NCBI RefSeq assembly: GCF_018139625.1
Contig: NZ_JAGSOH010000001.1
Location: 1 to 64,000, forward strand
Direction: 5' to 3'
Length of the DNA: 64,000 nucleotides
Source of the DNA: Actinospica acidithermotolerans
GTDB taxonomy: Bacteria > Actinomycetota > Actinomycetes > Streptomycetales > Catenulisporaceae
Position 1 is the stretch's first letter, and each line of letters begins with the position of its first letter. The notes beneath the pieces were generated by a model. That model was not told the DNA's origin, did no database searches, and was given only the letters and a program-made list of their open reading frames with translations. Shown piece after piece: positions 1-64,000 of this stretch. The position numbers were made by a program, and so were the translations under genes.

Positions 1-9
1 GGTTGTGCC

Positions 10-82
10 GGGGCGCTAGCTCAATTGGCAGAGTAGAGGACTTTTAATCCTTGGGTTGTGGGTTCGAGTCCCACGCGCCCCA
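10..82 (+). tRNA. tRNA-Lys (anticodon TTT)
   Basis: A complete cloverleaf can be folded by eye. The acceptor stem GGGGCGC (10-16) pairs with GCGCCCC (75-81). The anticodon loop CTTTTAA (41-47) carries anticodon TTT at 43-45. The T arm GTGGG-TTCGAGT-CCCAC spans 58-74 and A82 is the discriminator base. The CCA end is not encoded. The 3' half (39-83) is repeated exactly at 55238-55282, so this gene is the likely integration site of the island to its right. The intact copy sits at the left end. Confidence 0.95.
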
Positions 83-83
83 C
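39..83 (+). repeat. attL: 45-bp direct repeat in the tRNA-Lys 3' end
   Basis: These 45 bases run from the anticodon stem of tRNA-Lys to one base past the discriminator and are identical to 55238-55282. Identity stops abruptly on both sides. Tyrosine recombinases commonly use tRNA 3' ends as attB, so this is read as the left attachment site of the island. Confidence 0.85.
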
Positions 84-472
84 CCGCGATCATGGGTTTG
101 ACGTGCACTTTTAACGTTCACCCTCCCATCCGAATGGCCGTACGCGGGCGTCGGCGGGAGGGAAGTGGGAGGGGCCCGGAATGATCTTGGGGCGGTGTCG
201 CTGACATTTCGCTCTGCGGGAATCGACGGGTCGAATCTCTTGGTCACCGTCATCCTCGTGTGCCCTGCCGACGGCAAGGCAGTCGGGCGCTTTAGGCCGT
301 CCTCAGGTTCCCTTGAGCCGTTCACAGTAAGACATAGCATCCAGACTCGAGGCCGACCCCATGTGCGTCAAGCATGGCGTCGGTAGGGCGCCGACAGTAG
401 CCTTGTAAGCACTCTGCAACAGCTACCACAGCGGCGAGGATCTACGATGAGCATGGCCGACGGAGCGCGCGC
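84..472. other. gene-free stretch between attL and the first island gene
   Basis: No reading frame here has the codon bias or family resemblance of a real gene. The first plausible gene starts with GTG at 473. The only notable sequence is a moderately AT-rich patch near 99-120. It may hold the promoter of the 473-2598 pair, but no clear -10/-35 could be assigned. Confidence 0.5.
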
Positions 473-1333
473 GTGACCGATGTCGACGAGTTGTGGGTGT
501 ATCTGAATGCGCTCCTTCTGCCCGCCTTCACTCGGTACCGTGAGCGAATCGCCGATCTACCCATCGAGGTCAAGGCGGACAAGACGCTGCTGACTGAGGC
601 GGATGTCGAAGTCCAGAGGTCGATCCTGGACGCGATCAGGGCCATAGAGCCGTCCGCCGTCGTCATCGCGGAGGAGGACGAACGCACGAGCGTGCGCACG
701 GAGGTACTGGCAGCTCAGGGGCGCGTATGGGTCGTGGATCCGATCGATGGAACCGCGGAGTTCGTCCGAGGAAACAGGACCGAGTTCTGCAGCGTCGTGT
801 GCCTCTTGGAGGACTGGCAGCCATCGGCGGCCTTCGTTCTCGCTCCCGAACTCGGCCGCGATCGGACACCAGTCCTGGTCACTGCGGATGTCACAAGCGC
901 ACGTATCTCGGTGAACGGCGTCCCTGCTACGAAACCGACGGCGTCTGGCAATGCGCAGTGGCTATCGCTCACCCGGAGCGAAGGCTCGCCGGTACGCGCC
1001 GTAGACCCGGCCGCCAAGGCCGCGGGATACCAACTCAAGACGCGGACCACCTCCCAGACGCTCGACATGGTCCGCACCGCCGTCGACCTCACGAACTTGA
1101 CCGATCCAGCTCTGCCCGCGTTCTCCTTGTTCTCTCGACGCGAGCAGAAGCTGTGGGACGGCGCGGCCGGGCTCGCGCTCGGACGCGCCTGCGGCCTGCG
1201 CGACTGCGATGAGACAGGCACTGAGTTGCCGCTGGGGCCGGAGCTTCTATCCGCGGCGACGCCGGTGTTCTCCTCCACGGTGATGGGGCAGCCCAAGACC
1301 GTCGCGTGGTTCTTGGAGGCTGCCGGTCGATGA
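473..1333 (+). CDS. inositol monophosphatase family protein (CysQ/HisN-like)
   Basis: This 286-residue protein belongs to the Mg-dependent, lithium-sensitive phosphatase family that removes phosphate from inositol phosphate, 3'-phosphoadenosine 5'-phosphate or histidinol phosphate. Visible motifs are the metal-binding EE pair at about residues 67-68 (AEEDE), DPIDGT at 89-94, and WDGAAG at about 225, close to the usual WDxAAG. The length is normal. The start is GTG; no in-frame ATG lies just upstream. The stop overlaps the ATG of the next gene (ATGA), so the two are almost certainly co-translated. The substrate cannot be told from sequence. Its place beside an unknown partner and a DISARM operon raises the possibility of a nucleotide-related defence role, which is inference. 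Confidence 0.85.
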   Translation: MTDVDELWVYLNALLLPAFTRYRERIADLPIEVKADKTLLTEADVEVQRSILDAIRAIEPSAVVIAEEDERTSVRTEVLAAQGRVWVVDPIDGTAEFVRGNRTEFCSVVCLLEDWQPSAAFVLAPELGRDRTPVLVTADVTSARISVNGVPATKPTASGNAQWLSLTRSEGSPVRAVDPAAKAAGYQLKTRTTSQTLDMVRTAVDLTNLTDPALPAFSLFSRREQKLWDGAAGLALGRACGLRDCDETGTELPLGPELLSAATPVFSSTVMGQPKTVAWFLEAAGR

Positions 1334-2598
1334 CCGAGAGCCACGGCACCGACGTACTGATCGACGTCACCTCGCTGATCAGCGCAGAGGACTATTTGGT
1401 CTCTCAGAATCGCCACGCACGGCCAGGCGATCCGTTCGCCCAGCAGTGTTTTGTTGAGATCATCCAGTCACTGATCTTCATGACGCATGTCTACGTCTCC
1501 CACCCGCTCCTGCACAACCCCGAGCCCGCTGACTTCGGCCAACGACCTCTGCTGCTGCAGTCGCTGATGGCGGCGGGCCTGCTCAGCCCGCTGCAACTCG
1601 ACTCGAAAAAGCAATCCAGCGCCCGCGCCCTCGAACGCCGCGCCATCGCTGATCTGCAAGGCGCGAACGGCATCAAGAGCATGGCGCGGTTCGTCGACCA
1701 GGCATTCTCCATCGACCAGAGCACCGTTGGGCGCCAGAACGGGTTATCCGAGCGGCTGCGCGCCTGGGGAGCCTTCCAGCACAGCGAAGTCAAGATCGCC
1801 ACCGGACACCATCGAGAACGAATACCCACCCAGGACGGAGTCGAGGACGACGAGTTCGGCCGCTGGGCACGCGCCGCCGCACTGCTACTGGCCGGCGCCC
1901 TCGACACCATTGCCGAACCCGGCGACGGCCCGTACGTGATGGCGACTCTCGCGCGCGGGATGAAATACCGGGCACGCGCCGAGGCTTGCCACGTGGCCTA
2001 CCAGTCCCACCCGCTGCGCCGCGACTTCTCCCTGACATTCGACCTGACCCGACGGGGCGCGACCGACGCTGCGGTACTCGACCTGATCCGCGCGGTCCGC
2101 GGCATCCACGACAGCCTCGCCGACGCCGCCGGCGTCGAAGAGACCCACCGGCTACGCCTGCTCCAGCTCGAACTTCCCCTACTCGGCGGAAGACTCTGGA
2201 CCGCGCAGGAGACCGGAACCATCCCGGATCCGGACTGGATCGAACTGGTGGTCAGCCGGGTCCGGGAATACCGAGATCGTGCCGCCGAACTACGGCAGGC
2301 CATCATCGACTGCATCACCGACGAGGACCAGATCCGCTTCGCTCGCGACATCGAGGGCGTAACCCGCCACCTGCTCGAGCGCCTTGGCCTGCGGCGCGTC
2401 GAACTCTCTCCGCTCGAACAAGAACTCGTCTCGTCAGTCGCCTCGGTCGCCCAGGCCGCGCCAGGAGTACCAAAAGTCAGCGGCCTGTGGGTCTCCGCCC
2501 GCACCATCGGGAAACAGCGCACCTTCACAGGCGCGCAGCCGTACCAGCGGTTCCTCTACCGCGAGTTCCTTGACGCATGGAAACGCGCAGGACGATAG
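1330..2598 (+). CDS. unknown protein coupled to the IMPase-like gene
   Basis: I do not recognise this 422-residue protein. The ATG at 1330 overlaps the upstream stop by four bases. An earlier in-frame start at 1306 would only add residues inside the neighbour. The sequence is charged and mostly helical in appearance, with regular Leu/Ala/Arg heptad-like stretches and no signal peptide, membrane segment, P-loop or obvious catalytic motif. The C-terminal part ends with a short aromatic and basic segment (YQRFLYREFLDAWKRAG). It ends 18 bases before the convergent drmC stop. The tight overlap with a phosphatase suggests a two-gene functional unit. Confidence 0.8.
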   Translation: MTESHGTDVLIDVTSLISAEDYLVSQNRHARPGDPFAQQCFVEIIQSLIFMTHVYVSHPLLHNPEPADFGQRPLLLQSLMAAGLLSPLQLDSKKQSSARALERRAIADLQGANGIKSMARFVDQAFSIDQSTVGRQNGLSERLRAWGAFQHSEVKIATGHHRERIPTQDGVEDDEFGRWARAAALLLAGALDTIAEPGDGPYVMATLARGMKYRARAEACHVAYQSHPLRRDFSLTFDLTRRGATDAAVLDLIRAVRGIHDSLADAAGVEETHRLRLLQLELPLLGGRLWTAQETGTIPDPDWIELVVSRVREYRDRAAELRQAIIDCITDEDQIRFARDIEGVTRHLLERLGLRRVELSPLEQELVSSVASVAQAAPGVPKVSGLWVSARTIGKQRTFTGAQPYQRFLYREFLDAWKRAGR

Positions 2599-2615
2599 CC
2601 TCGTATTCATTGCTG

Positions 2616-3398
2616 TCAAGGCTGGTACTGCACGAGCGTTCCGCGGGCCGGAGACATGAGCATCGCAAAGTGCCGCGTCAGGCGCTGGACGTCGGCAGGC
2701 GCATGGATCACGGCTCCGACCTCGAGGTTGGAGCCCATCGCCCTGCCGGTGAGGTTGGCACTGCCGAGAAGCAGCCAGGAGTCGTCGACCGCGATGAACT
2801 TGGCGTGCATTGCGGCGCCGACAGGCCGAAGGTGCTCGGGCCAGTGCCACACGTTCATGCCTGGGATCCGGCTGAGGCGCGCTGCGGCTTCGGTACCGCG
2901 GGTCTCCGCGATCGCGTCGATGCGCACACCTCTGGTTGCGGCTGCAGTCAGGTCGGTCGCTATATCCGCGATGTCGTTGGCTGCGTACGTTGCCAGGAGG
3001 ATGCTGTGCTCGGCCCTAGCGATGATGCTGGATGCGACGGCAGCGGTGTGGCGGACGGGTTCAGTGCGGTCGCTTGGACCCGAGATCACCCATTCGAGTG
3101 CGTGATCGGCCTTCCACGACTCGTACTGAGACATGGCTGTGCGTAGCGAGAGAGCGAGCGCCGCGCCGTGCGGTTGCGGCTCAGTAGCCCGCCATGCCGC
3201 CGCGAGTTGCCCGGCTAGCGGCCCCAGCCGGGGGTCTCCGGGCCGGGCGCGCACGAGAGAGGCCACGAGTCCAGAATCGGGTCGCACGAGCGGTTCGAGC
3301 ACCTGTGCCCACGCCCGAACGTGGGCCGGGCCGAGCGAGGTGGCGACTTTCGCCAGGACCTCGGGAAGGCGGTCGCTTCCGTAAGGTTCGCCGGACAT
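2616..3398 (-). CDS. drmC: DISARM protein DrmC, phospholipase D-like
   Basis: This is the last gene of the class 1 DISARM operon, 260 residues. DrmC proteins belong to the phospholipase D/HKD nuclease fold. The diagnostic motif is visible as MHAKFIAVDD followed by GSANLT in the C-terminal third (HxK, D and GSxN). The segment before it, with VRHTAAVASSIIARAEHSILLATY, is the typical PLD entry strand. The ATG at 3398 shares its A with the drmB stop (TGATG), so translation is coupled. A TTG one codon earlier is also possible. In characterised DISARM systems DrmC is reported to be dispensable or accessory for restriction. Confidence 0.9.
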   Translation of the reverse strand: MSGEPYGSDRLPEVLAKVATSLGPAHVRAWAQVLEPLVRPDSGLVASLVRARPGDPRLGPLAGQLAAAWRATEPQPHGAALALSLRTAMSQYESWKADHALEWVISGPSDRTEPVRHTAAVASSIIARAEHSILLATYAANDIADIATDLTAAATRGVRIDAIAETRGTEAAARLSRIPGMNVWHWPEHLRPVGAAMHAKFIAVDDSWLLLGSANLTGRAMGSNLEVGAVIHAPADVQRLTRHFAMLMSPARGTLVQYQP

Positions 3399-5287
3399 CA
3401 AGCCATCGCGGGTAGGAGATCAAAGAAGCCGATTCCGCTCTGCGCGAAGGTGTCCACGAGGAGGGCGCGGTCGAGGTAGCGGTTGCCGGTCTCGCAGGAC
3501 GTCTCGGCGGCGAACAGGCACGCGTGGCACGCCGCCCCGTGAAGTCGGCCGTGCTCGCGCGGATCGTGCTCGGCGCACAAGGGGTCGGAGCCGCACAGTT
3601 GCGCAGCCTCCATCGCCTGACCGAGCAGCGGGACTAGACGGTCCTTCTCGCCAAGGCTCACGAGCCCGCCGAGGGTGCCCTCGCTGTCGGGTGCAGCTGT
3701 GTACAGGAGGAAGCCGGCCATGGGCTGGTCCCCGCTCCTGGCGTAAATGCGCTCGCTGATTCCGGACGCTCCGTAGCCGCACTCAAGGGCGAATTCGCGG
3801 ATGAGGCAATGCGCGAGCGTATGCAGCAAGACGTATCGGACGCCCGGCCAGTCCAGCTGAGCGCCCATTCTCTGGCACCACCTGGCATGTGCGGTGCGCA
3901 GGACGGCTTCGCGCTCGCGTACGGCGGCGAGTTGTTCCCAGCGGGCGATGCGTGCCTCGTCGAAGCGGAGGAAGATTCCTTCGCCGCGTGTCTCGGCGCA
4001 GGGCACCCAACTCGGCGGGTTCGAGCTGATCGGCGCGCATCGTCGGTTGTCGGCGCCGACGGCACCTGCGGAGGTGTCCCAGTCCGGCGCGTCGAGTCGG
4101 GTGAAAGCGTAGAGGGCGCTGACCTCGCGGAGCTTGGTGACGCGCACAATGTCGGCCAGGGCGCTCGCTGCCCCGGTATCTCCTGCGGGCACGATTCGTC
4201 CACGCTCGCGGCGGGTCGAGAAGTCGTCGAGGTTGTGCTCGCGCTGGTCGGTGAACGCGTCCCATTCAGGCGCTCGTAGGTCGACGGCTTGTTCCTGCGT
4301 CTCACTTTCCTCGTCGGCTCCCGGGGCCACGGCGGACGCGTGCAGGGCTGCGATGGTCTGATAGACGCTCTCGACGCCGAATTGCTCGAGGACTTGCCAA
4401 GCACTCTGGGTAGGAAGTAGAGCCTTGACCGTCTCGGCGGGCAGCGGGGCGAGGATGCTCAGCGATTCCCAATGCTCGCGCACGGCCTGTTCGACCGGCT
4501 CGTCAGTACGTGGCAGCGAGAATACCTTGAGCTGCATGGCGAACCAGCTGTTGGTGGCGCCCAAGGCCAGCGTGCGGGTCTGCTCGCCGCATGAGTCGAA
4601 CTTGTCCAGGTGGGGGTGGCGACCGCGGCAGGCAGGGAGGTTGGCCTGATTCGTGTGGCCGATGGCGTCGGCCATGCTGCGGCTTTCGTTGCATGAGCAG
4701 CGGACGAAGATGTTCGCCGCCTCGCCGGTGGTACCCCGCTCGACAAGAGTCAGCGTGTGACCGGGACCGGGGTCTGTGCCGCCGTGCACGAAGAAGAGCC
4801 AAGGGAAGTCGTCAAGGTGGCCGTTGGGGCAGGCGAGCACGAAGCGGGCGGGCAGCGCCGTCGCAGGGACTCGGTGGTTATGCACGTATCGCGTCTTCTC
4901 CGGCGCGTAGCTGTTCGCCTTGAGGGTGAACAGGCCCGAGCGCGCGGGCGCGAGCAGATTGCAGCTCGGGTTCGAACAGCGTAGCCAGCCTGGGAACACC
5001 TCGACGGGTACGCCGACGCTGGCCCAACTGCCGAACGGGTCGCGGGTCTTCGGTTGGTGCGGCGGCAGGCGGAGTTGAGCGACCTGCGGGCCGAGCTTGC
5101 GCCGGACGGCGGCGAGGAGGCGTTGTTCCGCTATTACGGAGGCGCTGCCGGGGTCCCAGCGGTCCAGGCCCATCACCATGACGGAGAGGTTGGGGAGGTC
5201 CGCGATGGAGCCGATGCCGAAGGTGTGCAGCAACTGGCTCGGGCGCAGTTCGCCGACCCGGAACCGGTTGTCGGGGGCGGGGCTCAC
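3398..5287 (-). CDS. drmB: DISARM protein DrmB (DUF1998)
   Basis: DrmB, 629 residues, is a core DISARM subunit that works with the helicase DrmA to recognise incoming unmodified DNA. The N-terminus has FRVGELRPSQLLHTFGIGSI, typical of the family. The C-terminal DUF1998 domain shows VLLHTLAHCLIREFA, then a cysteine cluster (CGSDPLC, CHAC, SCETGN) likely to bind zinc. I chose the GTG at 5287 because it overlaps the drmA stop as GTGA and begins directly before the conserved N-terminus. The longer upstream frame lies inside drmA and has no family resemblance. An internal zinc-like set of cysteines also lies near residues 120-225. Confidence 0.93.
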   Translation of the reverse strand: MSPAPDNRFRVGELRPSQLLHTFGIGSIADLPNLSVMVMGLDRWDPGSASVIAEQRLLAAVRRKLGPQVAQLRLPPHQPKTRDPFGSWASVGVPVEVFPGWLRCSNPSCNLLAPARSGLFTLKANSYAPEKTRYVHNHRVPATALPARFVLACPNGHLDDFPWLFFVHGGTDPGPGHTLTLVERGTTGEAANIFVRCSCNESRSMADAIGHTNQANLPACRGRHPHLDKFDSCGEQTRTLALGATNSWFAMQLKVFSLPRTDEPVEQAVREHWESLSILAPLPAETVKALLPTQSAWQVLEQFGVESVYQTIAALHASAVAPGADEESETQEQAVDLRAPEWDAFTDQREHNLDDFSTRRERGRIVPAGDTGAASALADIVRVTKLREVSALYAFTRLDAPDWDTSAGAVGADNRRCAPISSNPPSWVPCAETRGEGIFLRFDEARIARWEQLAAVREREAVLRTAHARWCQRMGAQLDWPGVRYVLLHTLAHCLIREFALECGYGASGISERIYARSGDQPMAGFLLYTAAPDSEGTLGGLVSLGEKDRLVPLLGQAMEAAQLCGSDPLCAEHDPREHGRLHGAACHACLFAAETSCETGNRYLDRALLVDTFAQSGIGFFDLLPAMA

Positions 5288-8200
5288 TGCTCGGCTCCTG
5301 ATTCGTCGCTCGTGGGGTTCTGGTCGTCCTCGGCAGGTCGGGGTGTCCACTCGGGCTCGGCCGCGCTTTCCTCGACGCGGGTGTGGCTCTCGGGGTCGTG
5401 GCTGAGAATGAGCTGGATGCCAGGTTCGACATTGCGCAGCGAGGTCGGGCAGGTGAAGCGCGTCCATGCGCCCGACTCTGGCTCGCGCAGCAGCGCTTCG
5501 ATGTCGCCGGAGTCCGGGCCGCGGCCGGGGCGGTAGCCGAGCCTGATGCCGGGCGCGCGCCTGCGACGCTCCCAGTAGTCCAGCCGGTCGTCGACGTGGC
5601 GCAGTATCCGCTCGCCGGCGACTCGCGGTCCGACGACGTCCACGGCCCGGCGCTTGAGGTACTGGCCGACGTGGTCGGCGAGCTCGGAGTCACGTGTCAG
5701 GTACCCGGCGCCGAGATTCGTGTTGTAGTCCGGGCGCAGGTCCCGCACGAGTGCGGCAAGCACCCCGGACAGGCCGCGATCGATGGCCCGGTCGGCGAAA
5801 GGGGTTACCGACAGGGCCTCGACGTGCTGGTACATGGTCGCGTGGAACGCTTCGAAGGATTCGTAGTGGGACAGGTCGCGGGGCCTGGCCCAGTTGTAGA
5901 CCGTAAATACGAGGCCCGGTGCGGCCCGGCCGACGCGGCTGGTCGCCTGAATGTATTCGGCGGTGGATTTCGGCTGGTTGGCCACGATCATCGCCCCGAG
6001 TCGGGAAACGTCAACGCCGACGGCGATCATGTTGGTGGCCAGTAGTACGTCGACGGCGCGCGGCGTTTCGGCTCTGGGTCGGCTCGGCGCCGCATCTGGG
6101 CCGTATCCTGCGGATCGGTTGGTGTAGGCCCGTTCGAGCTCGGCCAGGATGACTGGGATGTCGTCGTTCGACATGCGGGAGGTCAGCTCGCGCACTTGTG
6201 GCTCGCGGCGGTTTGCCAGTCCGCGTTCGTCCGCTCGACCTACCCTGGTGCTCACGTCGTCCTCGACGAGGCGGCGCATGCCGCCGAGGTCGCGTAGCGA
6301 GTTGAAGTATCCGACGACGGTCATGTACGGGTCGGTGACCTCGTTGCGCCCGTACTTCTCGTGCAGTGCGTGCGCGGCCGCCAGGAGCGCGACGTAGACC
6401 CGGATGTGCGTGTTCTTGATGCGGGATCCGTGCGCGCACAAGCCGATGTAGAGGCGGCCGGGCTTGCTGCCGAGACCGGTGGTCGGGCGGGTGCGGGCGA
6501 AGAACGAGTCGTCGGCGTCGAGGCCGGGCGGTGGGAAGACGCGCGTCTCCCGGTTGAACAGCGCCCCGATCTGGTTGCGAGCCCGTCGCACGGTCGCGGT
6601 GGAGGCGATCACCTTGGGCCGCACCGGCTGTCCAGGCTCGCGCTCCCAGGTGGCGAGGCGGTCTACCGCAGACTCATAGAGCCCGACGAGGGAACCGAGC
6701 GGCCCAGAGATCAGGTGCAGCTCGTCTTGGACGATCAGGTCCGGCGGCCGGATCCTCGTGCCGGGAAGGATGCGCGCGGCGGGAAGGGAATCGGTGGCCT
6801 GATGGCCTGTGGCGCTCTCCCAGGAAGCGCTCGTAGTCTCCGCGGCGAGATGACCGTGGCGCTCGCAATACCGATCCACACCGCCGAACAGCGTGCGGGT
6901 GGCGCCCTGCCAGGGAAGCTGCGCGAACTTGTCGACTGTGGCGATTACCAGGGACGGCAGCAGCCGGTAGAGCTCCTCGTCGGTGACGACCACCGGTAGC
7001 CCAGGTTCAGCTCCCGCGGCGCCGGAGTACTCGCCCATAGGCCCGAAGGGGCAGTACATGAGGTCGGGACAGCGCACCCACGTGCGGCGCAGGCCCTTGA
7101 GGTCCACAGTGATGGCGCGGGCTGCCTCCAGGGCACTCCCGCACCACGGGCAGTGCGTGAGCTGATGCGGGCTGCCTCCGCCGAGCCGAGGCCGACCCCG
7201 GTCGCGGTGTGCCTCCTTCACGTACTCATCGGCGCGATCCACCGTGTTCGGTGTGACTTCGCCACCGACCCACAGCCCGATCCGGAACGGCTCGTTCCCC
7301 CACCGTTCGGTGTCGGCGCGTCGTAGAACCTCGCATGCACAGATAAGGGCGGAAGCACGGTGGAACTGCTGAATTGTCAGCAGCCGCAGCGTGTAACGCA
7401 TCAGGACCGCGATCCCGTGATCGGCGCGGTAACCGCCGAATTGGGGCTGCAGGCGGCGCACGGCGAGGGTGAATGCCGTCAGACCGAGATAGGCCTCTGT
7501 CTTTCCGCCACCGGTCGGGAACCAAAGCAGGTCCGCCACCGCCGTGCCGGAGTCGGTGGAGCGCTCCCGATGACCTGGGTCGGCCAGCGCGGGCAGATTC
7601 AACAGTAGGAAGGCAAGCTGGAACGGCCGCCACGAACGGTTGCGAGGAGCCAGGTCGTCCGCGTCAGCCTCCGCAACCGCCGTTTCCGGCGCGAGGCTAG
7701 GATCGCGGCGACGCGCCGCCGAGGCGATCGTGTGGATGCGCTGGAGGTGCATGGCGCTGTTCGCGAACCGGAACGCGGCCAGCGCGCGCTCGTCCCGCAC
7801 TTCGTCGGCGCCCGTGAGCAGGTCGATGCCGGCTTCGATACGAGTGGCCGCCTCACGGGCGGCGGCGAGAGTATCGCGGACTTCGCGACCGAAGCCGGTA
7901 AGACGCGCCTCCGGTTCCGCTGCGCGACGCTCAGCCCGGTCAATCCAGGCGCGGTAACCGGTGACCAGGGGCATGAGCGCCGCGCGAAGCGGCTCGACCT
8001 CGAGATCCGCAAGCACCTTCATGTCGAGAACGAGTTCGGCCAGTTCGGGAAGATCCGGATCCGCGACGGCATCGGGCACGTCCGTCGCCGCGAGCTCGTG
8101 CTCGGGCGCAGTGGCCGTGCTGATCCGCACGGCGCGCATACGATCCGCCTCGTCGGTCTTCGTCTTCACCCCGCAGCCGTGGCCAACCGCGAACTCCGGG

Positions 8201-8961
8201 AGGAACCGATAGGTCATGGACAGACGCCGCTGCTCGGCACGATCCTCCGCATCCCCGCCCCTGCTGGTGCGGTCCGCCGAACGGCGTGGCAGGAAACACC
8301 CAGAGCCGTCCGCTGCACGGGCGGCGAGCGCCGCCTGAAAGACCCATGGGCGCACGCCGAGACCGTGCTGAGCGTTCACCAGGAACAGCGTCACCAGCCA
8401 CGCGTCGTCGTGCCAGCGCACCCGGCCGCGCACCTTCACGTCGGGCACTTCGGGGTCGAGCGCCCGCGCGGCGATCGGACCCTCGGCGAGCTTGACGGGG
8501 ATCTCGCCGCCGCGCTGCCGTCGCTGATAGCGACGCGCCTTCGGCCGGTCTGGATCGGGGACGCTCTCGTACTCGCCCCAAGCGGCGGAAACGAGCAGTT
8601 CAGTGACCGAGCCCTCGACCCGCGCGGTGAACCCGATGGAGGAGGGCACGAGCGACGAGGTGTTCGGCGCCTGGGTCTCTATGTCCGCGCCGTTATCGTC
8701 GGCCAAGGCGCCGTCGCTCTCCGCGAGCTCATCGAGTTCGTCGGGTGCTACCTCAGTGCCGTCCGGCGCGAGCTTGCCGAGCACATACCACTCGCGCGGA
8801 TCATTGGCGAGCGACTCCTCGTCACCGAAGACGGGCCCGCGGAGATCCGACACGACCATATCCGCCAGCTCGTCACGCACCTCCTGCGCGGTGGGGGCAC
8901 GCAGCACCGGCTCGGTGCCTCCAGCAGGAGGCAGCGCGTCAGCGGGGAGTTCTTCGCTCAT
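5284..8961 (-). CDS. drmA: DISARM helicase DrmA
   Basis: DrmA is the large DISARM helicase, 1225 residues. The Walker A is FPTGGGKTEAYLGL, the DEAD-like box is QDELHLISGPLGSL, and the C-terminal helicase half has LLATNMIAVGVDVSRLG and QATSRVGR (motif VI). A cysteine pair set (CPWCGS, later CPDLMYCPFG) lies between the helicase halves. The N-terminal about 400 residues are acidic and family-specific. The ATG at 8961 was chosen; a GTG three codons earlier (8970) is equally possible and neither has a strong ribosome-binding site. The gene follows drmMI by about 100 bases and overlaps drmB by GTGA. Confidence 0.93.
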   Translation of the reverse strand: MSEELPADALPPAGGTEPVLRAPTAQEVRDELADMVVSDLRGPVFGDEESLANDPREWYVLGKLAPDGTEVAPDELDELAESDGALADDNGADIETQAPNTSSLVPSSIGFTARVEGSVTELLVSAAWGEYESVPDPDRPKARRYQRRQRGGEIPVKLAEGPIAARALDPEVPDVKVRGRVRWHDDAWLVTLFLVNAQHGLGVRPWVFQAALAARAADGSGCFLPRRSADRTSRGGDAEDRAEQRRLSMTYRFLPEFAVGHGCGVKTKTDEADRMRAVRISTATAPEHELAATDVPDAVADPDLPELAELVLDMKVLADLEVEPLRAALMPLVTGYRAWIDRAERRAAEPEARLTGFGREVRDTLAAAREAATRIEAGIDLLTGADEVRDERALAAFRFANSAMHLQRIHTIASAARRRDPSLAPETAVAEADADDLAPRNRSWRPFQLAFLLLNLPALADPGHRERSTDSGTAVADLLWFPTGGGKTEAYLGLTAFTLAVRRLQPQFGGYRADHGIAVLMRYTLRLLTIQQFHRASALICACEVLRRADTERWGNEPFRIGLWVGGEVTPNTVDRADEYVKEAHRDRGRPRLGGGSPHQLTHCPWCGSALEAARAITVDLKGLRRTWVRCPDLMYCPFGPMGEYSGAAGAEPGLPVVVTDEELYRLLPSLVIATVDKFAQLPWQGATRTLFGGVDRYCERHGHLAAETTSASWESATGHQATDSLPAARILPGTRIRPPDLIVQDELHLISGPLGSLVGLYESAVDRLATWEREPGQPVRPKVIASTATVRRARNQIGALFNRETRVFPPPGLDADDSFFARTRPTTGLGSKPGRLYIGLCAHGSRIKNTHIRVYVALLAAAHALHEKYGRNEVTDPYMTVVGYFNSLRDLGGMRRLVEDDVSTRVGRADERGLANRREPQVRELTSRMSNDDIPVILAELERAYTNRSAGYGPDAAPSRPRAETPRAVDVLLATNMIAVGVDVSRLGAMIVANQPKSTAEYIQATSRVGRAAPGLVFTVYNWARPRDLSHYESFEAFHATMYQHVEALSVTPFADRAIDRGLSGVLAALVRDLRPDYNTNLGAGYLTRDSELADHVGQYLKRRAVDVVGPRVAGERILRHVDDRLDYWERRRRAPGIRLGYRPGRGPDSGDIEALLREPESGAWTRFTCPTSLRNVEPGIQLILSHDPESHTRVEESAAEPEWTPRPAEDDQNPTSDESGAEQ

Positions 8962-9064
8962 GCCGACCACACTACGAGCGCGTCCCGACAGAAGCCTTCG
9001 ACACTCGCCACGGGGCGGGCATAGCCCGCCGAAGCTGGCGCACCCTCGAAGCGTGTACCGGTCA

Positions 9065-12000
9065 TCAGAAGAGCCGCCCGGAGTCGTCGTCGGCAGCGAG
9101 AGCCAGATCGCCGCTGAAGTCGGGAGGCGGCGGCAGAGCGGTCGTGCGCTTGGACGCGGCGCGCTTCACCGTCTTCTTCTTATCGTGCAGTCCGAGTCTC
9201 TCTTCCTCGGCGTAGCGCAGATGGTTGAGCTCGAGGAGGCGGTCAAGGATCTCGACCTGGACAACGGGGTCGATGGTGTACCGGAGACCGTGGCTCGTGG
9301 TGTGGAAGCCGTGGTTGAGGTCCAGGTCGGTCCATTCGGCGCAGTCCGGAGTCTGCTGGTAGGCACGGAAGACGGCCTCGTCGATGAGCTTATGGATCTC
9401 ACGGAGTTCGACAATGTCCGGATCGTCGTTCGAGGGATCGTGGAACAGGTTGTAGAGCTTGGTCAGCCCCAGATCGCGGCGAAGCATGGTCGCGGAGCGG
9501 ACCTCGTGAAGGCGCGTGCCGAGCTCACGGAGTTCGTCGGTGAGGTCCGGCCGCGCGAACGTCTCGAACCCGTCGGACGGGGTGTAGCGGAGATCGTTTC
9601 GCATGGTCGACTTGCCCTTCTCCGTCCACCACGCGAAGTGGAACGCGCTGGAGAGCAAGGCGAAGAAGGCGGGATCGTCTGACGCGAAGACGCCAAGCGC
9701 ATGCGAAAAGACAGTTCCAGTGGGCACCATCGCCACCATGCCGTACTTGCTCACAAGCGAGATTACGATCACCCGCGCTAGGCCTCTGCTCGCTTCACCG
9801 AGACCCACGCTGCGCCTGCCAAACCGCCACCAAAACTTCCGATAATCCTTGCCGCTGCTGGAATCCCGAGACGGCTTTACTCTGTCAACCACGATCCGGA
9901 ACACGTCCGGATAGGTAGATGCTCGATCGACATCCCAGTCCTGAAAATCAATTACCCAGCGACTGGGTGAGCAATCAGGTCGCGAATTGAGATCGTCACC
10001 ATTGAGATAGGGGTAAATGACGTCGCCCGTACGTGAATCGGCTGAGATCAATGCGTCCGCTTCAGCGGGCTGCAGTACAAATCCGATGCCATTTACGAAT
10101 GATCCGATAAATGCGCAGGCCATATTCGCGGTCAATCGCTCTGGGCGTCCCTCCGCGCGCGACTCGGGGTCCAAGGATGAAGAAATGGCTTGCACCAGAC
10201 GACCGTCAAGTATGCGGCATTCCGCTTCGCCGATTCGGCCACACCAAAGTAGCGATACTGAGACGTTTGCAGCACCAGGCCACTGCTGAGACTTGACCGC
10301 TCGATAGATTCGGAGGTCATGACGCTCCAGCTGATCCAGGCCGACCTCGCGAGAGTCTCCTTGCGCGATCGTATTTGTAGCAATGATTCCGAAGCGTCCA
10401 TGCGAAGCTACGGACGCGTATCGAAGCAGAAAATAGGAGCACAAATCAGCCGAACCGCGAACGCCAGCGGCAAGCCGCTCGACTAGATAGCCCCGATAGT
10501 CGTCGCCAAGCGGGCCGGTGACTTTTTTCCCTCCTAAGAAGGGCGGATTGCTAACCACTGCATCGAATGCATGCGTTGGCGCACTTCCCGACGACGTGCC
10601 GCACACTTCCGGGAACTCTAGTGCCCAATGCAGTGGGCGGATCGGCTCGGTCCGTGGGCCGCCCTCAGGACCCTTGAGCCACCCATCCAGAGCCGTTCGC
10701 ATCTCGCTCTCAGCAGCCGAATCCCCGCTCAGGGCGTCCGCTAGCTTCGGTGCGATCGACGCCAACCGGTCGTCGTACGCCTCCTCTGACCTCTGCTCCG
10801 CCGTCGCGAGCGCTGCCGCGACCACCGCGTCCGCGACCAAACGCAGCTGCCCTGTCAGTCCTTCTGCCTCCTCGAGCAGCTTCGCCTTGGCATCGGCATC
10901 GCGGATGTCGTTGTCCGGCATCAGTTCGATCTCGCGTCGGAGCTCTGCCGCCTGTGCGAAGAGTGGCGCGGCCTTGTCCCGAAGCATGTTGATGAGCAGG
11001 TCGTTTTGGACCGACTGCCGTCCCGGGTCCAGGTGGAACGCCGTGATCTGCTCAGCCGTGATCGTGCCCACCAACGAGTCCCCACACCTCAGCGCATGGT
11101 CCACGAAGGAGAACGGGCGTCCCTTGGCCAGCGTCACCAACCACAGCGAAAGCTTGCCGAGCGAGACGGCCATCGGGTCGCGGTCGACGCCGTACAAACA
11201 CCGGTCGACAACCATGCGCCGCGCTGCCAGCAGCAGCAAATCGCGGTCCTCGATCGCAGCGATGTCCTCCGGCCGTCCGTCGCGCTCCCAAGCCTCGACG
11301 ACGCGCTCACTCAAGTACCTGCATGCTGAGACGAGGAATGCCCCGGAACCCATCGCCGGGTCGAGCACGCGCAGCTTCAGCAGCTCCTCCGCCGGAAGCA
11401 CGTTCGTGGGATCAGCCGGTACACCGTCCGCCGGCCCCGGCTTGTAGCTCAGTGGCTCGAGCGTGTACTTGACGACCTCTTCCGCGAGCGCGCGCGGCGT
11501 GTAGTGCGTACCCGTATTCCGCCGGTCGCCGACCTGCGTGATGACGAGCGAGCCCTTGGGGAACACCGTCGGCAGGCCCCGCAGGTCTCGGCGCAGCAGG
11601 CCGTGGAACGGCTTGACGGCTTCGGCCAATTCAGCGTCGTTATCACAGGCGGCGTGCAGGTTCGCGTACTCGATATCGCCGATCGGCCTGGCCAGGCCCT
11701 TCGCGACCTGTACATCCGTCGCGTTCATCGCCGCCTTGAGCTCACTCTCGAGCGCAGACTCCGGCCACGACAGCATCTTCGACAGTGGAATCTCGGGCTC
11801 GTTCTTGCCGGTCAGGCCGAGATACGGCTCTTCTACGCGCAGGCAGGAGAACTCGAGCAGACCCTCGTACACGTGCCCGATCTGTTCGACGTCCAGGCCC
11901 TTGTAGGACAACCGCTCGGGAGTGTCGCGTCGTCGGCCGCTCTTGTCGATGCGCAGCATGAGCAGCGCGTCGAGTATGCGGTAGACAACGCGGTCGGTCA

Positions 12001-13180
12001 CCTGCATCGGTGCGAGCCAGGGGAATTCGCTCGGGTCGAAGAGTGAGCCGCCGTACGCCGGGATGCGCAGGTCCGGGTGGACGCAGCCGTTGTAGATCGC
12101 TCCGAATAGGGCGATCAGGCGCGGCCACGCGGCGGCCTGCCGGTCGCCGATCTCCGCGCCCTCGCGCGATCCGGTCTCGTGCAACTGCGCGTAAAGTGTG
12201 CCGACGGCGTATGACTCCTGGTAGAGCGGGTCGTCGATCGGCAGCAGCCGCTGTTCCTCGGCGTAGAGCAGGAACACCAGGCGCATCATGACCGTGAGGG
12301 CCGCGCGGTAGACCGCGCGTGGCTCGACGTCGTTGAGCAGCTGGAGTCCGGCTTCCCGGTCCAGTCGCGACAGCTCCCCGGTGAGTAGCTCGACGGCGAG
12401 AAGCACCTGCTTGCCGAGGGTGTTGGTCACCTCGGCTCGGTCGTCGACGGTGCGGGCGATCAGGGCGGCGAGCGAGCCAGTGAACTCGCCTCGTGCGTCG
12501 CGTTCGGGCAGCGCGGCACGTCCCGGCTTGAGTAGCGTGGCGAAGGCGCGCAGCAGCAGCGGTTCTTCAAGCCACAGGTCCGGGTCGAAACGGGCGACGC
12601 TGACCGGCTGGCTTTCCCGAGAATGCACGAGGGCGAACTCGCGGCCGTTTGTTAACAGGGCCAGCGGCACCTTGCGGGCCCGGCACAGGGCGGCGGCCTG
12701 ATCGGTTGGCGCGACTGTCTGGTTTCGTCCTGGCTTGTCGAGTCGGGTCCGCACGCCTTCCGGCCAGGGAAGCCGGTAGACGAGCACGCGCTCCTGCGGT
12801 CCAGTCTCGCCGCTGCCGGGCGTGGCCGGTCCGATGAGCGCTCCGTTGGGCCGCAGGGTGCCTTCGCCGTGGAACGCCGCGGCGCCGAGGTCGCCGGGCA
12901 CGCCGTCGCGCCAGACCTGGCCGCGCCAGCCGAGCAGTTCGCCGAGGACGAGGTCTTGCCAGGCGCTGCCGAGTCTGTATGGGTCTTCCTGTACCTCGTT
13001 CCAGGCTTGGCGCACGCGTGTGGTCTGCTCGACTGTGAGCTTTTCCAGGCCTTGAGGGAAGGCGTCGGCTCGGGTGAGCACGGATGCTGAGAGGAACGGA
13101 CCGTCGGGGCGCAACAGTCCGAGCCATTCAGCGTGCTGGTCGGCCGGGTTCTGCTCGCTTCGCTTGATTCGGGGAGCCAT
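9065..13180 (-). CDS. drmMI: DISARM adenine-specific DNA methylase DrmMI (PglX-like)
   Basis: This 1371-residue N6-adenine methyltransferase marks host DNA as self for class 1 DISARM and resembles BREX PglX and type IIG enzymes. The AdoMet-binding motif I is LRVLDPAMGSGAFLVSACRY and the catalytic motif IV is VVSNPPFLGGKK. The N-terminal 450 residues, with LEFSCLRVEEPYLGL before a long helical region, and the C-terminal target-recognition part match the usual layout. A strong ribosome-binding site (AGGAGGTG) lies just before the ATG, over the end of drmD. A local drop in GC and change of codon use over about 9700-10500 falls in the target-recognition region, which often varies through exchange. 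Confidence 0.92.
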   Translation of the reverse strand: MAPRIKRSEQNPADQHAEWLGLLRPDGPFLSASVLTRADAFPQGLEKLTVEQTTRVRQAWNEVQEDPYRLGSAWQDLVLGELLGWRGQVWRDGVPGDLGAAAFHGEGTLRPNGALIGPATPGSGETGPQERVLVYRLPWPEGVRTRLDKPGRNQTVAPTDQAAALCRARKVPLALLTNGREFALVHSRESQPVSVARFDPDLWLEEPLLLRAFATLLKPGRAALPERDARGEFTGSLAALIARTVDDRAEVTNTLGKQVLLAVELLTGELSRLDREAGLQLLNDVEPRAVYRAALTVMMRLVFLLYAEEQRLLPIDDPLYQESYAVGTLYAQLHETGSREGAEIGDRQAAAWPRLIALFGAIYNGCVHPDLRIPAYGGSLFDPSEFPWLAPMQVTDRVVYRILDALLMLRIDKSGRRRDTPERLSYKGLDVEQIGHVYEGLLEFSCLRVEEPYLGLTGKNEPEIPLSKMLSWPESALESELKAAMNATDVQVAKGLARPIGDIEYANLHAACDNDAELAEAVKPFHGLLRRDLRGLPTVFPKGSLVITQVGDRRNTGTHYTPRALAEEVVKYTLEPLSYKPGPADGVPADPTNVLPAEELLKLRVLDPAMGSGAFLVSACRYLSERVVEAWERDGRPEDIAAIEDRDLLLLAARRMVVDRCLYGVDRDPMAVSLGKLSLWLVTLAKGRPFSFVDHALRCGDSLVGTITAEQITAFHLDPGRQSVQNDLLINMLRDKAAPLFAQAAELRREIELMPDNDIRDADAKAKLLEEAEGLTGQLRLVADAVVAAALATAEQRSEEAYDDRLASIAPKLADALSGDSAAESEMRTALDGWLKGPEGGPRTEPIRPLHWALEFPEVCGTSSGSAPTHAFDAVVSNPPFLGGKKVTGPLGDDYRGYLVERLAAGVRGSADLCSYFLLRYASVASHGRFGIIATNTIAQGDSREVGLDQLERHDLRIYRAVKSQQWPGAANVSVSLLWCGRIGEAECRILDGRLVQAISSSLDPESRAEGRPERLTANMACAFIGSFVNGIGFVLQPAEADALISADSRTGDVIYPYLNGDDLNSRPDCSPSRWVIDFQDWDVDRASTYPDVFRIVVDRVKPSRDSSSGKDYRKFWWRFGRRSVGLGEASRGLARVIVISLVSKYGMVAMVPTGTVFSHALGVFASDDPAFFALLSSAFHFAWWTEKGKSTMRNDLRYTPSDGFETFARPDLTDELRELGTRLHEVRSATMLRRDLGLTKLYNLFHDPSNDDPDIVELREIHKLIDEAVFRAYQQTPDCAEWTDLDLNHGFHTTSHGLRYTIDPVVQVEILDRLLELNHLRYAEEERLGLHDKKKTVKRAASKRTTALPPPPDFSGDLALAADDDSGRLF

Positions 13181-13186
13181 GGCTGA

Positions 13187-16405
<3,219 letters not shown>

Positions 16406-16507
16406 CTGCGCACCCCTCACCGCGTCCCACCGCGCTCGCCACCTGTAGATCATCGTAATGCGCGACTGCGAACCACTGAAGGTGGCAGCGTCGCGCAGCG
16501 GAAGTCT
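16406..16507. promoter_or_regulatory. divergent promoter region of DISARM and the UvrD-like gene
   Basis: About 100 bases separate the start of drmD (leftward) from that of the UvrD-like helicase (rightward). The DISARM operon promoter and the helicase promoter must lie here or just inside the genes. The least GC-rich patch is around 16443-16470. No confident -10/-35 pair or operator could be assigned by eye. Confidence 0.45.
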
Positions 16508-18658
16508 ATGGGTACGCACAGGCACGGCGGTGGCGCTACTCTGGCGCCCGTGCCTCAGCTGATGCTCGCCAGCGAGTTCCTCCCGGCCTACGCCAAGCTC
16601 GAGCCGCCCGTGCGGGCACGGGTGCAGTCCGTGTTCGGGAAGTTCGCTGAACACACGTTCGCTGGCCTGCACCTGGAGAAGCTCCAGAACCCTCGTGACG
16701 AGCGCGTTCGCACGATCAGGATCGACAAGTTCTGGCGCGGCGTCGTGCTCGCCCCGGAAAGCGGCGACCAATACTGCCTGATCAACGTGCTGCCGCACGA
16801 CGAGGCCATCGCATTCGCGCGGACTCGGCAGTTCAGCGTGAACCAGGCGCTCGGCGTCATCGAGATGCGCGACGCGGAAAACCTCGAGCTGATCGCGCCG
16901 GCGCTGCGGGTCCAGGCGGCGCAGGCGCCCGAGCGGCTGTTCGAGGCCATCTCCGACAAGGACCTGCTTCGTCTCGGCATCGAGCCGGACCTGCTCCCGC
17001 TGGTCAGGGACATCACCAGCGAGGCCGCGCTGCAGGTCGTGGAGCGGCTGCTGCCTCAGGCGCAGGCCGATGTGCTCACGGCGCTTGCCAGCGGGCTGAC
17101 CGTCGAAGAGACCTGGGCTGAGGTCAGCGCCGGATACGCTGCGCAGTCCGGCGCAGCTGGGACGGCTGATGCGGGCGACCTTGGCGCGGCACTGCAGCGC
17201 AGCCGGTCCTTTGCCGTTGCGGTGGACGGCGAGGCGGAACTCTCAGCGATCCTCTCGCAGCCCTTCGACGCCTGGCGCGTCTTCCTGCACCCGAGCCAGC
17301 ACCGCCTCGCGTACGCGCCCTCCTACACCGGGCCAGCGCTGGTCACGGGTGCAGCGGGAACCGGCAAGACGGTCGTCGCGCTACATCGGGCGGTATACCT
17401 AGCCAGGAGCCGCCCAGAGCTGCCCGTGCTGCTCACCACGTTCACGCGCGCGCTGTCCGACAGCTTGCGCGCGTCACTGGCCAAGCTCGACGCCGACCCG
17501 GACGTACTTGGGGCCATCGACGTCCAGGGCGTCGACCAGCTCGCCTATTCGGTCTTCGCTGAGCAGCGTGCATCGCTTGGCGAGCAGTGGGCGGTAGCCA
17601 GCGCCGCCGATCAGGCTGCGGCATGGCGACATGCACTCGCTGAAACGCAGGCCCCGTTCGCCGCGGAGTTCCTCTCCGACGAGTGGGAGCACGTCGTCCT
17701 GGCCCAAGATCTGACCACCGCGGAGCAGTACCTCGCCTGCACCCGCACTGGACGCGGCGGGACTCTCGGCCCGCGACAGCGCGAAACGGCATGGCAGGCC
17801 ATCAATGCCGCAGCCGAGCACCTGCGCGAAGCGAACCGGTGGACCTTCTTGCAGATCGCGGCCGAGGCAGCCCGCTACCAGGCCGAGCAGTGCGTGCCGC
17901 GCTACCGGCACGCTGTCATCGACGAATCACAGGACCTGCACCCCGCGCATTGGCGCCTCCTGCGCGCGTGCGTCGCCCCGAACGTCGACGACCTGTTCCT
18001 GGTCGGCGACCCGCACCAGCGGATCTACCGCAACAACGCTTCATTGCGCAGCCTCGGCATCGAAGTACGCGGCCGCAGCAGAAAGCTGACACTCGGCTAC
18101 CGCAGCACCGGCGAGATCCTCGACTACGCCACCCACATCCTCACCGGCGAGCATGTCGCCGATCTCGAAGATGACCAACAGCAGGACAGCCTCGCGGGCT
18201 ACCGATCGCTGCTGCACGGACGCAAACCGACGGTGCGGGCCGCTGCGCACCGTGCCGAGGAACTCGACGCGCTCGCCGCCAGGGTCAGGCAGTGGCTCGA
18301 TGAGGGAATCCCCGCCGAGTCGATCGTCGTTGCAGCCCGCACCCGACACCTGGTCGACGAGGCCGCGCAGGCGCTGCGCGTTCACGAACTCGACGCCGTC
18401 GTCATCGACAAGGCCACAGCGGACGGCGGGGGCGTTCGCGTCTGCACGATGCACAAGCTCAAGGGCCTCGAGTTCCAGTGCGTCGCTCTCATCGCCGTGG
18501 AGGCAGGCGTGATACCACCGGCCCAGCTCGGAGACGATCCTGCCGACCTGATGCGCGAGCGCTGCCTGCTGTTCGTTGCCGCGACCCGCGCGCGAGACTC
18601 CCTCCACGTGTCGTACAGCGGGGAGCCGAGCCGGCTCTTACCTGGGCAGTCCAAGTGA
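16508..18658 (+). CDS. UvrD/Rep-type helicase with an N-terminal RelE-like domain
   Basis: This protein of about 716 residues joins two parts. Residues about 15-110 resemble the RelE/ParE cytotoxin fold (KFAEHTFAGLHLEKL, RTIRIDKFWRGVVLAP, INVLPHDEAIAFA). From about 275 follows a superfamily 1 helicase with Walker A GAAGTGKTVVALHRAVYLA, motif II VIDESQDL, motif III VGDPHQRIYRNNASL and C-terminal VCTMHKLKGLEFQ and FVAATRARD. Fusions of this kind are known among uncharacterised actinobacterial UvrD proteins. The ATG at 16508 or GTG at 16550 are both reasonable starts. It is divergent from drmD, so a shared regulatory region and a defence role are plausible but unproven. Whether the RelE-like part is a toxin or a binding module is unknown. 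Confidence 0.85.
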   Translation: MGTHRHGGGATLAPVPQLMLASEFLPAYAKLEPPVRARVQSVFGKFAEHTFAGLHLEKLQNPRDERVRTIRIDKFWRGVVLAPESGDQYCLINVLPHDEAIAFARTRQFSVNQALGVIEMRDAENLELIAPALRVQAAQAPERLFEAISDKDLLRLGIEPDLLPLVRDITSEAALQVVERLLPQAQADVLTALASGLTVEETWAEVSAGYAAQSGAAGTADAGDLGAALQRSRSFAVAVDGEAELSAILSQPFDAWRVFLHPSQHRLAYAPSYTGPALVTGAAGTGKTVVALHRAVYLARSRPELPVLLTTFTRALSDSLRASLAKLDADPDVLGAIDVQGVDQLAYSVFAEQRASLGEQWAVASAADQAAAWRHALAETQAPFAAEFLSDEWEHVVLAQDLTTAEQYLACTRTGRGGTLGPRQRETAWQAINAAAEHLREANRWTFLQIAAEAARYQAEQCVPRYRHAVIDESQDLHPAHWRLLRACVAPNVDDLFLVGDPHQRIYRNNASLRSLGIEVRGRSRKLTLGYRSTGEILDYATHILTGEHVADLEDDQQQDSLAGYRSLLHGRKPTVRAAAHRAEELDALAARVRQWLDEGIPAESIVVAARTRHLVDEAAQALRVHELDAVVIDKATADGGGVRVCTMHKLKGLEFQCVALIAVEAGVIPPAQLGDDPADLMRERCLLFVAATRARDSLHVSYSGEPSRLLPGQSK

Positions 18659-18674
18659 GCGCGGGCTCGAGGTC

Positions 18675-19823
18675 TCAAGAGTCGGGGAGCGCGGAGATCA
18701 GCGTGTCCTCGGGACCGAAGTAGCTCGGGATGAGCGTGGCACGCCGCCCGGGCGGGGTGCGAAGGACTCCGCGGGCGACCACGCGCTGCTTGTTCGTGTG
18801 ACATTGAAGCGCGATGCGGTAGGAGGCCTTGTCCAAAGTGATCCACACCGTACGCACGCGCCTTTCAACCAGCGTCTTCACCCCGATGGTCGTGTCGGGC
18901 TCGTCTTCTGCGTCGTGGAGGTCCTGAACCACACCGAAGATGATGTCTTCTCGCTCACGCGGCAGGGTCCTAAGCTGCGTGGCGATCTCGTCGAGGGGTC
19001 GCACCGACTCAGAGGGAAAGACGAGCGTCCCGGTCGGGTTGATCGGCGGTGATGCTGCTCGCGCCCAATTGAACGTAACGTCGAGCGCATCGAGCTCGCC
19101 TGGCGAAAGCACATCGACCACAGCCTTGCAAAGCTCGTATGAGAGGCCTTGGCCCACGGCTTCCGTGACCTCGGCCGGCCTGGGCATGGTCTCGCGCGAC
19201 ACGGCCATATCAGCCAGTGTTCCGAGCGCCCGAGACATCGTGACCATCACGCGCCTGTCGAAGAGGGACTCCTCGATCTCCGCGCTGACCGGGGGCGTAT
19301 CGGCTCTCGGATCGAGCTCCGGCGGACGGGCCCTGCTGATGATCGGCACAATGTAGGAGCCACGCTTGGTGTGCCCCAAGCGCACACGATCAGCATGCTG
19401 GCGGGCTCGCGCCTGCACGCTCCTGCCGATATGCGACTGTCTGCGAAGAGTTGCCGATGCTGCGGCCACGACGAGACGTCGAGCGGAGTTGAAGATGTTG
19501 ATCCCAGCCTGCAGTGGGATCGAATCGTCCGTGTCCGATCCGAGCGCCCTAAGGTCGGTGACGTCGTCGTAGACGTGGGCGATGTCCTGCTGGATGTGCG
19601 CGGGGTCGCGGTGCTCGATCTGGGCGAGGTCGTCGGCGAGTAGACGGATACGCTTCTCATAGTCAGACGCCGACTGAATCAGCGGCACGAGAAGCTCGAA
19701 GTCTTCGCTGTCCGGCCGCGTCCAGAACTCTGCGACTCTGGTCCGACCGGATTGAGCCCACCCTGTGTGGCGGAGGTATGCGAGCACCTCACCGCTCCCA
19801 GGGATCACAGTGGGTGCGCTCAC
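18675..19823 (-). CDS. unknown protein partnered with a DUF4365 protein
   Basis: I do not recognise this 382-residue soluble protein. It lacks a signal peptide, membrane segment or P-loop. The first 120 residues look helical (LIQSASDYEKRIRLLADDLAQIEHRDP). The centre contains conserved-looking stretches (LSYELCKAVVDVL) and the C-terminal 100 residues look beta-rich (VERRVRTVWITLDKASY, then QRVVARGVL). The GTG start at 19823 overlaps the stop of the upstream DUF4365 gene as GTGA, so the two are translationally coupled. It ends 16 bases from the convergent helicase gene. The position between DISARM and the integrase makes it a candidate component of an uncharacterised two-gene defence system. 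Confidence 0.8.
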   Translation of the reverse strand: MSAPTVIPGSGEVLAYLRHTGWAQSGRTRVAEFWTRPDSEDFELLVPLIQSASDYEKRIRLLADDLAQIEHRDPAHIQQDIAHVYDDVTDLRALGSDTDDSIPLQAGINIFNSARRLVVAAASATLRRQSHIGRSVQARARQHADRVRLGHTKRGSYIVPIISRARPPELDPRADTPPVSAEIEESLFDRRVMVTMSRALGTLADMAVSRETMPRPAEVTEAVGQGLSYELCKAVVDVLSPGELDALDVTFNWARAASPPINPTGTLVFPSESVRPLDEIATQLRTLPREREDIIFGVVQDLHDAEDEPDTTIGVKTLVERRVRTVWITLDKASYRIALQCHTNKQRVVARGVLRTPPGRRATLIPSYFGPEDTLISALPDS

Positions 19824-20326
19824 GGCCTACCTCCCTCCGTGATCCGCTCCAACAGCCGCATCCGCCTTGACTCTTCGAACATACGCTCTAAGGACGTGCC
19901 GTCAAGACGGTTGAGGCGGGGCAACCGTACCGCAGTTGAAGATCGACCTGGTGGCGGCTGGCCGGGCTCCATGAGCGTCCAGTAACCATGACACTTCAAC
20001 TCGACGGCTTCCAGATGATGGGTCAGCCAGTCCTCGAGATCACGAGGGACGATGACGAGGCATAAGTACGCTGGCGCCGACCTGTCGGGGTCGACGAGCT
20101 TCTCGTAGGTCGGCAGATCCAGATCAAAAACGTAGTCGCCGCCGACGCTTCGCGCCGACCGTGTGCACTTCAGCTGGAAGTCCACCATTAACTGCCGCTT
20201 CCGCAGCGTGACGTCGACTCCGTCTTTGTCGACGTTCCATTCGCCAATCGTGACGCCTGCTTGCGACGCAATCGCAAGCACGAAAGCCTTACTGATCTGC
20301 TCCTTCTGCCAGCTCTGCCCGTCCAT
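19820..20326 (-). CDS. DUF4365 domain protein, putative restriction-like nuclease fold
   Basis: This 168-residue protein matches the general pattern of DUF4365: an early KE-Q-SKAFVLAIASQAG helix, then GVDVTLRKRQLMVDFQLKCT (D, Q-x-K signature of the PD-(D/E)xK fold), a LCLVIVP strand, and CHGYWTLM near the end. DUF4365 proteins are found in many mobile and defence contexts; no biochemical function is established that I can cite. The ATG at 20326 has a very strong ribosome-binding site (GGGAGGGGG). The stop overlaps the next gene's GTG. Asp and Lys at the expected positions suggest nuclease activity, which is inference. Confidence 0.75.
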   Translation of the reverse strand: MDGQSWQKEQISKAFVLAIASQAGVTIGEWNVDKDGVDVTLRKRQLMVDFQLKCTRSARSVGGDYVFDLDLPTYEKLVDPDRSAPAYLCLVIVPRDLEDWLTHHLEAVELKCHGYWTLMEPGQPPPGRSSTAVRLPRLNRLDGTSLERMFEESRRMRLLERITEGGRP

Positions 20327-20493
20327 AACGCACCCCCTCCCTCGACTCCAGCACGCACGGGGGACGACACCACTCGAACGCACTGAGTACATAACCCTGA
20401 TACAGGTGCCGAAACATGCAGGTGGGAGCTATGGGGAGCGCGCAGACATTCGACGCGCCGTGCCAATTGGCGACGGAAATCGCAGCTGGACGC

Positions 20494-20532
20494 CGCGAGG
20501 TCGGGCTCCGGCTTCCGGAGCCCGGCCTCGCG
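20494..20532. terminator. strong hairpin terminator after the integrase gene
   Basis: An 18-bp stem (20494-20511 with 20515-20532, one G-U type mismatch) closes a three-base loop. It lies 18 bases past the integrase stop and so probably ends the minus-strand int transcript. It insulates the DUF4365 operon from int. There is no U-tract, as is common in high-GC bacteria. Confidence 0.8.
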
Positions 20533-20549
20533 ATCGTTCGCCGTCCGGG

Positions 20550-22148
20550 TTAGCTCAACGTCTCGCTGGTCGTCGAACCATCGGACGTTCCGTCGTCGGC
20601 CGCAAGCCCGAGGAGCTTGGCGAGCCTCGCCGCGGCGGCGCGGCGGGCTTCGTCGGCGACGCCCTGGTAGGTGTCGCGGGTGAAGCTGGAGGTGGAGTGG
20701 CCGAGCAGGTCTTGGACGAGTTTGACGTCGATGCCTGCGGTCAAGGCATGGGTGGCGGTGCCGTGGCGGACGTCGTGCAGGCGGATGGGCGGGAGTTCGT
20801 GGGTGGCGACTAGTTTGTAGAACTCGTACGTAAGCTGCGCGGGGTGCAGGGCGGTACCGTCCTCGTGCGTGAACACAAGCCCGGTGTCGGTCCAGCTGTC
20901 GCCGCACTCGATGCGCTGCTTGTCCTGGGCTTCCTGGTGGGCGCGCAGGAGTTCGATCACCGGGTCGGACAGGGCGATGGTGCGGTAGGAGTCCTCGGTC
21001 TTCGGCTGGGTGAGTTCGGTGCGCCAGCCAATCTGGGCGATCTGGCAGGTGACCATCAGCTCGCCGGCGTCCAGGTCGACGTCGCGCCAGTGCAGTCCGG
21101 CGGTCTCGCCGCGGCGCATGCCGGTGAAGACCATCAGGTGGTAGGCGGTGGCGAAGCGGTGGCCGTGGGTGGCCTTGAGGAAGTCGATGGTCTGCTCGAC
21201 CGTCCAGATCATGACCGGGCTCGGCTTCTCGCCGGTCTTGCGCCACGCGACCACGCGCGGCGGCGTCCACACCAGGCCCCTGGGGCGCCGCCCGCCCGAG
21301 AGACGCAGGAGTTTGGCGGGGTTGACCGGGATGAGCATCTGCGCAACCGCGTCCGACAGGGCGGAGGAGAGTGTGGCGCGGATCCGCTTTACGGTGGTGG
21401 GGCCGGTCTCGACCTCGGGGCGGCCGAGCGCCTTGAGCTTCATCCGGGCTGTCTTGGCCCGCTCGCGGTCTCCGGTTTCCACAGCCTGTGCAAGCTCGGC
21501 CTTGAGCACGGACTTGCGCAGTGCCGCGGCGCGGCGTTCGGCGTTCTGTGCCTCGATCGCGGTGACCATGCCGCGGATGTGGCTGACTCGCAGCTGGCTG
21601 AGCGGGATGTGGCCGAGGTGCGGGATCAGGTGGACGCGGATGTGCATCTCGTAGCCCATCAAGGTTCCGCCGGCCAGGTCGGCCTTGGTCTCGAGCCACT
21701 CGGTCAGGTAGCGGCCGAGGGTGAGTTCGGTTTCGACCGGCTGGCCGAGGGTGAGCCTGCCGCGCAGCTCGTCCTCGCTCGGCAGCGGGGTCTTGGCCTT
21801 CAGGGCGGCGCGGATCCGTGCGGCGATCACGCGCATCGCGTGGTTCGGGTCCTCGGCGAGGTCGGCGAGCCGGAGCAGGGCGACGAGTTGGGCGAGGGTG
21901 TCGCGGCATTCGGTTTCGGTGGGGAATCCGGCGCGCAGGTGCTCGCGCTTGCCGCCGTCGCTGGTGGGCACCTCGAGTTGGAAGCGCCAGGTGCCGTGGT
22001 CCTTCGCCCAGCGGCCGTCCTTGTAGGTCAGTTGGGGGCAGGCCTTGCCCCACGGCTTGGTCTCGCTCGTGCCATCCTGCAGGTGCGCCGTGCGGGTGCA
22101 CGAGCAGCGCTTGAAGACTGTTCCGGCCAGCTTCTTGTTCGCCGTCAT
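20550..22148 (-). CDS. int: tyrosine recombinase / site-specific integrase
   Basis: A phage-type integrase of 532 residues. The N-terminal part has the actinobacterial arm-binding motif with cysteines (RCSCTRT, then CPQLTYKDGRW) and the core-binding domain around LTLGRYLTEWLETKADL. Catalytic residues are visible: Arg in TGMRRGE near residue 350, HDVRHG (H and R) near 460, the LGHS His and the nucleophile Tyr in TRDTYQGV. The start at 22148 follows AAAGGCGA; upstream in-frame ATGs at 22166 and 22229 lack a site. It is expected to act on the tRNA-Lys att repeats, but it lies about 20 kb from either, so it may instead belong to an element nested in the island. No excisionase gene was recognised beside it. 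Confidence 0.95.
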   Translation of the reverse strand: MTANKKLAGTVFKRCSCTRTAHLQDGTSETKPWGKACPQLTYKDGRWAKDHGTWRFQLEVPTSDGGKREHLRAGFPTETECRDTLAQLVALLRLADLAEDPNHAMRVIAARIRAALKAKTPLPSEDELRGRLTLGQPVETELTLGRYLTEWLETKADLAGGTLMGYEMHIRVHLIPHLGHIPLSQLRVSHIRGMVTAIEAQNAERRAAALRKSVLKAELAQAVETGDRERAKTARMKLKALGRPEVETGPTTVKRIRATLSSALSDAVAQMLIPVNPAKLLRLSGGRRPRGLVWTPPRVVAWRKTGEKPSPVMIWTVEQTIDFLKATHGHRFATAYHLMVFTGMRRGETAGLHWRDVDLDAGELMVTCQIAQIGWRTELTQPKTEDSYRTIALSDPVIELLRAHQEAQDKQRIECGDSWTDTGLVFTHEDGTALHPAQLTYEFYKLVATHELPPIRLHDVRHGTATHALTAGIDVKLVQDLLGHSTSSFTRDTYQGVADEARRAAAARLAKLLGLAADDGTSDGSTTSETLS

Positions 22149-22933
22149 CGCCCGTTCGCCTTTCATCCGTTGCGGGAATCTGTGGGCGCGGTCCCGAAAA
22201 TCTGAGGGATTCGCGCCGTCGGACGCCATGGACGCTCGCCGACCCGGCGGGCATCAACCGGTCGCGTGAAGATGCTCGATGAACGCCACTCCACGCCCCG
22301 GGAAAACCGTCACGTATATATACAGATCGGGCACCCCCATTTGTCACACAGTTCGGCAAAAAACGGGCGTGAGATAGATCGCAAAGAAAACCGGCGGCCG
22401 CTGTTACACGGGTGCGCCCGCCGTCGGGCCGAAGCTGCAACATGAGCGCTGACCAGCATCTTTTAGGCCGCTGTCGGTGTGCGCCTGCTACGTCGAAGCC
22501 CCGACTGGCTATCGGCATCGCCGTGGTGCGCAAGGAGAACCCGAACGGTCACGAGCCCCTGCGGCGCCGCGGGGCGCGGCATCGCACTGGCCACCATGAC
22601 GACGACCACTCGTCCGTCCCTCCTCTGCGCCCTGCGCCGGCCTGCCGGGCCGGAGAGGTGCGCCGTCGGCAGAGTCGCCTCGGTACCGACCGTCCTCTTC
22701 GTGGGCCCGGTCCTGGACGAGGGAATGGCGGATCATCGTCGCCGACTGGTTGGTACGCGGACTGACAGCGCGACCGGGTCCTGTCGGTCTCGTATCCGTT
22801 AGCGCGTTCCACCGCTACGTTCGACAGCGCCGAGGGCCTTGCGTATTCGAGCGGCCACCAGCGCATTCCAGTGCAGTCTTGTGGCGATTTTCCGGTTGCA
22901 CGCTCGCTCTTCGGCTACCTACCGTGGTCGCCC
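22149..22933. other. int upstream region without a recognisable gene
   Basis: About 780 bases separate int from the HEAT-repeat gene. Frames here lack support. An AT-rich patch with TATATATA at about 22314-22321 and runs of A at 22360-22366 and 22381-22391 are the likely int promoter and recombination-protein binding region. The 12-mer ATACAGATCGGG (22320-22331) recurs inverted at 25004-25015, before the replication-relaxation gene. If an attP once lay by int, this would be the place, but no copy of the 45-bp tRNA repeat is present. Confidence 0.5.
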
Positions 22934-24898
22934 ATGGCCGAGATTCTCGCTGGGATAGACGACATCGACTGGTCGAGCCTGACGCACGCCTATGGACGCG
23001 CGACCGATACCCCCGGGCAGCTTCGCGCGGCGTTCGACGGAGATGCTGAAGCGATCGAAGAACTCGACGTCTCGCTCTACCATCAGGGCGGCTGCGTCTA
23101 CTCGGCGGCCGCCGCGGCGATGCCGTTCCTGATCGACCTGGGCTGCGAACCCGCGTTCGCCCATCGGCGCCTGGTGCTGGAGATACTGACGAGTTTCGCA
23201 AGCCTGCTCGGGGAGCTGAACGAGCCATGGCGCTCGCGGAGCGAGGCCGAATCGGTGCGCGTGAGCATGGGGAATGCGCTGCCGAGATTCATCGCGCTCC
23301 TCGACGATACGGACGTCCTCGTGCGCGCGACCGTAATCGACCTGCTGGCCGCTTACAGCACCGGAACCGGCCCCATCGTCGACGCGCTGCGGCGCCGTTT
23401 CGCTGTCGAAACCGACCGTCACCTGCGTGTCGTGCTCATGACGACGTTGGGCGAGATCGCAGACCACTTGCCACCGCAGGAGCGCACCGATCTGGCCGCG
23501 TGGATCGCGGAGACCGCCGCACACGACGAGCGCCTCCGGCTCGCCGGGTTGATCGCCCGGGCGAACGCGCTGCCCGGCACCGTGGCATCTTCAGAGGTCT
23601 TCGACGCGCTGACCGACCCGGCGCTCGTACCCCGCGACTACGTGGCAGGTGCCGCGACATCTCACGATCTCGCCGTGTGGGTCACGCACCGGTTCAACGG
23701 CAGGGATCTCGAGCGGCGGCTGTGCTCGTGGGCGCTGGAAAGCGCGCGCATTGGCGACGCGAAGACGGCGCTGACGCTGGCGAGCACGCTGATGCACCAC
23801 TCACGCCGGGCCACCGCCGACCTGCTGCCGGATATCGCGCGGTTGCTCGACCATCCGCTTCCCGCCGCCCGGTCCGGTGCGGCCCATCTCATGGCCGCAT
23901 CTGGACAGGCTTCCGTGCCGTTCGCCGACCGTCTCGCGGCGGCGCTCGACGACCCGGAACCCGGCGTCGTCACGCGCGCGATCTGGGCGCTCGCGCGGCT
24001 CGGGGATGCCCGGATCCTCGCTCACCTCACGGCCGCGGTCGAGGGCGATCCCGCGTGGTTCCGGGTCTCCCGGATGCACTACTCGGCTCCGGGTTTCATG
24101 CTCACCGATCTGCCCGGTCTCGCCGACGTCCTGACCCCGATGAGACGGCATGCAGACGCGCTGATACCGGCGATGCGGCGACGCCTCGCCCGGGAAAGAG
24201 ACGTCCCAGCCCTGCACACGTTGACCGAAGTCCTCGCATCCTACGGCCGACCCGCGCAGGCTGCGCTGCCCGAGCTCACGGCCCTGCTGGCCACCCCACA
24301 CCGCGCGCTGGCGTGCCGAGTCCTCGGTCAACTCGGCCCGGACGCGTCCGCAGCCGCCAAGGATCTACGCCGTCTCGCCACCGCAGCCGCGCGAAACGCC
24401 GCCGCACGCGAGGCCGCGACGCCGGCGTGGGCGTACTTCCGGGTGACCGGCGACGCCGATCCGTTCCTGCGCACAGTCAGCCTCGATCAGGGCATCTCCA
24501 CGCCGCACGAACTCTTCCGGCAGATCGCCGATCTCGGCCCCCGCGCGAGCGCGCTGGCGGCCGGCATCGCGGAACTTCTCAACGCCAATCACGGCTATTG
24601 GGATGGCTGGACGGGCGTCGAAGCCGCCCACGCGCACTGGCGGATCACCGGCGACCCCGCCTTGTGCATCGAGGTGTTCGACGCTGCACTCGAGCCTGTT
24701 CGCCGCGGACGCCAGCTCCCCGTCAGCCGCCAGGTCCTGCGCTATCTGCCGGCGCTCGGCGAGGCGGCCGGACGGTTCCGGCCGCTGCTCGAGGAGATGA
24801 TCGCGCGCCCGGAGCGGCTGGTTTACTCCGGCGGGTGGAGGGGATTGGCCGAGGACGACGAAGCAGTCGCCCTCGCCCAGGCGGCCCTGAACCCTTAA
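22934..24898 (+). CDS. HEAT-repeat protein of unknown function
   Basis: A 654-residue protein built almost wholly of alpha-helical HEAT-like repeats. Repeated LxxLLDDxDxxVRxxxxxLLA-type units are visible (IALLDDTDVLVRATVIDLLA; LDDPEPGVVTRAIWALARLG; IARLLDHPLPAARSGAAHLMA). The N-terminal YHQGGCVYSAAAAAMPFLIDL motif is seen in many Streptomyces proteins of this kind. Such scaffolds mediate protein-protein contact; the partner is unknown. The ATG at 22934 gives the conserved N-terminus. It stands alone between int and the replication-relaxation gene, and neither neighbour overlaps it. Confidence 0.85.
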   Translation: MAEILAGIDDIDWSSLTHAYGRATDTPGQLRAAFDGDAEAIEELDVSLYHQGGCVYSAAAAAMPFLIDLGCEPAFAHRRLVLEILTSFASLLGELNEPWRSRSEAESVRVSMGNALPRFIALLDDTDVLVRATVIDLLAAYSTGTGPIVDALRRRFAVETDRHLRVVLMTTLGEIADHLPPQERTDLAAWIAETAAHDERLRLAGLIARANALPGTVASSEVFDALTDPALVPRDYVAGAATSHDLAVWVTHRFNGRDLERRLCSWALESARIGDAKTALTLASTLMHHSRRATADLLPDIARLLDHPLPAARSGAAHLMAASGQASVPFADRLAAALDDPEPGVVTRAIWALARLGDARILAHLTAAVEGDPAWFRVSRMHYSAPGFMLTDLPGLADVLTPMRRHADALIPAMRRRLARERDVPALHTLTEVLASYGRPAQAALPELTALLATPHRALACRVLGQLGPDASAAAKDLRRLATAAARNAAAREAATPAWAYFRVTGDADPFLRTVSLDQGISTPHELFRQIADLGPRASALAAGIAELLNANHGYWDGWTGVEAAHAHWRITGDPALCIEVFDAALEPVRRGRQLPVSRQVLRYLPALGEAAGRFRPLLEEMIARPERLVYSGGWRGLAEDDEAVALAQAALNP

Positions 24899-25003
24899 CC
24901 GCTGCTCAGCCCCCGGTAGGCCGCGATCCCGATTCGGGCGAAATCCGGCTTAGCGGAAAAATTCAGGCAACTCTTAGGGTCGGATCTGTGACAAAACGGG
25001 TCT

Positions 25004-25015
25004 CCCGATCTGTAT
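25004..25015. promoter_or_regulatory. 12-mer shared with the int upstream region
   Basis: CCCGATCTGTAT here is the exact reverse complement of ATACAGATCGGG at 22320-22331. A related GGATCTGTG lies at 24982-24990. It sits about 120 bases before the replication-relaxation gene in a locally AT-rich patch, and could be a binding site for a common regulator of the two mobile-element genes. A 12-base match can occur by chance at this scale. Confidence 0.3.
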
Positions 25016-25133
25016 CTAGGTGGAGGGGAAACCACGAGCGACGACCAGCGGTTGCACCGTACGCGCAGCCGCGTGATCGTTCCCGAGCCGGTTTCCGCTC
25101 TCCGTCGATGACCGGATCGAAGGAGACTCGCAC

Positions 25134-26117
25134 ATGCCCCGCGCCACCAGCCGTTTCCCCGCCCCGAACACGGGCTTTCCGTATCTGGTGTTCCGCACCA
25201 CCCCGCGTGACCGGTACCTGGCCACGATGCTCTTCGAGCACCGCGTGCTCACCTCCGAGCACATCGCCCGGCTCGCATTCACCACGCTGCGCCGCGCCAA
25301 TCAGCGGCTGGCGGAACTGACCGAACTCGGCATCGTCGACCGCTCCCGCGCGAACCCGGCCGTCTACGGCTCCAGCCCTTACCTGTACACCCTCGGGCCT
25401 CAAGGCGCCCAGTTGGTGGCCGGCGAACGCGACACGACGATGAAGGAGCTGCGCTATGACCGCGGCGTGCTCCTGCGCCAAGCGGTACGCCGCGACCTGC
25501 CGCACACCCTCGGCTGCAACACCGCGATGGTCCGCCTCGCCACCCGCCACCGCACCTCGCCCGATGTCCGGTTGCACGCCTGGCTCGGAGCACTCAGCTG
25601 CATGCGACGCTGGGGCGACATCGCGCCATACCACCGTGAGGGAGTGCGCGCCGACGCCTACGCGCTCACCTCCGGCACGGCGCATCCGACCGATGAGCAG
25701 AGCCGTTTCGCATGGTTCTTCGAGTACGACACCGGCAGCGAATCGATCAACCAACTCGCCCGGAAGCTGCGCGGCTACCAGAACTTCGCCCACGAGTACC
25801 GGGGCCACTATCCGGTCCTGGTCCGCGTGCCGAACACAGCCCGCGAGACCCGCCTGCACGAGGTGATCGCCAAGACCCACCACATCCCGTGCACCGTGCC
25901 CGTAGCCACCACAACCAGCGACGACCTCGGCGCGGCGGTATGGCGCATCGTCAGCGACGAACACCTTCCAGCCCCCGTGTACGCCGGCCAGCGCTCCCCG
26001 CTGTCCGCGCTGGGCTTCATCTTCACCACGGTCGGCTATCGCCTGCTCGAACCGCTCACCGGAGGCGACGATGAGGACGATGAGTACGTTCCGGCACCGA
26101 CCATGGATCAACCCTGA
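25134..26117 (+). CDS. replication-relaxation family protein
   Basis: A 327-residue protein of the replication-relaxation family, named from plasmid genes and common on actinobacterial mobile elements. The N-terminal 90 residues form a winged helix (EHRVLTSEHIARLAFT, RRANQRLAELTELGIVDR). The central part has NTAMVRLATRH and a nuclease-like core with AWFFEYDTGSESINQLARKL, where the E, D and Lys could be a PD-(D/E)xK-like site. The ATG follows a clear GAAGGAG ribosome-binding site. It supports the mobile-element origin of the region around int. The exact molecular role of the family is unproven. Confidence 0.85.
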   Translation: MPRATSRFPAPNTGFPYLVFRTTPRDRYLATMLFEHRVLTSEHIARLAFTTLRRANQRLAELTELGIVDRSRANPAVYGSSPYLYTLGPQGAQLVAGERDTTMKELRYDRGVLLRQAVRRDLPHTLGCNTAMVRLATRHRTSPDVRLHAWLGALSCMRRWGDIAPYHREGVRADAYALTSGTAHPTDEQSRFAWFFEYDTGSESINQLARKLRGYQNFAHEYRGHYPVLVRVPNTARETRLHEVIAKTHHIPCTVPVATTTSDDLGAAVWRIVSDEHLPAPVYAGQRSPLSALGFIFTTVGYRLLEPLTGGDDEDDEYVPAPTMDQP

Positions 26118-26327
26118 GTCCCGTCGACAGCGAGACCTCCGTGCTTGTACCGCACGCGACCTCGACACACCTGGGGTGGGGCGAGCCTGAGAAGGCCTTC
26201 GACGTCCTTCGAGCCAGCCGTCCTTCCGCCCACCGCTTCGCCCACCGACCCGTCCAACCCCATCCGCCCTGCTTCGCACACAACCGCAGGTCGTCGCCGA
26301 GTTCCCGTGATGACATGCGGCAGGCTA

Positions 26328-26346
26328 ATAGGGCTATACGCCCTAT
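26328..26346. promoter_or_regulatory. ATAGGGC/GCCCTAT dyad
   Basis: A 7-bp perfect inverted repeat (ATAGGGC, spacer TATAC, GCCCTAT) lies in an AT-rich patch inside a long gene-free stretch. It has the form of an operator or iteron half-site. No neighbouring gene starts close enough to assign it to one. Confidence 0.4.
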
Positions 26347-26470
26347 ACCGCGCGACCCCCGCCCCGCATGCGGCGACGACCGGTGCGGGCGCGGCCCACA
26401 CGCGCCCCCTCGCGGGCTTTCGCCCCGTTCTGCGGTCGTGGTCCGCTCAGGCGGCTACCGGGCCCCACGT

Positions 26471-26571
26471 GGGCCCGCACCGGCCGCGCACGCCGCCGTA
26501 ACCCGCCCCGGTGATCACATACACGCCGTCGACTTCGCGGGCACGGCGGCGTGCGCGGCCGGTGCGGGCCC
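26471..26571. repeat. perfect 29-bp inverted repeat in a gene-free region
   Basis: Positions 26471-26499 are the exact reverse complement of 26543-26571. The 43-base spacer itself contains the palindrome GTGATCAC, and just left of the repeat is the palindrome GGGCCCCACGTGGGCCC-like block (26460-26475). The gene-free stretch 26118-26721 as a whole lacks coding signal. The structure could be a replication or transfer origin, a very stable hairpin ending the replication-relaxation transcript, or the ends of a tiny element. The sequence alone does not decide. Confidence 0.6.
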
Positions 26572-26721
26572 GGGCAGCCGTCGGCGCGAAGGACGCTGGT
26601 GCCGTCGCGCCGACGTGCTTCGCCCAGGCCCACAAGGCCGTCGGCGTAGCCCGAGGCAGGCAGCGCAGCGGGAGAAGAAACCTGTGGTGATACGAGCCCG
26701 GCGACTGAGACCATCGACGCC

Positions 26722-27132
26722 ATGAACCGTGGGGGTAGCGAAGCGATCAGCCTGGAGCCGATCGCGACCGAGTGCGTGAAGCTGGTCGCCGAGCAGTTCG
26801 GCCGCTCGCTGGACTGGAGCATCGAGAGCCTCACCGAACTGGATGCCGTATGCGTCGACTTGCTCGCCGACGGCCCGCTCGGCGAGAAGCGTCTCGACCT
26901 CTGGTGGAAGCTGATCGGCGCTTACACCGGTGAGGTGGTCATCAGGGCCTACAACGGTCAGTGGATCCAGCACGAATCCTCGACCGGAGCGCCGGGGATC
27001 TCCGCGCTCGGAGTAACCGGCTTCCCCTTCAACATCGCGAACAAGATCCTCACCGGCGAGGAGTTCAAGAGCCTCGCGTCGTTCGCGCGCGCCCTGCCTG
27101 TCATCGCCGAACGCCAAACCGGACAGGCCTAA
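26722..27132 (+). CDS. small unknown protein with a GAYTGE-type motif
   Basis: A 136-residue soluble protein I cannot assign to a named family. It has a helical N-terminus (CVKLVAEQFGRSLDWSIESLTELD) and a central WWKLIGAYTGEVVIRAYNGQW motif, then FPFNIANKILTGEE. This layout recalls short proteins annotated as hypothetical or immunity-like in actinobacteria. The ATG at 26722 starts the conserved-looking part; no strong ribosome-binding site is seen. It is convergent with the HIT gene. Confidence 0.7.
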   Translation: MNRGGSEAISLEPIATECVKLVAEQFGRSLDWSIESLTELDAVCVDLLADGPLGEKRLDLWWKLIGAYTGEVVIRAYNGQWIQHESSTGAPGISALGVTGFPFNIANKILTGEEFKSLASFARALPVIAERQTGQA

Positions 27133-27145
27133 CCCCCCAGCCTTC

Positions 27146-27195
27146 CGCGCCGCCGCTGACGGGCCGCCGCGAGGCGGGTCGACCGTGGCGGCGCG
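27146..27195. terminator. weak dyad between convergent genes
   Basis: CGCGCCGCC (27146-27154) and GGCGGCGCG (27187-27195) are complementary and lie between the convergent 26722-27132 and HIT genes. The loop is long and itself GC-rich, with alternative pairings. It may act as a bidirectional terminator. Confidence 0.3.
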
Positions 27196-27202
27196 AATGG
27201 TG

Positions 27203-27718
27203 TCAGGCGTCTTCGTTGAGCGCCGCCATCGCGGCGCCGATCCGGCGGGCGAGGTCGTGCAGTTCGGGCTGCGGGATCTCGAGGTACTCGGGCTTGTCGA
27301 CCGCGGCGAACTGCTGCTCGTGGAACGGAACGCCGGGCGGCAGCGGAGCAAGGTGCCAGTGGACATGGGCTACGCCCTGCATGCTGCCGAAACTGTAGAC
27401 GTACAGCCGCTCGGTTGCCGTGAGCCCGGACAGGACGCGGCCGAGGCGATGGACGCGGCGCTGCAGCATCAGGTACTCGTCTTCGGAGAAGTCGGAGACG
27501 ACTCCAGTCACGTGCCGCAGCGGAGAGAGTAGGCAGTAGCCGTAGAGGCGCGGCCAGGGCGGGAAGAAGACGACGCAGTGCTCGTCGCGGTAGGCCACGA
27601 TCTCGTGCTCGGGGGTAGTGGCCTCGTCGGTCAGCTCGCATATGAAGCAGCGGCCGGCCGCATTGTCCGTTTGGAGCTTTGCAGCGTACGCCTCGGAGTC
27701 GATCGTTCTCGTTCGCAT
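27203..27718 (-). CDS. HIT family nucleotide-binding hydrolase
   Basis: A 171-residue histidine-triad protein. The signature HVHWHLAP (HxHxHxx) lies near residue 120, preceded by the substrate-cradle strands VVFFPPWPRLYGYCLLSPLRHVTG. A CFIC pair at about 24-27 is typical of HIT proteins with a zinc or disulphide. The family hydrolyses nucleoside phosphoramidates, dinucleotides or adenylylated substrates; which one is unknown here. The ATG at 27718 gives a standard length. Nearby genes offer no pathway context. Confidence 0.9.
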   Translation of the reverse strand: MRTRTIDSEAYAAKLQTDNAAGRCFICELTDEATTPEHEIVAYRDEHCVVFFPPWPRLYGYCLLSPLRHVTGVVSDFSEDEYLMLQRRVHRLGRVLSGLTATERLYVYSFGSMQGVAHVHWHLAPLPPGVPFHEQQFAAVDKPEYLEIPQPELHDLARRIGAAMAALNEDA

Positions 27719-28136
27719 GCTGAAAACCGTAGGCGCGATCGGTTATGGGCGGCTGGGCCAGGCATATCGAGGCCCGGAGATCCCGAAACGGCGCCGCCCC
27801 GGGCCCGGCGCGGCGCGGCGGTTCCGGTCCGGCCCCCGCCGCTATCCGGCCCGGCCGCCGCTCCGGCCCCGACGCGGGCCACGGCGCGCCGACACGGCCC
27901 CGGTGGGGAGAGCCCGGCGCCCCGGGCCGGGACGGCGGCGCCCGGCGGGCGTCCGCCCCGCACCGCCCCGGCGGCGGGGGCGTCGCGCGGAACGCGCCCG
28001 TGGACCACCCCGCACGCCACCACGCGCCGTGGCGAAACCGGCGAATTATCAAGCACCACGTATCCACATATGGCCATCTGGCGGAAGCGGAGCAACGCTG
28101 CGCACGACCGAAACCCGATCACACCGGGAGCCGCGC
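27719..28136. other. extremely GC-rich intergenic stretch
   Basis: No gene is supported here. The stretch around 27780-28000 is almost all G and C with many short GGCCCCGG-like dyads. An AT-richer patch at 28040-28070 may hold the promoter of the ATP-binding gene that follows. Confidence 0.5.
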
Positions 28137-28580
28137 ATGACCCCGCACACACCCACCGGATCCGAACCGAACCCGAACGCGCGCCCCGCGCCCTGGAGGG
28201 CGCTGAGCGTGCCGCTGCCCGCAGGAGAGACCCACCTGCTCGCTCCGCTGCGACGCATCGCCGCAGCCAACCTCGCCGCCTGGGGGCTGCCCCAAGGCAT
28301 GACCGATGACGTCCTGCTCGCCCTGACCGAGCTCGCCGCCAACGGCCTGCGGCACACGTCCGGGCCCGTCCGCGTGCACATGTTCACGGACAGAGCCTCG
28401 ACCTACGTTCAGGTCGAAGACACGAGCGCCACGGAACCGCCCCGACGCAACGAGTTGAACCTCGCGCCGGAGCGCACCCACGGCTTCGGCCTCGAGATCA
28501 TCGAAGCCCTCGCCTCCGGGACCGTCAGCCGCGTCCACGCTGCGCGAGGTAAGACAATCACCGCCAAGTTCAACCACTGA
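28137..28580 (+). CDS. HATPase_c_2 anti-sigma-factor-like ATP-binding protein
   Basis: A 147-residue GHKL-type ATPase resembling RsbW/SpoIIAB serine kinases. Motifs are the N box in LLALTELAANGLRHT (ExxxN), the G1 region in VQVEDTSATEP, and G2 in THGFGLEIIEALA. In Streptomyces such short proteins accompany WhiJ-like XRE regulators and DUF397 proteins, which occur here at 29184-30205, on the other strand. It probably acts in partner-switching regulation. The ATG at 28137 gives the usual length; longer upstream frames are not supported. Confidence 0.85.
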   Translation: MTPHTPTGSEPNPNARPAPWRALSVPLPAGETHLLAPLRRIAAANLAAWGLPQGMTDDVLLALTELAANGLRHTSGPVRVHMFTDRASTYVQVEDTSATEPPRRNELNLAPERTHGFGLEIIEALASGTVSRVHAARGKTITAKFNH

Positions 28581-29183
28581 CGGGCAAACCGTGCAGCGTT
28601 CGGCGGGTGGCGCGTCGTCTACGAGGCGTCGCTCGCCGTTTCTCGTCGCGCCGGAACCTTCGTTAGTCGCGCGGCGCGGTTCTAGCGACATGCCAGTGGC
28701 GATCGCGCACAGCGTCTGCGCGTCCTCGCTCAGATCGGGCGGCAGAGCCGGGGGTGCACAGAGCGACGAACGGCATCATCGCCACGAACGCCCGTGCGTT
28801 CTGAAGCGGCGAATGCGGCATCGCCACCGCGCCAGACTCCCATTTCTGGACAGCTCGCTTCCGCGACTGTTCTGCTCGCCGATCCTGTCCCCCTCCCCCA
28901 TCGGCTAGGCGAAACCCGCCTGCGAGTCGCCCAAACTCTCGCGCACGGACCGCAGCCTCACCGTTAAGGCGGACGGCCGCGATCCGGGATTGACGCCCGA
29001 CGTCCTCGGCGCCGACGGTCTCAATCTTGAGGCACTCGGAGCCGCTGGACGCGAGAGCACCGGAAGCACTCGGCGCTCGTCCCGCCTGCAGACACAACGG
29101 GCCGACGGCGGCGTCACGGGTGGTGACGGACTTGCTACAACTTTCGCACGGGGTCAGACGCACTACCGGAAGCCACGCGCCCT
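28581..29183. other. gene-free stretch with a possible decayed HTH gene
   Basis: No intact gene is supported. On the minus strand two short stretches resemble an XRE regulator cut by frameshifts: RLRSVRESLGDSQAGFA ending near 28905, and AVQKWESGAVAMPHSPLQNA near 28790-28860. A related PHSPLQNA-like coding trace recurs near 39560. This reading is tentative. Confidence 0.3.
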
Positions 29184-29399
29184 CTAATTATCGAACTCGC
29201 CGCTCTTGGCGCCCTTGAGGAAGGCGTCCCACTCATTGGCGGTGAACCAGAGCACCGGGCCGGCGCCGTGCTGCTTCGAGTCCCGGACGGCTCGTCCGCC
29301 GTCCGGGAGTTCGGCGATCTCGACGCAGCCGCCGCCGTTGCCGCCGCTGAAGGTGGACTTGCGGAATGCGAGATTCGACAGTTCGCGGTGCTCCATCAT
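29184..29399 (-). CDS. DUF397 domain protein
   Basis: A 71-residue acidic protein with the DUF397 signature: FRKSTFSGGNGGGCVEIA, then VRDSKQHGAGPVLWFTANEWDAFL. In Streptomyces DUF397 proteins are the small partners of WhiJ-like DNA-binding proteins and are thought to antagonise them. The ATG at 29399 overlaps the stop of the upstream XRE gene (ATGA), so they are coupled; an ATG one codon later would also work. Confidence 0.92.
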   Translation of the reverse strand: MMEHRELSNLAFRKSTFSGGNGGGCVEIAELPDGGRAVRDSKQHGAGPVLWFTANEWDAFLKGAKSGEFDN

Positions 29400-30205
29400 T
29401 TCTGCTCCTTGATCATGCCTTCGATCAGCCCCAAGGAGGCCTCCGGGGAGAGGGCTTGCGCCCTGACGAGATCGTATCGAAGGCGGAAGCCGCGCACTTC
29501 CTCGCTGCGCTCGACGACCGTGCCTTGGCCGGGGCCGTCGGCGAAAGCGATGTCCGGTCCGTCGTCGAAGCCGAGCAGGATGACGGCGCCGTCCGAGCAG
29601 GCGTGGGCACCGGTGGCGAACGGCAGGACCTGCAGTACGCAGTGCGGCGAACTGCCCAGCTCGACGAGGCGTGCAAGCTGGTTCAACCACACTGCTTGCG
29701 GGCCGATGGGGCGACGGAGGACGGCCTCATCGATCACTGCCCAGATTTGCGGGCCGCCGGGCACGAAGGCCGTCTCCTGGCGTGCCATCCGTGCGGCGAC
29801 GAGGGCATCTGTGTCGTTGCCCCGATAGGCGGCGATGAGTTCGCGCGCGTAAGCCTCGGTCTGAAACAAACCTGGCACGTTCTGCGGGTCCCATGAGTGG
29901 ATGGACATCGCCCGCGTTTCGAGTTCGACGTATTCCTGAAACCAGCGCTGCACGCTCGCACGCTTCACGAGCGGCCAGAGGCGTGCGAAGGCTCCGTCCG
30001 TCCCGAACGCCCTATCGCAGCCTTTTGCGAATTCCTCGGTTGGAGTGCGGCGGGTGAGTTCCACCATGCCCACGGCCTGCTCCGAGTAGCCGAGCTTCTT
30101 CCCCAGGTCGTTCTGGCTGTAGCCGCTTGCTTCACGTAGGCGTCGGAGTTCGCTCGCGAAGAAGGCGGCGGGGGATTCGCCCGGGTCGATCGGCTTGGTA
30201 GGCAT
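29396..30205 (-). CDS. WhiJ-like XRE regulator with DUF5753 domain
   Basis: A 269-residue regulator. An N-terminal Cro/C1-type helix-turn-helix (about residues 19-70, with SGYSQNDLGKKLGYSEQAVG) is followed by the Scr1/WhiJ-type DUF5753 domain (EYVELETRAMSIHSWDPQ, VPGLFQTEAYARELI, VIDEAVLRRPIG, LQVLPFATGAH). Such proteins control development and antibiotic production in Streptomyces with DUF397 partners and RsbW-like kinases, and all three are present here. It is divergent from the 84-residue gene at 30328. Confidence 0.92.
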   Translation of the reverse strand: MPTKPIDPGESPAAFFASELRRLREASGYSQNDLGKKLGYSEQAVGMVELTRRTPTEEFAKGCDRAFGTDGAFARLWPLVKRASVQRWFQEYVELETRAMSIHSWDPQNVPGLFQTEAYARELIAAYRGNDTDALVAARMARQETAFVPGGPQIWAVIDEAVLRRPIGPQAVWLNQLARLVELGSSPHCVLQVLPFATGAHACSDGAVILLGFDDGPDIAFADGPGQGTVVERSEEVRGFRLRYDLVRAQALSPEASLGLIEGMIKEQK

Positions 30206-30327
30206 CGGTTGGCCTCCACACAGTTGTGCTTGTGGGGTTCTGAGTAGCTGTCAGCCTACTCGCGAGACGCCACGATAGGTACCACATCGCTCACGGCACG
30301 TGACGCAACCGTTGTGAGGACCCGAAC
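30206..30327. promoter_or_regulatory. divergent regulatory region of the WhiJ-like gene
   Basis: This interval separates the XRE gene (leftward) from the 84-residue gene (rightward). It contains the dyad GAGTAG (30242-30247) / CTACTC (30256-30261) and the palindrome-like ACACAGTTGTGC near 30218. Either is a candidate operator for the WhiJ-like protein. Confidence 0.4.
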
Positions 30328-30582
30328 ATGGCGATCACGAAGTACCAGGCCCCAGAACACCAAGGACTTCAGAGGCTGACCGTCCGGCCGTCCGAGATCC
30401 GGATCGGCGACTGGATGCGCGATCTCGGCAGGCTGCGTCGGGTCGAGAGCGTCGAACCCGTCGAGGACAAGGTCATTCCCTCGACGCTCTACACGATCCG
30501 CTTCACCGACGACGCTCACGGCGCGTACCCCACGCTCGGCGTGCGCGAAGCGGTCCCCTTGACCATATGGCGCGAGCCTTAG
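30328..30582 (+). CDS. small hypothetical protein (84 residues)
   Basis: A short protein with an SH3-like or Hedgehog/intein-surface look: VRPSEIRIGDWMRDLGRLRRVESVEPV, then STLYTIRFTDDAHG. Residues such as IRIGDWM-RD-RRV are typical of small beta-barrel modules common on actinobacterial mobile elements. No enzyme motif is present. The ATG at 30328 follows GGACCCGAAC, a weak ribosome-binding site. Its role is unknown. Confidence 0.65.
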   Translation: MAITKYQAPEHQGLQRLTVRPSEIRIGDWMRDLGRLRRVESVEPVEDKVIPSTLYTIRFTDDAHGAYPTLGVREAVPLTIWREP

Positions 30583-30693
30583 CCCGTGAGCTCAGGGGAC
30601 GAAGAGCACCGCGCGGAGCGCACCCGCGGCAAGCCACGTCACCGAAAGCTCACGACCACAGACACCTCCCCATCCCTTCGAGAACGGACTTCA

Positions 30694-31341
30694 ATGCTCA
30701 ACGAACTCACCGACGATCACGTGAAGAACGCGCGCATCCTCGCTGCCCAAGGTATGGACCCCGCACGGATCGCACGGGACTTCTGCTTCGACCCCGAAGC
30801 CCTGTTCGACGCGGTCGAGGGCGTCACGTTCCGGCACATCACCGACCCGCCCCGCGCGCGCTGCAAAACGCTGGAGATCACGAACCCGCAGGGCGCCCGC
30901 ATCGCCGGGGTCCAGCTCGACGGACGCCGCCTGCGCAAGATCCGCACCGAACGCCTCAAGCTCAGCCAGGGGAGGTTCGCACTCGAGCTCCGCCAGGCCG
31001 GAGCCGCTCTGGGCGTACCCAACCGGTGCACAAAACGGCTCGTGCAGAAGTGGGAGCGCGGTCTGCACAAGATGCCCTCACCCAACTACCAGCTCGCACT
31101 GGCACAGGTCATCGGACAGAGCGTGGAAGCGATCTACCAGAGGGTGCTGCCCGAAGTGGTCGACGACGCGATGGAACAGCTCGCAGCCGTCCTGCCGGTG
31201 TTCGCTGAGACCTACGACAAGCTAATCGAACTCAACGCACACCTTGTCCATCACGTCAGCGAGGCGGACGCCGAGCAGGTCGTGCAGTCGCGACCCGGCG
31301 CCCGCACGATCGTCATCCCGCAGGCCAGCGTGCTGCCGTAG
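30694..31341 (+). CDS. XRE-like DNA-binding protein
   Basis: A 215-residue protein. The N-terminal part contains a resolvase-like helix pair (VKNARILAAQGMDPARIARDF). The centre is a Cro/C1 helix-turn-helix (LRKIRTERLKLSQGRFALELRQAG, TKRLVQKWERG, NYQLALAQVIG). The tail is helical. The form matches regulators of actinobacterial integrative elements. The ATG at 30694 is preceded by GAGAACGGA. It follows the 84-residue gene in the same direction with a 111-base gap. Confidence 0.75.
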   Translation: MLNELTDDHVKNARILAAQGMDPARIARDFCFDPEALFDAVEGVTFRHITDPPRARCKTLEITNPQGARIAGVQLDGRRLRKIRTERLKLSQGRFALELRQAGAALGVPNRCTKRLVQKWERGLHKMPSPNYQLALAQVIGQSVEAIYQRVLPEVVDDAMEQLAAVLPVFAETYDKLIELNAHLVHHVSEADAEQVVQSRPGARTIVIPQASVLP

Positions 31342-31716
31342 CTAATCGATCCTGCGGCAGCGTCCGCGTGCTACTGGTGACTTCAGGCGGTCCAGCGACC
31401 GGCCGCCCACGGGGCGCCCGCTAATCGTGTCGTGGCCCAGCCCGAGCTGCCGGGAACTCGGAGGACGCCGTGCCATGGTGGCGCCCTGTGATTACAGAGC
31501 GCCACCGTCAACCTGCCGCACAAGCTTCGCAGGTAGCTCCCGCTCTCGCGAGGCGACACCGTCGGCGCGGACTGGGCCGTCTTCGTCCACGTCGGAGCCA
31601 TAGCCGCCGAAGTGCTACCCCTCGCCGCTCCAGTCGTCGCCGTCCGCCTCGGTGTTCAGTAACTCGCCCGGACCACACGCGGTGCAGCCCGAAGACCGGG
31701 CCCATAGGCTCTGAGC
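31342..31716. other. intergenic stretch with no supported gene
   Basis: Reading frames here are short and unlike any family I know. A plus-strand trace (GDTVGADWAVFVHVGAIAA) near 31550-31610 could be a gene remnant but has no start and no ends that fit. No clear promoter or terminator was identified. Confidence 0.4.
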
Positions 31717-32109
31717 ATGGCGAACACGGCGAGGACCGCGGCCAAGCGCAAGACTGAGACCGCGATGACCAGACGTGCCGAAGAGTTCCACCGCCGCGAA
31801 GAGATGCTGAGCGAGATCGTCGCCGAATACTTCGACGCCGCTGAACAGGCAGAAAAGGCCAGAGCCGCTGCCCACGCGAAGGCCCAGAAGATCCGCGCTC
31901 GCGCCGACGAACGCATCGCCGCCCTCGAGGTTCAGGCCGAGGCTGTCGCGGGCGGCCATGAACACCGTGCCGACCAGGCGATCGGCCGCATGCTCGAACT
32001 CGACGAGAGCCCAAGGGCGGTGGCGGACACCCTCGGCGTGCCGCTCGGCCACGTTCGCGACATTCAGCGCCCTGCCCAGGCTCCGAAACGCGTCCCGGAC
32101 ACGGAGTAG
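31717..32109 (+). CDS. small coiled-coil protein with a C-terminal HTH-like end
   Basis: A 130-residue, very charged protein. Residues about 20-80 are Ala/Glu/Lys/Arg-rich heptads typical of a coiled coil (EEMLSEIVAEYFDAAEQAEKA). The C-terminus resembles a small helix-turn-helix (ADTLGVPLGHVRDIQR). Proteins of this form are common, and uncharacterised, on actinobacterial islands. The ATG at 31717 is the only reasonable start. Confidence 0.65.
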   Translation: MANTARTAAKRKTETAMTRRAEEFHRREEMLSEIVAEYFDAAEQAEKARAAAHAKAQKIRARADERIAALEVQAEAVAGGHEHRADQAIGRMLELDESPRAVADTLGVPLGHVRDIQRPAQAPKRVPDTE

Positions 32110-32117
32110 CTGAGTTT

Positions 32118-32747
32118 CTATTCTTCGCCGTCGTCCTCGAAGCCCGGGTGGTTGAGCACCCAGTGGCCTGTTTCGTCTTGGTGCACGAGCTGGTAGAGCT
32201 GTGTGTCTCCGGCGAGCATTCGCGGGAGGGTGAATTCGAGTTCGGGGAAGAAGTTCGGCCGCCAACCGTCGTCGTCCGTGAACGCCGCGGGGTCGCTGCT
32301 GACGGCGGCCACGACGGCGACGTTGACGGCATGCTCGTACTCCTCCTCGGCATTCTCGTCGAGGCCGGTCGCCTTCAGGTCGCACCAGGCGGCGAGGACG
32401 CCCTGCAGGCCCTGGACCGTAGTGTTCATCTGCTCGGTGTCGTCGGCAGGTTCGTCTGCCTTGCCCCAGCGCATCCACACCAAGCCGTCGGTCAGACTGA
32501 CCCAGTAGCTGTTGTCCTCGTCGGTGTAGTTGGCGAGGAACGCCGCAGGTCCGCAGTCCGGCAGGTCGGCGCCATTCAGCTCCCGGACCGAGTCGCGGAT
32601 GAAGATCTCGTACGCGTTGTGCGGCAGCCCTCGTCCGCCGAGCGCGTCGGCTGCGTGCTGCGGTACTTCGGCGTGTTCGAGCGTGTCGGGGTCGTACGGC
32701 GTCCACTCGGGTGTCTCGTAGTAGAGCCGGTCGTCGTCGGTGCGCAT
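32118..32747 (-). CDS. acidic protein, possibly SUKH-4-like immunity protein
   Basis: A 209-residue, very acidic soluble protein. The central section (GRGLPHNAYEIFIRD, then LANYTDEDNSYWVSLTDGLVWMRW) resembles the SUKH-4 immunity fold, in which a glycine-rich start is followed by a display strand with the substrate's residue name. Immunity proteins of this kind protect against polymorphic toxins. No toxin gene adjoins it. The assignment is tentative; an unrelated acidic protein is possible. Confidence 0.5.
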   Translation of the reverse strand: MRTDDDRLYYETPEWTPYDPDTLEHAEVPQHAADALGGRGLPHNAYEIFIRDSVRELNGADLPDCGPAAFLANYTDEDNSYWVSLTDGLVWMRWGKADEPADDTEQMNTTVQGLQGVLAAWCDLKATGLDENAEEEYEHAVNVAVVAAVSSDPAAFTDDDGWRPNFFPELEFTLPRMLAGDTQLYQLVHQDETGHWVLNHPGFEDDGEE

Positions 32748-32944
32748 CCTGACTCCTTCGCGTACGTCCTCGGTGCCGGCCTCCGGTTAGACCTGTAGGC
32801 GCAGCGTAGAACCTCTGCACCGCTCGCGCGGTCTCGCTGAGTCACCATTTCGTCTCTTTCCAGAACGAGGGCTGCCGCAGGGCGCTACAGTCAGCGCGTA
32901 TAAGGACTCGAGGTTCAGTTTCGTGGGCAGGGGTGGGCTGAGGG

Positions 32945-35008
32945 ATGCGTGCTGGTGAGACGACCTTCGCGGGCTTACTGGAAGGCAAGAAGCAGTTCCA
33001 GGTTCCGCTGTTCCAGCGTCCGTATTCCTGGAAGGAAGATCAGCTTGGGCAGCTGTGGCTGGACATCCTCGAGCAGGCCGAGCTGATCACCGAAGGTACC
33101 GAAGGTTCTACGCACTTCCTCGGGTCCGTGGTCCACGCCCCGTCACCGCAGCACACAATGGCCTTCCCCCGCGCGCTCGTGGTCGATGGCCAGCAACGGC
33201 TGACCACTCTGTCCCTGGCGTTGGCCGCGCTGCGTGACCACGTGAGGGCGTCCGATCCTGATTGGGCCGCCGAGATCTCGCGCCGGTTCCTGGCCAACAG
33301 CCGTACCCAGGGCGACGACACGGTCAAGCTCATGCCCACCCAGGCCGACCGGGCTACATACCGGGCCTACATCACCGGACCGCCGCCAGCCGCTGACGAT
33401 TCCAAGGTCGGGTTCGCCTACCGGTTCTTCCTGGCGAAGCTCGCCGAGATCGCGATCAGCGATGACCAACCGCCGCTCGAGAAGATTGAAGAGGCGATCA
33501 CATCGCGGCTGACGCTCGTGGAGGTCAGCGCGGACGAGCGCGACAACGTCTACCGGATCTTCCAGTCACTCAACAACACCGGTCTCGATCTCACTCAAGC
33601 TGACCTGCTACGCAACTACCTGTTCATGCACCTGCCCACCCGCGGCCAGTACGTCTACGAGAATCTCTGGACGCCGCTGCAGAAACGCCTGGACCCCAAG
33701 CAAATCGAGCACCTCATCTGGCTGCAACTCGTACTCGAGGGCGAGAACCGAGTTCGCCGTCAGGACGTATACCGGGCTCAACGGGATCGATTCACCGCCA
33801 CCGACGAGGACGAAGGCGTCTACGAGGCCTACGCCGAGGAACTGGTCAGGCGTTCCTGGCACTACCAGACCATGGTCGATCCCGCGCACGAGAACAACCC
33901 CGAAGTTCGCACTGCGCTCACCACGCTGCGCCGCTGGGACGCGGAGGTCATCGCCCCGCCGGTCATGCTCTTACTCGACCATCGCGAACGTGGCCTGGCC
34001 ACGGACGCACAGGTCGCACGCGCTCTCGGGCTGATCGAAAGCCATCTCGTGCGCCGTATGATCTGCCGCGTCCCTTCGGCTGGACTGAACCGGTCGTTCA
34101 TGGATCTGCCGGGGCAGCTCGACCCGGGTGCAGCCGTCGATGAGGAGATCCACCGGCTTCTCTCATCAGAGCGTCGCTCCTGGCCGACCGACGCGGAGGT
34201 TCTCGACGCGATCTTGACCAAGCCGTTCTACCACTACGGCCGTGCCAACCAGCGCACTTTCGTCCTGCGCCGTCTGGAGGAGTCGTACGAGCACCCTGAG
34301 CCGATCGACTTCGCCTCCGCCAAGCTCACGGTCGAGCACATCTTGCCCCAGACCCCCGGCCCGGAGTGGCTCGAAGTGCTGGCCGAGGACGCTCTCGACG
34401 GCGAGGAGCCGCTCGATCTGCACGCCAGGATCAAGCACACCCTCGGCAATCTGACCCTGACCGCACAGAACAGCAAGCTGTCCAACCATCCGTTCCAGCG
34501 CAAGCAGGATCTGCTCAACCACAGCCACCTCGAACTCAACCGCCGGATTGCGGCCACCAAGCGCTGGGGCGCTGCGGAAATCGAGCAGCGCGGCCGCGAA
34601 CTGGCGAAAGCCGCGATCGAGATCTGGCCTGCCCCACTACCTGGACCACACGGGCCGACGGAGGGCAAGGACTGGTCGCTGCTGCACCAGGCGCTCGCCG
34701 CGCTCCCGCCCGGCGCTTGGACCACCTACGGAGACCTCGCCGCTCTCATCGGCTCCGCCGCCCAGCCCGTCGGCAACCACCTTGCTCAAGCCACAGACGT
34801 CACCAACGCATGGAGAGTGCTCAACTCCGCAGGCAAAGTCGCCGAGAACTTTCGCTGGACAGGCGAGAACCGCGGGCCGGTCCTCGACGTCCTGCGGGCG
34901 GAAGGTGTTCGCATTGACAGCAAGACCAAGCGAGCCGACCCTGCGCAGCGCATCAGCGCCGACGAACTCGCAGCTCTGCTTGGCCTCGGTGGCGGGGAAG
35001 ATTCCTGA
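32945..35008 (+). CDS. GmrSD-like DUF262/DUF1524 nuclease with alkyltransferase-like tail
   Basis: A 687-residue fused restriction factor. Residues about 1-230 are DUF262/GmrS-like: FQVPLFQRPYSWKEDQL and the nucleotide-binding VVDGQQRLTTL. Residues about 430-540 are DUF1524/GmrD-like HNH nuclease: LTVEHILPQTPGPEWL with the catalytic His, then KHTLGNLTLTAQNSKLSN. GmrSD restricts phage DNA with modified (glucosylated hydroxymethyl) cytosine. Residues about 560-640 resemble the DNA-binding domain of O6-alkylguanine transferase (PPGAWTTYGDLAALIG, then NAWRVLNSAGKV). The reactive Cys of the PCHR motif is absent, as in alkyltransferase-like proteins that bind but do not repair. It stands alone. Confidence 0.88.
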   Translation: MRAGETTFAGLLEGKKQFQVPLFQRPYSWKEDQLGQLWLDILEQAELITEGTEGSTHFLGSVVHAPSPQHTMAFPRALVVDGQQRLTTLSLALAALRDHVRASDPDWAAEISRRFLANSRTQGDDTVKLMPTQADRATYRAYITGPPPAADDSKVGFAYRFFLAKLAEIAISDDQPPLEKIEEAITSRLTLVEVSADERDNVYRIFQSLNNTGLDLTQADLLRNYLFMHLPTRGQYVYENLWTPLQKRLDPKQIEHLIWLQLVLEGENRVRRQDVYRAQRDRFTATDEDEGVYEAYAEELVRRSWHYQTMVDPAHENNPEVRTALTTLRRWDAEVIAPPVMLLLDHRERGLATDAQVARALGLIESHLVRRMICRVPSAGLNRSFMDLPGQLDPGAAVDEEIHRLLSSERRSWPTDAEVLDAILTKPFYHYGRANQRTFVLRRLEESYEHPEPIDFASAKLTVEHILPQTPGPEWLEVLAEDALDGEEPLDLHARIKHTLGNLTLTAQNSKLSNHPFQRKQDLLNHSHLELNRRIAATKRWGAAEIEQRGRELAKAAIEIWPAPLPGPHGPTEGKDWSLLHQALAALPPGAWTTYGDLAALIGSAAQPVGNHLAQATDVTNAWRVLNSAGKVAENFRWTGENRGPVLDVLRAEGVRIDSKTKRADPAQRISADELAALLGLGGGEDS

Positions 35009-35074
35009 TGCTCGCCCCATTACGGCAGTCGGACTTCATGGACTGATGTGGGGCGAGTTGTTTGCGCGGTGGGG

Positions 35075-35581
35075 TTATCTTCGCCAGAGGAAGTCGTCGG
35101 GCGCGCCGAGGTTGAGCCACGTCGTCAGCCAGTCCGCGAGCGTGAGTTCAAGGCTGTGCAGCTTCGGTTCCTCGCTTGGATCCCAGCCCCACAACGGGGC
35201 CGAAGGGTCCTTGAGGTCGATCAACGTCCAGATGCAACAGCCCTCGTCCAGAATCCACAGCATGCCCGGCGGCATGGGGTGGTAGAGCTCGTGATCCGGC
35301 GGAAGCTCTACCGTGAACTCCCTGAAGGCATCGACGATGTCGGCGAAGTCCCCGCTTGATCCACGCCCGCCCGGCACGCCCAGGACTCCGGCACGCGGGC
35401 CGAACCCGCCGTTCGCCACCTCCGTATACAGGCGGCGTAACAGGGCCGGCAAGGCATGTCCGATCGCCGCTTCCGCAGCCTCGACCATTCCGGGGCTCGC
35501 GGGCGCCTCCTTGAACCTGCCTTCGGCGGCCAGCGCGGAAAGCTCCTGGACCAGCTCGTCTTCCGTCACGCCCGCCATCAT
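35075..35581 (-). CDS. SMI1/KNR4 (SUKH) family protein
   Basis: A SUKH-superfamily protein of about 168 residues, marked by AAIGHALPALLRRLYTEVANGGFGP (the Ig(h)xLPxxlrrlY...NGGFGP signature) and WILDEGCCIWTLIDL. Many SUKH proteins are immunity proteins against contact-dependent or type VII toxins. The start is uncertain: the ATG at 35581 matches family length, and an upstream ATG at 35632 would add 17 residues. It is convergent with the DUF262 gene. Confidence 0.82.
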   Translation of the reverse strand: MMAGVTEDELVQELSALAAEGRFKEAPASPGMVEAAEAAIGHALPALLRRLYTEVANGGFGPRAGVLGVPGGRGSSGDFADIVDAFREFTVELPPDHELYHPMPPGMLWILDEGCCIWTLIDLKDPSAPLWGWDPSEEPKLHSLELTLADWLTTWLNLGAPDDFLWRR

Positions 35582-36050
35582 CGACGGCGCAAGCGGACTA
35601 TGTCCACCCTCGATGTAGCTGGTCCTGACCATGACTCGTGCGAGCCGGCTGGCTGCGTCCGGGGGCTACGCCCGACAGAAGTCCCGTTAGCCAACATCTC
35701 AATATACTTGCTTTAAGCCCGGAGACTACTTAGGCGCGGGTGTCGTGGCGCGCACAGCAGACAGGCGAGGGGTCGATGGTCGCGAGCTGCCCATCCAGCT
35801 CGCAGGCGATCTGGACGTTCGTCCTCAGCTACCCGACCCGACTTCGTAGTCACGGCGCGGTGATTCACGGCTTCCGCGTGACGATTCATGGCCCCCGGCA
35901 GTTGGCCGATACTGGCACTTCGAACTCGAAGATCCGGCATGCGATGCTTCACAGATGCCATCGTCAGCGGCAATGCCCGGTGGTATGGTCGTTGCAGCCT
36001 CAGGGGGAGGCCTATCTCATGCGCATGGCCAAGTACGGGGAGGACGTGTC
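35582..36050. other. intergenic stretch before the WXG100-type trio
   Basis: No gene is supported. An AT-rich patch near 35696-35720 (AATATACTTGCTTTAAG) is the likely promoter area. The downstream gene has a strong ribosome-binding site (GGGGAGGA) at about 36037-36044. Confidence 0.45.
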
Positions 36051-36386
36051 ATGGCCGGTGGCTATCAGGTGGACGTCGCGGCGCTGCGCAGCTTCGCGCA
36101 GGTCGCCGATGCTCAAGAGCAGCAACTCGAGCGAATACACCAGACGCTCGCCGGAGTGCAGATCGACGGCGATGCCTTTGGCCTGTTACCAGCCTCTGGG
36201 GACCTGCACAGCGCGTACACCGCGCACGCGCAGGCCGAGGTGGAGAACACCGCTGAAGCGGCCCAACTGCTCCACGAGACCGGCGCCGGTCTCGAGCAGA
36301 CCGCAGTGAACTACGGGCAAACCGAGCAGGCCATCACCGAGATGTACCACAACATGAGAGGCCAGCTGGGAGGCGGCCGTGGGTAA
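36051..36386 (+). CDS. small WXG100-like protein
   Basis: A 111-residue helical hairpin protein with the size and pattern of ESX/WXG100-type secreted partners. It starts MAGGYQVDVAALRSFAQ and ends in a helical YGQTEQAITEMYHNMRGQL. A canonical WxG turn is not present. The ATG at 36051 has a strong ribosome-binding site. The gene overlaps the next by eight bases, which implies co-expression of the pair. No EssC/EccC ATPase lies in this window. Confidence 0.75.
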   Translation: MAGGYQVDVAALRSFAQVADAQEQQLERIHQTLAGVQIDGDAFGLLPASGDLHSAYTAHAQAEVENTAEAAQLLHETGAGLEQTAVNYGQTEQAITEMYHNMRGQLGGGRG

Positions 36387-37425
36387 CGGAATCGGCGACG
36401 AGGTCGTCGCGGCCTACAACTGGATCAACCAGCCGCTGTTCGACATCAACCTACCCTTCCACCTGCCGCATCCGGTCAAAGCTGCGGAAAACGCGCTGGA
36501 CGGAGCCATCGACTCCACTGTGCACGGCATTCTCGAGGCCACCGGCCTGATCTCGATCCTGCAGGAGGTGACGGGAAAGCCGGAACCGCTGGCCCAGGCC
36601 GCCGACGTCTGGCTCGAACAGGCGCACAAGACCAAGGCCGTCGCCGATGAACTGCGCCAGAGCGCCCGGCCGCTTCCGCAGGAGTGGCAGGGGCAGGCCT
36701 CGGCTGCATTCGGACAGCACCTGGGCCAGTTCGTCAATGCGCTGGATTCGATGGCAGGCGACATGGGCACTGCCGCGCAGATTCTCAACCAGGCGGCGCA
36801 AGAGTGCCAGGTGGCCGAGGACCTGGTCAACGAGATCATCCGGGAGGCGATCGAGTGCGCAGTGGCCACACTGGCCGCCACCGCCGTCGCCGACCTCTTC
36901 ACCTTCGGCCTTGCAACGATCGCCGGAGGCATCGCGGAGGGCGCGGAGATGACCGCGTTCGTCGCCCGGGCCGCCCAGGTCTCCACCAAGCTGGCCGAGG
37001 TCCTGGAAAAGCTGCTAGGCACGCTCAAGGACCTCAAGGCCCTGAAAGAGGCTGAGGGCGCCTGGAAGGCGTTCAAGGCTTTCCGTCAGGCCAAGGGGAT
37101 CTTCCAGGCTGCGAAGGCGCTCAAAGAGGGCGACGGCGCGCTGCTGGCTACGAACCGGGCACTGCACTTCGCCACCGGGGTAGTCAAAAGCGGCGCAGTC
37201 GCGCCGGCACTGGGCCTAGTCGGTCTGACACCCGACCTCGTGGGCGGCGCCAAAGACATACTCACCAGCAGCGACGGACTCGGCGCTGACGCGACCACGA
37301 TAGATGCCCTGACCGGGACCGGCCAACCGGCTGATCCGTACCACCTGCCGTCGCAGCTGGCCGGCGATCTCGATAGTCTGACGACGCTGCATCCGAGCGA
37401 GCGCAAGCCGCTGAACCTCGACTAG
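36379..37425 (+). CDS. WXG100-type protein, possible type VII secretion substrate
   Basis: A 348-residue protein. Residues about 60-150 form a WXG100-like hairpin with LPQEWQGQASAAFGQHLGQF, where WQG is the WxG turn. A hydrophobic stretch follows (CAVATLAATAVADLFTFGLATIAGGI, about 160-190) that may insert in membranes. A lysine/alanine-rich helical tail comes next, and the C-terminus has no recognised toxin domain. It could be an ESX-type effector or a chaperone partner. The GTG start at 36379 overlaps the upstream gene and follows a GGGAGG site. Confidence 0.8.
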   Translation: MGNGIGDEVVAAYNWINQPLFDINLPFHLPHPVKAAENALDGAIDSTVHGILEATGLISILQEVTGKPEPLAQAADVWLEQAHKTKAVADELRQSARPLPQEWQGQASAAFGQHLGQFVNALDSMAGDMGTAAQILNQAAQECQVAEDLVNEIIREAIECAVATLAATAVADLFTFGLATIAGGIAEGAEMTAFVARAAQVSTKLAEVLEKLLGTLKDLKALKEAEGAWKAFKAFRQAKGIFQAAKALKEGDGALLATNRALHFATGVVKSGAVAPALGLVGLTPDLVGGAKDILTSSDGLGADATTIDALTGTGQPADPYHLPSQLAGDLDSLTTLHPSERKPLNLD

Positions 37426-37432
37426 CCGGAGC

Positions 37433-38056
37433 ATGACCATGGGACGTTTGCCTGACGACGCGGAGCACACCCGCCTCGCCGACCTCAGCCAGTACGGCTC
37501 CCAACTCCAGCCCGTCCTCGCGCCGGACGAGGTGCTCTATGCTGCGATCCCTGTGCGCCTGGACTCGGACATCAAGGACCCGCCGAGCAAGCTGCTGCCC
37601 AAGTCTCCCGGGTTGAGCGGTCACCTCGGTGGCACGCTCGAACGCGTCGCCCCCGTTCTCGCCCCGACCGAGACAGTGCTCACCGGTATCTTCAACATGG
37701 CGTCCCGCAGCAAGTCCTGGGATGGCGGCTGGGACAGCAACGCGGGCCAGTTCGTCATCGCCGTCTACCCCTGCAAACGCGCTGAAGGCTCGGCCATCCT
37801 CGGCGCATCACTGCAGTTCGTCCGCACCGACCGGCGGCTTCTGGTTGCCCACCTGCCCCGGCGCAGCAAGAGCCCGACACCGACCCTGATCGCGCAGTTC
37901 GGTCCCGGCCAGCTGCGCAACCGGCCCGAACCGCCGCCCAAACGCCAGAAGCACCGCGCCGACCTGGTCTTCCCCGACGGCTCATGGCTCGCGCTTCAGG
38001 CCGACACGCCACAGCAGGCTGACTTGCTGCGGCAGGTCTTGGGCGCCGCGAACTGA
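37433..38056 (+). CDS. unknown protein of the WXG100-type operon
   Basis: A 207-residue protein I do not recognise. It has no signal peptide and no membrane segment. The middle looks like a PH-like or small beta-barrel fold (SNAGQFVIAVYPCKRAEGSA, LQFVRTDRRLLVAHLPRRSK). It starts seven bases after the previous stop, so it is probably part of the same transcript. Similar third genes often accompany WXG100 pairs in Streptomyces. An ATG at 37439 is an alternative start. Confidence 0.7.
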   Translation: MTMGRLPDDAEHTRLADLSQYGSQLQPVLAPDEVLYAAIPVRLDSDIKDPPSKLLPKSPGLSGHLGGTLERVAPVLAPTETVLTGIFNMASRSKSWDGGWDSNAGQFVIAVYPCKRAEGSAILGASLQFVRTDRRLLVAHLPRRSKSPTPTLIAQFGPGQLRNRPEPPPKRQKHRADLVFPDGSWLALQADTPQQADLLRQVLGAAN

Positions 38057-38184
38057 AGCTGTGGGGAGCCCGGCCTCGGCTTGAACTCACTGTCACGCGC
38101 GGGCGCCCACTCGAGATGCGCGACGGGCAAAGACTCCCCTGGAATGTCAACCTGGGCGCGGTGACGACCGCCCGCACCTTGTCA

Positions 38185-38204
38185 TGCATAAGCAGGCTTA
38201 TGCA
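38185..38204. repeat. perfect TGCATAAGC / GCTTATGCA dyad
   Basis: A perfect 9-bp inverted repeat with a two-base spacer, lying just past the truncated abiEii stop. Parts of it and the neighbouring GCTATGCCC (38207-38215) recur at 44003-44021, past the DUF234 ATPase gene. It may be a terminator, an operator, or a recombination site. Confidence 0.45.
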
Positions 38205-38207
38205 CAG

Positions 38208-38840
38208 CTATGCCCACAGATTCCGGCGAGGCTCGAGGACGATGTCGACATCGACGAGATCGCGCCAGCGGGTGTTGGCGGTGCCGCGCTGCATCATCGT
38301 TACGATCTTCTCGGCGAGAACCATCGAGAGCGGGTAACCGGTGATCTCTAGCGTTCCGCCGAGGATCCTGGGCAGCTCGACCGGACGCGGGGCCGGCCAT
38401 ACCGGATCGCCCACGTCGATATCGATATGGAAGGACAAGCGAGCCACCGAGAGCGTCCCGGTGAGGGTGACCCGTACTCCGGTGTACTCGTTTTCATCGC
38501 GGATCGATTCGGCGCTGGCCGAGTCCGGGTCCAGTTCCAGGCCGTCGTCGAGACGGATGGCGGCGATGGCGCGCACCACCTCGCGCATAGCCTCGACCTC
38601 GCCGGAGAGTTGGTCGGCGTACAGATCGATGTCTCGAGTTGGCCGGCGGGTTCCGAAGGCGGCGAGCAGTACGCCGCCCTTCGAGACGAACCGATCGGCA
38701 TAGGGGGAGACGGTCAGCCGGGCAAGGAAGCCCTCAAGGGCGTAAAGCTGGTGCAGCTCGTCCGTGGGGCGAGCCTGCCTGCGCGCAAGATTCTGCAGGT
38801 CGAGGTAGGTGCGCCCGCTCGTGGTCGAGCGGGTCGGGTG
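38208..38840 (-). pseudogene. abiEii: AbiEii nucleotidyltransferase toxin, degenerate
   Basis: Translating 38840 to 38208 gives a clear AbiEii-type nucleotidyltransferase start: TYLDLQNLARRQARPTDEL, LYALEGFLARLT, then the catalytic GGVLLAAFGTRRPTRDIDLY (GS and DxD motifs). There is no ATG, GTG or TTG between the abiEi stop (TAG at 38843-38841) and the catalytic core; the first ATG (38588) lies past it. The C-terminus also stops early, after RWRDLVDV, about 80 residues short of the family. It is in frame with abiEi, separated only by the amber codon. It may be dead, or started by a non-standard codon or readthrough. Confidence 0.8.
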
Positions 38841-39431
38841 CTAGGCAAGGAGTGTCTCCAGGGCGGTACGCAGCGCAGGCCGGGTACGGGGGAAGTCGGC
38901 GGCGAGTCCGAGGAGCGTTGCCGGCTGGCTTCCGGGCAGGCGCAGCCAGCGCTTAAGGGCGCCGATCGCCAGATCGCTTCCTTCACGGTGGCGCAGTCTG
39001 AACGCGTCGATGATGCTGCGTTCGGGGCTGTAGAGGCCGATGGACAGCTCCTTGGTCAGCTCGAGCGTTTCGCGACCGAGATCGAAGGTGGCTGGGGTAA
39101 AGCTGTGCCAAATTGCTGGCGCCCTAGTCGCGGGTCTCCATTGCCCACGGGGGAGGGCGATATCGATACCCGCCGGAATCTCGTCCGTCAGCCCGTGTCT
39201 GGCCAGAGCGGTGGTGAGACATAAGGTGGCCTTTGGAGCTCGTATGGCGATCTCGATCAGGTCGATGTCGGCGTCGTGGCCGCGGTTGCTTCTCTGGAAG
39301 AGGCCGTGCCCGAGCTGTTCGATCTGCCCGTCGTCACGGAGTTTGTAGAGCCGCCGCTTCGAGATCCCGGCCGTGCGCGCGTCGGTATACGTGAAAGTCT
39401 CAGGTAGCGGCGTGTCTGTAGCTCCGCTCAT
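38841..39431 (-). CDS. abiEi: AbiEi family antitoxin
   Basis: A 196-residue antitoxin and autorepressor of the AbiE type IV toxin-antitoxin system. The N-terminal winged helix is visible (YTDARTAGISKRRLYKLRDDGQIEQLGHGLFQR), followed by the DUF-type AbiEi domain (IRAPKATLCLTTALARHGLTDEIP, SIGLYSPERSIIDAFRLRHREG). The ATG at 39431 follows GAGGCAGG, a good site. A large inverted repeat at 39475-39521 just upstream is a likely autoregulatory operator. The partner toxin reading frame downstream lacks a start codon. Confidence 0.88.
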   Translation of the reverse strand: MSGATDTPLPETFTYTDARTAGISKRRLYKLRDDGQIEQLGHGLFQRSNRGHDADIDLIEIAIRAPKATLCLTTALARHGLTDEIPAGIDIALPRGQWRPATRAPAIWHSFTPATFDLGRETLELTKELSIGLYSPERSIIDAFRLRHREGSDLAIGALKRWLRLPGSQPATLLGLAADFPRTRPALRTALETLLA

Positions 39432-39474
39432 CGTGCCTGCCTCTACGCGCGTCGGTCCTGACAACCGCATTCTG

Positions 39475-39521
39475 GGGAACTATTCTACACAGGTAGCCAC
39501 TACCTGTAGTGGATAGTTCCC
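39475..39521. promoter_or_regulatory. large dyad upstream of abiEi, probable AbiEi operator
   Basis: The 22-base arms 39475-39496 and 39500-39521 pair at about 18 positions, with only three bases between them. A nested CACTAC/GTAGTG palindrome lies inside. AbiEi proteins are known to repress their own operon by binding inverted repeats in the promoter; the position 44 bases before the abiEi ATG fits that. The binding itself is inferred. Confidence 0.65.
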
Positions 39522-39708
39522 GGCCGGGTTCATCGGCGAGAAAGCCCTGGTCATCGGCCCACCGGGCGTTCTGCAGCGGGGAGTGCGAGCCCATGGCACG
39601 AGGCAGATGAAAGGCGGCTCCCCAGCGGTCTGAAGTCTCGAGCCGTAGACCTCGACGACGTCGAAGCAGCCCCCGCTCCATTCTGGTCCACGGTGGCATA
39701 CTGGGGGT

Positions 39709-40032
39709 GTGGAGCGAGCTGGATACGCGCAGACCAGGCCCTATGCTGTGGTCGATGACTTGGCTGAGTTGGCTGGGCCCGACAACGGCGTGGTTGACCT
39801 GCCCTTGCGCCTAGACTGGTCCGGACCGCGTCATTACGATCTGGCCGACGACCAGGATCAACGGCTGCTGTACGAGACCGTCTTGAATCAGGCTCTCGAT
39901 CCCGCCGACCTCCGCGCAACCTTGAATGCGGAATTGCTGCGCGGGCTCTGGACTCGTTTGTGGTTGCCCGCGCGCGTGCGGCAACTGTGGGAGTCGCGCT
40001 TCCCGGCCCTGGCTATGGCCCGGGCGGCGTAA
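39709..40032 (+). CDS. small protein paired with an AbiEii-like gene, likely antitoxin
   Basis: A 107-residue soluble protein with a GTG start at 39709, directly before a nucleotidyltransferase of the AbiEii type (four bases apart). It has a helical C-terminus (LRATLNAELLRGLWTRLWLPARVRQLWESRF) and an N-terminal beta-rich part (NGVVDLPLRLDWSG). Similar small proteins precede AbiEii-like genes in actinobacteria. It does not resemble AbiEi. A role as cognate antitoxin is inferred from the pairing. Confidence 0.72.
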   Translation: MERAGYAQTRPYAVVDDLAELAGPDNGVVDLPLRLDWSGPRHYDLADDQDQRLLYETVLNQALDPADLRATLNAELLRGLWTRLWLPARVRQLWESRFPALAMARAA

Positions 40033-40035
40033 TCT

Positions 40036-40695
40036 GTGGATCCGCTGCACGAACGCGTCGCGCGCACAGCGCTGGCAACGATCGACAAGTTCGGCTTCGT
40101 GCTCGCCGGGGGCTACGCGATTCAAGCCCATGGCCTTCTCGAACGCATGTCCGAGGATGTCGACCTGTTCACCGACCGCGGTGACCCCGCCGCATTCGAG
40201 GCCGCGGTCCGAGCAGTCAGCGAGGCGTGGATGCAAGAAGGCCTCATCGTCACCCTCGACGCACAGCACGAGACTTTCGCGCGGTTCACCGTCACCGATG
40301 AGCAGCACCAATCCATGAAGGTCGAACTCGGCTACGACTGGCGGGCGAATCCTCCGGCTCGAGCAGCCGTCGGGCCAGTCCTGCACCGCGACGACGCGGT
40401 CGCCAACAAGATCTGCGCAGCCTTCTCCCGAGGACTGCCTCGGGACTACATCGACATCCACGCCGCCATGACCACAGGCGGCTACACCCGCGAGCGACTC
40501 GTTCAACTCGCCGCCGAACACGACCCCGGGTTCGACACAACGGTCTTCGCACAGGCCTTGCTCGCGAGCTCCCGCTACGACGATACCCGCTTCACCTTCT
40601 ACGGCCTCGCCCCCGAGCAGGTCGCCGCACTGCGCCGGGATCTGCTCGATTGGGCTGAAGACCTCCGTCAAACCGGTGAAACCCAGATTCTCTGA
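40036..40695 (+). CDS. AbiEii/AbiGii-type nucleotidyltransferase toxin
   Basis: A 219-residue nucleotidyltransferase of the MNT/AbiEii superfamily. Motifs are GFVLAGGYAIQAHGLLERMSED (GG followed by H-G) and VDLFT (DxD), then later LHRDDAVANKICAAF and LPRDYIDIHA. Such toxins transfer nucleotides to tRNA or proteins. The GTG start at 40036 lies four bases past the upstream stop. Unlike abiEii at 38208, this gene has intact ends, so the island holds one working and one broken copy of the class. Confidence 0.85.
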   Translation: MDPLHERVARTALATIDKFGFVLAGGYAIQAHGLLERMSEDVDLFTDRGDPAAFEAAVRAVSEAWMQEGLIVTLDAQHETFARFTVTDEQHQSMKVELGYDWRANPPARAAVGPVLHRDDAVANKICAAFSRGLPRDYIDIHAAMTTGGYTRERLVQLAAEHDPGFDTTVFAQALLASSRYDDTRFTFYGLAPEQVAALRRDLLDWAEDLRQTGETQIL

Positions 40696-40724
40696 TCCCT
40701 CCCGCCTCGCACCAGGTCAGCAGG

Positions 40725-40856
40725 TCACCACGTGGGGAACCCTCGTGCCCAGGCCAGGTCGATCAGCTGCTCCATCGCCACAGCGCCGTCCTCGATGTCT
40801 GTCTGGATGCAGTAGACCTGGCGAGAGGCCACATGGCGACCCACGGTGTCGACGAC
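40725..40856 (-). pseudogene. 3' remnant of a gene cut by the IS-like element
   Basis: On the minus strand, the frame VVDTVGRHVASRQVYCIQTD, then DGAVAMEQLIDLAWARGFPTW, ends with TGA at 40727-40725. It is open up to the left end of the IS-like element at 40857, where the upstream part is lost. The family is not recognised. The rest of the gene was not found on the far side of the element. Confidence 0.55.
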
Positions 40857-41239
40857 TCGTGAAAACTGACCCCCTAGCGACTGTTGAATCTTGACCCCCC
40901 GACGCTAGGGAGGTGCTGAAAGTGCAAGGCTCGGTCATGGTCACGTGTCAGCCGCCGCTTGCGGCGACGATGCCGTTAGCCCAGAACGACTATGGGCCTG
41001 ACAACCCCCGGCCGCGCTCCCCGCGGTTCGTCGGCGGCGCCATGGTGACCACGAGCGCGCGGACCGCACCCCAGCCGTGTCTGACGCCCCTGCGTGCGTC
41101 GTCACCGTGTCGTCGACGGTCGGTGACCCGCAGGGCACTCAGACCGGTTGCGGCGACAAGCTGTTTACTGCGAGAGTGCAACACCACTCCGCCCGTGGAC
41201 ACCGCGGGCGCCGGACCAGCACCCTGACAGGGATGAGAC

Positions 41240-41818
41240 GTGATCGAGGTCATCGACGCCGAAGCAGCGCGGCGTGCGCTGCATCACGGGGCCCTGACCT
41301 GCCCTTCGTGCCGGACTGGTCGGCTTCGCCCATGGGGCCGCGCTCGGCACCGCGCCATCACCGGCGCGCACGGCGTTCGGCGGCAGCTGCGCCCCGACCG
41401 CGGCCGCTGCAGCGACTGCCGGGCCACGCACGTGCTGCTGCCCGCCGACATCCTGGTCGGGCGCGCCTACGCCGTCGACGTCATCGGACCCGCGCTGGCC
41501 GCCTTCGCCCGCGGAACAGGCCGTCGCACCATCGCCGCCGAGCTCGGCGTGCCGGCCTCCACCGTGGCCGACTGGACCCGGCGCCTGACCGCGAACGCCG
41601 ACGCCATCACGCTCGACGCCGTCCGCCGCGTCGTCGCGCTCGATCAGGACCTGCTGTCCACCACCGTGCACGCGCGTCCCGCCGCCGCAGCGCTCGACGC
41701 GCTCGGCCGCCTCGCCACAGCCATCACCGCCCGCTGGCCCGCGGCCGGCCGCGACCCGTGGCGGCTGCTCGCGCTGGCTACGGGCGGACGCCTGCTGCGC
41801 CCGTCCTACCCCGGCTGA
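41240..41818 (+). CDS. DUF6431 zinc-finger HTH protein of an insertion sequence
   Basis: A 192-residue protein. The N-terminal part has a CxxC pair (LTCPSCRTGRL) and a second cysteine pair (GRCSDCRATHVLLP), typical of DUF6431 zinc-binding proteins that accompany actinobacterial transposases. A helix-turn-helix follows (GTGRRTIAAELGVPASTVADWTRR). Such genes normally precede a DDE transposase; here the transposase is missing. The ATG at 41240 gives the usual start. Confidence 0.75.
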   Translation: MIEVIDAEAARRALHHGALTCPSCRTGRLRPWGRARHRAITGAHGVRRQLRPDRGRCSDCRATHVLLPADILVGRAYAVDVIGPALAAFARGTGRRTIAAELGVPASTVADWTRRLTANADAITLDAVRRVVALDQDLLSTTVHARPAAAALDALGRLATAITARWPAAGRDPWRLLALATGGRLLRPSYPG

Positions 41819-41943
41819 TCCAATTGCCGCGTGATGCTCCCGCCTGCCCGAAAACGCGACGCAGAACCTGAATCCCGTGATCCGGCGACAGCGCGACGAT
41901 ACGAGCGACACCACGACGATCCCCAACCATCGAAAGGCGAAGA

Positions 41944-42189
41944 ATGCCCGAGTCCACCATCGTCACCGTCAACGACGCCCGCCATCGTCATCTACCGTGG
42001 CGCCTGACAGTCACGAGCAATCTGCCCTTCGGGCGCTGGGGAGAGACCTTCTCAGACGACGTAGTCGCAGCAGCCATGATCGATCGCCTGGTCCACCACG
42101 CCGAGGTCCTCACCCTCACCGGCGACTCCTACCGCACCCGCCAGCGCCGCGAACTACTGGCCAAGGACAACCGCGCCGCCAACGGCTAA
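41944..42189 (+). pseudogene. C-terminal fragment of an IstB-like ATPase
   Basis: The 81-residue frame contains SNLPFGRWGETFSDDVVAAA then MIDRLVHHAEVLTLTGDSYR, which is the C-terminal signature of the IS21 helper ATPase IstB. The P-loop half is missing. The first about 20 residues (PESTIVTVNDARHRHLPWR) do not belong to IstB, so this is a fusion or debris rather than a working gene. Confidence 0.75.
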
Positions 42190-42572
42190 TCACCGTCGAT
42201 ACGCAGCTGAAGATCCGACTCCGCCGAGCACCGGCGCGCCAACTGCTCGATCCCCTCGAGTAGCGCTCCTGAGAAGCGGGCCTTCTCCCGCTGCCGCAAC
42301 ACAGACAACTCCGTCACGAACTGGTCCATCTCCGCGCTCGAGAGCACCAGTGAGCCGTATGGGTCGATGCGCTCGAGCATCGGCAGACCGCAGCCGCTAC
42401 ACAGCTCGGCGAAGAGATCGCTCGGGTCGAGCACGACCTCAAGATGCTCCTGCCGCCACCGGCTCGGATTGCTACCCGAACGGTGCACACGGATCAACGA
42501 GACGTCGGCTCCCACAGCCCAACAGTGTGCACCACACCACGCCGGACCCGCGCTTCCGGGCCCGGGCACCAC
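42186..42572 (-). CDS. small hypothetical protein inside the IS-like element
   Basis: A frame of up to 128 residues. The C-terminal 105 residues look like a real protein: HLEVVLDPSDLFAELCSGCG then LPMLERIDPYGSLVLSSAEM. I do not know the family. The start is uncertain, since the first 20 residues are Gly/Pro-rich and unlikely to be native. It overlaps the IstB fragment's stop by four bases, on the other strand. Confidence 0.5.
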   Translation of the reverse strand: MVPGPGSAGPAWCGAHCWAVGADVSLIRVHRSGSNPSRWRQEHLEVVLDPSDLFAELCSGCGLPMLERIDPYGSLVLSSAEMDQFVTELSVLRQREKARFSGALLEGIEQLARRCSAESDLQLRIDGD

Positions 42573-42710
42573 GACGAACGAGAACCACCGGGGTCAGATT
42601 TCGCAAGACCGCTGGGGGTCAAATTTCACGAGGCGTTGACACACGGTTCGCCATGTGGCGAGGTTCAATCGGCGAGGCGCTTCGCCCACTGAATCTGGCG
42701 AAGCCGGATG

Positions 42711-43733
42711 TCAGGTTCGGCTCGTGTCTGGCGTAGTCGTATCGACGTCGACGACGCGCAGCGTGCCCTTGGTCAGGACCAGTACGGTGCGGGATCCGTG
42801 CTCGCGAAGAGCCCTGATCCGCTGCGCGATGCGCCTGGAGTGCGTCGAGTAGCGCGGCGCCCCGGGGTCTGGATCGACCAGCGCCAGCCGCCCCCTGGAA
42901 TCAGCGACTACGAACCCCGAGTCCGTTTGGACGGCATGATCGACGTCCGCCGCGGCGAATCGGCGCAGCGGTGTCCCGTCGTGCGCCTGGAGGGCTCTGA
43001 CTCCGCGGCGGGCCTCGCGTACCCAGAGGATCGGGCCCGTCCTGCTCACCGCCCGAGGCTCCAGGTCGAGGTCGTCAGATCTGAAGAGGGTCGTGACGGC
43101 TCCGGTGGGGAGCGAGAGTTCAACCACGGTACGCGGACCGCACCGCGCAAGGACTCGATCGCGATCCAGCGGCGTAAGGACCGGCCGCGTGTCGCCCGAA
43201 ACCAGAGGCTCGGGCAGCGACCACTGCGCCTTGATCCTTCGATCACGCGGTTCGACCAGGCTGACCTCCGTGCCGTGCGGCTCACCGATCAACACGCCGG
43301 ACTCCACCACCACCGGCACCGCGCTCTCGACTCGCTGCGGAGTGCGCCACAGCATCGATCCGGTCTGCAGATCGAACGCGGTCAGCGGAGTGTAGCCGCG
43401 CCAGCCGCCGACCAGCACCGTGTCCCGCGTCGCGGCGAGATGCCCGGTGAACTCGGCCAATTGCGCGCTCCAGAGCACTTCGCCGGTGCGCACGTCCAGG
43501 CAGGACAGTTCTGGACGATTCTGCGAGATCACCAGGCAGCGCTCGCCCACGATGACGGTCGCGCGCGGCCACGCGCCGCATGCGATATCCCAGCGCAGTG
43601 CCCCATCGCGGGGATCGAGACCGACCAGGCGAGTGCGTCGCTCGTGGACGACGATGTGCTCGCCGGTCACCGCCAACCCGGCCGGGCTACCCGCCTGATG
43701 AAGATCCCGCTCCCACACCGTCTGCCCGAACAT
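42711..43733 (-). CDS. PQQ-like beta-propeller repeat protein
   Basis: A 340-residue protein made of PQQ/quinoprotein-type beta-propeller blades: repeated units of the type LVGLDPRDGALRWD, LSCLDVRTGEVLWSAQ, LTAFDLQTGSMLWRT. There is no signal peptide at the ATG at 43733, so it is probably cytoplasmic. PQQ binding residues cannot be judged. Propellers of this kind often act as binding or sensor platforms. The longer frame upstream to 44147 lacks support. It lies just right of the IS-like element. Confidence 0.8.
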   Translation of the reverse strand: MFGQTVWERDLHQAGSPAGLAVTGEHIVVHERRTRLVGLDPRDGALRWDIACGAWPRATVIVGERCLVISQNRPELSCLDVRTGEVLWSAQLAEFTGHLAATRDTVLVGGWRGYTPLTAFDLQTGSMLWRTPQRVESAVPVVVESGVLIGEPHGTEVSLVEPRDRRIKAQWSLPEPLVSGDTRPVLTPLDRDRVLARCGPRTVVELSLPTGAVTTLFRSDDLDLEPRAVSRTGPILWVREARRGVRALQAHDGTPLRRFAAADVDHAVQTDSGFVVADSRGRLALVDPDPGAPRYSTHSRRIAQRIRALREHGSRTVLVLTKGTLRVVDVDTTTPDTSRT

Positions 43734-44022
43734 GCGTTCATCCCAGCAGTGGCGTAGCGGCGGCGCAACGCGTTTCTGGGGGCTCGCCGTCCCAGACAGG
43801 CCTCGCCTGCCTCGGCAACCTGGCTGCGTCACTCGCCGGGACGGCGCGCTGCTTCGCCACGCAGCCCGCCCCTCAGCCAGTGGCGACGCGCCCGGACAAT
43901 CTCCTGCGCCGCCATGGCGACGCGCCGTCGCTGTTGTGGATGCGGACGACGGAGCCCGATGGCGTGAAGCGACCGCGGCGCGCCAGCGACCCCGCAAGGC
44001 ATCATGCATAACGCTATGCCCG

Positions 44023-45498
44023 TCAAGCCCGTGGCGCGTACAGCTCGTCCAAGCCGATGACCGTGACCTCTCCCTCCGCGGCGAGGCTGCGCAGTTGCGC
44101 GGAGGGTTCGGCGGCGCCGAAGCAGAGCAGCTTCGCGCTCTCGGCACCCGGATGCCCGGCGGCGATCAGCAGTTCGCGCACGCGCTTGAGGCGCTCGAGG
44201 TGGCCGAGGCCCAGCGGTTCTTGCCACTTTGCCTCGCCGAGCCCGAGCAGGATCCTGCGCCCTGCCGCGTCGTTGCCGGAGACGACGATGTCGATCTCGT
44301 GGGATGTGCGCCGCTCGGGGTCGTTGACCACGCCGTGCCCGACGTGGGCGACCGGTGACGCGAACAGATCGCTGGGCGCGTAGTCCTGAGCCCAGTCGCG
44401 GCAAATCTGCTCGAAGCGCGGACCCATCACGCTGCCCAGGAAGCGCCGCTGCGAGTCCTGCCACACCTGCTCGGCCCGTCCCTGCCGCTCGAGCCGGCTC
44501 CATTCCGGCCGCATCACCGCGTGGTGGAAGACGATCAGGGGCTCCCTCATCCGGTACACGCTGCGCCCTGGGCGGAAAGCATCTACGTCACGCACCAGCA
44601 GGCCTGCGTCCTCGAGGACCGAGAGGTGATGGGAGATGTCGGTGGACTTGCGTTCCAGGTAGCCGGCGATTCCGCCGCGCGTCGCGTTGCCCTCGGCCAC
44701 TGCTGCGAGCACGGAGTGGTAGAGCGCGTTGTCCCGGATGTCGGGCTCCTCGGCCAGCAGGTAGCGTGCCTCGCGAAACAGCGGGCTGAATCGATCAAGC
44801 ACATGCTCGATCACCCACTGCCCGAACTCCGCCTCCGAGCCCGGCGCCCGGCCGCCCGCGGCGCCGTCCCGATACGCCGGGGTGCCACCGACCACCGCGT
44901 ACAGCAGCGCCGCGAGTCGCGGATCGCGCACTCCCCAGAACTCGGCCGCCTGTCGGTAGTCCAGCGTCCGGACGACCATCTCCAGCCCAGCCCGGCCTCG
45001 CAGCGGCGCCGTGCCCGACAGCAGCCTGCCCATGAACGACATCGCCGATCCGCACAGCAGCAGCCGTGTGCGCGACCGCAGCCGCTCGTCCCGTCGTGGG
45101 CCGAACGCCGCCTGGATCACCGATGGCAGCGACGGACTGGCCTTCGCCAGGTACGGGAACTCGTCGATCACCACCGTCACCGGGCGCTCCTCACCGAGAC
45201 GCAGCAGCCCGTCGACGACCTCGTGCCAATCGGCCGGGCGCGGAGGGAAGGCCGCGCCCGTGTACTGGCCAAGCTCCGCCCCGATCCGCATCAACGACTC
45301 CGGATCCGCCGCCTCCGTCGCCTCGAAGAAGAACCCGCCACTCTCCTTGCACAGCGCATCGAGCAGAAACGTCTTGCCCTGACGGCGGCGCCCGGAGACC
45401 ACGCCCAACGTCGCGCCTGGCCGCTCATCGGCCGCGAACCGCGCGAGGGCGGCCCACTCCGCATCCCGGTCGAACATGTCCTGCGGCTTCGCGAACAC
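44023..45498 (-). CDS. AAA ATPase with C-terminal DUF234 nuclease-like domain
   Basis: A 491-residue protein of the archaeal-type ATPase/DUF234 family. The Walker A is VVSGRRRQGKTFLLDALC, the Walker B is VTVVIDEFPYLAKASPSL, and a winged helix follows near 290 (GGIAGYLERKSTDISHHLSVLEDAGLL). The C-terminal DUF234 part has the PD-(D/E)xK pattern (HEIDIVVSG, LGEAKWQE). The GTG at 45498 follows a TGGAGG site; the ATG at 45477 lacks one. Such genes are common on islands and their role is unproven. A dyad just upstream is a likely operator. Confidence 0.88.
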   Translation of the reverse strand: MFAKPQDMFDRDAEWAALARFAADERPGATLGVVSGRRRQGKTFLLDALCKESGGFFFEATEAADPESLMRIGAELGQYTGAAFPPRPADWHEVVDGLLRLGEERPVTVVIDEFPYLAKASPSLPSVIQAAFGPRRDERLRSRTRLLLCGSAMSFMGRLLSGTAPLRGRAGLEMVVRTLDYRQAAEFWGVRDPRLAALLYAVVGGTPAYRDGAAGGRAPGSEAEFGQWVIEHVLDRFSPLFREARYLLAEEPDIRDNALYHSVLAAVAEGNATRGGIAGYLERKSTDISHHLSVLEDAGLLVRDVDAFRPGRSVYRMREPLIVFHHAVMRPEWSRLERQGRAEQVWQDSQRRFLGSVMGPRFEQICRDWAQDYAPSDLFASPVAHVGHGVVNDPERRTSHEIDIVVSGNDAAGRRILLGLGEAKWQEPLGLGHLERLKRVRELLIAAGHPGAESAKLLCFGAAEPSAQLRSLAAEGEVTVIGLDELYAPRA

Positions 45499-45510
45499 CC
45501 GGCCTCCAGA

Positions 45511-45545
45511 GTTAGGAGCGTAATACTAAGAATCGTACTCCTAAC
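45511..45545. promoter_or_regulatory. GTTAGGAG / CTCCTAAC dyad upstream of the DUF234 ATPase
   Basis: A perfect 8-bp inverted repeat (45511-45518 and 45538-45545) encloses an AT-rich centre with TAATACTAAGAATC, where a minus-strand -10 could lie. It sits 13 bases before the GTG at 45498. It is a good candidate for an autoregulatory operator, since the ATPase has an HTH. Confidence 0.55.
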
Positions 45546-45658
45546 TATACAGCCGTCATCCTGTGGCACCTCGGCGGCTCGCGGGCGCACGACACTCGAG
45601 CCGCGACGACGATTTGAAGGACGGGGCGCTGCCGCTCGGCGGCCCTGCAGAAGAAGTT

Positions 45659-45690
45659 GTTCGCTGTTCGGTCACCACCGAACAGCGAAC
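45659..45690. terminator. perfect 14-bp hairpin after the Wadjet operon
   Basis: GTTCGCTGTTCGGT (45659-45672) and ACCGAACAGCGAAC (45677-45690) pair perfectly around a four-base loop. It lies 128 bases past the jetD stop in the direction of transcription and before the DUF234 gene, so it is likely the Wadjet terminator. There is no U-tract. Confidence 0.65.
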
Positions 45691-45817
45691 GGACATTGGC
45701 GCGGCATAGCCAGGGCCGTCCTGTTCGACACCGTGCGCCTCGCACCGGCCCGGCAACGCGCGGCACGGCCGTGACCTGCGCCAAGCCCGCAGCGCAACCA
45801 CGCTGCGTCGGCTGCGG

Positions 45818-47195
45818 CTACGTGGAACGGTGACCGCCGAGATCTGCGAGCAGTTCGGCCAGGACGTGCTCTTCTTCGACGCGGACGGCGCGGGCGCAGA
45901 TCGCTGCGCGCAGGTGCGGGTCCCAAGGCGCGTCGCAGGGTTCGCCGGTGTTCAGTGGGGTGCCGTGGCCGCGGTCGACGGCGTCGAGGTAGTCGCGGGC
46001 GGTGTAGCGCCAGGGTGCCGCGCCGGTGAGTGCGAGTACGGAGTCGGCGATGCGCACGCCTCCCCAGTCGAAGTCCCCGTGGTAGCGGAAGCGCGCGCCG
46101 CGTTCGCGCAGGGCGCGCAGCAGGGCGCGGGCGGCGGCGGAGAGGTGGCCTTCGACGCAGATCAGTGGTGGGCAGGACGGGCCGAGGTGCCGGGCGGCGG
46201 CTTCGAGGACGGCGGGGTTCTCGCAGACGAACACCTCGCCTTGGCCGACGCCGAACGGATCGGGTATGCCGGCCGCCGCCTCCCGCTCGGCAATCACCGC
46301 TCCTGGTCCGGGCACTGCAGCCGACCGCTCGCTGATCGCCGCGCCGTGATTGATTTGGCGCAGGGTGAGCGCGAGTGGTTCGCCGTGCTCGCGGGCGACG
46401 GTGAGCAGGCGGCCGAGGCTGCCGGGTGCGGCCGCGTCGCCGGGCAGGGCGAGGACGAGCACCCGCGAGGAGAGTTCGTCGAGGCTGACGCCGAGCTCAG
46501 CCCACTGGGCGCGGCGCTGCTCGGACTTCGGGGCGGTGATCAGGGTCTCGGGGTCGGGTGCGAGCGAGCGGGCCCATGACTCGGTGGCCGGCGAGCACGA
46601 GCCTGCCGATCGGCCGGTCGGCGTCCAGGGCGTGGGCGTCGCCGGTGGCGCGTGCGGCGAGGATGGGCAGCGCGACGCCGTCGGCCGGGAGGGCGGTCAG
46701 GACTGTGGCGGTGTGGGCGGCGAGCGTTCGTGCCGCGGCCGGGTCGCCGCCTGCCAGGCGCTTGAACGCACCGCGCGTATGGGGTCGGGTCCACCAGGCT
46801 TCGAGGAAGGCGTTGCCCGATAACGCTTGATCCAGCGGTTCGTATGCGCGGCGCCAGGCCTGTGCCTCGGCCTGGGCGTTCGCCTTGGTGTCCGGGATGG
46901 GACCGGTGAGCTCTTCGACGGCGGCGCGCAGGCCGCCGGGGTGGATTCCGGAGGTGCGCACGATCGCGTCGAGTTCCTCGAGGCGCACGGTGAGCGAGGT
47001 CCCGCGGCTCGGTGCGCGGCCGAGCAGGGTATCGACGGCGCGGCGTTGCGCGGGCGAGGCCGTGCTCAGGGTGAGGGTGCCGGTCAGCGTCCGTCCCTCT
47101 GCGGCGCGTTTGCGGATGCGCTCGAGCAGCCACGAGGTCTCCGGCGTGCCGAGGATGCGGGCGAGCCGGTCGAGGTCCGGTCCGTGCGTGGTCAC
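45818..47195 (-). pseudogene. jetD: Wadjet JetD (DUF3323/DUF2399), frameshifted
   Basis: JetD is the TOPRIM-type nuclease subunit of Wadjet. The first frame starts at the GTG at 47195 (GTGA overlap with jetC) and reads VTTHGPDLDRLARI through DADRPIGRLVLAG, near 46585, then runs into nonsense and stops at 46497. A second frame, shifted by one base, carries SWARSLAPDPETLITAPKS, VLVLALPGD, the TOPRIM core (FVCENPAV, RYHGDFDWGGVRIADS) and ends at 45818. The whole length, 1378 bases, is one base more than a multiple of three. A single inserted base near 46560-46590 explains this. It could be a real inactivating mutation, a sequencing error or a programmed shift. Confidence 0.85.
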
Positions 47196-50100
47196 GCGAA
47201 GAGTGCTTCCTGCGTGTTGTCGGCGTCCGGCTGCTCGGGCGCGCCCGAGGCGAAGGATGTGCTGCGCGGTGCGCGGCGGCGTTCGCGTCCGTCCCAGACC
47301 CAGGGGGTGACGAGCACGGCGTCGACGCCCTCGCGGCGGGAGAGTTGGGCGATGGCGACGCCGGGCACGGTCGGGTAGCAGGCCCATTCGCGTTCGCTGG
47401 TCATCACGACGTCGAGGTCGAAGGAGGCGAGCAGGCCGAGGCATTTGGCCCGCGAGTCGTCGTCGACTCCTGCGAAGGCCTCGTCGAGGGCGATCAGCCG
47501 CGGGGCGGTGGGTCGGCCGGAGGAGTAGTGCGAGGAGGCGGCGGCGAACAGCGGGATCGAGGCGGCGAGCACTCTTTCGCCGCCGGAGGCCGGGCCGGTC
47601 GCCGGGCGCCATTGGCCGTCCTGGCGGCGTTGGATGGCGAATTCGTGCCAGGCCCGGTAATCGAGGGCCCGGGCGAGCTGGTCGGCCCACGAGTCGCCGG
47701 GGCGTTCCTCGCGGTCGGCGGCGATGCGCGCCTGGAGGAACTGTCCGACCAGGGCGCGGTCGGCCGGGGTCCAGACGTCGGCGGACTTGCGCAGCAGCCT
47801 GCCGCGCACCGCCTCGAGGCCCTCGGGCGCGGTCTTGGCGGGGTTCCACTGGAAGCGCAGCAGCATGCCGGTGGAGGTCGGGCGCTGTTCGAGGTCGGTG
47901 TTCATCTCCAGCACGTGTTCCTCGGCGGCGGCGATCAGCTCCTGCAGGGCGCCTGCGACTTCGCCGACGAGGTGGTTTTCGAGCAGTTCGCGCTCCTTGG
48001 CCGACAGCAGGCGGCCGCGCTGCTCGGCGTCCTCGGCCAGGGCGGCGGCGAGCGCGGGCACGTCCTGGGATCGGCCGAGGTAGACGACGTCGACGAGCAT
48101 GAGCCCGGCGTGCGGGGTCATCCCGACGCTGTGCCCGTGTCGGCCGAGCGCGTCGGTCAGGGCCTTGATCTCGTGGGCGACGCGCTGTTGGATCAGATCC
48201 CAGGCCCGGTCCGCGTCGTCGACCGCGTCGAGGTCTTGGTTGATCGCGCGAGCCAGCGCGACGGCCGGGCTCGGCGCCCACTCAGCGTCCAGCGGCGGGT
48301 GCTCGCTGCCGGGCAGCGCGGTGGCGAGCAGCCCGGTGCGGGCGAACTCGCGCAGCGCGAGCACGGCCGTGTCCCTCTCCTGGGTGGCCGCCTCGATCTC
48401 CCGGCGGATCAGGTCGCGGCGCCCGTCGGCTCGCTCGCGATCGCGCATCGCGGAATCGTGCTCGGCCCGTGTCGCGCGCTCGGTTTGTTCGCGCTCCTGT
48501 TGCGCGGCCTCGACCTCGTGCAGGCGGCGGAAGAGTTCTTCCACGCTCGCGCCGATCGTCTCCTGGAGCACGCGGCGGCGTTCTTCGGCGCCGGCGGCTT
48601 CGCGTTCGGCGCGTTCGGCCTGCTCCGCGGCGGCGGTGAGCGTCTCGGCGGCGGCGTTCGCTTCCGCCTGCGCGTCGCCGAGTGCCGCGGTGGCCTCGAC
48701 CGCCGCCTTCGCGGCCGGCCAGAGCGCGGCGAGCGCCGTGCGATAGTCGTTGACCGCGTCGCGGATCCCGGTCAGTGCCTCGCGATCGCTCGGCAGTGCG
48801 GTGTCCTGCGCGTACTGGTCCGCCTCGTTCTCGGCGTCCTCCACAGCCTGCTGCCGGTCGACGGCGACGCGCTGGGCCTGCTGTGCGCGCTCGATCAGGG
48901 CGCGCAGCAGGTCGTTCTGCGCTGAGAGCCGGGAGTGCGCGTCGCGCAGCGCGGCATCGGAAGGCTGGACGCGCAGGTGCTCGGCGAGCGCTTCGGCAAG
49001 CCGGTGCACCTCGTCCAACCCCAGTGCGATCCGGTCGAGCTCGGCCTGGATCTGCGCGCTGTGCGCGGCCAGTTCAGCCAGGCGGGCGCGCCGCGCGGCC
49101 TCGCGGGCGCCGTCGCCGATGAAGCACGCTGATTCCTTGCTCCATCGCCCGCGCAGCACGCCGAGCCGGTAGTGGCCGTTCGTGTCGGCCCACGCGGCGT
49201 GATCGGATTCGCGTGCGCCGATGGATGCGAGCACGGCCGTCACAACGTGGTCCGGCAGCTCGGCGGCCTGCGGGTCCGCGCGGTCCACGGCGGGACGCAG
49301 CAGTGCGGTGAGCCCGCCGTCCGGGGCGGGGGTCGCGGTGGGCAGGACTAGGGCGTCGCCGGAACCGGCCGCATGCAGCACACCGTCGGGGCTGAGCCAG
49401 GCATCGAGAATGCCGGCGGCCTCGAGCGCGGCCTCCAGGCCGGCCCGGTCGGCCTCGGAAACGTGCTCGGCGAAGTCCACGGCGCGCCAGAACGCCGCCC
49501 CCGGCCGGTCCGCGCGGGCCGGTGCGTCGCGCGTGTGCGCAGGCGTGGGCGCCTGATGCCCGCCCGCCTCCAGCCGTTCGATCTCGGCCGCGGCATCGGC
49601 AAGCCGCGCCCGTGCGTCCGTGCGCTGCGCCTCCAGTCCGGCCTCCCGGCGCGTCAGGGCGCCGCTGGTGCGCTGGTGGGCGGCTCGGGCCGCTTCTGCG
49701 GCCGGGTTGGCGCCGTCCAGGGTCTCGGCCCACGACTCCAGGTTCGCCAGCACGGCATCCGGGTCCTCCGGACACGTGCCCGGGTGCGCGTGGAACCAGC
49801 CGCGATACGCCTCGACCAGCTCCGCGGCGAGCTCGGTGATCCGGGCCTGCGCCGCGGAGACCCTGTCCTGGCCCGCTGTGCGGTCCTCGGCTGCGCGCGA
49901 GGCCTCCGCTCGGGCCGCCTTCGCCCGCTCGTGCGCCCGGTCGAGCGCGGCCAGCAGCGACTCCAGGCCCGCGATCGCCCCGGTGCGCTGCTCGACCGCC
50001 CGCTCACCGGCGCGCCGCGCCTGCGGGTACGGTGCGGCCTCGCGCTCGGTCTCGGACCACACCGCCGCGTGGTCGATGCCAGCGCGCTCGGCAGTCCGGG

Positions 50101-51316
50101 ACGCGCGGGTACGCGCGTCGTCGAGGGCTGATGCGTCGTTGTCGGATCTGGCCTGCGCGGCGGCGACCCGGCGGGCCCAGTTCTCGGCCTGGTGACGTGC
50201 CTGGTCCCGGGCGGCGGCGCGGTCGGCGGCGAGATCGGCGAGGGTGCGGGCGGCCTTGCCCGCCTCCTGCAGGCCGCGCGCCGCGTCCATCTCCGGGCTC
50301 CGGTTGAGCGCGTCGCGGGCCGCGGAGAGCCTTTCGCGCTCGGACTCCAGTTCGCCGAGCCGGTCGAGGGCGGAGGCGAGCCGGCCGGCCGCGTCCGTGT
50401 ACGCGGCGTCCTCCTCGCCCAGGTCCCGGCCCAGGTGCTCGTACTTGCTGTGCGCCAGACGCAGCACGGCCGCCTGCCGTTTCGCGGCCACGCGCGCGTA
50501 GCGGCGGTAGTGGCCGAGGAACAGCTCGGCCGCGCGGGCGGTCTCCTGCAAGGCGAGCAGCGCCTCGCGCTCCTCGTCGAGACCGCGGAAGGCCTCGGCG
50601 ACCTCTCCGATCAGCGCCGGATCGAGCGGCGGCAGCGCCTCGGTCAGCGCCCTCGACAGCAGCTTCTCGTCAGGCTTCTTCGACAGCTGGGGCTGGCGCA
50701 GCTGGATCAGCAGGCCGACCAGCGCCTCGTACCGCTCCCGGCCGAGCCCGAACAGCGCCTCGTCCACCGCGCGCCGGTACTCGGTCGCGGTCTCGTACAC
50801 CAATCCGCGATCGCCGAGCGCGTCCTTGAGCCGATCCCGGGTCGCCGGCACGCGCGTGGCCGAGACCAGCGCGAGGTCCTCGCCGACGCGCCGGTCGGTG
50901 ACGAAGAACCAGTGCCGCGCGATGCCCTTGCCCTTCACCGCCTTCAACCCGCACCCGATGGTGCGGTAGTGCGCCTGGCCATCCTCGTCCAACCTACCGA
51001 ACTCCAGCCAGGTGTATCCCGTGCGCTCGTCGTTCGGGTGCTTGCCGCCGAGCAGCAGGTTCCACTCCATCCGCTTCGCGCGGTCTCCGTCCGGCTCCAC
51101 CCGGTTCGCGGCGAGTTCGCCGTCGAGCAGGAACGGCAGGGTCAAGGCGAGCACCTTGGACTTGCCGGTGCCGTTGTTGCCGCGCAGCAGCAGCCGCCCG
51201 TCGTGGAAGCGGAACTCCTCGTCGTCGTAGTAGAAGATGTCCACCAGGCCGGCGCGCAGCGGCTGCCAGCGGGGACGCGCGGGACGCGGCAGATCGGGGT
51301 TCGTCGGTTCAGTCAT
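47192..51316 (-). CDS. jetC: Wadjet SMC-like ATPase JetC (TIGR02680)
   Basis: A 1374-residue SMC-type protein. The N-terminal Walker A is LLLRGNNGTGKSKVLALTLP, the signature is GPASGGERVLAASIPLF and the Walker B is PRLIALDEAFAGVD. Between them lie two long coiled-coil arms and a hinge-like region (about residues 650-760). In Wadjet it forms the MukB-like loop-extruding motor that recognises small circular DNA and brings JetD to cut it. The ATG at 51316 overlaps the jetB stop as ATGA, and the end overlaps jetD as GTGA. Confidence 0.93.
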   Translation of the reverse strand: MTEPTNPDLPRPARPRWQPLRAGLVDIFYYDDEEFRFHDGRLLLRGNNGTGKSKVLALTLPFLLDGELAANRVEPDGDRAKRMEWNLLLGGKHPNDERTGYTWLEFGRLDEDGQAHYRTIGCGLKAVKGKGIARHWFFVTDRRVGEDLALVSATRVPATRDRLKDALGDRGLVYETATEYRRAVDEALFGLGRERYEALVGLLIQLRQPQLSKKPDEKLLSRALTEALPPLDPALIGEVAEAFRGLDEEREALLALQETARAAELFLGHYRRYARVAAKRQAAVLRLAHSKYEHLGRDLGEEDAAYTDAAGRLASALDRLGELESERERLSAARDALNRSPEMDAARGLQEAGKAARTLADLAADRAAARDQARHQAENWARRVAAAQARSDNDASALDDARTRASRTAERAGIDHAAVWSETEREAAPYPQARRAGERAVEQRTGAIAGLESLLAALDRAHERAKAARAEASRAAEDRTAGQDRVSAAQARITELAAELVEAYRGWFHAHPGTCPEDPDAVLANLESWAETLDGANPAAEAARAAHQRTSGALTRREAGLEAQRTDARARLADAAAEIERLEAGGHQAPTPAHTRDAPARADRPGAAFWRAVDFAEHVSEADRAGLEAALEAAGILDAWLSPDGVLHAAGSGDALVLPTATPAPDGGLTALLRPAVDRADPQAAELPDHVVTAVLASIGARESDHAAWADTNGHYRLGVLRGRWSKESACFIGDGAREAARRARLAELAAHSAQIQAELDRIALGLDEVHRLAEALAEHLRVQPSDAALRDAHSRLSAQNDLLRALIERAQQAQRVAVDRQQAVEDAENEADQYAQDTALPSDREALTGIRDAVNDYRTALAALWPAAKAAVEATAALGDAQAEANAAAETLTAAAEQAERAEREAAGAEERRRVLQETIGASVEELFRRLHEVEAAQQEREQTERATRAEHDSAMRDRERADGRRDLIRREIEAATQERDTAVLALREFARTGLLATALPGSEHPPLDAEWAPSPAVALARAINQDLDAVDDADRAWDLIQQRVAHEIKALTDALGRHGHSVGMTPHAGLMLVDVVYLGRSQDVPALAAALAEDAEQRGRLLSAKERELLENHLVGEVAGALQELIAAAEEHVLEMNTDLEQRPTSTGMLLRFQWNPAKTAPEGLEAVRGRLLRKSADVWTPADRALVGQFLQARIAADREERPGDSWADQLARALDYRAWHEFAIQRRQDGQWRPATGPASGGERVLAASIPLFAAASSHYSSGRPTAPRLIALDEAFAGVDDDSRAKCLGLLASFDLDVVMTSEREWACYPTVPGVAIAQLSRREGVDAVLVTPWVWDGRERRRAPRSTSFASGAPEQPDADNTQEALFA

Positions 51317-52587
51317 CGCGAGCGGTCCTTGCGAGCGGTCTTGGCGCCCGGGACCGTCACGCGCGGCGCGGCCAGGGCATAGCGGTGGATCGCGGGCTTC
51401 GCGGCGAACAGTTCGTCGCCCGCTTCCCCCGAGACCTCGATCAGATCGAGCGCGAGCAGGCGGCGCAGCGCGGCGTCGACCAGGTCTCCGGCGGCGGCCG
51501 GGTCAGTGGCGGACTTACGCCAATACTTACCGTGCTCGGCGGCCAGCGCACGCACCAGCCGCGCCAGTTCGAAGCGCGAGGCGGCACCGCCCTGCTCGGC
51601 CAGATGCGCCGCGATCAGCAGCGTGACATGCCCCTCGGTGCCCTGCTCCGGCATCCGCACGTCGGTCAGCTCGTCATCCGGATCGACCATAGCCACCCCC
51701 TCGGCACGCAGCTCAGGCACCAGCCCGGTCAGAGCATTGATACGCGCGGTGATGGCCTGGCGCTGCCGGACCAGGTAGTCGCGCTCGTCCTCGTCGAGCT
51801 CGGCGTAGTAGACGACCGGGTCGTCGAGCAGGCGGCGGGTGAGCCGGTGCCGAAGAGCACGAAGCCGCGACTCGTCGGTGTCCGGGCGCGGCTCGGCCGT
51901 CAACTCGGCCAGACGCTGCTCGAAGCCGCCCGCCCGCACACCGGACGGCGCGCGCGTCGTCGCGAGCAGCCCGGACAGCACCCTGCGTCGCACGTCGTAG
52001 AGCACGTCGTTCTCCGCCTGGGCGACGAACGCCTCTTCATCGCCGTGCACCCGTTCGAGCACCTCGAGATCCAGCAGCAGCCGCACCGCCGCCACAAGGT
52101 CGGAGCGCTCCTCCCGCCGCTCGAGCCGGAAGTCGATCCCGGCCTCGGTGAACGCCGGGTCGGCCATGCCCGTGATCACCCCGTCGGCCAGCCGACCGAG
52201 GGTGATCTGGCTGTCCGACCGCTCGAGCACGGCCAGCGCGAGGCACAGCAGCACATAGCGGCGCCGGGTGAACGCGGTCTTGGTCTTCGGGGCCACCGCG
52301 GGCCGGGACGCGTCGTCCAGCCGCGCCGGCGTCTTGAGCAGCCGCGCGGTCTGCGCATCGACCGACAGGCGCCAGCCGGTCTCCGCGGCGAACCACGCCG
52401 TCAGCTCCGCCGCATGCTTGCGCACCAGCCGGAACTCCTCGCAGCCGACGTGCAGCAACGGCCGGGCCAGCAGCGCCCGCGCCGCCTTGACCCGCTCGGC
52501 TCGCACATCCGCCGCCAGTGCCGCGGATCGCGGGCCGGCCAGCACCGCCCCGTCTCCGGCGGTCGCCGCCAGGTCCGCATCCGTCAC
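51313..52587 (-). CDS. jetB: Wadjet JetB (TIGR02678/DUF2398)
   Basis: A 424-residue protein of the DUF2398 family, the MukE-like subunit that binds the JetC complex. The N-terminal part has ALLARPLLHVGCEEFRLV then KHAAELTAWFAAETGWRL. The centre has VVYYAELDEDERDYLVRQR and the C-terminal winged helix has FELARLVRALAAEHGKYWRK. The GTG at 52587 overlaps the jetA stop. A longer frame upstream lies in jetA and is not supported. Confidence 0.9.
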   Translation of the reverse strand: MTDADLAATAGDGAVLAGPRSAALAADVRAERVKAARALLARPLLHVGCEEFRLVRKHAAELTAWFAAETGWRLSVDAQTARLLKTPARLDDASRPAVAPKTKTAFTRRRYVLLCLALAVLERSDSQITLGRLADGVITGMADPAFTEAGIDFRLERREERSDLVAAVRLLLDLEVLERVHGDEEAFVAQAENDVLYDVRRRVLSGLLATTRAPSGVRAGGFEQRLAELTAEPRPDTDESRLRALRHRLTRRLLDDPVVYYAELDEDERDYLVRQRQAITARINALTGLVPELRAEGVAMVDPDDELTDVRMPEQGTEGHVTLLIAAHLAEQGGAASRFELARLVRALAAEHGKYWRKSATDPAAAGDLVDAALRRLLALDLIEVSGEAGDELFAAKPAIHRYALAAPRVTVPGAKTARKDRSR

Positions 52588-54224
52588 GCGCCGCCTCCGG
52601 AGCCGACGAGGTCCAGAATCTCGATGACGTGCTCGGGGCCGGACAACACACCGTCGTCCGTCGGGACTTCGACGATCTTCGAGGCGTCCACCAGCTTCAG
52701 ACGCACCTGCATCGATCCGTCCCCGGTGACGGCCGAGCACTCCGCCTCTCCCGGCGTCCGCGCGGCGAGCGCGTCGCCGAGCACCGCCAGGAACAGCCGG
52801 AACGCCTGCCGGTCCAGACCGTCCGGCCCGGCGAGCTCGGACAGGAGCGTCGGACCGTCCGTGGCCAGCCGGGTCCGTGCCGCAGCCGTCTGCGCCGCCT
52901 CCAGTTCGGCCTGCTCGGCCAGAAGCGCGCGGGCCGCGGACCGGTCCGCCACCCGATTCGGCGAGCCGCGCCGCTCGTACGAGCCGGTCTCGCGCAACCG
53001 GGGGCTGATCCGCAACGGCGGCGCCTGCTCCCACGGCGTACTGGGCGAAGGCGCCTCGCGCTCCCACAGCTCCTCGGTCTCCCCGTCCACGCTCAGGTGC
53101 CGCGCCGGACCGAGCGCGAACGCCGCTCGCCACAGCCGGTGCGCATCCTCATCGGAGGGTGCCTCTGCGAAGAAACGGGCCAGGGCACGGAAGTCGGCGG
53201 ACCGGTCCACCCGCCCGCCGCGCCGCTCATTGAGCGCCGAGACCGTGTTCACCAGATTCGTGATCGCGCTCACCGCGCTCGCGCGCAGCAGCTTGGCCTG
53301 CGAAGGATGATGCGCGCCACGCGAGATGAACCAGTCCGTGAGCCCCCGCCAGCGGTTCTCCCACCCGGCAAGCGCCGCGGCGGCCGCCACCGTCAGCGCA
53401 CCATCCTCCCACTGCGAGCGGTCCACATCACCGTCGCCGTCGGGCACCGCGTCAGCCGAGCCATCGGGCACCGCGTCCGCGGCCTCGCGCCGTGCCGCGA
53501 GCGCGAGCAGCCGCTCCACTCCCGCATCGCCCACGCGGCCCAGCAGGTCGGCGATCTGCGCGCCCCGGTTCGCCAGATCCGCGATGAACCGCTCGATATA
53601 GCCGATCAGCCGGTCCTTGTAGGCGATGAAGGCCTCTTCGTCACCGTCCTGGAAGTCGATCGTGCGCCGCAACGAGGCCATGAACGCCTCGGCGTTGTCC
53701 GCGAGCGAGGTGAACCGGTCGACCAGACCGAGCAGCGCGAGGTGCACCTTCGCCGGATCCGGATCGGCCTCCCGCGCCAGCACGAGCAGCGACGCGAGCT
53801 GTTCGGCGATATCCTCCAACGCCACCGCCTGCAACTGGCCGCGGTGACCCAGCGCCTGCTCGTACGCCGCGATCGCCGCAACCGCGGCCTGCCCGTGCCG
53901 GGTGAGCTGATAGAGATAGCGCGCACGATGGAAGTCCTCCACCGTCGTCACCCGACCGGTATCGGCGTCGGCATGCAGGTTCCCCCACGCCACCAACTGC
54001 TCGAGACCACCCGAAACCGCCTCGATCGCCACCGGCGCCGCACCGGCCTCCCGCCGCAGCTCGGCCAGTACGTCCTCCGGCCGCAAATGCACCGTGAACC
54101 GAGCCCTGGCCTGTGCGAACACGCCCAGAATACGCCCGTACAACGCCGCGTTCGGCGTGCTGAGGTAGGCGAAGGGCTGCGGCTGACCCGTCGGGGTCGA
54201 TGAAGACGCAGGTGCGGTACTCAC
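52584..54224 (-). CDS. jetA: Wadjet JetA (TIGR02677/DUF2397)
   Basis: A 546-residue protein of the DUF2397 family, the kleisin-like subunit of type II Wadjet. Conserved parts are FAYLSTPNAALYGRILGVFA, VEDFHRARYLYQLTRHG, RTIDFQDGDEEAFIAYKDRL and YIERFIADLANRGAQI. It is the first gene of the operon jetA-jetB-jetC-jetD; every junction is a GTGA or ATGA overlap. The start is GTG at 54224. A short Ala/Asp-Gly repeat (AVPDGSADAVPDGDGD) interrupts the middle. Confidence 0.9.
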   Translation of the reverse strand: MSTAPASSSTPTGQPQPFAYLSTPNAALYGRILGVFAQARARFTVHLRPEDVLAELRREAGAAPVAIEAVSGGLEQLVAWGNLHADADTGRVTTVEDFHRARYLYQLTRHGQAAVAAIAAYEQALGHRGQLQAVALEDIAEQLASLLVLAREADPDPAKVHLALLGLVDRFTSLADNAEAFMASLRRTIDFQDGDEEAFIAYKDRLIGYIERFIADLANRGAQIADLLGRVGDAGVERLLALAARREAADAVPDGSADAVPDGDGDVDRSQWEDGALTVAAAAALAGWENRWRGLTDWFISRGAHHPSQAKLLRASAVSAITNLVNTVSALNERRGGRVDRSADFRALARFFAEAPSDEDAHRLWRAAFALGPARHLSVDGETEELWEREAPSPSTPWEQAPPLRISPRLRETGSYERRGSPNRVADRSAARALLAEQAELEAAQTAAARTRLATDGPTLLSELAGPDGLDRQAFRLFLAVLGDALAARTPGEAECSAVTGDGSMQVRLKLVDASKIVEVPTDDGVLSGPEHVIEILDLVGSGGGA

Positions 54225-54328
54225 AAGGTCCTATTGTTCCGTACTGTCGGAGCGCCGGACCCGGTTTCGCGGAGATCGACGACGGTGCCGACGAGGTGGA
54301 TCGGCTATCCGGCCTGCCGGACGCCGGC

Positions 54329-54730
54329 TTACGAGGCGGCGGCGCTGGCTACCCCGGGCAAGTCCGCGAACCGCGCCTTCGCGTCGCGGGAGACCACAGT
54401 ACGGCCGGTTTCCACGGCGTGCGCGGCGATGATCAGGTCGTGGGCGCCGCGAGGCTGACCGGTGCGCCGGATGTGGGCGAGCAGGCGGGCATGGTGGTCG
54501 GCCGTCCTGCGCGTGTACTCGAGGACCTCGACCTCAGCGAGAACGACGTCCAGCCAACGCGAGCGGGCCGCGGCGCGTTCCACGCTGTCGGCCATCTCGA
54601 TCCCGACCCTGTACTCGGCGAGCGTGACGGCCGCAATCGACAACTCGTCCTCGCGCAACGCGGCCCGGTCGATCGTGCCGCGCTCGTAGGCGATCAGGAC
54701 GTTGGTGTCGAGGATCAGGCGTCGGCCCAC
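54329..54730 (-). CDS. vapC: VapC-type PIN domain ribonuclease toxin
   Basis: A 133-residue PIN-domain toxin. The acidic residues are visible: LILDTNVLIAYERG (first Asp), ELSIAAVTLAEYRVGIE (Glu), GAHDLIIAAHA (Asp) and VVSRDAKARFADL (last acidic). It overlaps the antitoxin gene by 16 bases. VapC proteins cut specific tRNAs or rRNA. The pair lies next to attR, where it may stabilise the island by post-segregational killing. Confidence 0.92.
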   Translation of the reverse strand: MGRRLILDTNVLIAYERGTIDRAALREDELSIAAVTLAEYRVGIEMADSVERAAARSRWLDVVLAEVEVLEYTRRTADHHARLLAHIRRTGQPRGAHDLIIAAHAVETGRTVVSRDAKARFADLPGVASAAAS

Positions 54731-54978
54731 GGGTCGGTCCCCTCGTTGACCACCAGGGCCACGGCCTCGGCGACATCGTGTTCGAAGTCCTCATCCAGCG
54801 GGGGCAGTCCGGCAGCGAGCAACGCGGCCTCCAGGTCCGCCCCCGTGCGTCGCCGTGCCGGGGCGACCTCCGCGATCGGCTCATTGCCGCGGGTGATCCG
54901 GACGGTCTCCCCGGCCGCGATCAGATCGAGCAGACCGGAGAAGTTCCGGGAAGCTTCGGTCGCGGTCATCGTTCGCAT
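54715..54978 (-). CDS. vapB: VapB/Phd-type antitoxin
   Basis: An 87-residue Phd/YefM-like antitoxin: TATEASRNFSGLLDLIAAGE then VRITRGNEPIAEVAP is the dimerising DNA-binding half, and the acidic C-terminus (DEDFEHDVAEAVALVVNEG) wraps the toxin. It is expected to repress its own promoter. The start may be at 54978 or at the ATG at 54969. Confidence 0.9.
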   Translation of the reverse strand: MRTMTATEASRNFSGLLDLIAAGETVRITRGNEPIAEVAPARRRTGADLEAALLAAGLPPLDEDFEHDVAEAVALVVNEGTDPWADA

Positions 54979-55237
54979 GGAATCAGACTATCAGATTCCG
55001 CCCCGGCCGCCATCGGTCCACATCGCACACCTCACGCCGACCGTCGCCCTCCCGCGAGCGGGGACCGCCGGGAGGGGCGCGAACGATCGCGCCGGACGTC
55101 GGACGGGAGGCACGCGGGAGGGACCGGCCGTGACATGCGGCAAAACGGAACGGCATCTCACGGGCAACGTCAACGGCGAATCGGGACAGCCCGGCACGGA
55201 ACGGCACACGAACAATGTATTGGAATATCAAGGTGCA
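54979..55237. other. gene-free stretch between VapBC and attR
   Basis: No gene is supported. The AT-rich end (55210-55230, ACAATGTATTGGAATATCAA) abuts the att repeat; such tracts are often recombinase-binding. The vapB promoter should lie near 54985-55010. Confidence 0.45.
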
Positions 55238-55282
55238 GACTTTTAATCCTTGGGTTGTGGGTTCGAGTCCCACGCGCCCCAC
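55238..55282 (+). repeat. attR: 45-bp copy of the tRNA-Lys 3' end
   Basis: Identical to 39-83. The anticodon-proximal half of the tRNA is absent to the left, where AT-rich non-tRNA sequence replaces it. So this is not a tRNA gene but the right attachment site of the island, at the expected orientation for a direct repeat. Confidence 0.85.
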
Positions 55283-55499
55283 ACCCGGCTCGACGCAGTC
55301 GGCCGCGACCAGCAGAGCTTTTCTGCTGGTCGAGGCCATATTGTTTGCACAAGGCCTTCATTGTCCGATATCAACCCAGTCCCCCCACCCTCTCCATAGG
55401 GGACCGGTCGGCAACGGGTGCCACCGTCTCTCCAGGTGACTGCGGCTTATTCCTCGGCTACGTTTTCGCGGCGGCCGCCCACTTGGTCGCTCCATCGGA

Positions 55500-55640
55500 C
55501 TCGGCAGGGTGCCTTGGACCGCTCGACCAGCTCCTCGATCTTCTCCAGGAACGGGTCGATGCCCATCGGGCGCGCCATATGCGAACGGGTCGCCGCCGTC
55601 GCTCGCAGCGCGACGTACCTGGCCACCGTCTTCAGATCAC
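55500..55640 (-). pseudogene. possible fragment of an IS21-type IstA transposase
   Basis: The minus-strand frame reads YVALRATAATRSHMARPMGI then DPFLEKIEELVERSKAPCR, which resembles the start of actinobacterial IstA (MDPFL...IEEWVERS). Nothing after it continues the family. It may be the remnant of an insertion at the same hot spot as the island. Confidence 0.4.
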
Positions 55641-55739
55641 AGCCGGCCAGCTCCGCACATCCACCCGGCGGGATTTCTGATAGCCGCCCACGAGGAGAAG
55701 CCGTGGCCGCCCGGAGGGATCAACCTGTCCGCATACACG

Positions 55740-55960
55740 GATCTCGCCGTGGCCGCCGAGATCGAAATTCGCCGTGCTGTCGACGCTTTCGATGGCTCGG
55801 GCTTCGAACCAGACCAGTTCGGCGACTTCTTGGGCGCAAGACGGCCCCGTGTGCGTGCGCCGGAAGAGGCCAACGGGAACCGGTAGACCTTCGTGGTCTG
55901 TGAGTTGCCGATCTCGAAAACCGTATGGTCCAGTCTTGTCCACGCGCCGATCGGCCTGCC
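55740..55960 (-). pseudogene. possible decayed NUDIX-like gene
   Basis: Two minus-strand frames together give TVFEIGNSQTTKVYRFPL and, after a shift, SCAQEVAELVWFEARAIESV, the latter resembling the EIAELRWF motif of NUDIX hydrolases. The NUDIX box itself is not visible. A frameshift lies between them. The assignment is weak. Confidence 0.3.
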
Positions 55961-56082
55961 GGGGCTCCCGTTGCCCAGCAGCGTCCGAGAGCTTGAGGTT
56001 GCAGTCGTCGTTCCGGGAGCGTATTCGCCGAGCGGTCTGGGCCGACCTGAAGCGCCGCGCCCGGGGGCGAAGGACACAAGAG

Positions 56083-56118
56083 CTTCCGATGCGGCTTCCG
56101 ATGCGGCTTCCGACTCGG
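56083..56118. repeat. three 12-bp tandem repeats
   Basis: CTTCCGATGCGG occurs at 56083-56094 and 56095-56106, with an imperfect third copy at 56107-56118. It lies in non-coding debris. No function is suggested. Confidence 0.8.
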
Positions 56119-56558
56119 TGACCTCCCCGCCGCTCGAACCCTCGGCCCTGTGCGCGGCGGCGAACCATTGCGCGTGTTGGATGCTGGTCCTCCTCAGCAC
56201 CTCCACCAGTTCCTTGACGCGCTCGAGTCATTGCATCTGGAGCGGACGCAGTGGCCCGAGCGCACGAAACGCCACCTCCAGCCATTCGACCTGGCGCACC
56301 TCGAGCACGCGACCGATCTCCCTCATACGGACAAAACGCCGATCCCCGCGGCTTTTCCTAGATTCCCGGCAGAAGTCGTGTCAACCCGAGCGCAGTTCGC
56401 ACATCAGTCGCCTGTTTTCGCTGGTCAGCGATGGAGCGTCGGCCGCAGGCATCTAGGAGTTCTAGTCCTCCGGTCGTTCTGTGCCGTTCGTGCAATCGCT
56501 GGAACTGCGTGACCTGCACGCAAGAGGCTTGCGCGCAGGTCACAGGAGGGCGGCTTGC

Positions 56559-57581
56559 TCAGCTCTGCGTCAGGGCGATCAGCTGCGACGAGCCGTTGGG
56601 CATGCCGGCGATGTCGGCCGACGCGACTGGCACGGTGCTGTTGGGGGTCGGCAGTTGCGCCCAGCCCTGTTGCTGCCAGGAGCCGTTCGCGTTGCGCACG
56701 TCGTGGTAGATCTTGGTGCTATTGCCGACGGGAACGACGTCGACGAACTGCGAGGAGCCGTCGGGCATAGCGGTGATGGAGATTGCTGTCGAGCTCACCG
56801 GAGCGCCTATGCTCGCAAAGCCCTGGGGCTGCCAGGAGCCGTTCGCGTAGCGGATGCTGTGATACGCGGGCACGGTGGTGCTCGGCGTGATCGCGACGAT
56901 CTGTGCGGAGCCGTCGGGCATGCCCGCGATGTCTGCGCTCGTGAAGTAGACGTCCCTGGATATGACGTCGACAGCCACGACCTTCCAGCCCTGCCAGGAG
57001 CCATTGGCGAACCGGATGTTGTGCTTCAGAACGCCGCCGTAAACCCCGATCAATTCCGAGGATCCGTCGGGCATGCCGGTGATCTTCGCATCCGACACGA
57101 TGTAGGGGTCTGCGATTAGGCCCCAGCCGTGTGACTGCCAGGAGCCGTCGGCGTTGCGGATGTTGTGCCAGACGGCGCCGGTAGTGGTTTCCTCGACGAT
57201 CTGCGCGGAACCGTTGGGCATGCCTGCGATGTCGGCGTTCGTCACCGTGACGCCGGGCTGGTTCAGTGCGTCCCAGCCCTGCCAGGCGCCGGTGGCGGAG
57301 CGGATGTTGTGCTCGAGAACGCCGCTGGAGGTGACGCCGACGAACTGCGTGGAGCCATCGGGCATCGCGGTCTCGGAGACATGCTGGAACCCGGTGGAAC
57401 CGCCGGGGATTCCCCACCCCTGCGGTTGCCACGTGCCGTTGGCGTTGCGGACGTCGTGATACATCGTGCCGCCTGCCGTCGTCGACGCGGTTGCGTGAGC
57501 TGCGGCAGGCACCAAACCCATCACCGAAACCGCGAACGCAACCGCGGCAGCCCTTTGACGCTTGCGCAAGGAATCCCCCAC
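56559..57581 (-). CDS. secreted NGSWQ-repeat protein (beta-propeller-like)
   Basis: A 340-residue exported protein. The signal peptide is clear (MGDSLRKRQRAAAVAFAVSV, then MGLVPAAAHA). The rest is six or seven repeats of about 50 residues with the pattern HNIR-ANGSWQ--GW-----, A-I-GMPDGSSQ-V-V, which resemble tectonin or sialidase-like propeller blades. Similar repeats form the C-terminus of the 61172-63706 protein. Such modules bind sugars or cell surfaces; the ligand is unknown. The GTG start gives a proper signal peptide. It is convergent with nothing and lies just right of the decayed stretch. Confidence 0.85.
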   Translation of the reverse strand: MGDSLRKRQRAAAVAFAVSVMGLVPAAAHATASTTAGGTMYHDVRNANGTWQPQGWGIPGGSTGFQHVSETAMPDGSTQFVGVTSSGVLEHNIRSATGAWQGWDALNQPGVTVTNADIAGMPNGSAQIVEETTTGAVWHNIRNADGSWQSHGWGLIADPYIVSDAKITGMPDGSSELIGVYGGVLKHNIRFANGSWQGWKVVAVDVISRDVYFTSADIAGMPDGSAQIVAITPSTTVPAYHSIRYANGSWQPQGFASIGAPVSSTAISITAMPDGSSQFVDVVPVGNSTKIYHDVRNANGSWQQQGWAQLPTPNSTVPVASADIAGMPNGSSQLIALTQS

Positions 57582-57967
57582 TCGAAGAAGAGATACGTGC
57601 TCGGGCGCCGAAATCCACCGACGATCGTGGCGACGCCATACCCGCGAGCGACTCTAGTCAGCAGGCAAATCCCTGACTATGGAGACACCGTCACGGCATC
57701 GTCACAGAGATCGGCTCGTTGCGGGGCCTTTGGGTCACCTCCCGGCAGTCCCACCGTCCGGCGTTGAAGCACGCTGTCTCGCGATGCTGCGCATGCTGGA
57801 GCAGAGCCCACCTGTGCCATTACCGGCGTGATCACATGTCGACAGCAGGGTCGGCGCGTTCCCGTCTGCTGCAGGCGGCTGCTGGCCAGCCCTATATGCA
57901 GAGCGGCGCCCGGACGACCGTCCGGGCACCGCTTCGATCTGCCTTTTGGGAAATGAGCCGCTACATA
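57582..57967. other. intergenic stretch between two secreted-protein genes
   Basis: About 385 bases with no supported gene. It should hold the promoter of the NGSWQ-repeat gene (leftward) and the terminator of the 57968-60754 gene. No clear element could be assigned. Confidence 0.45.
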
Positions 57968-60754
57968 TCAGCTGTTCTCAAATACCCCGAAGGCGTCGAT
58001 GATGACCTGGGTGCTTCCGCTCCCGCCGAAGTAGAGCCCGATATCGTAGCTGCTGTTCTTCGAGTCGTACGTTATTCCGGGCGGGACGATCACGAGGTTG
58101 GGCACTGTCTGTCCCTTCCCGAAGTTGAGGTTCGACGTCGACGGGAGTAGTCCCGGGTCGGCGTTGTCGAAGGGGTAGACGGCCAGGAAGCCGCCGCCCG
58201 TCGGCTGGGTCACGGTCGCGTTGAGCACTGCGGCGGTGATGTACGCGTTCTGGGTGAGCGGGAGATACCCGACCGTGTCGGCCGGTAGGGGCCCGCCGCC
58301 CTTGCGTGTGTCGAGGATGCGCTCAGGGACTGACAGCGGGAGATATCCGCCGTAGCCGCCAGCGGCGGTGAAGTAGCCGAACACGTCTGCCACCAGATCG
58401 ACGGACCCGCTGCTGTTGTTGTGGAACACGACCTCGCCTGAGGCGCCGAGCGGGACCATCGCCATGTTCGCCACGGTCTCGCCCGCGGAGAAGTTCAGGT
58501 TCGAGACGGTCGGCAGAGACTCGCCGGCCGGGTAGGCGGTGAGTACACCGCCTCGCGCCGTGTTCGTCACCGTGAGGTTCAACGCGGCCGCGGTCACCCC
58601 GGACGAGGGGATCTCGGTGAGGTTGGCGCCCTCGATCTTCAGTGTCAGGTTGCCGTTTGCCGGGATCTTCGCCACGGTCGCCGTGCCGATCGCCTTGCGG
58701 GTGTCCAAGACCCGGATCGGCGTGATCGCCACGTACTCGTCGGCGACCTGCTGCATGAAGTAGCCGGAGACGTCCGCGACGACCTGGGTCGTGCCGCTCG
58801 CGGCGTTGTAGAAGTCGACGACCCCGTTCGGACCGACCGGTGCGACGACTAGATTGGGGACGGTCTCCCCTGCCCCGAAGTTCAGGTTCGATGTGCTGGG
58901 AGCGGCAGCGGACGCCCCGCTGGCGGTTTCATCCCCGTAGACGGTGAGATGGCCGCCTGCACTCGGCTGGGTCACGGTGACGTTCAAGATGACCGCCGTG
59001 ATGCCCGACGGAATCGTCGAACCCTTCGTGCCGGCGCCGACCACCTTCAGCTTCAGTGTGCCGTTCGAGGCTACGGCAGCCTTGGCTGCGCCCAGCCCTA
59101 TACGGGTATCGAGAAGGCGGACCGGGCCGTACGGCGTGTATTCCGAGCCTGCAGTCTTCACTCCGGACACCGAGTTCGAAGCGAGATCGTTCTTGCCATC
59201 GGTGGCGTTGGCCGTGATGCTGTACGTGCCTGGGTCGCTGTAGGTGTGCTGAACCGTCCCGGTGCCTGTCGCGTTGAATGACTCCGACTGGCTTTCGCCG
59301 TCGCCCCAGTAGATGGCCATTCCCTCGCTTGGACTGGTAAGTGTGGTGTCGCCGGTGACCGTATAGGTGAGCGTCACGGAGAACGCGCCGGAGTCCACGA
59401 CTGAGAACGCGACGGCCAGGTTGGGGTTCGGCCCGGTGAACTGAACAGCGCCGCGCGTGTTGTACGGCGAGACTCCGTAGTAGTCCGAACTCAGGGCGCC
59501 CGGCGCGCTCGCGTTCGCTGTGCCGTCGACAGGCGTCTCATTCGTCGGAACGATCCCAAGCGGAAAATTGCCGTCGGGGAATCGCATGTACGAGCCATCG
59601 AACGTTGAGAACTCGTCGAGATCGTGTGCTCCTTGGCTGGACGCCGCCTCGAACGCTGCGATAGTGCCGAAGCTCGTACCTTCCCAGCTGTACGGGTCGT
59701 TCGCCTCCGTCGGCTGCGGATCGAAGTAGTTGTAATCACTGGTGGTTCCGGCGGAAGCCGAAGTGGCGACAGTGATGTTCGGGGCCCAGCCGTACCCGTT
59801 CTTCAGACAGTAACTCTCGTCGATGATGCGGGGGGACTGCGGAGCCACTTCGACGACGTTGTTCTCGATCGAGACACCGCTCGACGCACCCTCGATGTCG
59901 ACGGCTCCCGCGCAGCTCGGCAAGATCGTGTTGCCGACGATATCGAGGCCCGCGACCCCCGTCGCGACGATCGGCAGATTACTGATCACATTGCTCGCCA
60001 GATCGACATTCTTCGCACCGGCCGCGATATCCACCGCCGTCAGGCCGGTGCCCCAGCCTTTGGTGTCCAGAAAACTGCGGCTGATGGTGACGTTGCTGGA
60101 AGCGCCGTCGATGGAGACCCCGTTGCCGGGGTAGGTGCTCCCGCCGATGAAGTCGGAGTCCAGTGTGATGCCGGAGGAATTCTCGATCACGACAGCGGCG
60201 GGATTCCCGGACGACATGATCATATTGCTGATCTTCACGTCGGACGCGCCGTCCAGCGTCAGCTGGTCGACCCACGAGGTATCTGTGGTGCCGACGAGTG
60301 TCAGTCCGGACGTCGTGATCGTTACCGCAGGTGAGCCAGTCCCGCTGTGGACGGATCCGACGTCGATCGTGTCGCCGGAGGCGGCAGCGTTGACCGCGTC
60401 CTGGAGACTGCAGTACGGACTCGCCTCGGTACCATTGCCGGTCTCCGTGGAACACGACGAGCCCGACAGCGAGTAAATGGTCGTGCCAGATCCAGTCGTC
60501 GCGACAGTCCGTGAGACTGCGGACATGTCGGCTGCCACCGACTTTTGCAGCCGGAAGGATTTTCCTGCCGGAGTGCTGTAGGTCTTGAACCCGGCAGCTT
60601 CCGCCAGAGAGGTCACTGCGGCGGTCTTGGCCGGGCTCAACTGCTTCGCTCCGGCCGAGGGCGATGGTGTCACAGCCTCGGCGGCGATGGGTGCGAGTGC
60701 GACGGCAACGGATCCGGCCAGCGCAGCGGGTATCAAGAATCGGCGGCGCAGCAC
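57968..60754 (-). CDS. secreted parallel beta-helix protein with PKD-like and LLDTR wall-protein repeats
   Basis: A 928-residue exported protein starting at the GTG at 60754, preceded by GGGGAGGGA. The signal peptide is MLRRRFLIPAALAGSVAVAL with APIAAEA. Residues about 110-370 are right-handed parallel beta-helix (GNGTEASPYCSLQDAVNAAA, VDIEGASSGVSIENNVVEV). A PKD-like domain follows (GTVQHTYSDPGTYSITANA). The last 350 residues contain three repeats of the form RLLDTRIGLG...TSNLNFGAGETVPNLVVAP...VVADVSGYF, known from actinobacterial cell-wall hydrolases and surface proteins. A role in wall or polysaccharide binding is likely; an enzymatic site is not evident. Confidence 0.85.
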   Translation of the reverse strand: MLRRRFLIPAALAGSVAVALAPIAAEAVTPSPSAGAKQLSPAKTAAVTSLAEAAGFKTYSTPAGKSFRLQKSVAADMSAVSRTVATTGSGTTIYSLSGSSCSTETGNGTEASPYCSLQDAVNAAASGDTIDVGSVHSGTGSPAVTITTSGLTLVGTTDTSWVDQLTLDGASDVKISNMIMSSGNPAAVVIENSSGITLDSDFIGGSTYPGNGVSIDGASSNVTISRSFLDTKGWGTGLTAVDIAAGAKNVDLASNVISNLPIVATGVAGLDIVGNTILPSCAGAVDIEGASSGVSIENNVVEVAPQSPRIIDESYCLKNGYGWAPNITVATSASAGTTSDYNYFDPQPTEANDPYSWEGTSFGTIAAFEAASSQGAHDLDEFSTFDGSYMRFPDGNFPLGIVPTNETPVDGTANASAPGALSSDYYGVSPYNTRGAVQFTGPNPNLAVAFSVVDSGAFSVTLTYTVTGDTTLTSPSEGMAIYWGDGESQSESFNATGTGTVQHTYSDPGTYSITANATDGKNDLASNSVSGVKTAGSEYTPYGPVRLLDTRIGLGAAKAAVASNGTLKLKVVGAGTKGSTIPSGITAVILNVTVTQPSAGGHLTVYGDETASGASAAAPSTSNLNFGAGETVPNLVVAPVGPNGVVDFYNAASGTTQVVADVSGYFMQQVADEYVAITPIRVLDTRKAIGTATVAKIPANGNLTLKIEGANLTEIPSSGVTAAALNLTVTNTARGGVLTAYPAGESLPTVSNLNFSAGETVANMAMVPLGASGEVVFHNNSSGSVDLVADVFGYFTAAGGYGGYLPLSVPERILDTRKGGGPLPADTVGYLPLTQNAYITAAVLNATVTQPTGGGFLAVYPFDNADPGLLPSTSNLNFGKGQTVPNLVIVPPGITYDSKNSSYDIGLYFGGSGSTQVIIDAFGVFENS

Positions 60755-61171
60755 CGTGTCCCTCCCCAGGGTTCTCCGCGGACAGCTCGCGGAGCATTGA
60801 GAACTAAGGCAGTCGAAGCTACTGCTCATGAGAGTGCCGTTCAACTGCCGTCACAGTTCTGGAACGTACGTGCCGGCCTTCGGGAGGGACCAAGTACCGT
60901 CTACGGCGCGCCCTCGTGGCGGCGGTTTCGGTAGTGGCCCGCACTCGACGGCCATGACTGGCTTTGCGCACTCTCCCGCAGGTCGCCAGCAGCGCCACCT
61001 GCATCTGTAAGCCTGCGAGTGTAACAACTGGTACACGACGTCCGCTGGCCTCTACGTCGCGTCGCCGAGCGCGCGTATTGTCGCTGCTTGGGTCTCGTGA
61101 GAGATCTTCATGAAGGATCTTCCTGCGAGGGATCCTCATGGCGGGGCATCGGAAATCAGAGGTGGGGGGAC
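60755..61171. other. divergent intergenic region between two surface-protein genes
   Basis: About 420 bases with no supported gene. It separates two divergently transcribed secreted-protein genes and probably holds both promoters. GAGAGATCTTCATGAAGGATCTTC near 61098-61121 contains a small dyad (AAGATC/GATCTT). Confidence 0.4.
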
Positions 61172-63706
61172 ATGCGTCCTCGTGTTGTCGCCGTGTCCGC
61201 GGCGACGCTTCTCGCGGCTGCCTCCGTGGCGCCGGGGACGGCGCAGGCGGCCGGGCAGAACGCGCTCTACGTCAACGGCGGCAGCTCGGCCTGCACGGAC
61301 TCCGGGCCCGGGACGTTGGCCGCGCCGTTCTGCTCCATCCAGGCGGCGGCCGATGTGGCGAATCCGGGCGACGTCGTCGTCATCTCGGGTGGCACGTACG
61401 CGTCCGGGGTCACGATCACGCGCTCCGGTACCGCGTCGGCTCCGATCGTCTTCACCGGTGCGGCGCGGGTCACGACGATCGGCGAGGGGTCCACCGCCTC
61501 GTCCGAGTTCACGCTCTCGGGTGCGAGCTATGTCGAGATCGAGAACCTTGAGATCTACAGCGGCTCGTCCGCCGCGGTGACCGTCAACGGCGGCGCCGAT
61601 GACACCTTCGCAAAGGACGTGTTCACCAGCGTTGCCGGGCCGAATACGGGTGGGCCGACTGCGTTGCACGTCACGGGCGGTGCGTCGGGTGTGACCCTCC
61701 AGGATTCCACGGTCTACGACGGAATCGCGGTGGACGGCGGCTCGACCGGGACGGTGGTGACCACGAACGTGGTCGAGGGCGCGGACAGTACACCGATCTC
61801 CGTACAGGGGGCGAAGAACACCGCCATCACCAGCAACACGGTCGAGGGCTGCAGCCCGGGAATCGCGGTCACGGGTTCGTCGGCCGGCACGAGTATCGAG
61901 AACAACGTCGTCACGGTCCTCGAGGATTCGCGCTGCCCGGCCGCCTCCGCGCAGTACGGCGTGCAGGTCGATGCGAGTTCGGCAGCCGGCACGACGCTGG
62001 ACTACAACGACGTCTATGGCGGAAGCAGCGGGACGGCCTATTCCTGGGGCGGTACCGCCTACCCCACCGCCGCGGGGCTGTTCTCCGCTGTGGCGCAGGG
62101 CAAGCACGACTACAACGGCGCCGACGGCGGTGAGCTCGCCGAGGGCTCGCCGGTCATCAACTCCGCCGACTCCGCCGCGATCGGCGAGCAGCCGTTCGAC
62201 GTCAACGGCGATCCGCGCGTGATCGACCCGCTGGTCACGCCGACCGGCGCCGGGCCGTACAACTACTACGACCGGGGTGCGACCCAGTTCCAGGACCCGT
62301 ACACGGCGACCGCGAACAGCTCGTACACGCTGTCGGCGACCAAGATCCCGCTTGGCGCGACGGTCACCGCGCATGCCGTTCTCGCCGACACCTGGGGCGA
62401 CAGCTTCACTTCGTACGAGTTCCTTTTCGGCGGCAGCGCGCAGCCCGTCGTGAGCTCCACGCCGACGGAAACCTTCACCCCGACCACCGCCACGACCTAC
62501 TGGACCGCCGTTCTCGCCGCGACCGCGGGCAGTTCCACGTACCACCAGCTCTCCGGGGTCGCCGACCAGTACGTCTCCGTCGTCGCACCGCAGCCGCTGG
62601 TAGCGGCCGAGGCTCTGACGGCTAGCGGCGAACTCGGCGTCATCGCCACCGACTACGGCACGACGGACGCGTGGAACATCTCCAGTGCCACGTTCGACTT
62701 CGGTGACGGCACGAAGCCCGAGACGGTCGCGGACCTCGCCCAGGCGCAGCACACCTACGCCAAGCCGGGTACGTACACGATCACCGAGACGGTCACAGAC
62801 GCGGGCGGGAACTCGGCGACGACGTCCTCGAAGTTCGCAACCGCCGAACCCCAGCCCGGCACGCTGGGTTCCGTCGTGAACGGAGGCGGAGTCCCGGCCG
62901 GATCCACCGGCATCGCGCAAGCCGCCATCGGCGGCGCCGGCTCAGGCGCAGAGATCCTCGCGGCCACCACCAGCGGGCAGGCCGAGTTCTCCAGCAGTGA
63001 CTTCAACGCCGTCTGGCAGCCCTGGCAGACCCTGAGCCAGCCGGGCGTGACGGTGAAGTGGGTCGGCCTCGCGGGCATGCCGAACGGCTCCACGCAGCTG
63101 ATCGAGGTCACCTCCGCGGGCAGACTGCTGCACACGATCCGCAACGCGAACGGGACGTGGCAGTCCAGCGGCTGGGGCAGCCCCGCCGGATCCACCGGAT
63201 TCGCGCACGCGGCGATCACGGCCATGCCCGACGGATCCGCGCAACTCGTCGCGGTCACCACGTCCGGCGTGTTGATGCACAACATCCGCTTCGCCAACGG
63301 CTCCTGGCAGGGTTGGCGCGCGCTCAGCCAGCCCGGCACGACGATCATCGACGCGAGTATCGCCGGCAAGCCCGATGGCTCCTCCCAGATCGTGGAGGTC
63401 ACCTCCGGCCGTGTCATGAAGCACACGATTCGCTTCTCCAACGGGTCGTGGCAGAAGCAGGGCTGGGGCTCGCCGGCCGGGGCCACCGACATCGTCCAGG
63501 CCTCCATCGCCACCGTCGGCGCCGGGTCCACGGCGATCGCGGTGACCAAGGCCGACGGCACCGGCGAGACCACCTATCGGAACTGGGACGGCTCGTGGAC
63601 CGGATGGCAGCAGGCTGACATATCCCCCGCGCCCTCGATCACCGACTTCGAAGCCGGCTGGGTTCCGAACGAGAACGTCCTCTTCATCGCCGTTTCCGGC
63701 GGCTGA
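61172..63706 (+). CDS. secreted beta-helix protein with PKD-like and NGSWQ repeats
   Basis: An 844-residue exported protein from the ATG at 61172, with a GGTGGGGGGA site. The signal peptide is MRPRVVAVSAATLLAAASVA ending AQA. Residues about 30-400 are parallel beta-helix (GPGTLAAPFCSIQAAADVAN, VEGADSTPISVQGAKNTAI). Two PKD-like domains follow (ATFDFGDGTKPETVADLAQA, QHTYAKPGTYTITETVTD). The last 250 residues carry NGSWQ propeller repeats (LLHTIRNANGTWQSSGWGSP), near-identical in pattern to the 56559-57581 protein. It is a modular surface or exoprotein; a paralogue starts 35 bases downstream. Confidence 0.87.
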   Translation: MRPRVVAVSAATLLAAASVAPGTAQAAGQNALYVNGGSSACTDSGPGTLAAPFCSIQAAADVANPGDVVVISGGTYASGVTITRSGTASAPIVFTGAARVTTIGEGSTASSEFTLSGASYVEIENLEIYSGSSAAVTVNGGADDTFAKDVFTSVAGPNTGGPTALHVTGGASGVTLQDSTVYDGIAVDGGSTGTVVTTNVVEGADSTPISVQGAKNTAITSNTVEGCSPGIAVTGSSAGTSIENNVVTVLEDSRCPAASAQYGVQVDASSAAGTTLDYNDVYGGSSGTAYSWGGTAYPTAAGLFSAVAQGKHDYNGADGGELAEGSPVINSADSAAIGEQPFDVNGDPRVIDPLVTPTGAGPYNYYDRGATQFQDPYTATANSSYTLSATKIPLGATVTAHAVLADTWGDSFTSYEFLFGGSAQPVVSSTPTETFTPTTATTYWTAVLAATAGSSTYHQLSGVADQYVSVVAPQPLVAAEALTASGELGVIATDYGTTDAWNISSATFDFGDGTKPETVADLAQAQHTYAKPGTYTITETVTDAGGNSATTSSKFATAEPQPGTLGSVVNGGGVPAGSTGIAQAAIGGAGSGAEILAATTSGQAEFSSSDFNAVWQPWQTLSQPGVTVKWVGLAGMPNGSTQLIEVTSAGRLLHTIRNANGTWQSSGWGSPAGSTGFAHAAITAMPDGSAQLVAVTTSGVLMHNIRFANGSWQGWRALSQPGTTIIDASIAGKPDGSSQIVEVTSGRVMKHTIRFSNGSWQKQGWGSPAGATDIVQASIATVGAGSTAIAVTKADGTGETTYRNWDGSWTGWQQADISPAPSITDFEAGWVPNENVLFIAVSGG

Positions 63707-63741
63707 GCCGACCACCAGACCAGGAATACGAGGTGGGGGAC

Positions 63742-64000
63742 ATGCGTCCTCGCGTCGTCGCCACGTCCACGGCGACACTCATCGCCGCGGCCTCGCTCTC
63801 GCCGATGGCGGCGCAGGCGGCCGGGCAGAACACGATCTTCGTCAACAGTTCCAGTTCGGCATGCACCGACTCGGGCACCGGGACTGTCGCGGCCCCGTAC
63901 TGCACGCTCCAGGCGGCCGCCGACGCGGCGAATCCCGGTGACGTCGTGAACGTGGCGCAGGGTACGTACGCGCCCGCCACGATCACCCGCTCCGGCACCG
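63742..64000 (+). CDS. tandem paralogue of the beta-helix protein, cut by the window end
   Basis: The start (MRPRVVATSTATLIAAASLS, ending AQA signal peptide) and the mature SGTGTVAAPYCTLQAAADAA closely match the gene at 61172. The same site (GGTGGGGGAC before the ATG) is present. Only 86 codons are visible. The close similarity and adjacency indicate a recent tandem duplication. Confidence 0.85.
   Translation, partial: MRPRVVATSTATLIAAASLSPMAAQAAGQNTIFVNSSSSACTDSGTGTVAAPYCTLQAAADAANPGDVVNVAQGTYAPATITRSGT

What the first reader, a model, noticed from the sequence alone, without database searches (positions are those of the whole stretch)
32945..35008. GmrSD-like nuclease fused to an inactive alkyltransferase-like domain
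The fused DUF262/DUF1524 protein carries an extra C-terminal domain like the DNA-binding half of O6-alkylguanine transferase. The reactive Cys is missing. In a modification-dependent nuclease this could be a reader of modified bases, widening the range of phage DNA recognised.
Basis: partly seen in the sequence, partly recalled or inferred. Interest (0 to 1): 0.6.

Follow-up and report, generated by a model that had tools for sequence, protein, structure and literature searches.

The report
GmrSD-family nuclease with dead alkyltransferase-like tail
This gene encodes a DNA-cutting defence enzyme of a known family (GmrSD) that carries, at its end, a DNA-repair protein fold stripped of its reactive cysteine and of its base-flipping arginine; the combination was already noted in Streptomyces in 2015, but the tail proves to be an old, strictly kept module that different bacterial nucleases share, and what it recognises is untested.

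Summary
ORF 32945-35008 (687 aa) is an intact DUF262/DUF1524 (GmrSD) protein whose C-terminal ~100 residues match PF01035 above Pfam's cut-off. Predicted alone, the tail folds like the alkyltransferase-like protein Atl1 bound to DNA (Z 11.2). The alkyl-accepting Cys is Ala, as in 122 of 137 distinct nuclease tails (Pro in 15, Cys in none).

(1) The fusion is published: Machnicka 2015 found PF01035 in GmrSD proteins, mainly of Streptomyces. (2) The Arg finger that flips bases in AGTs and ATLs is also lost (Gln here; Arg in only 1 of 135), so the tail is not an ordinary ATL and canonical base flipping is unlikely. (3) The tail is a module: one old GmrSD clade always carries it, a separate GmrSD clade carries it after a RAMA domain, and PD-(D/E)XK nucleases end in it. 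It is under purifying selection about as strong as the nuclease domains (dN/dS 0.14).

Best reading: a repurposed AGT-type winged helix serving as a DNA-recognition or targeting module in the slot where other GmrSDs carry RAMA. Reading of a modified base is plausible but unshown. Known kind, new detail; interest about 0.36.

The parts
32945..35008 (+). Whole gene: GmrSD (DUF262-DUF1524) nuclease with AGT/ATL-like tail, 687 aa
   Evidence: ORF; domains; homologues of the same architecture
32972..33625 (+). GmrSD_N / DUF262 (residues 10-227), NTPase-type ParB/Srx-fold domain
   Evidence: PF03235 E 7e-33; full-length model matches DndI 9jfl and SspE 7drr
33185..33199 (+). DGQQR motif (residues 81-85)
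   Evidence: Read in the sequence; invariant in 34 homologues; family signature in PMC4619093
34181..34609 (+). GmrSD_C / DUF1524 (residues 413-555), HNH (His-Me finger) nuclease domain
   Evidence: PF07510 E 2.2e-29
34334..34339 (+). Glu464-His465 of the VEHILPQ motif (HNH active site); Asn502, Asn509 and Asn514 follow
   Evidence: All invariant in A2; E/D-H-N-N motif as defined in PMC4619093
34676..34972 (+). AGT/ATL-like winged-helix tail (residues 578-676)
   Evidence: PF01035; model and fold search
34763..34765 (+). Gln607, at the Arg-finger position (R128 of human AGT, R39 of Atl1)
   Evidence: Profile alignment to Atl1; Arg in 1 of 135 tails, Arg in 26 of 28 AGT/ATL-type comparators
34778..34780 (+). 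His612, commonest residue at this place of the recognition helix (107 of 137 tails)
34808..34810 (+). Ala622, at the alkyl-acceptor Cys position (C145 of human AGT)
   Evidence: Ala in 122 and Pro in 15 of 137 tails, never Cys
34856..34858 (+). Trp638 of the F-x-W motif, aligned with the YRW of E. coli Ada
   Evidence: Trp in 128 of 130 tails; alignment to 1sfe; pocket role of Ada W160 in PMC10779285

Best explanation
A stand-alone type IV-like (GmrSD family) restriction nuclease: DUF262 binds and hydrolyses NTP and gates the DUF1524 HNH nuclease (inferred from BrxU, SspE and Eco94GmrSD, not tested here). Its tail is a catalytically dead, AGT-derived winged-helix domain that serves as an accessory DNA-recognition or targeting module. 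It contacts DNA through the old helix-turn-helix and the former lesion pocket but does not flip bases with an Arg finger and does not transfer alkyl groups. It occupies the interchangeable C-terminal slot, after the IWPxP end of the nuclease body, where other GmrSDs carry RAMA or other domains. The target is most likely a mark or DNA feature of invading DNA; if it is a base mark read in the pocket, a small one. Shown: domains, fold, motif losses, conservation, module sharing. Inferred: DNA binding, targeting role, type of mark.
For: Both GmrSD motif sets intact and invariant. Tail has AGT/ATL fold. Cys and Arg finger lost together across 137 tails while the Tyr of 'TYG' (135 of 135) and the Arg of 'RVL' (137 of 137) are kept. 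Purifying selection on the tail is close to that on the nuclease domains (dN/dS 0.144 against 0.127 and 0.101; mean identity 58% against 61-62%). Every one of 38 members of one GmrSD clade keeps the tail; a second, well-separated GmrSD clade has RAMA plus tail; PD-(D/E)XK proteins related to phage-defence candidate PDC-S11 end in the same tail. RAMA alone fills the same slot in other GmrSDs. In Actinocrinis the gene lies directly upstream of DISARM drmD and drmMI. No methyltransferase stood out as a conserved partner, which fits type IV.
Against: No binding or cleavage data. Tails are less basic than AGTs (mean net charge of the helix-turn-helix half -0.3 against +1.9), which weakens generic DNA binding. 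RAMA's own function is disputed (PMC11037411). The predicted model's side-chain positions could not be inspected.
Confidence: 0.55

Rival explanations
1. The tail is a specific reader of a modified base: it binds a mark on phage DNA in the former lesion pocket and licenses the nuclease.
For: Shares slot and proteins with RAMA; pocket-side residues highly conserved (Tyr32, Arg61, Trp75 of the tail); other winged-helix fusions read m6A without base flipping (PMC11037411); type IV family known to need modified DNA (PMC12707154).
Against: Arg finger lost; no substrate evidence; the Ada-type Trp argues against bulky marks such as glucosyl-hmC in that pocket.
Confidence: 0.35
2. The tail is only a non-specific DNA clamp, or a dimerisation or structural element, and specificity stays with DUF262/DUF1524.
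For: AGT helix-turn-helix contacts are non-specific and in the minor groove (PMC10779285); GmrSD homologues without such a tail are common.
Against: Strict retention and shared use by unrelated nucleases; low positive charge.
Confidence: 0.3
3. ATL-type damage sensor: the tail binds O6-alkylguanine and directs the nuclease, or excision repair, to alkylated DNA.
For: Nearest fold and profile matches are ATLs; archaeal AGT/ATL-EndoV fusions are known (PMC10779285).
Against: Arg finger absent; RAMA and DISARM contexts point to defence; ordinary AGT/ATL-family proteins with PCHR or PWWR motifs exist elsewhere in the same genome.
Confidence: 0.07
4. Partner of host phosphorothioate modification, as SspE and DndI are.
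For: Closest solved full-length structures are DndI and SspE.
Against: Own genome has no DndC; only 1 of 42 tail-bearing GmrSD genomes in the order has one (16 of 294 overall; Fisher p 0.48).
Confidence: 0.04

Closest known systems
GmrSD homologues with a PF01035 domain (Machnicka et al. 2015, PMC4619093)
   Same: Same three domains; reported in several GmrSD homologues, mainly of Streptomyces
   Different: In the passages read that paper gives only the domain assignment; loss of Cys and Arg finger, module sharing and selection were not seen discussed
GmrSD, Eco94GmrSD and BrxU type IV restriction enzymes
   Same: DUF262 DGQQR and DUF1524 E/D-H-N-N motifs
   Different: Low identity; no AGT-like tail known there; their substrates are modified cytosines, here unknown
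Alkyltransferase-like proteins (Atl1, E. coli ATL, V. parahaemolyticus ATL)
   Same: Fold (Z 11.2 to 3gx4), Tyr, active-site Cys replaced
   Different: Arg finger lost, Cys replaced by Ala or Pro rather than (mostly) Trp, fused to a restriction nuclease, less basic than AGTs
RAMA-bearing GmrSD proteins (e.g. L240, L246, L250)
   Same: Accessory domain in the same C-terminal slot; in L207, L208, L209 and L244 both domains occur together
   Different: RAMA is an unrelated fold
Archaeal AGT/ATL-EndoV fusions (PMC10779285)
   Same: AGT-type C-terminal domain joined to an endonuclease
   Different: DNA-repair context, different nuclease; the review's alignment marks the Arg finger as conserved
DndI and SspE (9jfl, 6jiv, 7drr)
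   Same: Closest solved GmrSD-type structures
   Different: Work with host phosphorothioate systems; this genome has no DndC

Membership tests
GmrSD family | DUF262 domain with DGQQR motif | tested here: met
   PF03235 E 7e-33; DGQQR at residues 81-85, invariant
GmrSD family | DUF1524 domain with E/D-H-N-N motif | tested here: met
   PF07510 E 2.2e-29; E464 H465 N502 N509 N514 invariant; motif
GmrSD family | NTP-stimulated cleavage of modified DNA | not testable with these tools
   Needs protein and modified DNA
O6-alkylguanine-DNA alkyltransferase (AGT) | Reactive Cys in PCHRV | tested here: not met
   NAWRV; Ala or Pro in 137 of 137 tails
Alkyltransferase-like protein (ATL) | AGT C-terminal winged-helix fold | tested here: met
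   Z 11.2 to Atl1-DNA; PF01035 above cut-off
Alkyltransferase-like protein (ATL) | Cys replaced, Tyr of base flipping kept | tested here: met
   Ala622, Tyr595; most ATLs have Trp at the Cys place
Alkyltransferase-like protein (ATL) | Arg finger conserved | tested here: not met
   Gln607; Arg in 1 of 135 tails; definition from PMC10779285
DISARM accessory gene | Lies next to drm genes | tested here: not met
   Adjacent in Actinocrinis and a drmD relative within about 8 kb in some other loci; the ten window genes scanned around it show no DISARM match
Phosphorothioate-sensing SspE/DndI type | Host phosphorothioate modification genes present | tested here: not met
   No DndC in own genome; SspABCD genes not searched

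The most novel reading that the evidence does not exclude
The AGT fold has been recycled as a new class of modified-DNA reader: a dead-Cys, Arg-fingerless winged helix with a conserved Trp/Tyr/Arg pocket that senses a small base mark without flipping by Arg, shared as a plug-in among GmrSD, GmrSD-RAMA and PD-(D/E)XK-RAMA-like nucleases of Actinomycetota.
Probability: 0.27. Interest if true: 0.65.

Novelty: new member of a known kind. Interest (0 to 1): 0.36.

Why it matters
If the tail reads a mark, a DNA-repair fold would join SRA, EVE, winged-helix and RAMA domains as a sensor of phage DNA modification, and about one genome in seven of the window's order in our sample (42 of 294) would carry such a sensor on a GmrSD. 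The joint loss of Cys and Arg finger gives a clear question: can an AGT fold recognise a mark without flipping the base? If the tail is only a clamp, it is an ordinary accessory domain.

Tried and rejected
Degenerate remnant: rejected, dN/dS 0.14 on the tail and retention in all 38 clade members. Ordinary ATL: rejected on the Arg finger. Phosphorothioate partner: no association with DndC. Linked methyltransferase: none stood out as a recurrent neighbour; recurrent ones are XRE/DUF397-type regulators, a GajB-like UvrD helicase in about 20 loci and DISARM drmD/drmMI in some; this was a rough six-frame ORF clustering with antisense ORFs included, not a gene-by-gene annotation. Plasmid-borne spread: one plasmid only. 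The ~170-residue domain after the tail in most relatives has no Pfam match. The middle domain of the PD-(D/E)XK-tail proteins has no Pfam RAMA hit but aligns to RAMA by profile (hhalign probability 82%, E 1e-5 for one comparison): suggestive only. Deep branching among tail types is unresolved. Coordinates of the model were not available, so the pocket could not be measured. Papers: no held paper was found that discusses this tail beyond the 2015 domain note; most subscription journals are not covered.

Full report
WHAT IS THERE. The ORF at 32945-35008 on the + strand encodes 687 aa. Pfam finds GmrSD_N (DUF262) at residues 10-227, GmrSD_C (DUF1524) at 413-555 and DNA_binding_1 (PF01035, the DNA-binding half of O6-methylguanine transferases) at 582-639, all above Pfam's cut-offs. 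The GmrSD signatures are intact: DGQQR at 81-85, VEHILPQ with E464-H465, LGNLTL..N and N..F..K; their key residues are invariant in 34 aligned homologues and match the motifs given for the family (PMC4619093). Against solved structures the full-length model matches DndI, SspE and BrxU.

THE TAIL'S FOLD. A profile of 14 tails finds S. pombe Atl1 and a Vibrio ATL first in the PDB by sequence (E about 3e-7). The tail modelled alone with 78 aligned sequences has pLDDT 84 and pTM 0.76. Its best structural match is Atl1 bound to DNA (3gx4: Z 11.2, 97 residues, rmsd 3.1), then Atl1 and the Vibrio ATL (Z about 10), then AGTs (Z up to 8.9), well above the unrelated winged helices (Z 3.5 and less).

WHAT IS MISSING FROM IT. 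In 137 distinct nuclease-type tails the acceptor Cys is Ala (122) or Pro (15) and never Cys. The Arg-finger place is Gln, Val, Ile, Leu, Met or Ala, with Arg in 1 of 135; AGT/ATL-type comparators from the same phylum have Arg in 26 of 28. The Tyr of base flipping (135 of 135) and the Arg of RVL (137 of 137) are kept. A review of the family states that the Arg finger and the Tyr are conserved in both AGTs and ATLs (PMC10779285). The tail therefore fails a defining feature of ATLs, although it has their fold. Features typical of the tails include Trp592 (all of 130), a His in the recognition helix (107 of 137) and F-x-W (Trp in 128 of 130), the last aligned with the YRW of E. coli Ada, whose Trp160 limits that pocket to small groups. 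The helix-turn-helix half is on average uncharged (-0.3) where AGTs are positive (+1.9).

DISTRIBUTION AND MODULARITY. In 294 genomes of the window's order, 42 hold a GmrSD with the tail and 11 a PD-(D/E)XK protein with it. A scan of 84,980 genomes found 291 relatives; the best 80 are all from Actinomycetota by their titles. Architectures: (a) GmrSD-tail, as in the window, Actinocrinis and Mycobacterium/Mycolicibacterium; (b) GmrSD-tail plus about 170 residues without a Pfam match, in most Streptomyces, Micromonospora, Streptosporangiaceae and others, and longer in Nocardia; (c) NucS_C-like PD-(D/E)XK (weak Pfam matches; PADLOC PDC-S11, E 2e-49), a RAMA-like middle, then the tail; (d) a different GmrSD clade with a true RAMA domain (E 6e-16) and then the tail; (e) tail followed by an unassigned domain (L074). 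In the tree of GmrSD bodies all 38 proteins of type a/b form one side of a branch (support 91), and the RAMA+tail proteins lie in a distant part (support 100), so the tail joined GmrSD bodies at least twice or was lost repeatedly in between. GmrSDs without the tail carry, after the same IWPxP end, RAMA or other domains. This is the strongest evidence that the tail is an exchangeable functional module.

SELECTION. Between the window protein and its nearest relative (L033) dN/dS is 0.144 for the tail, 0.127 for DUF262 and 0.101 for DUF1524; mean pairwise identity in 34 homologues is 58% for the tail, 61% and 62% for the two domains. The tail is not a relic.

NEIGHBOURHOOD. In the window the gene stands between a divergent SUKH-4 gene and a convergent SMI1/KNR4-like gene, with WXG100-type and AbiE genes further on; none of the ten nearby genes scanned is a clear defence component in PADLOC. 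In Actinocrinis the orthologue is directly followed by DISARM drmD and drmMI, and a drmD relative lies within about 8 kb in several other loci; no conserved methyltransferase partner stood out (rough method). DndC is absent from the own genome and co-occurs with the tail-bearing GmrSD in one genome only, so the protein is not a standing partner of Dnd phosphorothioation.

HOW IT MOST LIKELY WORKS. By analogy with BrxU, SspE and Eco94GmrSD (PMC10952713; not tested here), DUF262 senses and hydrolyses NTP and releases the HNH nuclease of DUF1524. The tail most likely adds contact with, and selection of, the target DNA. Canonical base flipping is unlikely without the Arg finger; other winged-helix domains in type IV enzymes read m6A without flipping (PMC11037411), so a non-flipping reader is possible, and a non-specific clamp nearly as likely. 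I hold targeting or recognition in general at 0.55; as separate, partly overlapping claims, a true modified-base reader at 0.35 and a mere clamp or structural part at 0.3.

KNOWN OR NEW. Machnicka et al. [quoted passage not shown] The architecture and the general idea are therefore known. New here, as far as the held papers show: joint loss of Cys and Arg finger, the Ada-like Trp, the sharing with RAMA-bearing GmrSD and PD-(D/E)XK nucleases, the two GmrSD placements and the selection result.

Noticed in passing
L095:6340-6831, L141:6352-7146, L168:6376-7236: Most tail-bearing GmrSDs carry a further conserved ~170-residue C-terminal domain (GGWIGHG..TTS.FLML...IWPLTLYP....EVVFQ.L..R.PF) with no Pfam match; longer in Nocardia and Actinomadura.
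   Followed up: partly
L054:7748-9163, L060, L133, L150: PD-(D/E)XK (NucS-like, PDC-S11-like) proteins with a RAMA-like middle domain and the same tail; they and the RAMA-GmrSD tails share a C-x2-C near the recognition helix (TCxQCPN) that the window's tail lacks.
   Followed up: partly
L212, L213, L217: Small related proteins keep the Arg finger (ARAIG, ARFVG, ARAVG) but have Pro in place of the Cys: an ATL-like family of its own, function unknown.
   Followed up: no
L074:7894-8934: 348-aa protein that begins with the tail, followed by an unassigned domain that looks to the eye PUA/EVE-like.
   Followed up: no
L093:6385-12314: In Actinocrinis puniceicyclus the orthologue lies directly upstream of DISARM drmD and drmMI.
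   Followed up: yes
window 38208-39470 and 40036-40695: AbiEi antitoxin-like and AbiEii toxin-like genes; the minus-strand AbiEii (126 aa) covers only part of the Pfam profile and may be truncated.
   Followed up: partly
window 32118-32747 and 35075-35632: The nuclease gene is flanked by two SUKH-family immunity-type genes (SUKH-4; SMI1/KNR4 just below its cut-off), with WXG100-type genes following: looks like a contact-toxin immunity locus.
   Followed up: partly
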